DNA of 64,000 bases from positions 682,001 to 746,000 of the forward strand of contig CP126200.1 in the NCBI GenBank assembly GCA_030272155.1. The letters run 5' to 3'. The DNA comes from Tetradesmus obliquus (Eukaryota; Chlorophyta; Chlorophyceae; Sphaeropleales; Scenedesmaceae). Shown here in pieces: positions 1 through 64,000 of the stretch (position 1 is the stretch's first letter; the number at the start of each line of letters is the position of its first letter). The notes under the pieces are model-generated. The model was not told the DNA's origin. It saw only the letters and a list, made by a program, of their open reading frames with translations, and ran no database searches. Both the position numbers and the translations under genes were made by a program.

Positions 1-702
1 AGCAGGCCGCTCTCGGCACGCGTCTGCTGAGCTGCCGCGGCGGCTGCCCGCAGCTGCTGTGCCACGCCATTCATGTGGCTCAGGCGCTGCACTGCAGCTG
101 CCATGGCAATCTCTGCTGCTGTGAGCGCACGGTCGGCGACCCAGGAGGGCCCGTTTGTGGTCAACACGCGGTTGGCAAGCTCCAGCGCCCGCAGGCCGCT
201 TTGCAGGACAGCATCAGTGTCTGCCATTGCTGCCACCAGCTGCGCCTGCAAGGAGCGTGCAGGCCACAAAGACAAATACCAAGCAGCAGTTGCCACAGTG
301 AGTGGGAGGCAGATAAGCCAGCGCAGTAAGCTACAGATTCATGATTGTGTCCGCGAAATCGGTTGCTGATGATCGCTGCTGCACCCTGTGCTTGCACAGC
401 AGACCAGCACAGGAAAATGCTGCTGCAGCTGTTGAAAGATGCCACCAGGCGAGATAGCTCAGACAGTCTCTTACCGAACTGTTATGATTTGCCTTCCGCA
501 TATCCACAAGAATATGCAGCAGCTCCAGCTTCAGCAGCTGCTGTTGGGGGCATGCGCGGGTCTGCTGCTCGACAGCACGTGCACACTTTGGCTGATGCAG
601 CATGTCCGTTGCCGAACTGATGCCTGACGCATCTGCGGCTGCATGCTGATCAGCAACGTGAGCGTTCGCAGACGCGACAGCTTGCTGGTGCGGGTGGTCC
701 AT
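1..702 (-). CDS. Unrecognised helical protein, 5' part, runs off the left edge
   Basis: Two exons can be read on the minus strand: 702..475 and 245..1, where the window ends. The first exon starts at an ATG and ends at a GTAAGAG donor; the second follows a CTCCTTGCAG acceptor, and both junctions are phase 0. The first 76 residues are Gln, Ala and His rich, ending in a Leu-rich stretch (LLKLELLHILVDMRK). The second exon gives a clean amphipathic alpha-helical sequence with heptad-like Leu/Ala spacing (VLQSGLRALELANRVL, then AVQRLSHMNGVAQQLRAA), suggesting a coiled coil or helical bundle. I do not recognise the family. Part of the C-terminus lies outside the window. The next gene to the right is on the same strand, about 1.6 kb away. 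Existence of the gene is fairly well supported by matching splice phase; function is unknown. Confidence 0.55.
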
Positions 703-2281
703 TAAACTCGGCCGCCGAAGATCGATTCAAAAAAGCAGATTTACTGCAGTAGTAGTTGCTACTAAATATAGCACAGCAGGTACACTAGACCCCTGCACAA
801 ACCAAGCAAGCAGTGAAAAGGCGACAATCACGATTTGCTATGACAGAATGTCGACAACACTAGCAAAAAAAACGGTGCAAACCATGGAACTGTGACAAGC
901 CCAAGCACGGCAGAGAACCAGGCGAGACTGTATGGGTCAACGGGCGACGGGGCGTCACGTGGTTCTCCGCAGCAGATTACTCAACATTGATTTGATTAAG
1001 TCCCGCTTCAACACAGTTCATCATTCATTTCAACCTGTTTGTGTGTAAGTTAGAACATCAAGGGGCTATTCGGTGAAATCAGTTGTAAGAAGACTTTCAT
1101 CTTTACACATCTCGTGCACGCATTTTAGGCATACCACTGCCTACTGAAAAGTAATGCTTTCTACAGCATGAACTATTGAACAGAAAACCTCGTCAGAGGA
1201 GTGCATGCGGGGAAATAACATGCAGGTTGCTGCTTGCCGGCAGCAGCCAATATCTCGCACCGATCTCAACCAACACATAATCAAACGAAGTGTGTAGCGT
1301 ATTTGGCACGTGCGGTGAAGTACGAGCTTGCTAGTTGAACGTGCATGGCCTGCGTGGTGCTGGACCCGTCAGGGGCTGGCAGTGCCAGGGCCCCTGGCAC
1401 CGGGTGTGCAGTGTACAACCGTTGTGGTGACCTGAGGTTCAACATCCCTTACCCTACACCTGAATCTTAACTTATTGACTGCCGGCTGCAGGCAGTGAAA
1501 TTGCACAAATTGACAAATTGAGTAGAGGACAGTCTGGCACAGAGTTACCCACGTGCACTGCAATCCTGTACTCATGCAGTTTCCAGTGACCGTCCAGCTT
1601 TGTCAGACGGTGGTTACCGTAACCGTTATGGCAAGTTAGCAACTTGGTAACGATGATTATCAGAAGTTTCATCCCTGCTTGACAGCTACTGGCCGGCAGT
1701 ATCCGCCTGCCAGTTACTAGCTGGTAGTACCCGCCTGGTTTATACCCGCCTGTTACGTCCGGCAACTAGTACTGGAAGCATGAGCATGCCAGCCTGGCCG
1801 CCAGTGGCACTAGTATTGAGCAGCATACGCCGGTGCAGGACCGGTGTTTCAGGGTGAGTCACGTACAGGAGCGGGTTCTAAATGGCGAGTCACCTGGCAT
1901 GGGTACCTCAGGCTGATTCGTTGAAAGTTTGCCAACTATTTCCGACACAAAACAGCACCACTTCAGGCAGACGCACAGGTGGCGCCTTCCGAGGCCTAAG
2001 CCTGGTGAGTCACCAGATTGAATCTGCATCGATTATGTGCATGCCGCAAACTGGTGCACCAGTTTTTTGCCACTCTGCAGGGTGGCACGTGCCACCAGCC
2101 AGCTACCGCATCATGCAGCAATGTCGAGCAGGACATGGCCTCATGTGTCAGATAAACGCAACACCGTGTGTCACAGACAGCATGTGCCAGCACTGATGCA
2201 AATGCAGCGGCAGCCACACGTGACACACGTTATGAAGGTGGCGATGCTGGTTTGGTTTGCCAGCTGCTGCATCTTTAGCAG
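703..2281. other. Intergenic spacer with no recognisable gene
   Basis: The stretch is less GC-rich and less CAG-rich than the flanking genes and has no open frame resembling a conserved protein. It should hold the promoter of the leftmost gene (just right of 702) and the 3' flank of the ZIP4-like gene. Short direct repeats built on CCGCCTG occur near 1699-1750. No RNA gene or mobile element was seen. Confidence 0.5.
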
Positions 2282-2378
2282 CTACAGGTCTTCCTGCGAG
2301 CCATCAGACAGCAGCAGCTCACGAAGCTGCTGGCTGGCAGCAAAGTACGCCTGCATACACTGCTGCCGCAGCTGGCAG

Positions 2379-2415
<37 letters not shown>

Positions 2416-2778
2416 AGGGCTGGCTGCTGCAGCTTCCGCTGGTGACATGCGACTCTACCTGACTATCCTGCTGGCTGCGGTGATTAGCAGTCATGGGCTC
2501 TGCAGCTGGGGCATCCAGGGAAGCCTCCTCCCTAGCACTGCTGCTGCGTGCTGGCACCTGCTGAAATCCTGCAACCGCAGTGGGAGCTGCCTGCACGCTG
2601 GCTGCTGCTCCGCAGCAGTCCTGCGATGCTGCCTCAGCCGCCTGCTCGCCACCGCCCTCTGCACTGCAAGCTCCCGCATGCTGCTGTGCATTGGCTGCGC
2701 CTGCGGCTGCGACTGCCGCCGTCACTGCTTTATCCATGCTAACAGGCCTGGGCAGAGCCCCATCTGCGCCACTGTTCC
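2282..2778 (-). CDS. Candidate terminal exon of the ZIP4-like gene
   Basis: This open stretch starts after a GGTTGCAG acceptor at 2780/2779 and ends at a stop at 2282. It encodes an Ala/Gln-rich segment followed by a non-repetitive end (QAYFAASQQLRELLLSDG) that looks like a real C-terminus. It is phase 1, and several phase 1 GCAG|GT sites in the repeat-rich end of the preceding exon (about 3350-3460) could splice to it. In that case the protein would end here and not at 3289. The alternative is that this is a remnant separated from the main frame by a length change in the CAG repeats. cDNA would decide. Confidence 0.35.
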
Positions 2779-3102
2779 CTGCAACCGCTGGCACCTACTG
2801 CAGGGGCCCTGCTGGCAGCTCTGCCACTGGCATGTGCTGCAGCATCCAACTGCTGGCTGCACGGCACAACATCGGCAGAGCCCGTCGCTGCTGCTGCTGA
2901 AGCAGCAGCTGGCCCCATGTCACTGGCATACTGCCAACTATCGCCCTGCTTCACAGCTGCAGAGGGCTGCATATGCAGACTGTCCTGGCTTGCTGCAACA
3001 TGCTTAGCTGTGTCAGTGGCAGAAGATCGCTCGTTGCTTGCTGGCTGCTGCCCCTCCTGCAACTGCTGCTCTTGACTGCATAAGATATGTTGCTGGTGCT
3101 GG

Positions 3103-3137
<35 letters not shown>

Positions 3138-3239
3138 CAGGCTTGATGCAGTAGTTGCTGCGCACTGCATAGCTTCTGCACTTGCACTCCTTGCTGCAGC
3201 ATGACCTGCTGCTGGTGCCTGCGCCACTTCCTCATGGTC

Positions 3240-3291
3240 ATCAGCAGGATTTGCTGCTGCTGCTGCTGCTGCCAGCTCTTCATCCTCATCA

Positions 3292-3323
<32 letters not shown>

Positions 3324-3510
3324 CACCCTCAATACCTGCTGCTGCCAGCTCTTCATCCTTGGCACCTGCTGCTGCTGCTGCTGTTGCCAATTCTTCATCG
3401 TCATCATCTGCTGCTGCTGCTGCCAGCTCTTCAACTTGAGCACCTGCTGCTGCCAACGGATAACCTGCTGCTGCCAAAGAATCACCTGCTGCTGCCAAAA
3501 CATCTTCGCA
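3240..3510 (-). repeat. Coding minisatellite with Asp/Glu-Leu-Ala units
   Basis: Successive units of CTG runs plus an acidic linker encode repeats such as DDDDEELATAAAAA and KDEELAAAG on the minus strand. The same repeat peptide continues in a second reading frame beyond the stop at 3289 (DDEDEELAAAAA), so the repeat block crosses a frame change. Confidence 0.7.
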
Positions 3511-6500
3511 TGCTTCACCACCCTGGGCTGCATTGGCACTCTCCGCCCTGCCACAACCATGCAGCACCTGACTGCTGGAGCCTGTCTGGACGCTGCATCC
3601 ACCTGCTGCAGATACAGGCTGTGCTACTGCTTTGTGCACCATGGCAGCTTGAGTTGGTGACTTGCGCACCTGTTGGCTGCTGTGCCGCTGCAAGCTCTGC
3701 TGCTGCGCTGACTGCTGGCTAGCTGCAGGTGCAGCAGCAACTGCTTGCTCTGGCATGCCAGCAATGGCCCAAGGCTGCGTTGTCAACTGCCTGCGCTGCT
3801 GCTGGGTATCCTGTTGCTGGCTGCCTGGTTGACTGCAGTGCTCGATGCTTGTGGATGCAGCAGCCTGGGGCGTAGCGGCGCTTGGGGTGGCTGAAATGCA
3901 CTGCTGCTGCTGCTTCTGCTGCTGCTCGCTTGTTCTCAGAGAGTCAGCTAGAACTGCATCTTTTGGGGCTGCATCAGCAGGTGAATGTGGTGAGCTGCAC
4001 TGCTGACTAGGCTGCTGCAGGCTGCCCCGCTGCTGGGAGTGGGCTTGCCCCTGGCTGGCCACCACCAGGGAGGCAGCTGCCCTGTGCTGCGTGCTGGGGA
4101 TGTGTTGTGGCTGCTGCAGGCTGGCCCGTTGCTGGGAGTGGGCTTGCCCGTGGCTGGCCAGGGAGGCAGCTGCCGTGTGCTGTGTGCTGGGTGTGCCCCG
4201 TGGCTGCTGCTGCAGCTGTTGCGAGCTTTGCGGCATCGAACCGTGTGACTGCTGCCTGCAGTGCTGCTGCGATGCATGGTAGGGTGGCTGCTGCTGGCTG
4301 CCGGGAAGTGAAGCAGCTGCAGCTGCAGCATCTACTTGGGAGCCTCCTGCTGATGCCTGTCGCTGCTGCTGCTGCTGCCTCTGCTGCTGCTGTGTCCGGT
4401 GGGAGTGAGCCGCACAGGGATGCTGCTCAATTGTGTGGCAGCTTGGCGAGTGCAGTTGTCTGGGTAGGGGCAATGAGGCATTGGCAGCGGCTTGTAGGGC
4501 AGCTTGTCCCAGTGTTCTGTGCTGCTGTTGGCTGCACTGCTGCCTGCTGGATGCTGGTGTGCTACGCTGCTGCTGGCTGCACTGCTGCCTGCTGGATGCT
4601 GGTGTGCTACGCTGCTGCTGGCTGCACTGCTGCGTGTTGAGTACTGGTGTGCTACGCTGCTGCTGGCTGCACTGCTGCTTGTTGATTGCTGGGGTGTTGT
4701 GCTGTCGCTGGCTGTATTGCCGCCTGCTGGATGTTGTTGTGCTGTATAGCTGCTGGCTGCAGTGCTGTGACGCTGGTGCAGCATGCTGTGCGTCACACTG
4801 CTGCTCACAGCCCTGATCTGGTTGGCTCTGAGTGTCCATGCCGCTGTGCTGCCTTGGGCTGGTGTCCTGCAAAGGTTCTGTACTCAGCACTGCGTGACCC
4901 ACCAGTTTTTCTGCTGTTGAATCCTCTGCCACTTCTGTTTCTGCCTCGGCTGCTGCCTGGCCCTCCGCACATGATGCGCTCGCTGCTGCGTCGTCCACTG
5001 CGCCTGCTGTATCAGCTGCTGGTGCTGCTGCTGCAGCGCTGCTGGGCACTGCCTGCTGATCAGCAGCAGCTGCCCTGCGCACCGCCCCTGCATCAACATC
5101 AGCCTTGCTGCTTGACCTCTTCTTGGCAAGCAGCGCCTTCAATGCTGCCAGCTGCTTTGACTGCAGCAGCCAGTGCTGCCGCGGGTGTGCCTGCTGCTGC
5201 TGCTGCTGCTGGCAGCCTGCCAGCTGCGCCAGCTGCTCGGCACAGTCCAGGTACTGCTGTGCAAGCGTGGTGCTGCTGCTGTTGCTTGCATGCGCTACTG
5301 CTGCATTCCAGCAGGTGCTCATGAGCCACTGCAGCCTACCCTGGACTGTGTGGTCCCAAGCAGACACTGCTGCTGCTGCTGCTCCTGGTCCCACCACTAT
5401 TTCTGCTCGACCGCTCCCAGCTGCAGCTCCTTCTGCTGCTGAGCTACCACCAACCTGCTGCTGCTGCTGCTGCTGCTGCTGCACAACATCGTGCAGCACT
5501 GCTGCTACCTTGCTGCAGACCCGCACCTTCACGCTGTGTGACACGCGCGCATCCAGCCCAAAGATGTCAACACCGGCAGCTACTGCAGCACCAGCATTGG
5601 GAGGCTCTGCTGCAGCAGCCAGCCTCAGCATGAAGCCATAAGCCAGAGCAGCACGGCTCTCACTCCTCCAGATCTGGCCAGCCTGCAAGCATTCTGCTGC
5701 TGCTGCCTGTAGGTCGCCTGTGCTGGTGCGTGGGTACTCCACAAGAGCCAGCAAGCAGCGCTTGGCTTCGGCTTCCTTCTGCTCCCTGCATGCTATTACA
5801 AAGCCGAGCCTGAGCAGCTGATGCTGCAAGCCTGCTGCTGCTGCTGCTGCCGGTGCTGCTGCACCTGCGGCACCCTCAACTGCAGTAGCGGCGGCAGTTG
5901 CATCCAGCTGCTGCATCTGCAACATGCCAGCATCCAGCAGCTGCCTCGCCTGCTGCAGCAGCTGCTGCTGCTGCCCGTGAGATGGCTGGCTGGTGTGGGC
6001 GCGCAGCAGCAGTGGCACTGCCACTGCTACAGCGGAAGCCAAGCTCAAAGCCAGATGCTTGCCTGCTGCTTCAGACAGCTGTGGAACACCATCCTCTGTT
6101 GCTGCTTGGTGCCTGCCTTGCAGCTCTGCCACTGCTGCTGCTGCTGCTTGTGCGTCTTGCTGCAGTTGCTGCTGAGCTGGTGCAGGCTGCAGGGTGCAGC
6201 ACAGTGCAGCAGCGGCCTTCATTGTCTGCAGGCATTGCTCATGCAGCCCTGCTGCTGCAGCAGACACACCCAACTGCAGCCCAAGTGCTGCCAGCCACAT
6301 AAGCTGCTCAAGACTGTAACACGATGGCATCTGCCGCTGCTGTTGCTGTTGCTGCTGCTCTGCAGCTGTTGCGGCAACTGATGCTGCTGGTGCTGCCAGC
6401 TGGTGCAGGTCAATGCAGCTGCCGAAGATACCGCACATGTCAGTCAGCCTGGCTGTTTCAGCGCCAGTTGCAGCTGCTGGGTGTGTGGCTGCAGCATGCT

Positions 6501-9500
6501 CTTGCTGGTACATGCTGTGCATGAGTGATAGCGCTTGCAGCAGCCCCCTGCTGTGCCCTATGCCTTGATCAGAGTCAAAGGCTGTGCCAGCTGCTGCTGT
6601 CACTTTATCTCCTGCTGTTGATGTTCTGCTCCAGCACTTGAGGACGTGCCAAGCTGCGCTGCTGTTGCCTGCTTGCATGCACATCAGAAACGCAGCCTAC
6701 CAGCAGTCAGGGCAGCAGCAGCAGCAGCAGCAGCAATTGAGTGTGACAACATTGTTGGTTTAGTAGCTTTTCTACTGCTGACGGCTGCATGCCGCACCCA
6801 CAGCAGCACAATCAGCGCACTTGAATCCCCGCAAGCCACACCAAGGAGTCAAACGGCAGGCGCTGCTAGTTAGCATGCTGCCACAATGTGCTCTATACAA
6901 TATACAAGGCTGAAGGGGTGCCCTGCAAGAGGCTTCTTACCTGCATGGCCTCATTGTCAAAGTCCGTGCAGCTGCTCATGGCATCAACAGCAGTTATACA
7001 ATCCGCCGCCGCTGCTGCCGCTTCTGACCCGTTGCCTGTGCTGCCTGGTGGTGCTGCTTCTGCAGTCCTGCGTGTCTTGCCCTGCCCCTTCTTCGGCTGC
7101 TGCTGCTGCTGCCCCAGCTGCACCTGCAGCCTGATCAAGCACCCCAGCGCACAGCAGCACCCCTCCTGCTGCTCTGCCAGGCCAATATACTGCAGTGCTT
7201 TCTGTGGCTGCTGTGCCTTTGCGAGGCTCATTGCCAGCAGCCGTGCAGACCTTCCCACGGAGAGGCTGGTGCTTAAGAACACTGCTGGCGTGAGCAGGGC
7301 TATGGCTGGGGTGAAAGCATGGCGCTCGTAGTGGCACTGGCCGCGCTGGTGCAGCAGCGCGTGGCAGCGCTGGCAATCTTCCGGCCTCTGAGGTGGAGCA
7401 GAGTGGAGAGGTGGAGGGAGAGAGACAGGTGTGTGGTGCGTTGGTGTGTGGTGGCAAAGCTATGAAGTTGGGCAGATGCAGGCACTTGATGACGTCAAAG
7501 GTCTGGAAACTGAAGCTGCTGCGAGCAGGGAAGGCCCCGCAAAAACCGTCTGCAGTGCCTGTACGTGTGTTGCTGCGCGCTGGATGCAGCTGCTGCAGAT
7601 GGGCAGCAGAAACATGTGTGCACTAGCACTGCAGAGCAAGAGCAGAAGCCGCGATTCAATAGCTGCTGCGCTTACCTGCAGCAGGTGCTGCGTGACTTCT
7701 TCAATGCTGAGCAGCTGCAGCACCAGCTGTTCCTGGCTGCTGCTGTGGCTGCTGCTGCATGCCTGCAGGGCGGGATGCGCAGGCAGGGCCACAGCAGCAG
7801 CGGGGCAGGGTCAGCAGCACGTGCCGTGATAAGTGTAAGCAGCATTGGTGAATGTGGATCTTGACACCCGTGACCGGGAATGTGAAGCAAGCTGAAAGAA
7901 CACACATCTGGCATGGCGCTGGAATGGCCACATTCCATCACTGCAGGGGATGCAGGAAAATTCACAAATCGAAGCGACCACCCTGCCTGCGCCGCAGAAC
8001 CACCCTGCACAGTATCCTCACTGCAAACCAGACAGCACCTGATGTTCCAGCAGCCGCAGCGCCACAGCCACAGCCACGCCATACGTGCTCCGACCAAAAC
8101 AACGCTGCTCCATCCACTTAGCTACTGAGAGCTAAGCTTACCTGATGTTCTAGCAGCCGCAGCGCCACAGCCACAGCCACGCCAGGCTGCCCCTGGCAGC
8201 GCTCCGCAGCAGCACCCGCCACCTGCTGCACCAGCTGCTGCATATCCACGCCAGCAGCAGCAGCAGCAGCAGCACTGCTGCCTCCAGCAAGGCCTTCTCC
8301 TCCTGCTGCTGCTGCATGCATGCTGTCTGCTCGGCCTGCATGGTCATGCAGTGCTTGCAGGAAAGCATCCACTACCTCACACGCCTCTGCTGTCGACTGC
8401 TGCTGCTGCTCTTGTGTGTGCTGGTCCTGGCCTGCCGCTGCTGCAGCAGCAGCAAGCTGGCTGCCTTGCTTCAGCCAGGCCACCAGCTCTGCTGCCGCTG
8501 CCACTAGCTTGTTTTGACCAATCAGGGCGCGGATCGAAAGCTGCACAACGGCATCAGGGGCGGCGATGCAACCGCCTGACAAGTCCTGTAGGGTGCTGAC
8601 ACAATCTAGAGCTTTTGCACACTGCTGAGTGGCTAAGTAGGCCTGACCAAGCCGTAGCAGCACCTGCTGCTGCACCCCAGCGATATGCTGCACAACCGAA
8701 GACTGCTCTGCTGGCGCTGCTGCTGCAGCAGGAGAACCCGCTGGTGCTTGCTGCTGTGCCAGCTGCAGGGCCTGCTGCCTGCAGTACTGTGTGATTTGCG
8801 CCGCAAGCTCCAGCAGCTGGCATGCGCTGCTAACAGAGACGCCTGCTGCTGCAGTGCTGGTGCCAGCAGTGTTGCTGCCAGCAGCAGCAGCTGCTGTGCT
8901 GCTGTCCTTCTCCTCAGTCTTGCTGCTGCTGCTACTTGTGAAACAGGCTTGGTCTGCCAGTGCGCCTGCCATAGACAGGCTCATGCTGATTGCCACCGCT
9001 GTTTCTAGCAGCGTATCTGCCAGCAGCTGCTGCAGCATGCTCGAGAGGTTGGCCCACAGCGCCTTCACAGCAGAAAAAACAGCATGCGGGGTACACACAG
9101 TGTGAGCAGCAATCATGGATATTTCCTGCAGCTTTTATATCCGTACAAGAGACGGCAGCACGCACACACCCTACTTTCAGTCACAGCAGAGGCCAGTACA
9201 TGGGGGAAACTGATCAAGCCCCACTTGCAGTGTGGCAGCATCACGGACCTCTATCCTGCATATGCCCGCTGTGCCTGCTTTATTCCGCGACAACAGCACA
9301 CAATGCTACACAAGCAGCTCGCACACACCTGGTGCCCCTGGCGAGCCGCCATGCAGATGCTGCCCTGCAGCACGCCAAACTGCAGCGCCTGCAGCCGCCG
9401 CTGCTGCGCCAGGCCCAGGCACTCGTCCCTGCCTGCTGCGCTAATGGCTGGCAGGTGCCGCCGCAGCTGCAGGTAGCACCAGCCGGAGGCGGCGCTGTTG

Positions 9501-11176
9501 CTGATGGCTGCCCAGCTGGCAGCGACCTGGGGCAGCAGCACGGGACACGGCAGAGCAAAGCACAGCTTAATCATTGATTGTGCTGTGACAGGTTGCCAAT
9601 TATGTCGTGTACGTGCTACCCAGCAGCGAGTGAAGAGGTCAACATATGTCAGCTGGGCGCTGCCGCCAGCACACAGGGAGACATAGCACCTATACACCGG
9701 GCTATGTTTGTGTATTCAAAATGAAGAGGTTGCCATCCTACCTCAGCAAGCGCTGACCAACTGCCCAGTGTTGCATCTGTCAGCTGCCAACCTGCAGCAG
9801 CCTCTTCAGCATCTCCTGCTGCACCACCTGCTGCTGCTGCGGCTGCTGCTGGCCAGCCTGCGTTCCCTGCACAGCTGGCTTGCAGGGCCTCACAGGCCTC
9901 CCACATGGGCTGTGCTGCTTCGTGGAACTGCTGTGCCTGGCGGGCTGTGTTTTGTGGCTCGGCTGCATGGTGGTGGCTCAGCAGCAGAGTGATCACTTCC
10001 TGCAAGCAACACCAGTAAAGGCAGGCAATATACAGCATGTTTGGGTGCTGGAAAGTGCAAAACAAGGGGATTTGGTGTGCAACAGCCATGCAATGCTTGC
10101 AGGAGAAGCAGCATGCGACTTGCAGGACATGTACCGCTCTGGCCTGCAGGACTAGCGTCACACCTTCAGCAGACCGCATCGCATCACACATACGCGTTCA
10201 CATCTACAGGCGGACCAGCTTCACCAATACGCTTATGTGTTGAAAGCTGCAGGTAACAGCAGCTGACACAGCAGTGTGTTCCATGGCCTGCAACTCTCGC
10301 CTGCCTTGTGCACGGAGCGGCCCAATCACTCACCCAGATGGAGCAGCAGATGCCCTGCAGCGCCTTGCCTGCATCCGCTGGTGCAGCATTAGTGTCCAGC
10401 CCACCACTGGCAGCTTCATCCAGCCCGCCATCAGCAGCACATAGCTGCAGGAGAGCTGGCACAGGCTCACCAGCTGCTGCTGTGCTTGCAGCTAGCCGTG
10501 CGTTTAGTGCTGCCACAGCATCATGTGCTGCTTGCAGCAGGCCATCTATCTGGTACAGGTAGGTGTGTGTGCGGGACTGGAGCTGCTGCTGCAGGTGCTG
10601 TAGGGCTTTGACTGTGCGCTGCAGCAGCTGGCTTTGGGTTCCTGCAGGTGCTGCTGCAGCTGCACCTGCTGCTGCTTGAGGCGGCCTGCTGGTTGCTGCG
10701 AGTGGCTGCACGTGCGGCTGGCTGTGGAGCCCACCAGCAGCAGCAGTAGTAGGTGGCTGCGCAGCATTTGTTTGAATATCTTTGCTGCCAGGGCCATCAA
10801 CTAGCGTGGTGTTTGGAGCACCAGCAGTGCCTTCCTGGTGCTGCTCCTGCAGCCCCACTCGAGCCCTTGAAGCGCCCTCTACTGCACTATGGAATGCAGC
10901 AAGCGCTTGCGATTTGCTGCTCACTCTGTTGCGGCCTGCTGCAAGTGGTGGAGCAGCTGCTGCTGGCCGTTTGTTGCCTGACAGCTCAGCTGCCTGTGGC
11001 CTGCTGCTTGGGTGCTGTCTGCTGTCCAAGGGAGCGCCTGGCATCAGCCATTTCAGGCGTGCTGCGTCTTGTGCACCAGAAGCAGGACCCAGGACTGATG
11101 GAATTTCGGCAGGATCGCGGAGGGGGTCGTCCGCACCTCCTAGCCTGCGAACGCTGGATACCTTTGCTTTGAACAT
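3289..11176 (-). CDS. ZIP4: ZIP4/SPO22/TEX11-like meiotic TPR protein
   Basis: Seven exons: 11176..10334, 9999..9742, 9526..9329, 9062..8142, 7762..7676, 7387..6941 and 6696..3289. All six introns are phase 0 with GT-AG borders, giving about 2,053 residues. Family members are TPR scaffolds of the ZMM group that promote class I crossovers on meiotic chromosomes. The middle of the protein fits the SPO22 domain: an ALWANL segment (exon 4), a TPR pair ending QQPQKALQYIGLAEQQEG followed by an Asp/Cys motif MSSCTDFDNEAMQ (exon 6), and WLMSTCWNAAVAHASN near 5,300, matching the WLYxKAWN signature of TEX11/ZIP4. The start is the first ATG in the open first exon. The last about 660 residues are Gln/Ser/Ala repeats absent from known members, and the C-terminus may continue to 2282. 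Similarity is from memory of the family, not from a search. Confidence 0.7.
4515..4770 (-). repeat. 45-bp coding tandem repeat in the ZIP4-like tail
   Basis: About five to six copies of a 45-bp unit encode a 15-residue repeat of the type SSRQQCSQQQRSTPA. The second and third copies are nearly identical; outer copies decay. A longer repeat of about 105 bp (HSQQR.SLQQP type) lies next to it at about 4015-4200. Confidence 0.8.
8038..8183 (-). repeat. Exon-edge echo after exon 4 of the ZIP4-like gene
   Basis: The last 44 bp of exon 4 plus the start of its junction (8140-8183) recur at 8038-8081 inside the following intron with a single base change, an offset of 102 bp. The echo keeps CATCAG|GT but its donor is GTGCTG, weaker than the GTAAGC used by the exon. 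Confidence 0.8.
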
Positions 11177-11861
11177 GCTTAACGCCGGCTGAACATAGTG
11201 ATCGTTGCTTATGTTCAAATAAAGCGGCTAGAGAGGACGTCTGGTAAAAGTGCAAGTGGAAAAGAGGCGTCACACTGAGGTGTACGGATTTTGAATTGCT
11301 GGAGCCTGAACCCAGGACAACCGTGACCGTGTCAAAATGCGTGAGGGACACAGAATTCAATAGGTACAACGTGCAAGCAGGTCAATCATTACAGTTCAAT
11401 CATTGCATGCAACATAATGCTCTGTAGCCATGCTGGTCCTGGGGCCCAGGACCAGCATGGCTACAGAGGTCGAGGAAGCAACGGTGCAGCAAACGTGCTG
11501 AACCAATTCAGGTCAGCCCTACAAGCACAGCAGAGGTTGCTTTGAGCAAACTTGGCGACATGTTCAGGCAGCCCCAAGGTGGCTACAAGACTGTTGCATC
11601 ATTGCTGACGCATGCCAGTTACATTTGACACATCTGGGACACACCGAATCAATGATGTTCTCCGCACAAAGCGTGCATGCAGCCGTACACCGGCCGGCAC
11701 ATGATGCATGCACATGGCCCACTCTGCAAACACACTGTGTGCTGAGCACCCATGCCTGACTGCAGCAGCTATGTTGTCAAATTGCGTTGATGACATCAAC
11801 AGCATTTCGTTGTGCTTCACACTGCTACACTGCCACTGCCTGCCCGCCTGCCTCACAGCAC
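11177..11861. other. Intergenic spacer upstream of the ZIP4-like gene
   Basis: This 685-bp spacer separates the 3' end of the ubiquitin ligase gene from the start of the ZIP4-like gene, both on the minus strand. It should contain the ZIP4-like promoter. No conserved promoter motif was identified. It carries a 49-bp palindrome, listed separately, and no coding frame I can support. Confidence 0.5.
11420..11468. repeat. Perfect 24-bp inverted repeat with a one-base spacer
   Basis: Arms at 11420-11443 and 11445-11468 are exact reverse complements around a single G at 11444 (centre CCTGGGGCCCAGG). It lies about 245 bp upstream of the ZIP4-like start codon. It could form a cruciform or a long RNA hairpin. 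Confidence 0.9.
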
Positions 11862-12965
11862 TCAGTCGCCGTGCTGCCTGCAGGCGGCCTTGCCAATGAA
11901 GTGCTGCCCCACGCGGCCCCGCAGCCACTGCCGGCAGCTGTAGCAGAAGTGGCAGTTGCAGGACCAGCAGCGCAGCAGGTTGTTGCGGCCCTCTCGCAGG
12001 TTCTCCTGCCCGCAAACGGGGCAGCGGCACAGCTGCACGCCTGGCGCGTTGCCGCGCACCTACACACAGAAGAACGGCAGCAGGCATGCAGCAGTCGCCA
12101 TGTCAGCAGAAACCGGTGGCACAATCTGCATATGCAACAGTACAACATCATGAAAGCCGGCAGTACGGCTACACACCATGTTTGCTTGTAGCAGCACCTC
12201 TCCCAGTACCATCAACAGCTCCTGCACAGGTGCCTTACACACCACCACTACTACATCCGCCGTCAGTGCACCGAATACATATACTACACATATAAAAGTG
12301 TCTTGCAACACCAACATATCAGCCAATCACGCACCTGCAGCAGCACCTGCCCGCCTCCACCTCCTGCGGCTTACACTGTGGTATGAACACCGCGATACTT
12401 CGCCAACACGCATTACTGAAAGCGCTACGCCGCACCTGCAGCATGACCTGGCCCGCCTCCACCTCCTGTGCGCGCTCGCCGCCCCACATCATCATCGCGT
12501 TCCAGCGGTTGATCTCCTCCTGGTCAAACATGTTGCAGCGGGACTCCTTGAAGTGGTCATAGCCGCTGATGACCTGCAGAGTGGTGGCAGGCAGAGCAAC
12601 AAAGCCGTGTTTGCCATTGTTGGTGGTGGTGGCGGCGGCGTTGCAGGCAGTGCAGCAGCAAGACAGCAGGTGCGCAAGGCACGGGGCATCACAGAGCAGC
12701 AGGTATTGCTCTGCCGTGTTGCCCTCTTACCTGCTGGCACTTCCAGCACCAGGCTGCCCTGCAGTAGCCGCAGGTCATCTTGTTGCAGCCCTCGTTCTTT
12801 ATGGTGGCCATGCCGCAGCCGGGGCACTTGCGGCTGGCGCCAGCCAGGTACTTTAAGCTCATGGCCTGCGCCAGCAACAGCAGCAGCAGCAGCAGCAGCA
12901 ACATGCAGAAGTGAGCCGGGGCACTTGCGGCTGGTGCCAGCCAGGTACTTGAGGCTCATGGCCTG

Positions 12966-13001
<36 letters not shown>

Positions 13002-13700
13002 ACCCAATGGCAATCAATGCTGCCCCTGGGTGACAGGCGGAAGTGAGCTATAGCAGGTCCATTGTTCTGAGCATCCCACAGGCAACTGCGCGTGAAACAG
13101 GTGCAGGTGCAGTGGGTGTGATGGCCAAGGCAACGCAGAGACACCAGTGCACAGGGCAGAAGATACATCACACCCAACTTGGTTCGGAGGTCCATCTGCT
13201 CCCCAGCCGTGAGTGAGCAAACCCTGTGATCACAACCTATGCTGCAGGCAGCGATCATCCCCCACCTGGTTCACTAAGTCCATGTCGTGCCGCCTGTCGC
13301 CAGGCCCACCCTTGCCCTTGCGCCGCTCCAGCACCCGCAGCCGCTGCAGGGCAGCAGCACCGCGAGCAGGGCACACAGCAGTATCTCAGAGATGTAGAGA
13401 TGCCAGTGTACTGCAGCAAAGCACCTTCAACCCAAACCCCGTACCCTGATTGAATGTCACCTAGAAACAGCAGGACAAGGTGCACAAGATGCAGGTCAGC
13501 ACCTTAGCGCAACAAACCGATAGCCTTAAACTGCCAGGCAACTTGCTGCCTCACCTCATGAGGATCCAAGCACTCGCTGCCCGGGTGCCAGGAGTCCTGG
13601 CAGAAGGAGCAGAACACGTAGAGGCAGCTGGCGCACTGCGCGCAGTGGTCGGCGTCCTCAATGCATACCGCCTCGCATCGGGGGCAGTACACCACGTCCT

Positions 13701-13743
<43 letters not shown>

Positions 13744-15293
13744 AGCAGCAGCAAGTGTATAACCTGAGAGCATAGCAAGCAGGTCATGGCAGAACTTCAG
13801 GTTTTAATCACATGCTGCTCTGACGGCAGTTGCCCGCTGGAATGCAAAAAACGCAGTATGCATGAACGTCCATGAAGCTGAGCAGCAGAGTGCAACGCTT
13901 GCCGGACTATAGGATACTTGCAGTGCTGTTGAACTGCTTGCTAATACTGCTGCTGCTGTGCTGGTGCGCACCTCCATGCGGTCCAGCGTGCGCTGCAGCA
14001 GCAGCTCCTCCCACCTACAGCAGCAGCAGCAGCGGCAGCAGCAGCAGCAGCAGCATGCCGCATACAGCAGTCAGCATCAGTTCCACCGCCCCATCAAGCG
14101 TGACGAGCGCAAGGCACCCCACAATGCCACCATAAAAAGTAAGCAAGTAAAAAGTTTCTAAAACAGCATGTCCAGCTGGTGAGCCGCAATACACCAGAGG
14201 CCGCAGCTCTAGTACTGACTGACATCCCCCAATTGCCAACCCAACCACCTCAATGGGCAATTGCCAACGACCAACCGCCAAAACAACATAGCGCTCACCT
14301 CGCATAGCCCGCCTCTCCAAGCAGCTCCCGCACAACATGAGCCGGCAGCGGCCGCCTGCAGCCAGGCTTGGGGCAGCAGATGCTCTCCAGTGCCCCCAGC
14401 TCCACCTGCGCCTGACATACCCAAATGCACTCCCTCACGTAGCCTACTCAAGCAGCTGCCACACGGCATGCCACACACCACACCACAACAAGTCGCACCC
14501 AGCACAAGCTACAGCGTAAAAAGTTTTCAACAAAAACCATGCGCTCCCCCACCTCACATAGCCCGCCTCTCCCAGGAGCTCCCGCACAACATAGGCAGGC
14601 AGCGGCCGCCTGCAGCCAGGCTCGGGGCAGCGGATGTTCTCCAGTGCCCCCAGCTCCACCTGCGCTGCTGCTGCTGCCCGCAGGCAGGCATTGCAGTAGT
14701 AGTGGCCGCAGTCGGGCAGCCGCAGGCAGTCCGAGCCGGGCACCTGCACACATACACACGTAATGCGTTGGACTGCTTCCATGACCCCAAATAAATTTTC
14801 AGATTGTTTTGACACCGACTTGTTGCACGCATGCGCTGCAGGTGCAGCAAGCCTGGACTGCGTTGATTCAAAGGGCATCACGTCAGACTGATCCTGAAAC
14901 CAGAAACATCAAATACCAGAAGAGAGCATGCCAGTAACATATAACCAGAGCAGCTGACCAGCTGGGGCAGCAACCACCCACCTGGTCAAAGCAGATGTGG
15001 CAGGGCCAGCTGGCAGCCTAAGAATGCAGAGTGACACATAACAACCATGTTTCACCGTCAGTCAACATCACCCACCTGGTCAAAGCAGATGTGGCAGGCC
15101 CAGCTGGCAGCCTCAAAGGCCTCAGCCACACAATTCAAAGTAACACATAACAACCATGTTTGACCGTTGGTCAACGCCACCCACCTGATCAAAGCAGATG
15201 TTGCAGGTCCAGCTGGCAGCCTCAAAGGCCTCAGCCTCACGCGCAGCGCTGTAGCGCAGCAGCTGCACAGCCAGCTGCTCAACACCCTGCTGC

Positions 15294-15355
<62 letters not shown>

Positions 15356-15374
15356 AGTATCCAGATCGTGCCGC

Positions 15375-15412
<38 letters not shown>

Positions 15413-16474
15413 TTGTGCATCAAGATCCGGCTGCTGGGCCTGCTGCTTCGCTGGTCCAGCCTGTGGTTGCTGTGGCTGCTTGTCCTGCAGCACCTGTGGG
15501 CGCTGCTGAGGCTGCTGTTTTTGGATCTGCTGCTGTTGCTGCCCAGCCGGCTGGTTGCGCTGCTGCTGCTGCTGCTGCTTTCTGCTCTTCTGGGTGTTTC
15601 CCTGCTGCTGCTGGTTTGGCTGCCTGTCTTGCTCCCTGCGCTGTTGCTGCTGCTGTTGCTGCTGCTGCGGCGGGTGTGCCAACTTGCCATTGCACAGCTG
15701 CTGTAGCTGCTGCTTCAGGTCCTGTGGCTGCCTGGACTGCTGCTTCTGCTTCTGCTTTGGCTGCCGTGGCTGCTTGCACTGCAGCTGCTGCAGCTCTTGC
15801 TGCATTTCTGACTGCAGTGGCTGCTTTGGCTGCTGCTGCTGCTGCTGCTGCTGAGACGGCTGCCGCGGTGCACAGCTGTCTGAGGGTTTGAACGGGGAAG
15901 CTCCCACTGAAAGTTTCAACCCTGCTTGGCTGCCTGATGCTACCACCCTAGCCTTGTTGGCTGCATGCTGCTGCTGCTGCTGACCCTCAACCGGTGGCTG
16001 CTGCTCGCTATGCTGCTGCTCTTGCTCCCGCTCATGCTCGTGCTGCTGCTGCTGCCGCTCACCCTGCTGCTGCTGCCGCAGCTGCTGTTGTCCTACGGCT
16101 GCTGCTGCTGGTGCGTGCAGCACTAGCTCAGTCTCTATGCCTAGCTGCTGCATCGCAGCCTCCTTCAAAAACTCAAGCCAGCTGAAGCACACCGGGCCAG
16201 GGCCCTGCTCCTGCCACAGCTGCTGCAGCTGCTGCTGCAGGTGCTGCACATGCTTGCAGGACAACCAGCAGGCCTGCAGCTGAGCCTTCGGAGGAGCATC
16301 AGCAGCACTGGGGTAGGCTGCCGGCAGCGACAGCCGCACACATATGGGAGGTAGAAAGGACACTGGTGGCCCAAAAGGAACCAGGCTGCTGCCAGCACAG
16401 CCGCTGCTGCTGCTGCTGCGGGCATGCTCTGCTGCTTGCTGGGCCTCTGTAGGTGCATCATCTGCTGGGCTGTG

Positions 16475-16507
<33 letters not shown>

Positions 16508-17168
16508 CATGTCTAGCAGCAGCCGCAGCTGCCCTGCAGGGAGCTCCACATGCACCAATGCCTCTACTGACAGCAGGCCTGCTGCTGCTGCTGCTGCTGG
16601 CGGCTCGCTGCCTAGCAGGGACTGCAGCTGCTCCTCTACTTGCTGGACCTCTGGGTAGCTGTGACTGCTGCTGCTGTGGACGCCCTGGCTGCCGTTGACA
16701 CCATCGCTGCTGCTGCTGCCTGCCAGTTCATGACCTGGGATGTGAGTGACCCTGCAATCAGGCAAGCAGGCAACACATGGACAGCCCTGTGTGGCGCGAC
16801 CCTGAACATAACAGCGACGATGCATACATGCAGCAGGCACATGCAGCTGCGTGCGCTGCTGTTGCACAGCACCGGAAAATCCTGAAGCGTTGCTGGCTGC
16901 AACCTGCCCTCTTAGGCAACCAATGCATGGTGCAGCACGCACGGCAGCTGCTGTGCATGGAAGCAGCTGCCAAAACCCCTGCTGCATTCCAGATGTGAGC
17001 TGTGAAAATACATAATGACAAAACAAAAGCAGGTGTATTGCATGTTCAGCCGCACCTGAAGTCCTCTGCAAAAATGGACTGCAGCGCCAGCACCTCCTCC
17101 AGTTGGGCCTGCCAGTCATCAGCGCTGTACTGACAGCACTGCTGCTCAGCGGCTGCGGCAGCTGCCAT
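11862..17168 (-). CDS. RWD plus RING-IBR-RING (RBR) E3 ubiquitin ligase, RNF14-like
   Basis: Nine exons: 17168..17056, 16751..15185, 14743..14553, 14014..13972, 13698..13555, 13343..13266, 12865..12731, 12573..12436 and 12059..11862. Phases match throughout and give 868 residues. The protein should take ubiquitin from an E2 onto a RING2 cysteine and pass it to substrates. An N-terminal RWD domain starts at LEEVLALQSIFAEDF and ends near SWLEFLKEAAMQQLG. A long Gln-rich linker follows. RING1 begins CNICFDQ and continues LPDCGHYYCNACL in exon 3. The IBR starts DVVYCPRCEAVC. RING2 is CPGCGMATIKNEGCNKMTC, whose Cys in GCN is the expected catalytic one. The C-terminus has ISGYDHF and a second Cys set (CPVCGQ, CWSCNCHFCYSC) typical of plant and RNF14-type RBRs. 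Start ATG is immediately before the RWD. Several introns contain exon-edge echoes. Confidence 0.88.
12329..12471 (-). repeat. Exon-edge echo of RBR exon 8 end
   Basis: The last about 40 bp of exon 8, coding QEVEAGQVMLQ, recur in the next intron at 12329-12370, offset 101 bp. The echo still reads QEVEAGRCCCR and keeps CTGCAG|GTGCG. Confidence 0.85.
12830..13001 (-). repeat. Exon-edge echo of RBR exon 7 start with CTG-run acceptor
   Basis: The acceptor region of exon 7 (a CTG run, then GCGCAG|GCCATGAG and about 45 coding bases) is present twice: the used copy at about 12830-12901 and an upstream copy at 12918-13001. The echo reads AMSLKYLAGTSRKCPG and then loses the frame of the RING2 domain. 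The duplicated unit includes the CTG run. Confidence 0.85.
13165..13295 (-). repeat. Degenerate echo of RBR exon 6 end
   Basis: Exon 6 ends MDLVNQ|GTGGGG at 13266. A diverged copy (MDLRTK then TTGGGTGTGAT) is seen about 95 bp further into the intron, near 13165-13197. The match is weaker than for the other echoes. Confidence 0.5.
14290..14665 (-). repeat. Echoes of RBR exon 3 (second half of RING1)
   Basis: About 115 bp of the exon 3 end (14553-14665) recur at 14299-14413, offset 254 bp. A shorter decayed third copy with a stop lies at about 14421-14470. The first echo keeps an open frame for 38 codons (ending LLGEAGYAR) and both cysteines, and ends at a GTGAGC donor, closer to consensus than the GTGGGG of the exon itself. 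Confidence 0.85.
14978..15240 (-). repeat. Three tandem copies of the RBR exon 2 / intron 2 junction
   Basis: The true junction is at 15185/15184. Copies of the last 40-55 coding bases plus about 50 bp of intron end at 15076 and 14982, spaced 109 and 94 bp. Both copies keep the RING1 Cys pair (CHICFDQ in place of CNICFDQ) and a GTGGGT donor. The two echoes share bases that differ from the exon, so one was probably copied from the other. Confidence 0.88.
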
Positions 17169-17314
17169 ACCTGCTGCCTTGCTGTCCTAAGAGATGCAGC
17201 AGAGGGTGCAGCCGGCGCTTCCTGCAAGCTGTGCTTGCTGCCACTGCAGTGCTCTAGGCAGGCAGCAGGATGCTGCTGCTACTCCTGTACAACAGCCTGA
17301 GCAGGGTTGTGCTG

Positions 17315-17677
17315 CTAGTCCTCCTTGGAAACAACAGGCGTTGGCTCTAAGATGATAAGCCAGCCCACGTAGGCCAAGATAGAGCCGAGTGTGGCCAGCA
17401 ACAGTGCTGACAGTGGCAGGTACAGGTGCCTGGTGTCTGGCAGCAGAGCCAGTATCGGCTGATCGCTGTCGATGAACGGCTGCAGTCAACGGTACCAAGA
17501 CAAAAACATATATCATAGTAACAGTCGATGTGCCTGCATGCATACGTTGGGAGGGCACTGCACGAGCCTCGGTGTGTCTGGTGCGAGCCTCACCTTCACA
17601 AGAAGCCACAGGCTGATGTATGCGAAACTTGCCACAGTGGCGATCAATAGTACTTTTCCCGCTGCAGCGTGTTGCAT
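17315..17677 (-). CDS. DPM2: DPM2-like regulatory subunit of dolichol-phosphate mannose synthase
   Basis: Two exons, 17677..17594 and 17479..17315, joined in phase 0, give an 82-residue protein; DPM2 proteins are about 80-85 residues. DPM2 is an ER-membrane subunit that stabilises the synthase making dolichol-phosphate mannose for N-glycans, GPI anchors and O-mannosylation. The sequence shows two hydrophobic helices (VLLIATVASFAYISLWLL and LYLPLSALLLATLGSILAYV) separated by the family's PFIDSDQP motif, which falls exactly at the exon junction. The C-terminus is short and charged. The start is the ATG opening exon 1, next to the first helix. It lies 146 bp upstream of the RBR gene on the same strand, so its 3' end and the RBR promoter must be compact. 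Confidence 0.82.
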
Positions 17678-17934
17678 CACAGCATTACGAAGGTGGATAG
17701 CGGTCGCTGTGCCAACACATGCTGGTGGGCAATGATGTGCCAAAAGGTGTAGCAATGGCCAAGCTAGTGAATGATCAGCATGGAATCAGTGTACAACCGT
17801 TGCAGGGCATCGGACACAAAAGGACCTATTGAGTCCTGCGGTGATCAAGCCACCTACAGCCTGTTAGGAAGGTCACGCCCACAACCCTAGAAGCACTGGC
17901 GGTTGTGTTACACCGGGGTTCAGGGTCCAATCCC

Positions 17935-18083
17935 TCAAAGGTGCACATGCTCCACATTCAGGTAGCTCTGCGTCATTGTATAGTTCACGGCAGCTCTTGC
18001 TGCGGCGGCAGGCACGCTCTGCTTGCAGGCCTGCGCTACAGCCAGCGTCAAGACGCGCCCAGCAACATGCGGGGGAGGGCCTG

Positions 18084-18115
<32 letters not shown>

Positions 18116-18474
18116 CCCAGCAGCAGCAGCAGCAGGCAGCCAGGCATAGAACAAGTACGCACTACTAAAGCAAAACTGGCAACATGTGGATTCCTGCTGC
18201 AGAATCACTGCAGTTTGCAACGCTAGCGGCATGCACCTTGTCTGCACGCAGCCTTGTAAGCATGGCGTTACACAGCATTACACTATCTTTTTGCAGTCCC
18301 TTAGCAGCAGCAATCAAACATTGCCAGTTCTGCTGCACGCACCTGTCACTTGCAGCATGAGCGGGAACCAGCGCTGCAGCAGGTACAGGTTGTGGGGGCC
18401 CTCCTCAGAGCATGTGTCACTCGCTAGCAGCAGCACGCTGAGCCCGCGCTGCTCCCTGCAGGCAAATACATGTT

Positions 18475-18520
<46 letters not shown>

Positions 18521-20839
18521 TGCAGCAGCAGTAATGTGTCCCTGCTAGGCAACATGTTCCTGTCAGGAATTATCTTGGGGGCGTCTGCACACAGGACAAA
18601 TATTCAGCTTTCTGGAGCTGTCAGAAACCTGCTGGCAAAGCTTAGCGCAAAACCAGGCATCCTGCTGCTGCTGCTGCTGCGGCTGCTGTACTGCCGCCCC
18701 ACGCGAGTTGGGTTCAGCCATCTGCTAGCAACACGTCGCTGCCGGCTGCAGTGCCAGGTGATGGGCCCCTAATGCCTGATTGTAGCAGATGCAACTCTTC
18801 ATATGGTGCCCCACCTGAGCTGGTCCAGGCCATCTGCTAGGTACGCCAGCGCGCGCGTCACTTCAGTGTCACGGGCACGTTTATCAGGCAGCCTGCAGGA
18901 ACAGTGTGACATTGCAAATGTAACATATGACTTTTGCACCCGGCTGGCTCTCAGTCACACATGCAGATGATAGCGCGGGGCTGCCGGCACTTGTCGGCAC
19001 CCTTGTTGGCACACTTGTCGGCAGCCTGCAGGAGCACAACATGCCTAACTGTGTTCTTGGCTTGCTGTCAGACACACAGCCGATGTTGCGCACATATGTG
19101 TGTTGCTTCGCAAGCCATTCCCAAATCCCAGACCCATCGCGTGTTGGCCAGCAGGTGCGCCACGTCATGTACGATACTTGCTTGTCAGCAGCATATGCAC
19201 CATTCAACCCTAAACCCCTTAGTAATGACTCTACTCTGCAAGAACCTTTGCACCCACCGCGTGTTGGCAAGCAGGTGTGCCACGTCATCAACAATGATTG
19301 CTGCTGTGCAGCAGATGCACTAAAACCTGAACAATGATTGCTGCTGTGCAGCAGATGCACTAAAACCTGAACAATAATTGCTGCTGTGCAGCAGATGCAC
19401 TAAAACCTGAACAATGATTGCTGCTGTGCAGCAGATGCACTAAAACCTGAACCCCTTCATTTGTGTCTTACGTCTTCGCAAGCACTCGCCATATTTGACA
19501 CCCCGCACCCACCGCGTGTTGGCCAGGAGGTGTGCCACGTCATCAACAATGATTGCTGCTGGCGGCTGCTGCAGCAGGTGCAGGCAGGCTCCGTACTTGC
19601 GCAGTTGGTGCAGGTCGCTCACATACCTGCAGCGGCACATTGTTTTTGCAGCGTGCAGCAGCGTGCAGCAGCATGCGCGTTGGGCATGACCCCACGAGGC
19701 ATTGCGCGGCGTTCTCTGTGTATCGCTGTCATCATGAAACTTCTCGGTCATGAACACAAAGCAGTATGCAGTAGAGCCCGCATCAACTACGTCTACACGA
19801 AACACTGCAGAAGAAAACGTCGTGCAGCTGGCACTTACATGCACATGTACTGCGCTTCTTGACAGCCCAACACATCACTTGTACAAAACACAGCTGCAGG
19901 AGCTCATCAGACTGGCCCCCTGCTCACTTGAAGTGGATCCTGCTGAATGCCGCATGCTGCTGTGACGCCCCGAAGGGCAGCAGCGGCGGCGCCTGGTCCA
20001 GCTGCGCCCTGTCACACATGAACACCACCTCCTGGCCGCTGCATGCCAGCTGGAAGGCATACTGGAACAGCAGCGAGGTCTTGCCGCTGTATGATAAGAC
20101 AAGGAAAGCAGCCAGAAGAGGCGGCAGGCACGGGGGCGAGTAACATGGTGGCTTGTGGGTTGGTGATTGGTGTGCTGCTATACAGTGTGCTGCTGATGTG
20201 GCGTGCGGTTATGGCAAGGTGGCAGTAATAGAAAGCAGATCTGGAAGAAGCAGACTGTAGGGGTGGCAGGCACGGGAGCAAGTAGCATGGTGGGGTGTGT
20301 GCTGCGGTACAGTGTGCGGCACAGTATGCTGCATACTAGAGCAGCAGCGAGGTCTTGCCGCTGTGTTGCAAGACCAGCAGCCGGGAGGGGTGGCAGGTGT
20401 AGGAGGAGGTGGATTGGTGGATGGAGTGCAACGTTTGAGTGTGCTGCAGATGCGGCATGTGGCTGTGAGAAAGTGGCAGTGATGGGCAGCAGGGATGCTA
20501 GGGCCACTTCATTGGGTGCTGTGTTGTGTACGCAACACATGCAGACATGATAATCATGCAGCAGTATATGCCACAGTCTCTGTTGTGACTACTCCAGGTC
20601 GAATCAGCTGCTGTTGGTCTGCTGGTGCTGCTGCTGGTGCTGCCATGCCGTGTTAAGGTGTGCAACTGCAACCCAACCACTGGCACTGATGCCACAGGCA
20701 TGGCTAGCCGCCCTCACCTCCTCTGTGGCCCCAGCAGCAGGCACCTTGGGGTTGTCAGCTGTATGTGGGGCAGGGCGTTGATGGCCAGCTGCTGCGAGGG
20801 CTGCTGCACAAAATGCCCCAGGCTGATGCTGCAGGACAT
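17935..20839 (-). CDS. SWSAP1: SWSAP1-like RecA-fold ATPase (RAD51 paralogue type)
   Basis: Six exons: 20839..20718, 20086..19928, 19626..19513, 18892..18815, 18455..18343 and a last exon starting at 18035 or 17999 (both fit phase) and ending 17935. The product is about 228 residues, the size of animal SWSAP1. That protein works with the SWIM-domain protein SWS1 to support RAD51 filaments in homologous recombination. Walker A, GPQRSGKTS, is assembled across the first intron; a Leu/Phe helix follows (LLFQYAFQLACSG). RIHFKYVSDLHQLRKY and a Walker B (AAIIVDDVAHLLANTR) follow. The end has YLLQRWFPLMLQ, as in the family. The gene is divergent from the 5'-nucleotidase gene. Echoes of Walker A and Walker B exon pieces sit in its introns. 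Family assignment is from remembered motifs. Confidence 0.75.
19131..19560 (-). repeat. Echoes of the Walker B exon of the SWSAP1-like gene
   Basis: The end of exon 3 (coding IIVDDVAHLLANTR, 19513-19560) recurs at about 19252-19300 and 19131-19176 in the following intron. The middle copy keeps CACGCG|GTGGGT; the far copy has lost the donor GT. Confidence 0.85.
19290..19449. repeat. 40-bp tandem repeat, four copies
   Basis: Four near-identical 40-bp units (19290-19329, 19330-19369, 19370-19409, 19410-19449) differ by one base. The unit begins with the reverse complement of the AAIIV codons of the neighbouring exon, so it appears to have grown from an exon echo. No spacers separate the units. 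Confidence 0.95.
20062..20490 (-). repeat. Tandem copies of the Walker A exon start
   Basis: The start of exon 2 with its acceptor and about 140 bp of intron (20062-20230) is repeated at about 20336-20490, with a partial copy lacking the exon part at 20232-20335. The far copy still reads SGKTSLL after an ACACAG acceptor. Confidence 0.8.
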
Positions 20840-21350
20840 GCCACTAAACCAGCCGAATACCACTGCTGGCAAGCGCTGTAGCAGCTAAGCTACATGATTG
20901 TACGCTAAAGGTGCTGTACTTAGAATGCTGGGTTCAGGATGGCGGGCCTAGGCTTGGCTGGGTGCGCAGCAGGTGCAGTCACAACAGCAGCAAGACAGGT
21001 GCAGGCACAACAGCAGCAGCGGAGCGCTGGTTAGAGAAAGCCCTGAGTCGTGATCGAACAGCAGAGCAGGCAGCAGGCGGGTTATTTGGCATTAAATGTT
21101 TGTGTGGGGTCAGGTTTGGCGGATCAAATACTGAGCTGCAGTGGCAACGCAACCAGCATCAGCATCGTCACAGCGTCATGGCGTGGGAGGTGGATCGTCA
21201 ACGGTTGATACACTGGCGTAACGCGTATACACAGGCACATGCACCTGATGCAGTTACGCATATGTTTCTGTAAGAGCTCTGAGCCTGTAGCTATACACGA
21301 GACCTCAGCCTGAAAGCTCGGACTTTGATGACAGGCAGCTGCTAGCGACA
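20840..21350. promoter_or_regulatory. Divergent promoter region
   Basis: This 511-bp spacer lies between the start codons of the SWSAP1-like gene (minus) and the 5'-nucleotidase gene (plus), so it must hold both promoters or one bidirectional promoter. A short direct repeat of the form GGTGCAGNCACAACAGCAGC occurs twice at about 20972-21020. No TATA box could be placed with confidence. Confidence 0.5.
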
Positions 21351-22197
21351 ATGTCTCCTCGTAAACTCACCATCATTCATTTAAACGACGTTTACAACAT
21401 CGAACCTTCTACCAATGAGCCAGTGGGAGGAGCTGCACGGCTCGTACACAAGGTGACCAGCAGGACAGCAACAAGCAGCAGCAGGAACAGCAGCTTCGTA
21501 GCACATTCGTCAGTCCTGCAAGCTGTAAATGTTGTAATATGCAGCAAGCAGATCAACAAACCTACCTCCTTGCTAAATCAAGGCAGAAGCCTGCAGGCAA
21601 TGTGCCAACAACATGCGTCTGTAATACTGTTGCAAGAGCAAGCAAGCACATAGCCTTGCGCCTGGCTGAACAATGCCGCACCAGAGCACGCTGCCTGAGC
21701 ACGCCCTTAGCACAGCAGCACAGCACTCATCACTCATTGTGTCTCACCTATTACTTCGCCATCTTAGTCACACAGTAGCAGCGGCAGCAGCAGTTTGACC
21801 ATGCCTATGCCTGCAGCAATGAGGTCTGTTGGCAGCATGCCAGGCCCAGATGCCTACAGCAGCCTAACTCCAAGGCTGCTGGGGTTGCAGCAAGGTCACT
21901 TATGCTACTTGTGTGTTGGCAGGTTTACAAATGTCTGTGTGACAGGTCAGTCTGCAGTTGCCCCAGTAACTCATTCTCGGCTTATTGTTGGGCCGCTACT
22001 GTGCTGCGCTGCCACTGTGCTGCGCCGTTTGGATATATGACTAAATGTCACTGCACGCTGCAGGTCAAGCAGCTGGTGTCAGCTGCTGGCGGGCCTGATG
22101 CCTGCCTGGTGCTGTTCAGCGGTGACGCCTTCAACCCCAGCCTCATGAGCACCATGACGCTCGGCAAGCAGATGGCGCGTGGACATGCTTGTGTAAA

Positions 22198-22260
<63 letters not shown>

Positions 22261-22335
22261 GGCGATGCCTTCAACCCCAGCCTCACGAGCACCATGACGC
22301 TCGGGAAGAAGATGGTGGTTGAACATGCATTTTGA

Positions 22336-22380
<45 letters not shown>

Positions 22381-25300
22381 TGTTACGCCTTCAACCCAAC
22401 TTCACTACACCCCTGTGTTGCTGCACACTCTGCAGGTGCCAGTGCTGAAAGCAGCAGGCGTGGCAGTGGCATGTGTTGGCAACCATGACTTTGACTTTGG
22501 CATCAAGAACTTCAGGTGTGGCTCACGGCACATTATATACACTTGAGTATGTTCTTTGTAATGATTCCAATCAACACAGTCTTATTTGAGGCCTATTCTA
22601 CTGCAAGTGCTGTGGGCATGACACCGCTCTGGACTCAGCTACCCAAAACATGCAGGCCAGCGTAGTGCAGCTGCCTGCGCTGCAGCTCTGATGGCAGCTG
22701 CTTCAACTTTGCAGTCAGAATAAACGTTTGGGCACTCTAAACCCAATAACTTCATAATAATCAAAAGCATTCAGGTGTGCCTCGCTGAGCTCTTTTGTAC
22801 TGTATCTGATGCTGCAGGGACCTGGCAGCACAGTGCGGCTTTCCTTGGCTGATGGCCAACGTGCTGGATGTTGAAACAGGTGTGGATGCAGCTCTAGCTG
22901 CAGCACCTAATGCATTGCAAGGCAGGCCTGCAGTGCATAGCTGTAAACAGATGAAGCAGGGCTCAGCACATCAGTGCAGTTGTGCAGCCTATGTGTGTTG
23001 GTTGCCCCTGCTGCAGAGGAGCCGCTAGGGTGACACGCTTGAACTGTCCAGCTTAAACAACCATAGCACGGCCCATAACTCTTGGATGTGTGTATGCAAC
23101 TGTGTGGTGATTGCTTCGTTGCAGGGGAGCCGTTGGGAGGCGTAGGCCGCACGCTGCTGCTGCAGCACCCCTCAGGCATCAAAGTGGGTGTCATCGGGCT
23201 GGTAGAAGGCGACTGGTGAGTTGGCAGCAGTAGCAGCAGCACCAGCAGCAGCAGCAGTCATGAGCAGCCAAGCTGCTATGCACCTAGGTGTAAGTATACT
23301 GTTGAGGTTGGCACAGCAGCGACTAGTCAGGGCACGTTTGCGTGCACAGGGTGAATTCAATCCTTTGCACGCCTGGCACAGCAGTTCTGCGACGTGCTGC
23401 AAGACATGTCCAGTGTTTCCCTCTACTGACAACCTTGTAGGCGAGCTGCACAGGTCTATGGGTGTTCAACGCCTGTTTGCTGCGCAGAGTCTATCACACT
23501 TGATACAAACGTGCATTCCATACCGTATTGAGGTCTGACTGCAGGATTCTCTGTGCTGCCTTCCTTCTATACTGATTGAGATCAGGGTGGAGACGCTGGC
23601 GTGTGTGGAGCCGGAGGAAGTGCAGTACCTGGACTTTGTGACTGAGGGGCAGAAGCTGGCGCGCGAGCTGCGGGTAAGATGCAGCAAACACAGGCTGTTC
23701 AACAGCAAGTTGCTGGGCTGCTTTTGATTGTGATGGCGATGAGTTGCCTGCCTGGACTTTGTGGCCGAGGGGCAAAAGCTAGCGCGCGACTGCGGGTGAG
23801 GCCAACATGAGTTGCGCATCTGCGCATCTGCGCTGCAGCATGCTGTGTTGCCGTATTCAGCAGGTGCAGCGGATGCCTTGTGTGTGCATGTGTATGTTCT
23901 GTGCACGTGTGTGTTCTGTGATTCTCAAAGCCTACACAACTAGAGCCTGCCAGTGGGTGTATGTGAAGATGTTGCTAATCTTGGAGTGTCAGCAGCTGCA
24001 GGGTTCACTGAAGGTATTCCTCACCTAGGTGGTTATGTTGATGCGCTTGGAGATTCGATTGCCTCGAAGCACATCAACATAAGTGCGTACGTGGAGAATA
24101 CCTTTGTGTTACTCACAAGCTATGATATTGTCAAGCATGTGCAGCGAATAAGACCTAACGCCTGCTGCTGCTTGTGTATCTGGTGCTACACTTGACTCCT
24201 GGCGAGCTTGGGTTGGGTCGACACGCTAACTGCAGATGTTGCAAAGTTGGCGAGTTGCGCTGCTCACGTGTCTGGCGCTGAGGTGGAGGCAGCGCTGACG
24301 CCATGTAGCAGTAGATGTAGCGTTGCTTGTAGGCCTGCCAGTTGCGACTGTTGCCGTGTTGCTGTGCAGACGTCTGACGCATTGTGAACTGTTGTGCTGC
24401 GCAGGCGGCTGGCGCCGAGCTGGTCGTGGCGTTGACGCAAATGCGCATGCTGCTGCATTTGAATTGAATGCCGACGGGCCTGGTTCAAAAGCTGCATAAC
24501 ACACCTTGTTTTTTATCATGTGGTGCAGGCAGCTGGCGCTGAGCTGGTGGTGGCGCTGACGCACATGCGCGTGCCCAATGACATCAAGCTGGCGCAGTCA
24601 GTACAGGAGATAGACGCTGTGCTGGGCGGGCACGATCACCACGTGCAGGTGTGGCTTAGTGCTAGATAGATAGAGGGGTTACACGGTGTGTTCATGCGGC
24701 ATACGCCACCACAGACATTTGTCATGCATTACAACAGCACAGCTGGCTTAGCACTGTTGTACATTGTCTAAAGATGTACAACACGGTAAAATGTCTAAGA
24801 GCTAAGTAGGCTTTGCTCTACTCATGGGCAGTTGCGGTGTGGCTTGTTGCTCCAGCATGCAAACTCATTGGTTGGGCATCATGTGTTCAATGGTGCACGT
24901 GTGCGCTTGCGTGTGTGGTGTGTCTGCCCTGCAGATAGAGTTGGTGCAGCCGCACGGCAACCTGCTGTGCAAGTCAGGCACGGACTTCAAGAACGTCACT
25001 GCAATTAAAGTGACAATGCCAGAAGCAGCAGCGGCAGATGGGGACAGCACGACTGCCAACGGCGGCAGCAGCCACCCAGCCAATGGCGCAGCAGCAGCAG
25101 CAGGCTGGCCATCATTCAGCTGGCAGGAGCATGCCATGACTTCAGATGTGCCGGAAGATCCAGACATAAAACAGGTGGGGGATGGGGGGCATTTCTGGCA
25201 CTGCTATGAGGGCATGCTGGTATGTAGTCTGACAGGTAGTAGCAATGAACAATGGCAGCGCTGCTGTTGCACATCCAGCCTTGTCACAAACATACAAAAT

Positions 25301-28300
25301 GATGGTGGTTGCCTGTCAACCACAACAACTGGATCCAAGCACTTGACCAATCACACCACCTTATGCTACCCAGCATCCGCCTGACCACCAGCGTCTGTGC
25401 CTGCTGTTGTTGTCGCTCTTACCAGGTGGTTGAAGAGTTTGCGTCCTCCACAACTGCAGGCCTAGATGGAGAGCTCGGCCACACACTGACAGACCTGGAT
25501 GGTAGATTTGCAACAGTGCGCATGGCAGAGTCCAACCTGTGCAACCTGCTGGGCGACGTGTTCCGGCGCGCATGCAGCGCTGACGTGTGCATCCTGAACA
25601 GCGGCACCTTCAGGTGGATTTTTGTTTCGGATTGTTTGGTTGGACCGGAGTAATGTGTGCATCCTCAACAGCGACACTTGCAGGTGTGGTTTGTTTCTGC
25701 TTGTTTGTAACTTGTTGTGCTGACGTGTGCATCCTCGACAGCAGCACCTTCAGCTGGGATTTTCTTTTGTTTGGTTGTGACTGTCCTGACGTTAGCATCC
25801 TCAACAGCGGCACCTGCAGGTGGGTTGGTTTTGGGTTGTTTGCATTGAACTATGACTGTATGCGGCATGCAAGTCGGACACCATTCACCCCGCAGGTGCG
25901 CTGATGCACCGGGACCTGGCGACCATCCTGCCTATGATTGATGCATCGCACTCAGCAGGCGCGCAAACTCACCTTGAACCGACCTGCTACCTTGCTGCAT
26001 TGCAGGTCCGATGCCATTCACCCCGCAGGTGCGCTGACGCACCGCGACCTGGCGACCATCCTGCCTATGATTGATGACACGGTGGTGCTGCAGGCCAGCG
26101 GGCAGCAGCTGCTTGAGGCGCTGGAGAACGGTGTGAGCTGCTACCCCAAGCTGGAGGGGCGCTTCCCCCAGGTGACGGAGTGTACATCAGTTTCTTGTGT
26201 ATGTTTTGTGACTTTACAATGTTGTGTTTCGTGCCAAATGCATGTTTCACTGACATGTCACGTCACTTGAAAAGAACAGCGTTAGCTGCTGCCCCAAGCT
26301 GGAGGGGCGCTTCCCACAGGTGACACCCATTTCAGGTATACGTTACAACTTTGATGTTTTATATGCCAACTGCATATGTCACTGACATGACACAAAATTT
26401 CAAAGAGAACGGCGTCAGCTGCCTACCCCAAGCTGGAGGGGCGCTTCCCGCAGGTGACGCCAGCTTCATGAGCATATCTGAATCGGACTTTTTGATGCCA
26501 GCTGCACTATTTAATGAAATGTCACGTCACTTCAGAACTCCCACAGCCACGCTCAGCAAAAGGCACTCCAGCCTGACGTCAGTTTCTATGTTTGCCAGCT
26601 GTTTGCCAACTGTTTTCATTGAAAAAGACTAAGCAAGCATAACGCCACTGCCTGCAGGCCAGCGGCATCAGCTTTGCCTTTGACCCATCACAGCCGCCCG
26701 GCTCAGGCAGCCACACTGTTTTGCTTCATAATATTGACATTAACCCGTTCCGTTTTGCTGCCTGCAGGTCAGCGGCATCCGCTTCACCTTCGACCCCTCA
26801 AAGCCGCCAGGCAGCCGCGTGCTGCACGACTCGGTCACAGTCGGCAGCGAGCGGGCACCCCTGGATCCTGCTAAAACCTACACCCTGGCAACCAAGGCCT
26901 ACCTGGCAGAGGGCAAGGATGGCTATGACGTGCTGCAGGTGCGCTCGATGTTTTCTGTGCATTTATGTGTCGAAAAACCTACACCCTGGCCACCACGGCT
27001 TACCTGGCAGAGGGCAAGGATGGCTACAATGTGCTGCAGGTGCGCTCAAGTGTTCTGTGCATTTGTGTGTCTAAAAACCTACACCCTAGCCACCAAGGCC
27101 TACCTGGAAGAGGGCCAGGGCGGCTGCGATGTGTTGCAGGTGAGCAGCAGGCCTGCACTGTGCACATGCTGAGATGCATGTGTCCTTTTCTGTTGTTTGA
27201 CACAACATAAGTAGCGACTGGCGGTGGTCTCCTGACTGCTTTTATCGTCGTCTGGTGCATAATTGCGCGAGCAACATTTTGTGTGTGAACGCTGTGTGAC
27301 TGCTGCACCACATGCCTGCCTCTCTGCCTTGCTGCTGCCTTGCTGCTGCTGCTGCTGCTGCTGCAACACCAGGGCTGCCGCGTGCTGCTGGATGCGGAGG
27401 TGTGCCCCGTGATGCCCACCGTGCTGCGCAACTTCTTCGCCATGCTGGAGGTGGGGTTCTGATAGGTTGCCAATGTCAAGGATGATTGCTGGTTTCTTGA
27501 AGCGGCTTGGAGTGTGCGTGATATCTGCAAAACATGAAGGAGCAGTGCCCCCTCCTGTTGCCGCTCCAGTGGGGCGTAGGGCCGACGGCATTGATGTAAG
27601 GTAAGCTATGGCTTGATGGGTAACATGATGATGATGCCATGCTGGAGGTGTGGGCCCCCACTGGGGCAGATGTGGAGACGCAAGCGGCTGCTGCAGCCTC
27701 GTGCTCACAGCACAAAGCTGGCTGGCTGGCTGGCTGATGGCAGGCAGATAGGACATATGCATTCGTGCTCCTCGCTGCACCCTTGGATGCGCTGGAACCT
27801 GTTGCTGCTTTGTTGTATGTGCAGGTGCCAAACCAGCTGGAAGCCAACGATCAAGGTTCTGCATTTGGGCACCCCCCAGCACCAGCATAAGGGCATGCGC
27901 ATCTAACACCGTGGCTGCTGTGTTCCACATGCAGGTGCTCAACCTGCTGGACCCCAAAATCAACATCAGGGACACAGACAGCTGCATTTGTGCACCCTCA
28001 GCACCCTTGACCGCGCCAACAGCTGTTGCTGCTGTTTTGCCCGTGCAGGTGCTCAATCTGCGGGATCCCAAGATCATTACCAACTGCACATTGGCGCCTT
28101 TTCATGTGACTTCAATCTCTGCCTGCTGCTGGCTCATATTACCTTGCAGGTGCTCAACCTGCTTGACCCCAAGGTCAAGGTACAGACCTTTGCCAAGCGC
28201 TGGGCGCAGGCCATAAAGCACAAGGGCCGCGACAGGCAGACAGACCTCATCACAACCGGCGGCTGCGTGAAGTGCCCGCAGACGGGGCGTTATGTAGTGG

Positions 28301-28452
28301 CACCTAAGCTTGATGGCCGCATCACGTGTGTGGGCCAGCAGCAGCAGCAGCAGCAGGAAGAGCGGGAGCAGCAGCAGCAGCAGCAGGCCCCTGCCTGTGA
28401 GGCGCTTGCTGGTGCTGGCGAGGGGTCGGCGGCAAAGAAGCAGAAGCAGTAG
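21351..28452 (+). CDS. 5'-nucleotidase / UshA-family metallophosphoesterase
   Basis: Thirteen exons: 21351..21452, 22064..22174 (end uncertain), 22436..22515, 22818..22879, 23125..23215, 23586..23673, 24529..24648, 24935..25174, 25426..25613, 26006..26171, 26768..26938, 27373..27450 and 28150..28452. Apart from the exon 2 end, phases match and give about 599 residues. The enzyme should hydrolyse nucleotide or other phosphomonoesters with two metal ions. Metal-site motifs are in order: HLNDVYNIEP, FSGDAFNPS, GNHDFDFG, ALTHMR and GGHDHH. The C-terminal 5'-nucleotidase domain shows SGTDFKNVTAI, NSGTFRSDAIHPAGALT and ALENGVSCYPKLEGRFPQ, and the tail is Gln/Lys rich. There is no signal peptide, so it is probably intracellular. 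Most introns carry extra copies of an adjoining exon edge. Confidence 0.88.
22064..22400 (+). repeat. Exon 2 and its echoes, separated by a CAG run
   Basis: Coding bases for DAFNPSLMSTMTLGKQM (22121-22174) recur at 22261-22314, offset 140 bp, with a long CAG run between, and weakly at about 22380-22400. The echo has ATG|GTGG at the expected splice point whereas the first copy has ATG|GCGC. Confidence 0.8.
23618..23795 (+). repeat. Echo of exon 6 end
   Basis: The last about 45 bp of exon 6 (LDFVTEGQKLARELR, ending 23673) recur at 23752-23795 with a one-base loss and a GTGAGG donor, offset 122 bp. Confidence 0.85.
24271..24575 (+). repeat. Acceptor-side echoes of exon 7
   Basis: The exon 7 start (AAGAELVVALTHMR, from 24529) is preceded by two copies, 24405-24447 with its GCGCAG acceptor and a poorer one at about 24271-24305. 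Confidence 0.85.
25580..25819 (+). repeat. Three donor-side echoes of exon 9
   Basis: The exon 9 end, coding DVCILNSGTFR and ending 25613, recurs with junctions at 25683, 25753 and 25819, a spacing of 70, 70 and 66 bp. Two of three copies keep CAG|GT; the middle one has CAG|CT. Confidence 0.92.
25865..26071 (+). repeat. Acceptor-side echo of exon 10
   Basis: About 70 bp of exon 10 start (HPAGALTHRDLATILPMID) with upstream junction appears first at 25868-25940 and then as the used exon from 26006. The copies differ at few bases. Confidence 0.92.
26129..26453 (+). repeat. Two donor-side echoes of exon 10
   Basis: The exon 10 end (NGVSCYPKLEGRFPQ, ending 26171) recurs with junctions at 26319 and 26453, spacing 148 and 134 bp. 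Both keep CAG|GTGAC. Confidence 0.92.
26653..26815 (+). repeat. Acceptor-side echo of exon 11
   Basis: The exon 11 start (VSGIRFTFDPSKPPGS, from 26768) has an upstream copy at 26660-26708 that keeps CCTGCAG and reads ASGISFAFDPSQPPGS. Confidence 0.88.
26875..27139 (+). repeat. Two donor-side echoes of exon 11
   Basis: About 65 coding bases of the exon 11 end (KTYTLATKAYLAEGKDGYDV, junction 26938) recur with junctions at 27039 and 27139, spacing 101 and 100 bp. Both echoes remain open and keep CAG|GTG. Confidence 0.95.
27822..28175 (+). repeat. Acceptor-side echoes of the last exon
   Basis: The start of the last exon (VLNLLDPK, from 28150) is preceded by copies at 28050-28074, 27934-27957 and a poorer one at about 27825, each after a GCAG acceptor. 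A very short echo of exon 12 end is also visible at 27634-27647. Confidence 0.85.
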
Positions 28453-29134
28453 CTGAGGGCGGTTTTAGTGTGTTGTTTAGACAGCAGATGCCCTGGGTGG
28501 TGTGCTGCTCTGTTTACAGTTGTTGACAGAGGTATTACAATCAATTGCATGCAAGCAGGCTAGTGTTACATTTAGTACGAAGTAGTTGTGTACTGCGCCG
28601 CAGTTGCTGCGGGGATGCCGGTTGGCATCTGCAGATGCTGACACCCGCCAGCAGTTGTGGCCTTGCTGGTGCAGGATGATGCTGTGCAGTGGCTATTAGC
28701 TTGTGCTTGATAAGCAGAGGCGGGCTGATTACGAGAAGTTAGATGAGGGGTGCTTGCCAGTGTGCTGATTGTCAGTATGCAGATTGCCGTTGTGCAGATT
28801 GCAGGTGCGCCGCACCGCGGCGAGGGTGCTGGGCTGACCTCCGGTGATGTTGGAAGGTGTTTGCCCACTGAGCCTGTGAGTGAGTGAGTGATTGAGTGGT
28901 TGAGTGAGTGACTACCCAGGCGGCTCTGCAGCCCCTGCAGCTCTTGACAGAAGCGTACGCTTCAGCCTGATGGGGTGTAGGTCTAGGGTTGTCTTGGTGT
29001 ATGTAATGGTGGGCACGAATGCAAGGCGCGTTGCAGCTGGACTTATCATGAACGTTTCGACCAGGATGATTCATGTACTTGTATCACCGGTAGCTCGCAA
29101 CTTGTAGCCGCGGGCCCACCCAGGTGCCCTGCTG
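28453..29134. other. Intergenic spacer
   Basis: It contains the 3' flank of the 5'-nucleotidase gene and the promoter of the next plus-strand gene. I see no conserved coding sequence. A GAGT-type microsatellite is at 28876-28911. Confidence 0.5.
28876..28911. repeat. GAGT-type microsatellite
   Basis: Imperfect run of GTGA/GAGT tetramers, about nine units, about 225 bp upstream of the next start codon. Confidence 0.85.
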
Positions 29135-29979
29135 ATGTCTGCAAGTGCTGGAGGTGGCATTGCAGATAAGAGCGAATGTTTTAGAGGTCTAGATGACCTA
29201 GTTGCTTTACTCAACGATCATGGGGAAGTGCTTCTGGGACTGCCCGGACCGGGCACTCACCACCCCATCGCAGAGGCTGCAGGCCCGTCTGCACACCCCT
29301 GCACGGTGGCAGCGGGGTCAGCGGCCCTTGCAGCAGCGAAGGCAATAGCAAACTCAGCTGTTGGTCAGCGGGCAGCGGCCACCAAAGCAGCTGCTAAGCC
29401 ACAGCAAGGAGGACGTGCAAGGAAGACTAAGCTTTCTTCTGGAGCAAAGTTGAAGCTGCAGCTGGAGAACCTGGCGAAGGAGCACCAAAACGTGTGCCTG
29501 CACTTGCAGTCCTTGCAGCTGGACAACCACCGATTGCGGTTGAAGCAGGCTCTGCTGCAAGCCATCAACCAGGCCAAGCAGCAGGTGCTAGACGTGCTAT
29601 GGCGACAGCGTGCGTCTGCAGGCAGCAGCAACAGCAGCACTTGCAACGACCGCACCATAGCAGCGCTGCAGGAGCTCGAGCAGCAGGTGCAGCAGCTGCT
29701 GCAGGCTTCAGGCAGCATTGCCGGCGCATCAGATGACAGCAGCAGCTCTGCGACAAACGGCACCAGCGGCGACACGCAACGCAGCTGGCACACCATCTCC
29801 TGCAACAGTGGCCATCTAGTTGTGCCTTTCAGTGAGGCAGCAGCAGCAGCAGCAGCAGCACCGCAGCAGCAGCAGGGCGCTGCGCAAACGGCTGCACTAC
29901 CATCCAGCTTGCAGGAACAGCAGCAGCACGGGACGCACCAAGACTCGCAACCCCCATGTGACAACCATACGCAAGGCGC

Positions 29980-30023
<44 letters not shown>

Positions 30024-31505
30024 GGACGCAGCAAGCAACACAACTTCCATGTGACAACCATACGCAAGGCGCACAGCAGCAGCAGCAGCAGCAGCAGCCA
30101 GATGATGGCGATGGCTGGTGCCCCGACCCACTGCAGGACCCCCTGTGGCTGTTCAAGCGCGGCATGGCCCACCTGGACCTGTCTGCTGCTGTGGCAGCCA
30201 GCAGGGAGGAGCGGCTGGCCGCATGGCAGCAGGTGCAGGGCCGGCTGTCGCTGCTGCTGCGGGCGATTGAGGGCGGTGCAGGTATGAGAGGAAATCGGGA
30301 GGTGCCTGCACCTGTCAGCACAGCTTTTGATCCTGCCAATTCTTTCGGGTAGTTGCATTGTGGCGTTGTATCTTTGGAGCAGCACTGGCAGTCGATGTGT
30401 CTTGGCACCTCACCCCTACTTGATTCCCAGTTGAAGTTGCTCTGTGCTGCTGCCCCTGTGCTGTCTGTATGTCATCGCCTCTGCATCACAAAGCCGGCAT
30501 GACACCGCCGCCTGGCGGCCGCAGCGCTGCTGCAGCCAGGCATCAGCTCAAGGCGCTGATCAGCAGCTGGGCGGGACACGTCATCTCAGCACACATCGTG
30601 TCACCCTACGAGCACATGGTGAGCCTGCAGCAGCGGCAGTGGAAGGCAGTAGAACAGCAGCAGCCGCAGCTGCCGCAGCAGGCAGAGCAGGCAGACCAGC
30701 GTCTTTGGCTGCAGGATGGCGCGCACCGTGCTGAGCTGCCATGTGTTAGCTGTTGAAAGTCAACATATGCCCGGCAAGGCACAGGCAGGAGCAGGCACTG
30801 GCATCAGAGTTGCAGCCGTGGATGTCTATCTGACAAATGCCTCAGGTGCAAGCTGCAGCGCTGCTCTCCGAGTTGCTCAGCTACTGCCGGCAGGTGTGAG
30901 CAGCGGCATTGCACTGTACCCCAATCAGGCACAATGGCTGATAAATTACACACCCCCTCATTCTGTTGCTGCTGCCTGTCTGATGTGGCTGTGGCTGCCG
31001 CCTGCCCTCAACCGCCGCACTCTTTTTTCAATGCAGAGCTGGAGTGTGACCAACATGGAGGACATGTCGCAGCGCCACGCGCCGCCGGAGCACTACCGCC
31101 ACATCATTGGCCTGCTGCGCCTGACAGCAGCGCAGCAGCAGACCATCGCGCAGGGCCTCACAGTCTTCCATGAGCTGCTGCTCAGCCTAAAGGAGGAGCA
31201 GACGCGCCTGCAGCAGCAGCTGCTGCAGCTGCAGGCGGCGCACGCGCCCCCTGGGGCGCCAGCAGGCGCGGCGGCTGGCTTGCAGGAACAACAGCAGCAG
31301 CAGCAGCTGCAGGCACTGCTGGCGAGGCAGGACGACTTGACCTGGCTGCAGCCAGGATCAGCACAGATGCAAGAGCTGCAGCTAGGAGCAGCAGCTGCAT
31401 CTGGTGCTGCTGCTCCTGCTGTGGGCTCACCAGCAGCAGCAGCAGCAGCAGCAGTCGATGGCGTGGGCCTGCTGCCGCTGCTGGGCCAGGGAAGCCTGTC
31501 TAGGT

Positions 31506-31575
<70 letters not shown>

Positions 31576-31879
31576 GGAGCCACCAAAAGCAGCAGCAGCA
31601 GGCAGCAGCGAGGCGCTGGGTGGAGGCCTGCCTGGGCTTGGGCTTGGGCTTGCTGCGCAGCACTCGCTGCTACAGCGCGTGGAGACCAACAACTGGCAGC
31701 TGAGCTGGATGATCTGCTTGCTCAACTTCTTCATCAGCGGCGTGCTGGACCTGCCGCAGCTGTGCAAGTGTGCGGTGCACTCCTACCCCTGGCCCTGGTG
31801 GCCGGGGCCCTTCGCAGAGGAGGTGCTGCACATGTACCAGCAGCAGCAGCAGCAGCAGCTTGTGAATGGCCAGGCTTGA
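29135..31879 (+). CDS. Unrecognised Gln/Ala-rich coiled-coil protein
   Basis: Four exons: 29135..30281, a second starting at 30494 or 30536 and ending 30618, 30846..30893 and 31037..31879. Phases agree with either second-exon start, giving 720 or 706 residues. After a disordered N-terminus there is a Lys-rich stretch followed by Leu/Gln heptads (KLKLQLENLAKEHQNVCLHL, then DNHRLRLKQALLQAINQAKQ), like a leucine-zipper coiled coil. The middle has two copies of PCDNHTQGAQQQQQ. Exons 2 to 4 give helical segments (QLKALISSWAGHVISAHIVS, PPEHYRHIIGLLRLTAAQQQ). A 25-Ala run near 31507-31575 precedes a conserved-looking end (WQLSWMICLLNFFISGVLDL, HSYPWPWWPGPF). I do not recognise the family; a bZIP-like regulatory protein is possible but no clear basic region was seen. 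Confidence 0.65.
31509..31575 (+). repeat. GCT trinucleotide run coding poly-Ala
   Basis: About 22 uninterrupted GCT codons. The use of one codon throughout indicates recent repeat expansion. Confidence 0.95.
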
Positions 31880-32053
31880 GCAAACTTTATCACTATTGCT
31901 GTCGTTTGATCAATGCACAGGAGCATGCTTTGGACACCTTGTGCTGCTACGACCAGGGCTGAGGATAAGTTGTGCTTGCGCTGCAGCTGCTGGTGTGCTG
32001 CCTAGCTGATGTATGCATGCTGGGACCGTGGCCCTGGTGGCCGGGGCACATGT

Positions 32054-32089
<36 letters not shown>

Positions 32090-32235
32090 TTTTGAAAGGC
32101 CAGTCGTGACACAGCTTCAGCAGTGCACACGAGTGCGCTTTCTTCATCATTTTGTGCTACTGCTTCAACCAGGGTTGAGATGGGTTGTGCTACCGCTGAT
32201 AGATTGTGCTACCGCTGCTGCTGCTGCTGGTATGC
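31780..32235 (+). repeat. Tandem duplication of the last coding bases and 3' flank
   Basis: The stretch coding PWWPGP through the Gln run to the stop, plus about 130 bp beyond it, is repeated once downstream (copy from about 32028, offset about 235 bp). The echo has lost about 25 bp and has a different stop context, showing that echoes also form outside introns. Confidence 0.8.
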
Positions 32236-35200
32236 ATTCTGGGGGAGCAGTGTTATGCAACAGTGCCAGATGCGTGTCATACGCGCTAGTTTGTCTGCAT
32301 CTTATAGATCCCGCCTGGCAGTTGCTGCATAATGTGGGTTGAAGGTGCATCGGGCGCTTGCTGTTGCAACGCACGCCAGTTGTGCAGCCTGTTGGGCCTG
32401 TGCGCACATTGCACCTGAAACACATGGGACGTATCTGTTGCACACGCATCCACAGCAATTGTGGCCGATGATGTGGCACACTCATTGAGGTGTCGGTTGT
32501 CAGGATGCTGGAACTAGTGTTCAGTCCAAGTCCCTCATACATACATACCTGGCAGTTCAAGATTGCAATTGATGAAGATTGCAGTTGAGGCAGCAATCCT
32601 ACCGGTCAGATCCGCATCAGAAGAGCGTTGCAGGATCATGCAGGGCTAAGCGTGCGCAGTGTGTGTGGTTTGGTTGTGACTTGTCCTCCTCATCTGTGTG
32701 AGGTATTTGTTGTGACAGCATGTCTACTGCTCTGCGTAAAGGTTCAGGTTCATGTGCATATGTCCTGCTCTTCATACATGTACTGCTATGCATGTGCATG
32801 TAGTGATACTTGTGGCTTCTGATCATGGCTGTCTTGCCTTCAGGTCTCGTGGTATCAGTGTGACAATGTTTGTGCTTGCAAACGTACTGCTCTACATGCA
32901 TATGTACTGCTGTGCGTGTGCTTGTAGGATTGACAGCCTCTATTGTGGCGTATCTTTTCCGGCATGGCAACTTCGTGAAATTGTTGTGGACCTAGCCTGT
33001 CTTGTGCAGCAAGTTTGGCATGGCTGCTAAGGAAGGAATGTGAGGCATCTGACAACGCATGCAGATATGGTGATGATTTGATTCATGAATGGGGTGGCTG
33101 TTTGGAGGTTTCATCAATGAGGCCGTGCCATGGCCCAGGGGGATCTTTGAAAGATTCTCCTGGAGGCAAGGCTCCCGCTGTAGTGGGTGTGCATGAGTGT
33201 AGTGCATGCGGCCTGGACAGCCTGTGCTTGCACTGCAGGGTTTGCTCAGTGTGATACTATGCACGTGCTGCGTCAACAGACCCCGTGCACCACTGCGTAC
33301 ATCTGGGGATGGTTAGAAACGTTCTAATTTGGCTCAAGGAACGGGGCGGAAACAGACGAGATGAGAAACATGTGCACGAAACAGCATGAGGTGCACTTTG
33401 AGCTTGGCTTGTGCAGACGTTGCTTCTGTGTGGTTGCTGGCCCTGATCAGTGTGACAGTGGCAGGTGAAGCAGGACTGCCACACTTTGCAAAGTATGCAT
33501 CTCGATGATAAGAGAGGCGGCGCTCTCAGCTCAGACATGAGCATTTGTTGTGCTGCTGTGCGTGCCTTGGCTTGCAACCATGCTGGGGTTGGGATGCCAC
33601 TGACTGCACAGCTGCTAGACTGATTCTTGTGGCAGACGCTCGCCATCTCTGCAGTTGGCTGGGCTGTTTGGCGGCAGGGCGTTGTGATGAGCATGCTGGT
33701 TTGATTGATGAATTTTCACTCCCGATGCTGTTATGTATTCGGACGCTTGCGGCCGTGCCACCTGTGCGACGCCATGATGCATTGGAGCTGGAGCCGCAGG
33801 CATGTGTGGACAGATGCTTCTCGGCTGATTGGTTTGCTGGTGTCTAAGGTGTATTGTGCCAGTAATTCCGCATGGCGTGTATCCTGCGTGGCTGTTACCA
33901 TTGGCACATGTTCCGTGTATAACCATGGTGTTGCTCACACATCCACGCTGCTCACAGGTGGTTCCCACTGGCCAATGGAGGTTCACAGCTGCCTCGGCGG
34001 GGGCATGTGTTCACGGGTCTGTGCAGCGGTGTGCAAATGCCTGCCTGGCAGCAGCAGCAGCAGCAGCAGCGGCTGTGCAACTGGGTTGCTGCTCCGCATG
34101 CAATGCATGCAACCCTGTTGGGCTGTGTTGTTGCACTGCTCCGCTGCTGCTGCTGTATGTGTTGTGTCCCGCTGCTCACGCTGTGGCAGGATCCAGCAGC
34201 AGTCATTGTGCTTCCTGCCAGCCTGCCGACCTGTCGGGCAATCGGCAGGGTTGTGCCAGCCAACAAATGTGAAGCTGTGTTTGTGTGCTTGTGGGTGTTG
34301 CAAGTAAAGCATTTGAAGGCATGCCGGGCCAGTGCAGACGGTGCACACAGCATGCGCCGACAGCCAACACATGTGAAGCAGGTTGCTGCACTACACGCAT
34401 GCAGCTGTGTTTTGTGAGCTTGTGAATATCGTAAGAAAGGCTTTTGAAGGCATGCCAGGCCAGTGCAGCCGTGGTGCACACAGGATGCCTCGACAGTCAA
34501 CACTTGTGAAGCAGATTGTTGAACTAAACGCATGACAATCTTTGAGGCTGGACCTGGACCCAGCCCTGGATCAGCATCGGCTACTTTGCAGCAGATCTGT
34601 TTTGCGACCCCATATGCACCTTCTATGTGCAGGCGGTGGCAATGGCAGCATTCGACTACACTGCTGTTGCTGTGCGTGCGTGGTGTGGGAATGCATTCAG
34701 GCATCTGCAGCTTGCTCAACTTGCTGTTGGTTGTGTGGCGCTTGCCGCGCCTGCATAGATCCTGATCACTGCCATGGCAACGTGTGCGTGGCGCTGTTTG
34801 CTTGCAGCTGCGTGTGATGCTACCTTGCTGAGCCACCTGCGGCAGTGTTTATGAGACGACGAGCATATTGTTGATTGCGTATGTCTGAAGTTGATTATCC
34901 ACCCCTGTGTGACAGTAGTAGTTTGGGTGCTGGTGCTGCGCCAGGCACTGCCTGCAACGGCTGCAGCGGCCTGTCGTATCGGCAGGCGAGTTTTTGCCTG
35001 CGTTGAATTGCTGGTGTTGTTTGGCTGGATGAGCCTGCCATTGCCTCCTCAAACAGGCGATGTCACCTCTGATTGTGCATCTGTGAACTGGACGATCTGT
35101 GACAGCGTCATCGGTGCTGTAGTTGTGCTGCCACTCAGCTGCATGGATTTGGGTGTTGAAGCATGGTACGCGGTGCCGATGCGATTGAGGGACACAACAG

Positions 35201-35929
35201 CACCGCCATGAGCGCGCCGAAGTGTTGAATGCATGCTTCGTTTGGACGGCTTGTATGCCATGATGCGTACTAGAACCCAGCAAATCATTTGCAGTGCATG
35301 ACCATGAATGAGGCCTGCGCTTGTTGGGCTGGATTGATGCTGCCTGTGGTTGCCTTATGGTTGCACAGCATGCTCGACGTTGTGCATTTGCACAGATGCC
35401 ATCTGTGGTGAGGTAGAGTACGAATTGGTTCAGGCCAGTGCCAGTTAGTGACGTGTGCCATGTGCCATGTGTGATGTGGTGTAAACGCCAGATGGTGCAT
35501 CCTCCCACCCATTTGATGTCAACCCAAGTTCTGACACTTCTTGCTGGTTGTGTTTTGAAGTTCAGCGACAGCTGGATTGATTGCAGCAGTACTAGTGGCA
35601 CCGCTAGGACCTGAGGCCTCCCACCTAAAGCACCCTACTTACCCTATACTACTACTTCGCACTTCTGCACAGATATTTGTTCAGTGCTTGACGTGTGATC
35701 GTGATTGCGTACCTGCAAGCTCTGCTACCGTCTGTGGCTGCATGTCCCGGAACTAGCCTGAGGAACGGGTGTCCAGAGCATCCCGCCTGTCACGGCTGAA
35801 CTAGCGCACGCTTTTGAACGCTCTTTTATTATCGTTCTTGTAAACGTAGTAGCTACAGCGATGACCAGCAAGTGCAGCAGCACTATCCTCGTCATCTAGC
35901 GTGCTGCTTCTCTGGTCGTGTACCGTGTC
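32236..35929. other. Long spacer with no gene I can support
   Basis: About 3.7 kb between two plus-strand genes. The sequence is AT-richer and has TGCA/GTGT-rich composition, with no frame showing a conserved family and no splice-consistent exon chain. The minus-strand open frame at 33952-34836 overlaps a tandem repeat and was not accepted. The right end should contain the promoter of the TRAPPC12-like gene. Confidence 0.5.
34255..34530. repeat. Degenerate tandem repeat of about 130 bp
   Basis: Two full units and a partial one share AAGGCATGCC.GGCCAGTGCAG, a GGTGCACACAG core and AACACNTGTGAAGCAG, at about 34255-34310, 34311-34440 and 34441-34530. Confidence 0.8.
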
Positions 35930-36551
35930 ATGGATGCTTGCCTAGCCAGAGATGTGCAGCTCAAGCTGCAGAAGCTGACTGAGTATGCTGATGAGGTGAA
36001 CTGCCGTGGCTCCTCGCTACCCTTGGCAATTGCAGCAGTAGCAGCAGCAGCAAGCAGCGGTGCTGCATGCATTGGTGCGTGGAGCATACTTCCTTCGCAG
36101 GTTGCTGGCTCCTTACAGCCTGGTATGGACTAATTGTGGCAAATTGTTCCGTTGTATCAATCTGGTAGATTGTTCCGTAGTATCATCATCTGAACAGACT
36201 CGCCGCAAACTATGCATGCACGACCTGTCTGCACACCCATGCTGCTGCAGGGCAAGTGGCACAACGTACTAGAGTTTGCAGGACACTACAAGGCAGCGGC
36301 AGCAGCAGCAGCAGCAGCAGCTGCAGCCGCTGCAGTCAATAACACAGCCAGTCAACCACAGCACCAGCCGCACTTGCAGGAACAGGGCCATCAGCTGCAT
36401 GAGCAGCAGCAGCAGCAGGAGCAGCAGCAGCAGCGGGATGCTGAGCTGGCGTTTGCCACTTTCAAGGTGCATGCTTTGATGCGGTTGCGTAAGTTTGAAG
36501 CAGCAGTGCGTGAGCTGGCGCAGCTGGGGCGGGCCTGCTGGAACTTGCCAG

Positions 36552-36593
<42 letters not shown>

Positions 36594-37535
36594 GACCAGG
36601 TGAGGGGGGCATGCTTCAGCATGAAGCATGCCAGGCCGGCTGCAGCTGCCTCCCCCTCAGTGCAGACAGGCAGAACATGCCTGGCTGCTTGCTTGCGCTG
36701 TGATGATGGCACATGTTCGGCAGCCTCCACCAATTGCAGCTCCTGCTGCAATTCTGCTCGCGCGAGCGCCAGATTCCTTATGCACATGCCACAGTGCAGT
36801 CGCCGCATGTTTGCTGCTGAGCACGAATCACTGCTGTGCACTACGCCACCTTCTGCAGGCGTTGCATGCGCTGGCAGTTCATGCGCTGGTGTGCCGTTTG
36901 GCCTGCTGTACCTGAGGGCCCAGCTGCCAGCCTGCCAGGGCGACAGCAGCCTGTCAGCAGACCTGCTGCATGCGCTGCGACACTACTGCCAGCAGCAGCT
37001 GCGGCAGGCTGCAGCTCAGCAGCAAGGGCACGCTCAGAAGCACGCTCAGCAGCAGCAGCAGCAGCAGCAGCAGCACCAAGTGGCAGTGCAGTCCGATGTT
37101 GCCTTCAGCAAAGCAGATCAACAGCTGCAGCAGAAGCCTGGCAGTACATCACAACCAGCAGCAGCAGCAGCGGCAGCGGCGGCATTATGGTGGCATCGGC
37201 TTTGTGGAGTGACCTGCAGCCTAGTGCTGCACTACTGGAAAGGTGGCTCAGTAGCTGCTGCGCTGCAGCTGCTGGATGGTCAGCTGCTGCTGCAGCCTGC
37301 AGACTGTCAGCTGTGGAGCCTTGCAGGACGGCTGTTCCTGCAGCTGAATGTGCTGCAGCAGGCACACCGCTGCTTCACCAAAGTAGCGGAGCTGGTGCAG
37401 CAGCAGCAGCAGCAGCAGGGTGAGGCGGCCGACGTGATGCGGCTGCGGCAGCTGGTGCATCACAACTGGGGCTGCTACCACGCGTTGACCAACAACATGA
37501 CTGCTGCACTGCATGAGTTCGACTCAGCGCAGCAG

Positions 37536-37571
<36 letters not shown>

Positions 37572-38120
37572 AGCGCCGTCAGCGATGACGCCAACACCAA
37601 CATACAAGCAGCAGCACTGCCTGCAGTTGATGGCGTGGCGCTGTCCAACAGTGCTGTGTGTCTGCTGCACATGGGTCAGCTCACTGAGGCCATCAGCTGC
37701 CTGGAAGCAGGGCTGCAGCAGCACCCAGCAGACACAGCACAGGTGCGAGACAAGCTCAAGCTCATAGCGTTCCTGCAAGCAGTGCTGCTGCTGCTGTGCT
37801 GCATGGATGAGCGCTTTTTGGTCCGTCTGGCGTACTCAACTGGCGGGCCTGCCCTGAACAGCTCTATTGTGCTGTGCAGTAGCGCCCCTTGTTTAATCAA
37901 GTGAAGGTGACACACAGCATGCTGTTTGTACGGAAATGATGTCATCATGTGCGCCGCTGCCCTGCAGGAATGCACGCTGCTCAACCTGGGCATCATGTTT
38001 GACCTGGCCTACAGGACCAGCAGCGCGCAGCAGGCGCGGCGCCACATCGCCAGCAGCCTCATGCGCAGCGTGCCTGACGACTTTGACCTGGCAGTGATGG
38101 CGCCGGAGCATGGCAGCTGA
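35930..38120 (+). CDS. TRAPPC12: TRAPPC12-like TPR protein
   Basis: Four exons: 35930..36100, 36251..36599, 36859..37742 and 37968..38120, phases 0, 1 and 0, giving 518 residues. TRAPPC12 is a TPR subunit of the TRAPP III vesicle-tethering complex acting at the ER-Golgi-autophagy interface. The N-terminus MDACLARDVQLKLQKL is helical. KWHNVLEFAGHYK and FATFKVHALMRLRKFEAAV are repeat helices; VPFGLLYLRAQLPACQGD corresponds to the VPFSMRILHAELQQYLG region of animal proteins. The C-terminal TPRs VALSNSAVCLLHMGQLTEAI and ECTLLNLGIMFDLAYRTSSA match the family's NNAAVCLLYLGKLKDS and ESVLFNLTTMYELESS. Insertions are poly-Ala and poly-Gln runs. The first donor (CAG|GTTGCT) is weak, so exon 1 is the least certain part. 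Similarity is from memory. Confidence 0.75.
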
Positions 38121-38135
38121 TGTTTTGGTTTCTTT

Positions 38136-38241
38136 GGACATCGCCGGCAGCCTCCCGCGCAGCATGCCCGGCCATCACTGCTAGGTCAAAGTCGTCGGGC
38201 ACTTTGACCTAGCAGTGATGGCGCCAGAGCATGGCAGCTAA
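38136..38241 (+). repeat. Echo with internal inverted copy after the TRAPPC12 stop
   Basis: The last coding bases recur after the stop, but part of the copy is inverted. Arms at 38171-38191 and 38202-38222 are exact 21-bp reverse complements with a 10-bp loop. The right arm continues as a normal echo of the FDLAVMAPEHGS codons ending in TAA. Confidence 0.92.
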
Positions 38242-38952
38242 TTGTTATGGATGTTTGGAGCCTGTTATGGCTCGTATGCTGTCGCAGTGTGTATGCTACA
38301 GCGGTTGTTTGGTTGGCAGCTACTGCCAGGCCGCTCGCAGTACCACGGCTGTCGATGCATTGCTTCATTACGTCATTGTTATAGCTGTTTTGTGATTTGC
38401 AAGCCAATCCACTTGCCGCCTGCTGAAGATCACATCACACGGGCACGAATGTCCGTGGTGTCTTCCCCCACCCACGCAGTCTATCTGTCTCGTACGTTTG
38501 ATATATACCGTCGTTTTCGACCAACTTCAAATGATGTTGCTGCACGTCTGAATGATCGTCCAGGCGCTCGGCTGTGCACAAAGTGTACACGCCAGCAGGG
38601 TAATTTGTTTGTATGAAAGCCGGTTTGAATGTGCCTGTTCCTTCGCATGTCACATATTAGTCTGTATTATTCGTCATACCTAAATGGTGGTAACCATCAG
38701 CAAGGCATGTTTCTAACTCAGCGCACACTTTCCCTCGCATTCCTCACCTTGACAAGACAAGCCTGCCTGGTTGCCAGCAGCCAACGTTGATCATAATATA
38801 ACTGATTCCTTGACCTATCACGGTTCAGTAGTTGCTGAGCTGTGCATCGACAGCCACGCTCTATTGGCGCCAGCGCTGGCGCCCTATTGCTGGTTGCTGA
38901 GGCCTTCCTCGATAATAAATACATTTTCCTGATATCAATTTTACCATTCACA
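38242..38952. other. Intergenic spacer and promoter of the lyase-like gene
   Basis: About 710 bp without a supportable gene. It holds the 3' flank of the TRAPPC12-like gene and the promoter and leader of the secreted protein that starts at 38953. The 40 bp before that start codon are AT-rich. Confidence 0.5.
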
Positions 38953-39977
38953 ATGAAGCATTTGTGTTTAGTTCTTGGACTGTTGCTGGCGTCACACTTA
39001 GCAGCAGCAGCAGGTGCCCGTCGCGCTCGTGTTAGCAGGGACCACCAGTGCAACAGCGACATGCAGATCGTCATGTGCGGACAGATCCCGCTTTCATCGA
39101 TTTCAGAACGCAGGGCGTGCTGCAGAACCTTCAGGTCTCCTGTGGCTTCTGCAGCAGCAGATCCTGCAGCAGCAGCCCCAGCAGCAGCAGGTGCACAGCC
39201 CATGCAGGAGCCCCAAATCCGTCCATACCGAGCTGACTTGGATACTAATGATGGCATGCGGTCACCCCCTCTTGACTGGCAGTACAGTAGGGGCTGCACA
39301 GCCGCCATCAAGGTAAGGGTTCCGGCTGCAAACCCGTTGGCGGCAGCAATATGCAGGCCAGCACGACCGCAGCAGAACTGCTGTATACCAGGACAGCGTT
39401 AGCCACAGTTGCTGCATACCCCACCACATCACCATATCTTAAGCGCAAAGTTCCGATGATGTTGTTATGTATGCTGCTGCTTCGGCTCTTTCAGGTCGAC
39501 GTGCCAGTCTTCCTGAATGGTGGCAAAGTGCAGATCGTACAGCAGACAGCGCCGCAGCTCACCAAAGACGCCGTGCAGAAGATCCAGCAAGCAGCACTTG
39601 CTGCCACACGATCAGATGTGCAGCAGGCAGCTGCCAGGCTTCGCACAGTCAGCAAGGCCAGTGGCTTTTTGCATCCAGGCACATGCATGGGCCCTGTTGA
39701 GGTAGCAACGATGCAGTACAGAGTGAGGAATAGAGTGGAGCCACAGGCGACAGCAAAAGATGCACTGCTGTCAGGTGCGTGGCGCTAGGGTGCCGGCAGT
39801 TGCGATGCTCGACAGCCTTACTTGCAGGCAGTGCTGCAGTGCTGCAACCCAGCACAGCAGCTGCAGCTGCAGCTGCTTGTAACCATCAGCAAATGAGCAT
39901 GTAGTATGCATGTTCAAGAAGCAGCCAAAGAAAGAGAGTCAAAGAATGCTAGTGAGCAGGTACATGTATGTGTCAGG

Positions 39978-40016
<39 letters not shown>

Positions 40017-40172
40017 TCCTGAATCTTGCGGCATTAATTGCAGCCTCTGAAGAGAGACTATTGCAGCTGTAACAGGCTGCACTCTATGTCTTGACAACAA
40101 AAGGCACTAATGGCACTCTCTTGCCAACCTGGCTGCAGTCTCAGCAACAGCAGCCAGCATGTGCCTGCCTCA

Positions 40173-40243
<71 letters not shown>

Positions 40244-43183
40244 ATGCTTGCTGTGCAGGCGCCGGCGTGCCCCCCAAGCTGTACCCAGGCAACTGGTCTG
40301 TGCCGCAGGCCACCCCCCTGAGCTACTCGGGGCCATATGCCATGGAAACAATTGACATCAAGTGGTGAGCCGCCTCGCCAGAAATGTGGCTGTTGTTTGT
40401 TCCTTGGTGTGATTGCACGCAGTACACGGTTGATTGACTTGTCTGCCAAGACGCAGTCCACTGCATGCTGCGTGATGCGGCACACTCCTTTCACATTGTC
40501 TGTGCGTAACATAGTTGAACATAGTAGTACTCCCAGCATCTGTCAGCTCATGCTTGCATTGATCCTGCTGCTGCTGCCGCTGCTGTGCTGCCGCTGCTGC
40601 TGCCACCTTACCCACCCTGCAGGTCTGGCATCAACACCGACAAGGTGGTGTGCCCGCAGCACTACCCTGCAGCCGCCCCCAGCATCTTATGTGGCCACAT
40701 CTCCTTAGTAGAATTCGATGCAGAGCAGTCCCTGAAACAGGCAGTAGCATACCTGGCCACCGGGCAGCAAGCTTACATGGCCAATGCGCTGCGCATTGTT
40801 GACGCTTGGGCTGCCACAAACAAAGTGTGGGGCGTGAAGGAGCAGAACGGACCTCTGGAGGCTGGCTGGGGTGAGTCTGCATTGTAAGGTTGTGTAGGGG
40901 AGGATGTTGTGGGCTGTTCCTTGCTGGCTGTATCTTATGAGCGCACACATGCGTGTGGCTAGGCTTTGAAGTGAATGGCGCATAAGCTGTAGAGCCGAAG
41001 GGACAGCATGCAGCCAAGCACCATTGACGCCTGGGCTGCCACCAACATATGTGCCTGCTGCACGTGTGGCTGTGTGTATTGTTGTGTACAGCAAGTAGGC
41101 TGCATGCCTGCATGCTACTATGTCTGCGATTCAGTCTACTGCTTGTGCCTGCTGCAGCGTGTGCCACCATGGCCAAGACCCTGGAGCTGCTGCGCGACCA
41201 GCCTGCTGCTGCGGGCGCCCTGCAGCGCTTTGCGCGCTGGGTGGATGGCGTGATGATGCCGCAGATGGACTTTTATGCGGATGAGGTCACGCCAGTCAAC
41301 CTGGCCCTGGGCACCAAGCACCTCTACGGTGAGTCGTGGTTGAAACACAGTGCATTGTTCAATTGTAGAGGTCTGGCTGGCCGCTGCATGTATGCTGAGT
41401 GTGTGATGTGGCATGGCAGTGGCAGGGTGTTTGCAGCAACACAAGTCCAGGCTGCTGCAGCCAAACAGTGTGCCTTCCGTGATGTGTGCTGGTTTGACAC
41501 CGCAGTTGCTGCAAAACGCAGGGCTAATCGCCACGGGATGCAGGTAGCCGCACAAGATAAACGCAGCCTTGTGCCTGCAGTACCTCAAATCAGTGTTGAG
41601 TGCATTGCGTTTACCGCTGCTGTGTGTCTGCAACACCTTGGCAAAAGAGTGCAACTTGTTGCGCTCTTTGTTGCAGGCAACTGGCACTCCACTGTGGCCG
41701 AGTGCTTCATGTCGTACGGCATCCTCACAGACAACCGCTCCCGTTATGACAAAGGAGTCAAGCTGTTCCAGGAGACTCTGAAAGACTACCTCAAGTGGGG
41801 CAGGGGCGGCTTCACTGAGGGTGGCCGCATTATTGGCGAGTGCAGCGAGACACTGAGGGACATCTACCACTCACAGTTTGGGTTTGGTGAGTCTTGCAAG
41901 TACACTTGATATCAAGAGCTTGCAGAACTTACAAGTGGCGGGTAGCTTAGTAGCCCAACACCTGTGGGATCAGGTGGTCCTGTCCCAGCGTTGCAGCGCA
42001 TGGCATGCAGGCAAGGCGTGTTGTGAGGCTTCACATCGGCCCAGCAGGCTGCGCCTACTGCTGGCAGTGCAACCAACGCCAGCATGGTATGCAGATCTAG
42101 AGCCGATGACAATTGACGATAACCCTCCAGCTCTCCACTGCGGCACCAAACTGTTGCGGGCCTGTCAGCTGACTGGGTTTTTGCCGCTGCTGCTGCATGA
42201 CCTGGCCAGGTGGTTTGATCCAGGCTGCAGAGATTGCCTGGCAGCAGGGAGAGGACCTGTACTCCAGCAGCAACTACGCACTGGTGCCAGCGCTGGAGTT
42301 ACACGCGCGCATAATTCGCGCATACCAGTCGAACGACTCGTCGCTGCTGCCGAGCGGCTTCCGCTTCGGCGACGACATGCCGCCCGCGCCGGAAGGCACC
42401 ACGTGGAAATTCGACATCCGGCAGCAAGCGTGGCAGGCCTTCAACATGACGACGATGCAGCCGGTTGCAAACCTAACGGACGGATATAAATACCTGATAG
42501 GTGTTATGTTTTTGCCGACTGGTTGGGAGGTGGCACACAACCACTTCGTGGGCAGGTTGGGCATGAAGATGCCCGAGACTGCAGCACTTTTGGCGGGAAA
42601 CTGGCCAGAGTGGCAGGTGGGTGGCTGACAAGGTGGCAGCATGGCAGCAAGCAGCAGCAGCCTGGGCATGTGACTGAAGGATGTTTGGATGTTACACGCA
42701 TGCATGGCAAGTCGCTCGCTGCTTTGTTGCGCACACAGAGTGCGCTGCACTTCTCGCATTACCAGCATGCATCCGATGCAGTGGACCTTGATGCTCAGTG
42801 TACCTCATTCAGACGCGCGCTGCAGAACCACTGCTGCTGCTGCTGCAGTCCTTTCACGCGGGCCTGGGCAGCCTGAATGGGCAACGCATGCAGGGCAGCC
42901 GCTGGTTGCTTGCTGCTTTGCTGCGCACACAGGTTGCTCTGCGCTGCACGCGTGCATCAAGAAACTCAATGTACTTTGATCAACTGCGTGGTGATGACTC
43001 AAACTGCTGCTGTCACCGCTGCCGCCTGCGCCGCTGCTGCTGCTGCTGCTGCTGCTGCAGTCCTTCCACTGGGGCCTGGGCAGCCTGAGCCATGCCGGCA
43101 CTGCTGGCGAGCTGTGGAGGCCAGGGGTGCAGCATGCAGCACTGTGCAGCAGCCAGGCGTCAGCGCCAGCAAAGCGGGGCTGA
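38953..43183 (+). CDS. Secreted alginate-lyase-superfamily protein
   Basis: Eight exons: 38953..39312, 39495..39774, 40259..40364, 40623..40870, 41158..41328, 41677..41886, 42210..42616 and 43061..43183. All phases agree and give 634 residues. The N-terminus is a signal peptide (MKHLCLVLGLLLASHLAAAA), so the protein enters the secretory pathway. Family motifs are ALRIVDAWAATNKVWG, NGPLEAGWACATMAKTLELL, GNWHSTVAECFMSYGI, YDKGVKLFQETLKDYL, GGLIQAAEIAWQQGEDLYSS, a EVAHNHFVGRLGMKMPET block equivalent to the ExxYNHY segment, and HWGLGSLSHAGTAGELWRPG. These are the marks of the alginate lyase (PF05426-type) alpha-barrel. Green algae are not known for alginate, so the substrate may be another wall uronan or glycan. 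Introns before exon 5 and exon 8 hold exon echoes. Confidence 0.85.
40174..40244. repeat. CTG run upstream of a splice acceptor
   Basis: About 23 CTG units ending 15 bp before the exon 3 acceptor of the lyase-like gene. It sits where a pyrimidine tract is expected. A shorter AGC run is at 39979-40014 in the same intron. Confidence 0.95.
41019..41053 (+). repeat. Echo of exon 4 internal coding sequence
   Basis: Bases coding IVDAWAATN in exon 4 (about 40795-40822) recur at 41022-41048 in the following intron, reading IDAWAATN. Confidence 0.75.
42830..43095 (+). repeat. Acceptor-side echo of the last lyase exon
   Basis: A CTG run, CAG and the first about 35 coding bases of the last exon (SFHWGLGSLSHA, from 43061) occur earlier at 42834-42877. 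The echo reads SFHAGLGSLNGQ. Confidence 0.88.
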
Positions 43184-45312
43184 CCCTGCCAACTTCTCAC
43201 GCCTGCTTGGTTTGACCGAAGAGAGAAATGCTGTTTGTGTGAGCTGACGGCACACCCGGATTGTGTGTGATTGGCTGCTTGAGCTCAGCCGCCTTAGGTG
43301 GTGGCCTGCTGCATTGCATGCCCTGGTGCTGCATTGCATGCATGCCGCGCTGCTGTTGACAGAGATATTGCAATCTGCATATGAACGTTCTGCGAGCAGT
43401 CAGCCTGGGCTGAGATTGTGATGGCCCATCACACCACCCACCGGGTGCCCAGCTGCAGCAGCCTGCTGCATCATGCGGTTGTTGGGATCATAATTTTGGG
43501 GTGCTTGGTGCCATGAACAGCACCGGCGCATGTGCGGGCTTGACTGTCGCAGGCAAACATGTTGTTAGCTTGCTTGCATGCCACTGATTGCAATCTATTT
43601 TATTGTGACGTCACGTGCGGCTGCGTCACACAACCAACGTTTAACAACTCAACAACCGCTGCAGCAGCAGTGCTGCCGCAGCACATGGCTGCGGCAGCCA
43701 TGGCGCTGCTGGTGTCAGCTGGGGCCTGCGGATGGCAGCGGTAATGGATATACTGGAGTCAAATTACTTTGTTGGCCGCTTGGGCATATGGGTCACACGT
43801 GCATTGCATGGCGCACTCAGCAACCTGCTGCAGCATGCACCGGTGACTGATACCAAGTATACACCAACACCAAGGTTGGTGGATAGGGTAGTGCTTTCGT
43901 CATGATGGCACGCAAGTCCACATGCTGATGCGCCCTACTTGTGACTCAGTCATGCTACTTCGACAGGAAAACATCTGCTTTACATGTCTTTGTTGGACGT
44001 GACGACAGCCGAGAGTGTCACTGACAAGAGGCCGGCTGCGACCATCGCCAGCTGCAGCACTACAAAGGAGTCCGTCGAGTCGCAGGGCATCGAGCTCGAT
44101 GGTAGCCTCGAGGCTACCGAGGACTCCCCCCTAGGGCATCGAGGCTACCGGGGACGGGCACTGACAAAGTTTTCTTTTGAATGCAGGTAAAAGTAGAACA
44201 AGACTAGAGCAGGAGAAGCACACCAGCAAACCTGAAGTTGAAGCAGCCAAGGTGCCTCTGGGGGGGCCCTTCTAGATATGTGAGTGAGCAATATGTTGCA
44301 TGCTTTTGCAGAATGTATTGTCTTCCATGCAATTCTTTATACAGATACAAGACTTATGTGCTGCGAGCCGTATGTGGATGAGGCAGCCCAACAGCAGGCT
44401 GCTCCAGAGCGAGATGCAGAATGTGACGACTGACTGCAGAGTCGTTGCAGAGTCGTGCAGATCCATGCAGATTATCGTGCACTCTGCAGAATGAACATGC
44501 AGAGTGGCAGCAGACTGGCTGCAGAGTCACTGCAGAGCCCGCTCTGCAGCAGCTCTGCAGTGCCTCTGGTCTGTATTGGTCATAGTGTCTTGTGCATGAC
44601 ATACCCTGCTTTTGCATTGTGAGACAGATCTGCGACCTGTATGCGGCTTAATTATATCAGAATGCTGTTGTAAGACGCATAGATGCGTTTTTTGGTCTTG
44701 CTTGTGCCGATTGCTTCGCATGTCACCTTGAATGCTGGAGTCCGACCACATGACCCACGGGGCCAGTGCCCTCGAAAGGGCACAGTTGATCGCGGGCGAT
44801 ACACCAGCCGTCTCGTACGGTGTCAGTTGTCGACAATCGTTACTGAAGCTTGCTTGAAAGTGTTCCCGATACCTCAGGGGCAGCGCACATGTTGCTGTTA
44901 TCCTGCCAGGCTGGCATTGACAATGTTAGCCTGCACAGTGAAAGTCACTTTCGACGGACAAACAAAGTCAAGATTGGCAGCAGCGCGATCCATATACGCT
45001 TCTTGTAAACATATTTTAGCTTGTCCATCTTAGCATCGGGCTGCAATCTTGCCTCGTTTTTCAGGTGAGGTCGGGGTTACAGATCCAGCTTGGCTTCATC
45101 CGCAACTTACTCAGGGTATCGGTTACGAATTGACCATCAATCTAGTACATGTACCATATTTCAGGCTGTGTTGTGCCCAGCGCCTCGTTTCGAAAGAGTC
45201 TAGGCGCGACTCCTCTGCGTGGTGCTTCAACCCGTTTCTACCTGCTGGCTGCCTTGCAGGCGCTCCTGTAACATCCAAACAACCTACAATCATCTACGAA
45301 TACAATAGGCAC
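43184..45312. other. Spacer, 3' flank of lyase gene and 5' region of next gene
   Basis: No conserved coding sequence. It contains nested palindromes at 44088-44118 and a patch rich in TGCAGAGT (44430-44560). Near the right end a CTGCCTTGCAG acceptor at 45259 is also found at the same place in the paralogous gene at 57664-59373, suggesting an upstream, probably untranslated, exon within this spacer. Confidence 0.5.
44088..44118. repeat. Two overlapping perfect palindromes
   Basis: CATCGAGCTCGATG at 44088-44101 overlaps GGTAGCCTCGAGGCTACC at 44101-44118. A third partial copy of CATCGAGGCTACC follows at about 44138. Confidence 0.9.
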
Positions 45313-45708
45313 ATGAATAACTCCAACAGCAGTCTGAACAGCCCCGACATTGGCTGTGGCTTCCTTCCACGGCTTGGCGGTGGCATTGGAGCCTTCTGCT
45401 CGATTCCGAGCTCGACATACCCTGCAGATGCGTACGCAACGTCTCAGCAAGCGGGCGTTTACCTTACGCGTTGCCCGGCAAGTGGCCTGCCGGGGGCCCT
45501 GTGGCAGCAGCAGCAGCAGCAGCAGATGCAGATGCAGCAAATGCAGACTCAGGCTTGTCTGTCACAGCCGCAGCTGATGCTGTTTGAAGACCTTTCAGAC
45601 GATTACCTGCTTCAGGACGATGCAGATGAGTGGAATGGGGCCCCTGTCAGTGTTGATGATTGGCTGGCTGGCTTCTACAATAGCAGCTCACTTGCAGCAC
45701 CCACTGGC

Positions 45709-45744
<36 letters not shown>

Positions 45745-46356
45745 CCTGGCATCTACAGCAGCTACTCTGGCCAGCTCAGCGTGGCAACCAGCAACAGCCA
45801 CACCAGCAGCTGCAGCTTGCACACTGACAGTGCCCTGCTGTCAAACTGGCAGCAGTCATCACACAGCCCCCTGCAGCGGCAGCAGCAGCAGCAGTGGCAG
45901 GCACCCATGCTCAACATGTCTCCATCACCACTGCAGCAGCAGCAGCAGCAGGCATTGATGCTCGACCAGTCACAGCCACTGTACACCTTGCAGCAGCAGC
46001 GTCATCCGCAGCAGCTGCTGCAGTCCATTGCAGCAGCAGACACAGCAGGCGCCCTGATCGCCTCCGTTGGCGCATATTTGGATGCTGCCGTTGCCGCTCA
46101 CACGACACTTCCTGATGACAATGCAATGCTTGGTGGCAACAGCAGCAGCTTAGAGGGTATGCTTACCAGTGCTTTAGAGGGTGCTGCCAGCCCTGATGCT
46201 GACTCAGCACCTGCTGTCACAGCTTTTAGCAGCAGCAACAGCACACGCACAACAGCAGCTGCTGCACCTGCAATGCCAAGGCAGCAGCAGGTTGGACATA
46301 ACCACAGCGCGCCTTTCAGAACAGCAGCAGCAGCAGGCAGCGGCAAGCCCCAACTT

Positions 46357-46401
<45 letters not shown>

Positions 46402-46788
46402 GCGGCACCTCCTAAGACTCTGTGCATGCAGCGTAGGGCCGCAGGCCTGCAGCAGCACCAGCAGCAGCAGCAGCAACAGCAGCAGCGGCAGCCCAAGCGC
46501 TGTGCTAGCGATGCATTGCATGGCAGCGCCAGCCACAAGAAAGCATGCATGACCCCAAAGCAGCAGCAGCAGCAGCAGAAGCAGCAGCAGCGAGCAGGAA
46601 GGGCTGCAGCAGCTGTTGCAGCGGCCGCCGGCACAGGCGCCCGGGCTGGGCACGTCTTAGCAGGCCAGGCTACTGCTGCTGCTGCTGCTGCTGCGCAGAA
46701 GCGCATTGTGGAGCAGCTGCTGCAGCATATCTCGACGTGTGCTGGCAGCCGCGGATCTGGCAGTGGGGCGGACTGCAGGCAGCGCTGA
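45313..46788 (+). CDS. Unrecognised acidic Gln/Ala-rich protein (paralogue A)
   Basis: A single coding exon of 491 residues, starting at the ATG that aligns with the start of its paralogue at 57664-59373. Shared blocks are SPDxGC near the start, QLMLFEDL, APVSVDDWLAG, YSGQLSVA, HTSSCSLHT, QQLLQSIAAADTAG and a basic ASHKKACM near the end, followed by a QKRIVEQLLQHI helix. The acidic, hydrophobic LMLFEDLSDDYLLQDDAD segment resembles a transcription activation region, and the Lys/Arg patches could act in nuclear import; both are inference. Low-complexity Gln and Ala runs separate the blocks. A CCTTGCAG acceptor at 45259 suggests a 5' exon, perhaps untranslated. No known family is recognised. Confidence 0.6.
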
Positions 46789-47729
46789 AATTCAACATGC
46801 TGCTGAGCTAAGGCACTGCTTGGCCAGTTGTGTCCGATGGATTTGATGTGGCTACAAGTGCAGTCTGCAGGATGCTCAGAAACAACCTTGAATATCACTT
46901 GGTTGCCTGATGGGTTGGTGATATATTGCAGGTATTTTGCCGGTTGGTGTGCATGGCGCAGCTGCTTCTATGAGCCCCCGTTTGAGAATGCCAGCTGCCC
47001 ATGTGCCTGACCTGCTGTCTTGTTGTTGCAAAGGCACAATCGTAGATACTAAATGCACGGCACTTGTCATTGTACAGTGTGTATGCAATGCTCTTTATAC
47101 GCTGGGGCTGCTTTTCGTACAGCGCCAGAATCATGCTTGACGGTTGTTGAAAGTGAAATTGCAGTTTGCAGTTCGTGCATGCAATGCTCAGCTTCACCAC
47201 ATAGCAGCGGCAGGTGTTCACCTGCAGCTGTGCATGCGCAATTGGCAGTTTCCTGCTGATACTTAGTGCTGCTTTCTGAAGGCAAGGTCCATCACTCTGT
47301 TGCAGACAACAAGGTGTTGTTTGTTTGCATAGCAGTTGCAGATGAAGATGTGTTGCTGTATGTGTATCAGGGAGCGGGGTTGCTTTTCTCGGTACAACGA
47401 TGCAGCTACCCTGTTGGCACAGGGTTGGACTGCAGCAAGTTGTTGCATCCTGTGCCGCTTTTCCTGTCTCTGGTTTGATCCAGGCAAGCAGGCGCCGGTT
47501 TGGTGCTGCTGTATCGCCTCTATCTGTGGCTATCGGCTTTCAGTCATTTCCCCCAAATTGTGCCCTTCACTGGAGCATCCATCCTTGTCAGGAAACTCCA
47601 TGCACCTATCTACATACCCAAAATAACGGCGTGTCCCACCTGGTCTTGATCACATTATGCTCAGAATCTGTGCGGTCACTGGCATCTTCAGAATCGATCT
47701 GGCATCTTCATACCATCCTTCTAGTGCTG

Positions 47730-48035
47730 CTGCATGGGGCAGCTGCCGAGGGGCGTGCAGTGCTGCATGCCACCCTTGCCGCTGACTGGCCGCTGCTGCT
47801 TGGCTGCTTATTGTATACAGCCCGCTCTTTGTGCTGCTATCAGGTGTCGCAGAGATGGGAGCCAGCTCTGCACAGCCTCGGCCAGGCATAGGCTATGGGG
47901 CTGCAGTGCTGCATGCCACCATCACCCCTGACTGACCGGGGCTACATGGCTGCTTGATGCATACAGTCCACCCGTTGCACAGAGTTGCAGGCGTGGGCAC
48001 CAACCCTTTGAAACATTTGCACAGCCTCAGTCAGG
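47730..48035. repeat. Degenerate tandem duplication of about 150 bp
   Basis: Two units share GCAGTGCTGCATGCCACC, GGCTGCTTNNTGNATACAG and GCACAGCCTCNGNCAGGCA, the first from about 47756 and the second from about 47902. Confidence 0.7.
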
Positions 48036-48149
48036 CAACGGTTGCTTTGCAGTTGGTGCAGCTGTGGCGTGGTCAGCTATTCCCTGCAAGTTTCCGTGGT
48101 GTAGGGGTCCACTGCTTTTGTGCCCCCACATGCACATCTGTGTCTGCGG

Positions 48150-49510
48150 AAGGCAATTAGAACACTGATGTTGGCGAGATCTGGCTATCTGTTTGTGAGG
48201 TCCAGTCAAGCTCCACGGCTCCAGTCGAACAAGAATTTCAGTGTTGTGGCCTGGCTGTTTGGGGAAGGGTCTGCAGCAACGTGCTGCTGCTTACAACGCA
48301 CTGCTTCCATGTCTCAGGTTCTCGTGGAGTGAGAAGGTGTATTGAACTCCAGCCGTCTCTCTTCTGAGATCTGGCTGTTTGTTTGTGTGTTGTCAATGGC
48401 TCCACTCAGGCAAGAATTGCAGCGAGGTTGTTTGGCTGTTTGGTAGGGTCTGAGCACTGTTGACATCACCTTGCTGCTCCTTGGAACACACCCCTTTTTA
48501 TATGGGGTGTGTCTCTGGCACTCGTTGGCTGAGAAGGTGCTTTGAATTTTGCCTTTTCCCCTTCCATGCACAACCATTTTGGGAGGTTTTGGACTCGCGC
48601 CGAGAGTGTGGTGTGCTGTCCATCCTCCATGGCATTGCAGCATGCCTGCATGCATAGCTTGTGTGCATGGGCGAGGGGCATTGTGCGTTGGGCATTGTGG
48701 TTGGCGTTGATGCATGCTGCTGCTGCTTTACATACCGCACGCTGTGACAGCATGTCCCTTGCACTCATGGAATAGGTGCACTGAACTCTTATTTCTCCTC
48801 ATCACGTCATCCATCGTGGGACCTCTGGAGCTGCTCCCTCCTAGCAGCAAAGAGTTGTTTGCTGTGCATCATCCTTCAGTCTTCAGCACCTGGTGTTTTG
48901 TGTGGATCCACAAGAACTTGCAGCGAGGGGCTGTTTTTGTACTGGGAGGGTTTGGGTCCGTGTGCTGCCTGTTTGTATGGGGCGGGGTTGGAAGCTGCGT
49001 GGTTTGTGAATTCAAAAAGGAAGTGCAGCGAGGGGCTGTGTTTGTACAGGAAGGGGGTTTAGAGGTGTGTAATTGGTGGATTCACAAGAATTTGCCGCGA
49101 TGGGCTGTGTTTGTAGGGCTGCGAGGGCTTTGAAGCGTTGTGCTGCTCCTGGCATGCACTGCTTCTTTTGTACTCGAGTAGAGCATGTCCCTGTCACTGG
49201 GTGGTTGATTGCACTGAACTCCATTTTCCCCTTTTATGTGTCCTAGGAGGCACTATAGTGGGTGGCTACTTTTTGCGGCACCGTGCTGTGTGCCAACCAC
49301 CCTTCAGCCTCTGATGTATCTGGGCCAGGTTGTTGACAGTGATGTTGCTGTTTGCCTGTAGAGTTGTGTGCCTCTCAATGAACTTGCAGTGACAGGGGTA
49401 GTTTGTTGGGCAGGGAGGGGCTTGAAGCAGAGTGCTGCTCAATTGCACACGCTGCATTTCCAACACAGCAGGTCCCGCGCACTCACTGATCAGGTGTACT
49501 GAACTCAACG
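48150..49510. repeat. Degenerate satellite of about 200-240 bp units
   Basis: At least five units are marked by AAGGTGNATTGAACTC-like boxes at about 48333, 48533, 48773, 49213 and 49493. Each is preceded by CACTCACTGATCAG-type sequence and contains GCAGCGAGGGGCTGT-type sequence. Units are strongly diverged, so the array is old or fast evolving. Confidence 0.65.
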
Positions 49511-50154
49511 TTGCCTTGTGTCATGAATCAGCAGTTTGAAAGGTAGTACCTTGTTGCGTCAGCATGTTGTGTCCTGTGTTTTGTTTCAGCCTGCAGCATG
49601 GCTGGTATGCTTGGCTTGCGAGCCTGCCGTGCAAGAACACCATGCAGCATGTCTGTTGGCTGTTGCCACTCGAACTGTGCATGCCTGCCAGGCGCACACC
49701 CAAAAAGTGCCTGGAGGGTGGGATCTAATAGCACCGGGCTGTTTCAATGCCAGTGTTGTGAGGAACAGCAGTGCTGCATGTGCAGTGCGGGTAGCTTAAC
49801 ACGCCTTTGGTCTGAGTGTGGGTGCAAGTGTGGGTGTTTGGGGTCCAATGATAGGCAGGGTTGGCAGTTGCGGTTCACAGCCAGTGGTCATGTTCGGCAA
49901 AGGACTTTGTCCCTGCCAGCCTGGCACAGCTGTTGCTGTACATGACGGGGCAGGTTCTAGGGCCGTGTCCTTGATGAAGTGTGAGGGTGCTGGTGAGGGT
50001 GCTGCCGCTGCACACGCACAGCTGCCAACAGCAGCAGCGGCAACACAGTCAGTGCAGTAGGTCCAGGTGAAGGTGCCGGTGGGTGCTGTTGTGCATTTTG
50101 AGGCCATTAGTGCAGTGTCTGCAATAGCTGCATTGTATTCATTGTGTGCACTTT

Positions 50155-50265
50155 GCATGCATTGCATCATGCGTGATGGCCGCGCTGGTTGCATCGGTTG
50201 CATATAACAAGCATGCATTGCATCATGCGTGATGGCCGCGCTGGTTGCATCGGTTGCATATACAA
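50155..50265. repeat. 56-bp perfect tandem duplication
   Basis: Units 50155-50210 and 50211-50265 differ by one base in length only. This is the youngest-looking duplication in the spacer. Confidence 0.95.
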
Positions 50266-51350
50266 GAGCACCTGCACAATGTCTGGGTGCTGCTACCGCA
50301 GCACTGCCGGCCATGTGCATGGTTGTCGATGAGGCGCCAACGTGTGCTGTGACGGCAGCAGTGTGTTCAGCACCCTGCTTTTGCTGTTGCTGTCTGGCGC
50401 TCTGTCTGGCTAACATGTTGTTGACAAAGAGATTGCGTTGTGCTTGCAAGCAAGCATGCTGTGCACTCTGGCTGGCATGCTGTGCTGCTCTGGCTCGGTT
50501 TTGTTAGTGGTGTATGTGAGCCGTGTGTTGGCTCCTGTCTGAGATATTCAAACCTTGTCGGGGGCAGCACTTGATAGCTGAGTGAGTGCGTCTGCTAAGT
50601 TTGCTATTGAAGGCAAACCCTGCCGCATGCACATGGCGCAAAGCTCCTACTGATTCTCCTGCCTGAAGTTACAAACAGTATATTCGGAATCCTTTCTGAA
50701 TGTGCGCCGTGACAACGATGCGCAGTGGCTGCAGGTGCACATGGGAGTGCCATTGCACATCACACTGGGACCATACATTCAAGCTTTACATCATATTGTA
50801 ACAGTAACACAACAGCACTGATAAAGATTCAGCTGGTTTAATCTGCAGCCGCTTGCGGAGTGCTGCCTACACATGGACAGCTGGCTTTCCTAGCTGCCGC
50901 CGTGCACTACTGCAGATCCGTCGAGCACGGCTGCTGGAAATGGGCACACACATCAGCGTCATCGTGTTACCAAGTCATGACTGGCTGATCAGCCACAGTG
51001 ATCTCATCACAAATCGTGACATGATGATTACGCTGGTAACGATGGTGGCGGCAAACTGATTGTCCCCATTCCAGAGTAGAAGGAGAGAGGGGGGGGGGGG
51101 CGTGCGCAGAATGCAGGTGTAGCTACACTGTACAACACGTTTGTCGCTGACCATACATAAGGCAACAAACACAACATGTGATGAAACCACAGCAACCACG
51201 AAAGAATGCAAATAACACAGCTCTTGCCTGCATCGTACGCAGTACAGACAAGCTGCATACAGGCTGCCGCGCAGCTGGGCCTGTTTCTGCTTCAGAGTAG
51301 GTACAAGCACAGTAGGTGCAAGGGCACCAACAGCAGCTGCTGCTCAGCTG

Positions 51351-51662
51351 CTGTTGATGTTTTGGTGGCAGGACAGCACTGCGGCCTCACAGCAGCTGCC
51401 GTGGGCTGCAACCACCCAAGAATGCAAACAACACAGCTCTTGCCCGCATCGTATGCAGTACAGGCTTTTAAGATGCTGCTGCTCAGCTGCTGTTGACATG
51501 CACACACTGCACTGCACAGCAGCACCTGAAGGCCACAGCACAACAAGGTAGTTCCAGACCTCATTGGAGTCCAAGGATTGGAGTCAGTCCCGGCTGTTAT
51601 GTACAGCCCACGGCAGCTGCTGTGCGGCTGGCAGTGCTGATCCTGCCACCAAAACATCAACC
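51351..51662. repeat. Inverted repeat with about 60-bp arms
   Basis: 51351-51409 and 51600-51662 are reverse complements with few mismatches (core GCAGCTGCCGTGGGCTG). A direct repeat containing AAGAATGCAAANAACACAG also occurs at 51201 and 51418. Confidence 0.8.
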
Positions 51663-52529
51663 TTGGACATGGTAATACGATGGAAGACCAGCTGGTCTCC
51701 GGCCCTGCCCCCACGTATGCACACATGCATTCAGCTAATCTCACACACATACAGCAGCGCTGCTTCCAACAGCACCTGCGCTTTCCACATTTAAATCGCA
51801 CAAATCCAGGCACTCACATTTCAAATACGCCTTGCAGGCCGGCACAGCGTTGCTGGCAGCAGCCAGGAGGCATTCTACGTGCAATCTGACACACAACAAG
51901 CAGCTTTTACAGCACTCCAGCTGTGCTGACATATTGGATGTGATGGTGCGCCTTGAAGGCAGGCACACTTCTTGTGACAACAGCCAAGAGGCATGATGCA
52001 TGCTGCATGCTGCAGGCCCACAGCGACACGGCAGTGAAGCTCAGCAACCATAACAAAGGGTGACGTACGGATGCTCGAGTAGCTTGTGTTGCCACAAGCA
52101 GGCTGAAGGTGATCAACGGTAACTGGTCTAGCACTTGGTTATGATTTGAAAGTGTGAGACAGGTAGGCATGGAGGTAGGCATCAAAATGGAATGAAAAAG
52201 GTGAAAGGAGCTACCCACAGGCACAGACTGACACAATGCAGCGGCTACATAACGGCGCTGCTGTGCAGTGACACTGGTGATGATTTCTGGCAAATGTATG
52301 GCGTGAGCTGCGACAAGTTTTCGCCATCATAGCCTGCAATGAGGAGCTGCATGCGGCACATGACAAGACAGAACCCACACACTTGATGCACACCAAACAG
52401 CAGTGCTTTGAAAGGAACTGCCAAGGCATATGAAGAAAACAGGGATTGCTGGACAGTACTTGCAGGGGCAACGGGCAACAGTAGATTGCCCACTGCAGAG
52501 ACGCGCAAATGCATGAAACCTGAGCAAAC

Positions 52530-53350
52530 GCACGGCAAGGGCTGCTGAGCCCCAGATGCACCTCCCTGTTGCACCACCTCAAGGCCAAGTGCTTGCCGAG
52601 CTGCAGCAACACGGCCGCGCGCAACCCTGTTGCTGCAGGTCCAGAGACATCTGATAGGCAGCCAATACGCAACATAACAACGTCAATGCTGGGGTGTGGG
52701 AAGTCCCACGTGCACAACAGCACCCACAATCCTGCCACACGCCAAGGGCTGCTGAGCCCCCGTTGCACGTTCCAAATGAATCCCCTCAACTCAAGTACTT
52801 GCCAGCTGCAGCACCCCGGTCGCGAGCAACCTGGCTACTGCAGGTCCAGAGACATCTGCCGAAAAGCAGCCAACATGTATAAAACGCATGTCTTCAACGC
52901 ATCAGAAATAACTTAAATCATGCTGGGGTGTGGGTCCCGCATGCCCCGAATTTGCCAGGCCTCGCTGGAAGCAGCAGCAGCAGCAGCTGCCACCAGCCAG
53001 GTGCTGCGCAGCAGGCCTCGAACACGTCAATGAGCCACAAAAATCCTGCCACACGCCAAGGGCTGCTGAGCCCAGATGCACAACCCTGAAAACACCCGCT
53101 GAACTCACAAGTACTTGCCAGCTGCAGCAACCAGGACGCAAGCAACCTGGCTGCTGCAGGTCCAGAGACATCTGCCCAGGCAGCCAACATGTAACACAAT
53201 GTATGGAGCATAACAAGCACGATGCTGGGGTGTGGAAAGTCCCACATGCCCCGCATGCTGAAATAATCACCAGGACTCTTTTAAAAAACCCCAAGCAGCA
53301 GCAACCACCAGCCGGGTGCTGCCCAGCAGGCCTCAACACACGATGGCACG
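52530..53350. repeat. Tandem repeat of about 200-310 bp, three to four units
   Basis: Three boxes recur in order: CAAGGGCTGCTGAGCCC at 52540, 52744 and 53061; CTGCAGGTCCAGAGACATCT at about 52634, 52838 and 53154; GCTGGGGTGTGG at 52689, 52922 and 53223. Minus-strand frames through it repeat the same peptide, so they are satellite and not a gene. Confidence 0.8.
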
Positions 53351-53425
53351 AGCATTGATTGGAGCACGCAGTGCCGACACCCGAAAGCACCCTCACACAC
53401 ATATCATGGGCTCATCCCATCACTG

Positions 53426-53742
53426 ATGGAAGGGACACCTCACATTGCTGGGACGCAAAGCTGGAACGCACAGTTCTGGCAGGCCAATGGTGATGTTGCT
53501 GGATATGATAGCAGTAAATATAACAGCGCCTTCTTAGGAGGGCAGCAGCCTGGGCTGCTGCAGCAGCTGGCATGCCTTGCTGCTGCCAGCAGCGCTGACA
53601 TCATGATGGTGGCAGTGTTTCAAATCCTGGATCTGATAAGTATCTTGGCGCTAACATAGGAGGGCAGCAGCCTGGGCTGGTGTGGGTGCTGCCAGCAGCA
53701 TTGGCCAGACAGAGTGGCTATGCCACTGCAGCATACGCGGCC

Positions 53743-53783
<41 letters not shown>

Positions 53784-53949
53784 ATTGCTGCGGCAGCAGA
53801 GAAAGCACAGAGCTGCCCTAAAGTCTGACGCAGCAGCAGCAGCAGCAGCAGCAGGTGGTGGTGGTGATGGCAATGGTGATGAGCTTGCATTGTGGGGTGC
53901 CATGCAGCATGAGCAGCAGAGGAAGTGCAGGGCTGCCCCTGAGTCTGAC

Positions 53950-54005
<56 letters not shown>

Positions 54006-54129
54006 TGGTGGTAATGGTGTTGGTGATGAGCTTGCAGAGTGGGCCGCCATGCAGCATGAGCAGGATGTTGACCCCCTGCAGTTGCTGGCAGCAGCAGCAG
54101 CGGCTGCCTTGGAGGCTGCTGAGCACTCC

Positions 54130-54178
<49 letters not shown>

Positions 54179-54549
54179 TGAATGCAGCTTTTGCTCTGCA
54201 GCCAGTAGCACCAGCAGCAGTAGCGCCAGCTGCTGCTGCAACTTCCAAGCAGCCGCTTCTCCTGCATGGGGCAGTTACGCCGCAGCCAGCAGCAGCAGCA
54301 GCAGCAGCAGCAGTGCCAGCTGCTGTCGTGCTTCTGGCCAACGCTGTAGCAGAGGCTGCAGTGAATGCATCACACGGCAGGCAGCTGCAGCTGCAGGACG
54401 TGCAGGCCGCGATTGCTGCTGCTGCTGCAGCCGTATCAGCAGCAGGAGCCGCCAGCAAGCCAGAGACTGCTGCTGCTGCTGCTGCTGCTGCTGATGTTGC
54501 GTCTCAGCTCAACAACAGCACTAGTGTCATTTGGGATGTGTGCCACCCT

Positions 54550-54584
<35 letters not shown>

Positions 54585-54816
54585 GGATGCGTCATACCCG
54601 GAGGCGTCAGAGCTCAGCTGCCTGGCGGCAGCAGCAGCAGCAGCCCTAAGAGATCTGGCCGCCGGCTGCTGCCCAAATGACGTGTTAGTAACACACACAG
54701 ATGACGCAATGTTGGGCCCCGGGCAGGCTGCGGCATCGTACGCAGCGGACCCTGAAGCAGCAGCAGCAGCAGCTATTGTGACAGCACATGGTGATGCTGC
54801 CGGGCAGCCTGACCCA

Positions 54817-54850
<34 letters not shown>

Positions 54851-55608
54851 CAGTGCAGCACCACGCCAGCAGCCACACACACAGCAGCATCGGCAACGGC
54901 AGCAGCAGGAAGCACACCAGCAATGACAGCGGCGGCAGCGACTCCGAACAGCACAGCCCTGCTGCTGCTGCTGCCGGCCGGCGCGGCCGGGGCGGCAGGC
55001 GCATCGGCAGGCTATCTGCTGCTCACAAACATAACAAACAAAGTAACAAAAGTTACAAGTGGATCCACCGCTGCCCAGCGCCGGAGAACATGGTCGTCAC
55101 AATCATCCCCCGCCGCCCAGGCAGAGCAGCAGCAGCAGCAGCAGCAGCAGCATCAGCTGACTCAGACTCAGAGGATGATGATTACCGGAGGCCTGGCCAT
55201 GCTGCTGCTAGAGCTGCTGCCGCTGTTGCTGCTGCTGCTGCTGCCGGGGGCCATGTGACAAGAGCAGCAGCTGGTAGCAGCTTCTGGGAGAAGTATGGAG
55301 CAGGCTTGTACAGGGGGCCTGGCGCACCGCCAGCAGCAGCAACAGCAGCAGCACCAGTGTCAGCTTGGGGTGTGTTCTACCTGCACCCACAGCAGCAGCA
55401 GCAGCAGCAGCACCAGCAGCAGCAGCTGCCGCAGAGCCAGGCGGCTGCTGCAGCACTGCCACTGGTGTCTGCTGCTGCTGCGGCCCGACAGCCTGCTGCT
55501 GCAACAGCTGCTGCTGCAACAGCTGATGCTGCTGCTGCTGCTGATCAGGCTGCAACTGCGAGCGCAACTGCTGGCAGCAGCAGCAGGAAGCGGCAGAGGG
55601 CTGCCAGC

Positions 55609-55641
<33 letters not shown>

Positions 55642-55966
55642 GTGCTGGTGTCCCGCAAGATGAGGAGCTTTTCTGAGCTGCTGCAGGAACCCGGCAGCGG
55701 CAGAGAAGCGGCAAAGCAGCAGCAGCAGCAGCAGCAGCAGGCTCCAAGGCTTGTGGTGGCAGCATCTTCAGCCAAGCAGCAGCTGCAGCAGCAGGAGCTG
55801 CCGCAGCAGCAGGGTGCTGCTTTTGGCAGCTGCAGTGCCTTTGAGCTTGAGCTGCAGTCACTGCTGGCCAAGTATGTGCCACAGCTAGCCGACAGCTTTG
55901 TGGCAGCAGCAGCACCTGTTGAGGGTGGCTGTTCTGGTGCTCCTTCAGTTGCAATGTACATGGCAA

Positions 55967-56014
<48 letters not shown>

Positions 56015-56299
56015 GTATGCTTCCACCCAAGCCTCGGCCAACGCAGCAGCGGCAGCAGAAGCAAGGTGCTGCTGCTGCTGCTGCTGCTGCTGCTGAGCCG
56101 CCGCCTCCACTGGAGCATGTCGCTGCACTGCTGCAGGTGTTGCTGGATGCTACGCAGCGGCAGCAGCTGCAGCAGCAGACGCCACGCTCGGCTGCTGGCG
56201 ACTGTGCTGGTTTCAAGCGTAGCGCTGAAACTGCCTATGGCACCAATGAGCAGCAGCAGCAGCTGGGCAGTGCAGCAAAGAAAGCAAAAGCGTCTGGCA

Positions 56300-56333
<34 letters not shown>

Positions 56334-56382
56334 GTCTCCCAGCTCCTCGGGTACTGTGATGACTGAGCATGTGGTCTGCTGA
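53426..56382 (+). CDS. Large Ala/Gln-rich protein, unrecognised
   Basis: Two exons, 53426..53489 and 53660..56382, join in phase 1 and give 928 residues. The intron has a GTGATG donor and a GCTAAC branch-like sequence just before the ATAG acceptor. The first residues (MEGTPHIAGTQSWNAQFWQA) are not repetitive. Most of the rest is poly-Ala and poly-Gln between short islands: an acidic patch SADSDSEDDDYRRPG, a basic island ending KWIHRCPAPENMVVTIIPRR, SSFWEKYGAGLYRGPG, RKMRSFSELLQEPG, FELELQSLLAKYVPQLAD and a Lys-rich SAAKKAKASG near the end. The basic islands suggest a nuclear protein, but this is inference. The exon 2 acceptor and first codons (GGQQPGL) have an echo at 53536-53557 in the intron. 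Confidence 0.6.
53533..53685 (+). repeat. Acceptor-side echo of exon 2 of the Ala/Gln-rich gene
   Basis: TAGGAGGGCAGCAGCCTGGG occurs at 53535-53554 and again at the used acceptor (53658-53677), offset 123 bp. Confidence 0.9.
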
Positions 56383-56394
56383 GGCAGCAGCAGC

Positions 56395-57165
56395 AGTGGG
56401 TGTGGTGGGTGTTGGTGTGGGGGTGCTGTCATTGCTTCTCTCAAGAAGCCTCAGCATACGGCTACAATGGTGCGCAGTGGTGCACAAATGGTGCCCAAAG
56501 ACAGTGTGGTGCATGTGGTGTGGGTGTGGGTGTGGGTGTGCTGCGCTGTCAGGGCTTCCTTCCACAAGTACTGCAGCATGCAGCTACACATGGTGTGCCG
56601 TGGAGCGCATATGGTGCCCAGAGCATGGATATGAGTGAGTCAGTGCGGGTCTTGGGGTGGTGTGGGTGTGCAGCGCTGTCATGGCTTTCCCTCACAAGTA
56701 CCGCAGCATGCAGCTACACATGGTGCGCTGTGGTGCGCAGTGGTGCACAAACAGTGCCCATGGTTCTGAGTGAGTCAGTGTGGGGGTGGGGGTGCGGTTG
56801 CCTGTGGGTGTGCTGTGCTGTCATGCTTTCCTCTCACAAGCACCAGAGCATACGCAGCCACACTTGCTGATGGTTGTGAGTGGGTCAGTGTAGGTGTGGG
56901 TGTGCTGTCATTGCTCCTCTCACAAGTACCAGAGCATGGGGCGCCACATGGTGCGCTGTGTTGCGCAGAGGATGTTTGTGTCTGGGTCAGCTTGGGTGTG
57001 GGTGTGGGGGTGCTGCCATGGCTTCCTCTCAAAAAGCCTGAGCATGCTGCGCAAGTATGCGCAGTGGCGCGCAATGGCGCCCAAAGACGGTGTGGTGCAT
57101 GCGGTATGTGTGTGGGTGTGCTGTGGTGTCAGCGCTTCCTCTCACAAGTACCGCAGCTGGCAAGG
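56395..57165. repeat. GT-rich degenerate tandem repeat of about 120 bp
   Basis: About six units begin with GTGTGGGTGTG, then CTGTCATNGCTTCCTCTCACA, AGTACCGCAGCATGC and ACATGGTGCGC. The array starts about 13 bp after the stop of the Ala/Gln-rich gene, so it probably forms or follows its 3' untranslated region. Confidence 0.85.
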
Positions 57166-57663
57166 CAGCGCAGCCCAAAGAGACACTAGATGCCAGCACA
57201 AGCCAGTTGCACAGGCATAAGTGGTGTGGATGGTGTGAAACATCAAGCACGAAAGCTGTGCAGCACTTCAATTACCAGCCCCAGTCAGGCCTGAGGATGC
57301 AGTACAAGCAGCCTCAGATTGTTTACGGTGTGACAATTTCCACACGTTGCAATGCTTTGTGGGGTACACCCATATGAACACACAGTCTAGATAACAATAG
57401 GCAGCATGCATACAGTACTTGGTTCTTTGTCGTGCAACAGCAGCGCCGCAGTATGGCGCTTTTTGCACAGCCGGCCGCATCAGAACGGCACCGAAGCAGC
57501 CAAACAACCACCTTTCAGGTCACTGCATCCCCTTCCAACAACAGATGAAACATCCTCGCCTATTTATTAATGTTTGAGCACCGTGTATGTGCAGCCGGCA
57601 ATACGCAATGCCATGTATAGCAAATAGACACGCCAAGTGTCTATTGCTCTGACTCAGCAGCAC
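57166..57663. other. Spacer between convergent genes
   Basis: About 500 bp with no supportable gene between the end of the satellite and the stop of the minus-strand paralogue. It should contain the minus-strand gene's 3' untranslated region. Confidence 0.5.
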
Positions 57664-58638
57664 TCAAGGCTGCCTATGTACCCCTGCTTCTGCCAAGACT
57701 TGCAGCAGCTGCTGCTGCAAAGCACGCTTCTGCGCAGGAGAGGCAGGACCACTCATTGCCTGGCCTGCTGGCAGGTGCCCTGCCAGGCTGGCCTTGTCAG
57801 CTGCAGCTGCAGCAACAGCTGTGCGCTGCTGCTGCTGCTGCTGCTGCTGTGCTGGCATAACATACGGTTTCTTATGGCTGGCATTGCGCAGCACTTCATC
57901 AACTGCACTGCGCTTCAGCCGCCGCTGTGCCTGCTGCTGCTGCTCATCTCCAGCCCTGCACTGCATCAGCAGGGTCCTAATAGCTGCTGCTGCTGCTGTT
58001 GCTGCAAGCTGGGGGCTGCTGCTGCCAGCCGCTGACGTCGTAGCAAGTGGAGAGTTGTACTGCCCCACCTGCTGCTGCTGCACTGCAGGCGCAGCTGCTG
58101 CTGAAATGCTGCTGCTGCTGCTGCTGGAACCGGTCAGCAAACCACCTGGCACGACCTTGGCAGCGCGTGCTAAGGCATAAGGGCTGCTAATAGCTGCTAC
58201 AGGCGGCTTGGCGTTGCTGCTGCTGCCACTGCTGCTGCAGCAAAAGCTGCTACGGGCAGCAGCAGCAGCATAGCCTGCATCAGGTGTAGCGCCAACGACA
58301 GTAAATGCAGCGCTTCCGCTGTCAAAGCCTGATTCAACTCTTGCTGCTGCTGCAAAGACGTTTGTGGTAGCAGTAACAGGGCCAGCTGGACCCTCTAGAC
58401 CACCGAATGCGCTCTGCAGGCTGCAGTTGCTGCTATCACCCAGGTTGCCAGGTGATGTGCCTTGAGTGGCGATCGCAGCATTGAGGTACGCACTGATGGA
58501 TTCAATGAGGTCGCCGGCTGTCTCTGCTGCTGCGATGGGCTGCAGCAGCTGCTGTGGTTGGCGTCGCTGCTGCTGCGGCGGCGGCAGCGGTGCGCTCCAC
58601 AGCCCCTGGCTTGGCACCGCCCACTGCTGCTGCTGCTT

Positions 58639-58669
<31 letters not shown>

Positions 58670-58722
58670 ATTGTAGATGGCGACAGATTAGGCATTGGCA
58701 CCTGCCACTGCAGCTGCCAGTG

Positions 58723-58780
<58 letters not shown>

Positions 58781-58926
58781 AGGGCGCTGTTTATGGACTG
58801 CTGCCAACCTGGCAGCAGGGGTTCGGAGGTGTGCAGGCTGCAGCTGCTGGTGTGGGTGGTGCTGGCTGCCACGCTGAGCTGGCCAGAATGACTGTCATAG
58901 CCGCCAGGTGCCGTCGCAGCTGCTGC

Positions 58927-58957
<31 letters not shown>

Positions 58958-59373
58958 CCAGGGTGTGCTGCCATGGAGTTGCTGTTGCAATAGCCAGCTA
59001 GCCAATCATCGACACTGACAGGGGCCTCATCCAGGCCATCTACATCTTGCAAAAGATCATCGTTGTCAAAAAGATCCTCAAAAAGCATCAGCTGTGTCTC
59101 CGATTGTTGAGCCTGAGGCGGCACTAGCTGCAGCAGGTGGGAGGGAGTTGTGCTGCTCCCTCCTACCTGCTGCTGCTGCTGCTGCTGCAACAGCTCAGCT
59201 GGCAGATGGCCAGCGGAGTAGCTGCTGTACGTAAGTGAATGTTGTTGTGATGGTGTGTCTGCGCACAGCATCGAGCTTGGAAGCCAGCAGAAGCCTCTCA
59301 TGGCCTCGCCAGGCTGCGGAGTCAAGCTACAGCCGTTGTCTGGACTGGCGAGGCTGCCCGTGCAGTAGTCCAT
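57664..59373 (-). CDS. Unrecognised acidic Gln/Ala-rich protein (paralogue B)
   Basis: A single coding exon of 569 residues from the ATG at 59373. It is the partner of the 45313-46788 gene and points towards it. Matching blocks are SLASPDNGC, QLMLFEDLFDNDDLLQDVDG, APVSVDDWLAG, HSGQLSVA, HTSSCSLHT, QQLLQPIAAAETAG, the basic ASHKKPYVM and a C-terminal QKRALQQQLLQVLAEAG helix. This copy has longer Gln runs (about 20 around 58730-58780) and an extra Ala/Ser-rich segment. As in paralogue A, a GCTGCCTTGCAG acceptor lies just upstream (59423), so a 5' exon is likely. The acidic-hydrophobic block could be an activation region; function is unknown. The shared blocks are the best evidence that both are real genes. 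Confidence 0.62.
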
Positions 59374-59614
59374 GTATTTCAAGATGTGGGGTCGAAATTT
59401 TGTTTTCACCTTGCAGGAAAGGCTGCAAGGCAGCCAACAGGTAGCACCGGGGTCGAGTCACGTATGCACAAACAACTTCAATCGATGCCTAACGGCAATG
59501 TATAACAGAGGGTTTGCTGATATTGCTGTAAAGATTGCACAGTGGTGCAGGAGGCCCTTTGCAAGACGCGGATCAAGCCCAGCTGGCCTTGGAAGGGGCG
59601 CCCTAACCCTATCC

Positions 59615-59974
59615 TCACCTGAGACGCACGGCACAGTTGCAGTGTTCTGATACTTTAGGATGTTTGAAATTGCAGGACGTCTCGTTGGAGCTGAAATTGC
59701 ACGTGTTGTCGCCAGTCTTGACCTTTTTGTGTGCGATGCAGCGGACTTTCACTGTGCAAGCTGGCAAAGTTGTGAACAGCGCCAGGTAACACGATGCAAC
59801 AGTCAGAATAAAGACCTCGAACAGTTTGAGCCACCAAGCGGTGTGCGTGGGTGTGGTTGTGGACCTTATCAAACTCTGATACCCGGGGGCACCCGGGGGT
59901 GCTCTCCACCACACGCAATCCTCCGACGATGCCTCCGGCGACGTGACCATGTCTTCCACAGCTGCATTTTGCAT
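59615..59974 (-). CDS. Possible small membrane-protein exon, low confidence
   Basis: An open stretch from an ATG at 59974 encodes about 119 residues with little low complexity, one likely membrane helix (LKLFEVFILTVASCYLALF) and a Cys/Lys-rich end. It ends at CTCAG|GTGAGG, which is also a good donor in phase with the acceptor at 59423 in front of paralogue B. It may therefore be a 5' exon of that gene or chance. The corresponding region of paralogue A does not align in frame, which weakens the exon idea. Confidence 0.22.
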   Translation of the reverse strand: MQNAAVEDMVTSPEASSEDCVWWRAPPGAPGYQSLIRSTTTPTHTAWWLKLFEVFILTVASCYLALFTTLPACTVKVRCIAHKKVKTGDNTCNFSSNETSCNFKHPKVSEHCNCAVRLR

Positions 59975-60761
59975 GTCAGAAGTACGGTTTCGCAAATAAG
60001 GCTCAAAGTGGTGGGGCTGAGGCCGTTTGGCAGCGTCCCGAGAACCACGTGGCAGCCACGTGGGAAGGGGTGTCAACCAGGCCCCAGTGGTGACGCAAAT
60101 GCAGCGGCATTTCGCAATGCGAAAGCTGCAAAACTGCATAAACATAATTATGTCACTCATTTCGAATCGTAAATCGCTTGCACACGCTCTGAGCTGCCAT
60201 CCACAACCCTGTCTCCACAGCAAATGCAGAGTGACAGGTTGCACCAGGGCCCAACACACCATAGCCGGCAAAATGCGGTACATTCGTTAAGAAGCAGCAG
60301 ATGAAAGACGCACTGCACGAACGTGCTACAGCAGGGAGCCTTGGCACCAGGTGTGCGCAAACACCAAATGCAAATCTTACTGTTGCACAGGCTGCGGCCG
60401 CCGCCGCCGCCGCCAAGTGCGGCACTTGAATGTCAGGGCCTCCCTCGAAGTGCACACTTCACGCTGCGCCACATAAAGAAAGTTGCCAATTGCATTCATT
60501 ACAAGCATAAGCATGATGCAACATAATGCGTACTCACATGGCAAGAAGTGGTCCCCCGATAGGCCACCATGGCTGCTGAACCTCAGATTAGCATGTGCAG
60601 CGCCACACAGAGCTTGCACACTGCAGCACCTTGCAGCTGTCGAATTGAAGTGCGCAGTACTGGCAAGAAGCACGTAGGCAATACTGCAATGTGTGTTACC
60701 TGCGATTCTTTATACTAAAAATGAGGGCGCGGGCTGTGGTATGCAGCGTTGATTCAACGAG

Positions 60762-61300
60762 TAACCACTACTGCAAGTCGAGACGCTGCGCCGGCAGCCC
60801 TCCGCAGCAAACACACCACAGCTGCACATTTCAAGACGCTGCAGCTGCACACCCAAAGTGCCCACCAGGTGTGACTATGCCTGCCAAACAATGGGCGCTC
60901 TGGAACTGCATGTGCAGTGCCCAATAACCGAGGCACTCCAGCTCTGGCGTTCAAAGGGCAGTTTCTGACCAAAATTGGCAAAACGGCCTTTCCTACGCAC
61001 ACAGCCTGCCTTCCTGCCTCACAGAAACCACTGCTGGAAGTCCAGCTGCTGCGCTGGCAGCCCCTCCGCAGAGCATATGCACCACCGCATTGCACATACT
61101 GCAGCTGCACACCTGAAGTGCCAGCTGTCTCTCCGCTTGCCAAACAGTGGGCGCTCTGCAGCCGATGGTGCAGCGTCAAAACCCAAGGCGCCCAGACTAT
61201 GCAGAGCAGCCCACGTCCAAAACAGGCATCGCCTGCCATACACGAAGTGCCTGCCTTCCCGCCGCACAGGAACCACAGCTGAGAGTCCAGCTGCTGCGCC
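60762..61300 (-). repeat. Downstream echoes of the homeodomain-like gene's end
   Basis: Bases coding LPAQRLDFQQWF at the end of the next gene (61441-61495) recur at about 61264-61298, 61012-61072 and 60763-60812, in units of about 245 bp. The copies also share the GGCGCTCTGGAA/GCAGC spacer sequence. Confidence 0.8.
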
Positions 61301-61442
61301 AGGCCTGCGTGGCCATGCTGCAATGCCCATGCGCCACACACCCTCAGCATGATGCCGTGTGCCGCACGAGGGTTGGATTGCACTGCACAACTGGAGCATC
61401 AACAACACGTGACGCGCTGCAGTGCACACACAAAAACATGCC

Positions 61443-61721
61443 TCACAGGAACCACTGCTGGAAGTCCAGCCGCTGCGCCGGCAGCCCCTCCGCAGCGCGG
61501 CGCCGCCGCCACGCGCCCCGCCACGCTTTGGCCCCGTCCCTCGCCACAAAGCTAATCCCGCTGATCTCCAATCCAGCAGGGCCCTTGCCAGCCTTATTAG
61601 CATTTGTGATCTTTATGCCTAGATCTTCTGCCAGCTTTGCACCCTTGAACTTTTTCGGGCTTGGCAGTGCACTGCGCAGGGAAGCCAGCTCACGCGCAGT
61701 CAGCCGCGACACCGCCGGACC

Positions 61722-61754
<33 letters not shown>

Positions 61755-62574
61755 AGCTGCATTCTTGCCGGGTTCTTGCTGCTGCTGGGGCTGCTGTGTT
61801 GGTAATGCTGCTGCTGGAGCTTGCGCTGCTGCCGCTGCATTGCGTGCCAGCAGCTTGGCCTGGCGGGGGTTGTGTGGCGTGCCGTCCATGTCGCGCCGCG
61901 CTTCAAACCAGTCCAGCACAATGTCCCTGCAGCAGCAGCAGCAGCAGTAGTGTCAGCGCACATTCGTGCAGCTCCCAGGCAGCCCAATACCTGTCCAGCA
62001 ACCTCCTTGCTGGCCCAGGGGCCAACACAAAAGGGCTAAGAACAAACAGCCGTATAACATCTGGTCAACGTCTGGTCAACATCTAGTCAACAGCTGGTCA
62101 AGCGCACCTGGGCAGCCGGTGCAGGTCAAACAGCCCCGCCACCACCTCCTTGCTGGGCCAGGGGCTGCGGCTGTACACTCCCTCCAGCGTGCGCAGCACC
62201 TCAGCAGGAAGCCGCCGGCCCTTGCGGCTGCTGCCGCCAGCAGCAGCAGCAGCGTCGCGGCGCGCAGCAAAGGGGATGTATCCCGTGTCTGGATTAGGGT
62301 CGCTGAAGGGGAGCGCAGCAGGTGCAGCTGCTGCTGCACCGGCCCTGCTGCTGCTACTTGGAGATGCCCAGAACGGATCTGCTGCTTCCTGCTGCTGCTT
62401 TGATTGCTGCTGCTGCTGCTGCTGCTGTATCTGCTGCTGCAAGGGTGCCAGCAGTCGTGCCTGCTCCTGCTTGGGCCTGCCCCTGAAGGCTGCCACCCAG
62501 GCCAGCACCTGTGACCTGTCTAGGCCTAGGTCTGTCGCAAGCGCCTGCACCTGCAGCACAACAGTACGATGCAT
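61443..62574 (-). CDS. OCP3-like homeodomain protein, 5' end unresolved
   Basis: Two exons are clear: one ending at 62108 and 61926..61443, joined in phase 2. The homeodomain-like core spans the junction: RLPAEVLRTLEGVYSRSPWP, then LFDLHRLPR | DIVLDWFEARRDMDG. This resembles plant OCP3, a plastid- or nucleus-associated homeodomain regulator of defence and drought responses in Arabidopsis. Upstream lies LATDLGLDRSQVLAWVAAF, another helical segment. The 5' end may be the ATG at 62574, or the exon may begin at 62550 after a GTGCTGCAG acceptor. In that case a phase 0 exon 62726..62661 is possible. The C-terminal region has a SRLTARELASLRSAL helix. The stop at 61443 overlaps a GTGAGG donor (TTCCT|GTGAGG), so further exons are possible. 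Assignment rests on the WF-RR core only. Confidence 0.5.
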
Positions 62575-62978
62575 CACATGACATCACACAAAGTCAATGA
62601 CAAAAGTTCAGCAGCAATAAGAAAAAGCCTCCTGAAACTTTCCTTTGGCTATTCAACTACCTTGGTCACGCAACGCGTGGCTTCCACACGACATTGCCGC
62701 CGCCGCTGCTGCTGCTGCTGCTGCTGCTAGCTGGGGTGTGGCAAGGATCGCTCATTACAGTGCATCATACTACTATGAATACTACTATTCATATATATAG
62801 GGTTTAGGGTTTAGGGTTTAGGGTTTAGGGTTTAAGGTTTAGGGTCTAAACCCTATATATATACCACTGCTAGGCCTTCTTAAGCAAGCCACTTGCTGTG
62901 CCCTTGTTGGCAATTGCCACCGTCCCACTCAACAGTTATCTGTTCGTATAGCCTCAGCCAGCCTGCAGCTGTTCCTGC
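62575..62978. other. Spacer or 5' intron with interstitial telomere repeat
   Basis: About 400 bp between two minus-strand genes. It contains a CTG run at 62707-62729, a possible short exon of the homeodomain-like gene (62726..62661) and the TTTAGGG block at 62791-62862. No other coding sequence is seen. Confidence 0.5.
62791..62862. repeat. Interstitial telomere-type repeat inside a palindrome
   Basis: About six TTTAGGG units (62797-62845, one TTTAAGG variant) are followed at once by an inverted CTAAACCC. Arms ATATATATAGGGTTTAG (62791-62807) and its exact reverse complement (62846-62862) close the block. Confidence 0.95.
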
Positions 62979-63956
62979 TTAGAGCTTTGTTGCTGTTGCT
63001 GCTGCTGCGAACTCCAGGGCTCCTGTGATCAGCAGTGCACCAGACAACTGCGCCACTGCCAGTTTACCACAAGCAAGCCCATGCAGTGCAGCCTGCTGGA
63101 CTTCTCTGAGCTCGCCACCACTACAACACCATCCAGCCTCAGCCAAAGCCAGTGGCAGCCTCACCTGCATCTTCTTCTTGCTGCCTGCAGCAGCCAGCAG
63201 CAGCCGCTCCTCCTGCCAAGGCAGCAGGTCCATATCATCGCTGCTGCCTGCTGCTGCTGCCGCCTGCTGCTGCTGCTGCTGGGCTCTTCTCACTTCACGT
63301 GGCACTTCCCACCAGCCTGGTCCGTTTTCATCATCTTGATGGTCTTCTTCATGGTCATTTTCTCTGTTATTTTGATACCGCGGACGGCTTGATGGTGCCG
63401 TTTCACTGCCATGCTTGCCACGCTTAGGAGTTGTGTCATAGTAATGCCTGCTGCGTTGGCGCTGCTGCTTGTCGCCGCCAGTGCTGCTGCTGCTGCCGCT
63501 GTTTGAGCCAGAGCCGCCGCTGCTACTGCTGCTGCGTGATGTAGACTGCTCGTACCAGCTGCTGCTGTTTGGCGCAGCAGCAACATGCACGCACCTGCAG
63601 GAACACAGCAACGGCAGCAGCAAGATGCATGAATAAGCGCACGTGGCAAGAACAGTACAACACGCAGCTGCTTCATTGGCTATGAAATAACGGCATCCAA
63701 TGACCAACGTGCAAGGACCGGACATTGCTGGTGTCGGCAGTAAGGTTGGCCACAACATACCTGCTGGTGTGCTGCAGGGTTGTGGTGGGCCTGAGCTGAG
63801 GCCTACATGTTGAAGTGCTGCTGGCAGCCTTGTAACCAGCCTGTCAGAAAACAAAGAACATTAGTTCTAATTTGACCTCTGCTTTGTCTAGAGCATTGCG
63901 TGCTTCATGGTACTCACTGCAGTCTTTCGGGACAACAAGCTGTGGCAGCTCGCCAT
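62979..63956 (-). CDS. Small unrecognised protein, probably chloroplast-targeted
   Basis: Three exons: 63956..63918, 63840..63761 and 63594..62979, phases 0 and 2, giving 244 residues. The N-terminus (MASCHSLLSRKTA, then Ser/Thr/Arg-rich sequence up to HTSRCVHVAAAP) has the composition of a chloroplast transit peptide. The middle is Ser/Gly/Gln-rich with an acidic linker (ENDHEEDHQDDENG) ahead of PGWWEVPREVRRAQQQQ. The C-terminal part is ordered: DMDLLPWQEERLLLAAAG, KKKMQVRLPLALAEAGW, LREVQQAALHGLACG and a hydrophobic LAVAQLSGALLITGAL that could span a membrane. I do not recognise the family. The start ATG is the only one in exon 1 and is followed by a consensus GTGAGT donor. Confidence 0.65.
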
Positions 63957-64000
63957 CGTTAGGGCGGAAGCCTAGTCAAACTGAATATTGTCTAGCTAGC

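What the first reader, a model, noticed from the sequence alone, without database searches (positions are those of the whole stretch)
21351..28452. Exon-edge echoes: most introns of one gene carry extra copies of the adjoining exon end
In the 5'-nucleotidase gene, ends of exons 2, 6, 9, 10, 11 (and minimally 12) are repeated downstream in the intron. Starts of exons 5, 7, 10, 11 and 13 are repeated upstream. Copies are 25-70 bp of coding sequence with the junction, at regular offsets within an intron (about 70, 100, 140 bp). Most keep AG|GT. The same happens in the other spliced genes. This fits serial tandem duplication across AG|GT, a known route of intron gain, but at a density and regularity I do not know to be described. 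It supplies many decoy or alternative splice sites.
Basis: partly seen in the sequence, partly recalled or inferred. Interest (0 to 1): 0.88.

Follow-up and report, generated by a model that had tools for sequence, protein, structure and literature searches.

The report
Exon-edge copies inside algal introns
In a green alga that is most likely Tetradesmus obliquus, about four in ten of the introns examined carry one or more extra, decaying copies of the end of the exon beside them, left by short tandem DNA duplications across the exon-intron border, so many genes hold spare splice sites next to the real ones.

Summary
The gene is a 13-exon 5'-nucleotidase; an annotated T. obliquus protein confirms the model (97% identical, same joins). 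Exon-end copies lie in introns 2, 6, 9, 10 and 11; exon-start copies before exons 7, 10, 11 and 13. The claims for exon 5 start and exon 12 end are not above chance. In 11 protein-anchored genes on 7 contigs, 29 of 76 introns carry a copy of an adjoining exon edge. Controls: 15 of 5,182 for edges of other genes, 0 of 388 for non-adjoining edges of the same gene, 8.8% of 4,554 random unannotated positions. The best-scoring copies sit 97-394 nt from the true junction, 26 of 35 at 97-159. The intronic half of the unit is also repeated in 23 of 35 (18 under a stricter, masked test), so most are DNA tandem duplications spanning the border. None of 35 has the geometry of new-intron birth at AG|GT: they lengthen existing introns and duplicate splice sites. 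Half of the echo donors score at least as high as the real donor. One echo acceptor appears in another T. obliquus protein record. Verdict: a known process at an apparently undescribed density.

The parts
21351..28452 (+). 5'-nucleotidase gene, 13 exons: 21351-21452, 22064-22174, 22436-22515, 22818-22879, 23125-23215, 23586-23673, 24529-24648, 24935-25174, 25426-25613, 26006-26171, 26768-26938, 27373-27450, 28150-28452
   Evidence: open ORF, 97% identical to P0001 with the same joins, spliced alignment
22258..22314 (+). echo of exon 2 end (copy of 22118-22174), 140 nt downstream; the echo has a GT donor where the modelled donor is GC
   Evidence: score 45 against controls <=14; alignment
23751..23795 (+). 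echo of exon 6 end, one base deleted, followed by GTGAGG
   Evidence: score 34 against controls <=17; alignment
24272..24305 (+). second, weaker echo of exon 7 start (score 23)
24405..24450 (+). echo of exon 7 start, 124 nt upstream, preceded by CAG
   Evidence: score 34 against controls <=19
25655..25683 (+). echo 1 of exon 9 end (70-bp period array 25580-25842)
25719..25753 (+). echo 2 of exon 9 end, GT changed to CT
   Evidence: score 29
25786..25819 (+). echo 3 of exon 9 end
25873..25943 (+). echo of exon 10 start (copy of 26006-26076), 133 nt upstream, AG changed to AA
   Evidence: score 61 against controls <=16
26273..26319 (+). echo 1 of exon 10 end
26405..26453 (+). echo 2 of exon 10 end, CAG|GTGACG kept
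   Evidence: score 39
26660..26702 (+). echo of exon 11 start, 110 nt upstream
   Evidence: score 29
26974..27039 (+). echo 1 of exon 11 end, 101 nt downstream; tandem unit of about 66 exon + 35 intron bases
   Evidence: score 54; TRF period 100
27074..27139 (+). echo 2 of exon 11 end
27935..27963 (+). echo of exon 13 start, 215 nt upstream, preceded by CAG
   Evidence: score 23 against controls <=15
28049..28076 (+). second, weak echo of exon 13 start (score 18, under the counting threshold of 20)
42849..42876 (+). echo of exon 8 start in intron 7 of the neighbouring alginate-lyase-family gene (39202-43180)
   Evidence: gene model; score 22

Best explanation
Recurrent short DNA tandem duplications, mostly about 100-150 bp per unit, occur across the non-coding DNA of this genome. 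When a unit straddles an exon-intron border it carries some tens of exon bases plus flanking intron, giving a second donor downstream or a second acceptor upstream. The gene survives because the first donor and last acceptor still restore the original message, so the inner copy becomes an intronic echo that decays while the exon is held by selection. Repeats of the event build arrays and lengthen introns. Shown: copies, adjacency, spacing, repeated intron half in most, splice-site scores, presence of one echo in another T. obliquus record. Inferred: use of the outer sites in vivo (it rests on protein-anchored models, not RNA), near-neutral decay, and the molecular cause, most likely patch repair of nearby nicks as proposed for tandem duplications of this size in rice.
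For: 29 of 76 introns against 15 of 5,182 cross-gene pairings; 0 of 388 edges of the same gene that do not adjoin; far edges of the flanking exons 1 of 40 and 0 of 45. 31 to 24 of 76 for thresholds 18 to 30, and 23 of 64 without the gene of the finding. Distance of the best-scoring copy 97-394; stretch between exon and echo repeated beyond the echo, above 50 shuffles, in 23 of 35. Local repeats of the 264-kb sample peak at 110-150 bp, 64 of 265 pairs. In the 18 units that pass a masked test, the intron part differs at 171/805 and third codon positions at 62/329, against 41/662 at positions 1 and 2. 14 of 14 gaps in the 35 alignments break the frame, so the echoes do not look coding now. Echo-bearing introns are longer, p 1e-7. 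Protein P0139 includes an echo of the UBA gene. Rice precedent: PMC7971508, passages.
Against: 12 of 35 echoes show no repeated intron half (17 of 35 do not pass, or were too short for, the masked test). One, UBA intron 9, is 98% identical over 55 exon bases, ends exactly at the junction and has unrelated flanks, which a plain tandem copy does not predict. Exon-echo differences are more synonymous than one-sided neutral decay gives: 119 of 212 against 43% expected, z 3.8, falling to 2.4 without the top three echoes. Echo positions 1 and 2 diverge about 0.06 against about 0.105 expected from the intron halves. Intron interiors are as rich in local repeats as exon ends. No reads, RNA or sister-species DNA were examined.
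Confidence: 0.72

Rival explanations
1. Intron gain by tandem duplication across exonic AG|GT (Rogers model): the introns themselves arose from the duplications.
For: Echoes are mostly tandem and many keep AG|GT.
Against: 0 of 35 echoes have the predicted position at the intron's own end or start. The units contain true intron sequence.
Confidence: 0.05
2. Echoes come from a diverged allele: unequal exchange or template switching with another haplotype puts its exon end next to the resident one, so the two copies differ as two coding alleles do, then decay.
For: Synonymous excess. Three strongest echoes 9:1, 7:1 and 5:0 synonymous to nonsynonymous, by their totals FCP1 intron 2, FCP1 intron 5 and COX15 intron 2. 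Intron half about as diverged as third positions. Four of five GSH1 intron 5 copies, as far as seen in translation, read SSWTQDD; the exon of another algal transcript (P0137, GHRR01008667, organism not named in the listing) reads SSWTQED, the own exon SSWSQDD.
Against: Most of the third-position excess is expected from one-sided decay. Two echoes are 98% identical to the resident exon. No allelic DNA could be compared.
Confidence: 0.15
3. Echo sites are functional alternative splice sites or are translated, and selection keeps them.
For: Echo donors score far above chance GT (mean 6.1, or 7.8 among those above zero, against 9.2 for the real donors of the same introns and -3.2 for intronic GT). 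P0139 reads as an isoform using an echo acceptor. S. acutus PCS intron-retention transcripts take an arginine codon, otherwise from exon 5, from intron 4 (PMC12899622 passages).
Against: 14 of 14 gaps break the frame. 16 of 22 echo donors and 6 of 13 echo acceptors bring a stop if used, and only 2 of 35 are open and in frame. Stop-creating changes, 4 of 93 nonsynonymous, are not visibly avoided.
Confidence: 0.1
4. Assembly artefact such as linearised haplotype bubbles.
For: Copies differ like alleles, and gaps in the echoes are 12 deletions to 2 insertions.
Against: Five copies in one intron (GSH1 intron 5), fixed periods, and the same echo with another spacing in a different T. obliquus protein record.
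Confidence: 0.04

Closest known systems
Potato RdRp intron gained by tandem duplication across an intron-exon boundary (PMC4974935; passages seen)
   Same: A tandem duplication containing intron end plus exon start, with splice signals inherited from the parent copy.
   Different: One gene, and it created a new intron. Here 29 of 76 introns, no new intron shown, and the copies lie inside existing introns.
Rogers-type AGGT tandem duplication (described in passages of PMC4974935; original not seen)
   Same: Local tandem duplication involving AG|GT.
   Different: The required geometry is met in 0 of 35.
50-200 bp tandem duplications by patch repair in rice (PMC7971508; passages seen)
   Same: Size class, tandem form, and better tolerance outside exons.
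   Different: Rice insertions were dated with an outgroup and not tied to exon edges. Here the repair cause is inferred only.
Introners (PMC9860276; search listing and start of abstract only)
   Same: Large effects on introns across a genome.
   Different: Introners are dispersed copies of one element. Echoes are private copies of the adjoining exon.

Membership tests
Rogers AG|GT tandem-duplication intron gain | Upstream-exon copy ends at the intron's 3' end, or downstream-exon copy starts at its 5' end | tested here: not met
   0 of 22 and 0 of 13
Rogers AG|GT tandem-duplication intron gain | Intron absent from the site before the duplication | not testable with these tools
   no sister-species genomic DNA was at hand
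Short tandem duplication (patch-repair class) | Whole unit repeated head to tail | tested here: met
   met for most, not all: intron half repeated above shuffles in 23 of 35, in 18 of 35 with simple repeats masked and the splice consensus left out
Short tandem duplication (patch-repair class) | Unit size about 50-200 bp | tested here: met
   best-scoring copy 97-178 nt away in 27 of 35, 212-394 in 8; nearest copies can be closer, 70 nt for exon 9; sample-wide peak 110-150
Short tandem duplication (patch-repair class) | Arises by repair of adjacent nicks | not testable with these tools
   needs an experiment or fresh duplications
Introners | Homologous element in many unrelated introns | tested here: not met
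   for the echo part only: edges match the adjoining intron in 29 of 76, introns of other genes in 15 of 5,182; the exon 11 end has 3 scored genome matches, all in this gene (counts are lower bounds)
Mutually exclusive or duplicated whole exons | Complete exon copy with its own acceptor and donor | tested here: not met
   aligned exon parts are 28-95 nt and in all but one case clearly shorter than the exon (GSH1 exon 4: 71 of 78 nt)

The most novel reading that the evidence does not exclude
Exon echoes are refreshed from diverged alleles: recombination between haplotypes that match only in exons keeps depositing a foreign exon end beside the resident one, so the intron archives other alleles' coding sequence and supplies strong, sometimes used, spare splice sites that differ between strains.
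Probability: 0.15. Interest if true: 0.75.

Novelty: new variant of a known kind. Interest (0 to 1): 0.55.

Why it matters
If the density holds genome-wide, this alga is a natural experiment on splice-site choice: a large share of its introns would carry a second, plausible donor or acceptor about 100-150 bp from the used one. It would also show a route by which introns lengthen (T. obliquus mean intron 462 bp against 230-302 bp in four other green algae, three of them Sphaeropleales; table seen in passages of PMC5966456). It could mislead gene prediction: my own finder at first called 19-20 exons in this 13-exon gene. And it offers a source of strain-specific isoforms.

Tried and rejected
Self-trained ab initio gene finding on 264 kb drifted and was dropped (exact 5'NT exons fell from 10-11 of 13 to 2-5; one search was a first version). 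It was replaced by protein-anchored spliced alignment. Rows dropped before counting: P0124 (doubtful 3' exons); the first exon of P0121, whose model had two stops, one of which remains in the best frame; P0127 and P0285 matched as single uninterrupted blocks and were not modelled. P0241 was rerun on a longer stretch. P0141, the PurU evidence protein, is only 70-92% identical to the locus. One search failed with a script error and was redone. The counting threshold of 20 was set after seeing the null; one search shows other thresholds. Strict in-situ coding of the echoes was rejected because 14 of 14 gaps break the frame. A first, too strong reading of the third-codon excess (33 of 35 echoes) was tempered with a proper null. 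In arrays, echo-only changes are also third-position rich (54, 46, 87) and not clearly different from exon-only ones (25, 17, 57; p 0.10), so I could not polarise the changes. Local repeats in unannotated DNA show only a slight three-base rhythm (0.366 against 0.352). A depletion of distances divisible by three (5 of 35, p 0.018) is noted, not built upon. Nine paper searches listed no description of exon-edge echoes at this density; the library lacks most subscription journals. A phage search found nothing, as expected.
Full report
Where it is. The window is C10:682001-746000 of a 104.66-Mb genome in 17 contigs. P0135, OEZ86_005216 of Tetradesmus obliquus, is listed on a contig of 5,661,717 bases, the length of C10, and its first 463 of 629 residues align to C10 as ten exons without a stop. 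So the genome is most likely that T. obliquus assembly. The identification rests on this match; no tool names the genome.

The gene. I built a 13-exon model of the 5'-nucleotidase by eye. The annotated T. obliquus protein P0001 is 97% identical to it with the same joins, and a spliced aligner of my own places the 13 exons at the same coordinates, up to the stop codon. Intron 2 has a GC donor in this model; its echo has GT.

The echoes. Against 200 dinucleotide shuffles of the own intron and against the 11 other introns, five exon ends (2, 6, 9, 10, 11) and four exon starts (7, 10, 11, 13) are far above chance. Introns 6, 9, 10, 11 and 12 carry more than one copy of an edge.

Beyond the gene. 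I took 20 kb from each of ten contigs at a fixed position, C1 to C10 from base 1,000,001, and anchored genes with proteins found by similarity. Eleven genes, from the window and 7 of the 10 stretches (7 contigs), gave 76 introns. Ten were chosen without regard to echoes; one is the gene of the finding. 29 of 76 introns have at least one echo (22 exon-end, 13 exon-start); 10 of 11 genes have one or more. Pairing each intron with edges of other genes gives 15 of 5,182. Edges of the same gene that do not adjoin the intron give 0 of 388. The far edges of the flanking exons give 1 of 40 and 0 of 45. Without the gene of the finding it is 23 of 64.

Background. At random unannotated positions a 70-nt segment has a copy in the next 352 nt in 8.8% of 4,554 cases, in intron interiors in 24% of 136, in exon interiors in 0 of 31. 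So the duplications are not special to exon edges. Exon edges show them well, partly because one copy is protected and stays recognisable. The first 70 nt of introns find a copy in the rest of the intron in only 8 of 69 and the last 70 in 1 of 69; two unprotected copies are expected to drift apart faster, but this asymmetry is also what exon-only copying would give. Local repeats of the 264 kb peak at 110-150 bp spacing, 64 of 265 pairs.

Anatomy. Distances from true junction to the best-scoring echo run 97-394 nt, 26 of 35 between 97 and 159. Exon parts are 28-95 nt, 69-98% identical. The stretch between exon and echo is itself repeated beyond the echo in 23 of 35, in 18 when simple repeats are masked and the splice consensus is left out. 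That makes most of them tandem duplications of exon plus intron. Clear cases are introns 9, 10 and 11 here and mannosyltransferase intron 5. UBA intron 9 is a clear exception: 55 exon bases at 98%, ending at the junction, with unrelated flanks. None lies where the classical intron-birth model needs it. Introns with echoes are longer, median 518 against 287 nt; longer introns also give more room for a match, so this comparison is not free of bias.

Splice sites. GT is kept in 15 of 22 and AG in 11 of 13. By a leave-one-out matrix, echo donors average 6.1 bits against 9.2 for their own real donors and -3.2 for any intronic GT; in 11 of 22 the echo donor equals or beats the real one. Echo acceptors average 6.3 against 9.3. 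The model needs the outer sites to be used; no RNA was available to show it. One piece of annotation bears on it. P0138 and P0139, two T. obliquus entries that differ from P0135 at many residues, are the same UBA-domain protein without and with a 39-residue insert. The insert begins QLSPGALLALAEMGYA, the echo of the exon start in intron 7. In the present genome that echo is 97 nt away and has a 5-nt deletion; there it is in frame, by inference at 117 nt. This shows the echo in another record with a different spacing; whether the isoform has RNA support is not known to me. A published S. acutus phytochelatin synthase study reports intron-retaining transcripts in which an arginine codon of exon 5 is alternatively supplied by intron 4 (PMC12899622, passages). 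I could not check it here.

Divergence. Mismatches between exon and echo fall 50/647, 31/647 and 131/644 on codon positions 1, 2 and 3. One-sided decay predicts much of this. With the observed transition bias, an exon that changes only synonymously and an echo that drifts freely should give 43% synonymous differences; the observed share is 119 of 212, 56% (z 3.8; 2.4 without the three strongest echoes). In 18 units whose intron half aligns, that half differs at 171/805 sites with 34 gaps, the exon half at 24/331, 17/331 and 62/329 with 7 gaps. So the exon halves look somewhat better kept than free decay allows, although 14 of 14 gaps break the frame. Finding echoes by exon similarity favours well-kept exon halves, which explains part of it. 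Copying from a diverged allele would explain the rest; this is my most novel open reading.

Mechanism. In rice, tandem duplications are the commonest source of insertions, highly enriched at 50-200 bp, attributed to repair of adjacent nicks, and falling off above 125 bp (PMC7971508, passages). The size class fits, but the cause here is inferred. A precedent in form, a tandem duplication across an intron-exon border, is known from a potato gene (PMC4974935, passages).

Verdict. It is best described as recurrent tandem duplication across exon borders that lengthens introns and duplicates splice sites, not as intron gain.

Noticed in passing
62798-62845: About seven copies of TAGGGTT, a rotation of the plant-type telomere repeat (name recalled), inside the chromosome rather than at its end (TRF).
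   Followed up: no
19290-19452: Four copies of a 40-bp unit at 98% match, more uniform than the echoes.
   Followed up: no
45337-46773 and 57706-59232: Two open stretches on opposite strands encode related peptides (LMLFEDL...APVSVDDWLAG), possibly a local inverted gene pair.
   Followed up: no
L012: 5502-5582: A further copy of the GSH1 C-terminal coding end lies just past the last exon, about 115 nt on, so copies also occur at the 3' end of a gene.
   Followed up: partly
22175-22435: Intron 2 of the 5'-nucleotidase has a GC donor in the model while its echo carries GT.
   Followed up: partly
L012: 3862-4857 (GSH1 intron 5): Five copies of the exon end in one 996-nt intron; three of the later ones translate to AVALHLISSWTQDDRDYLR.
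   Followed up: partly
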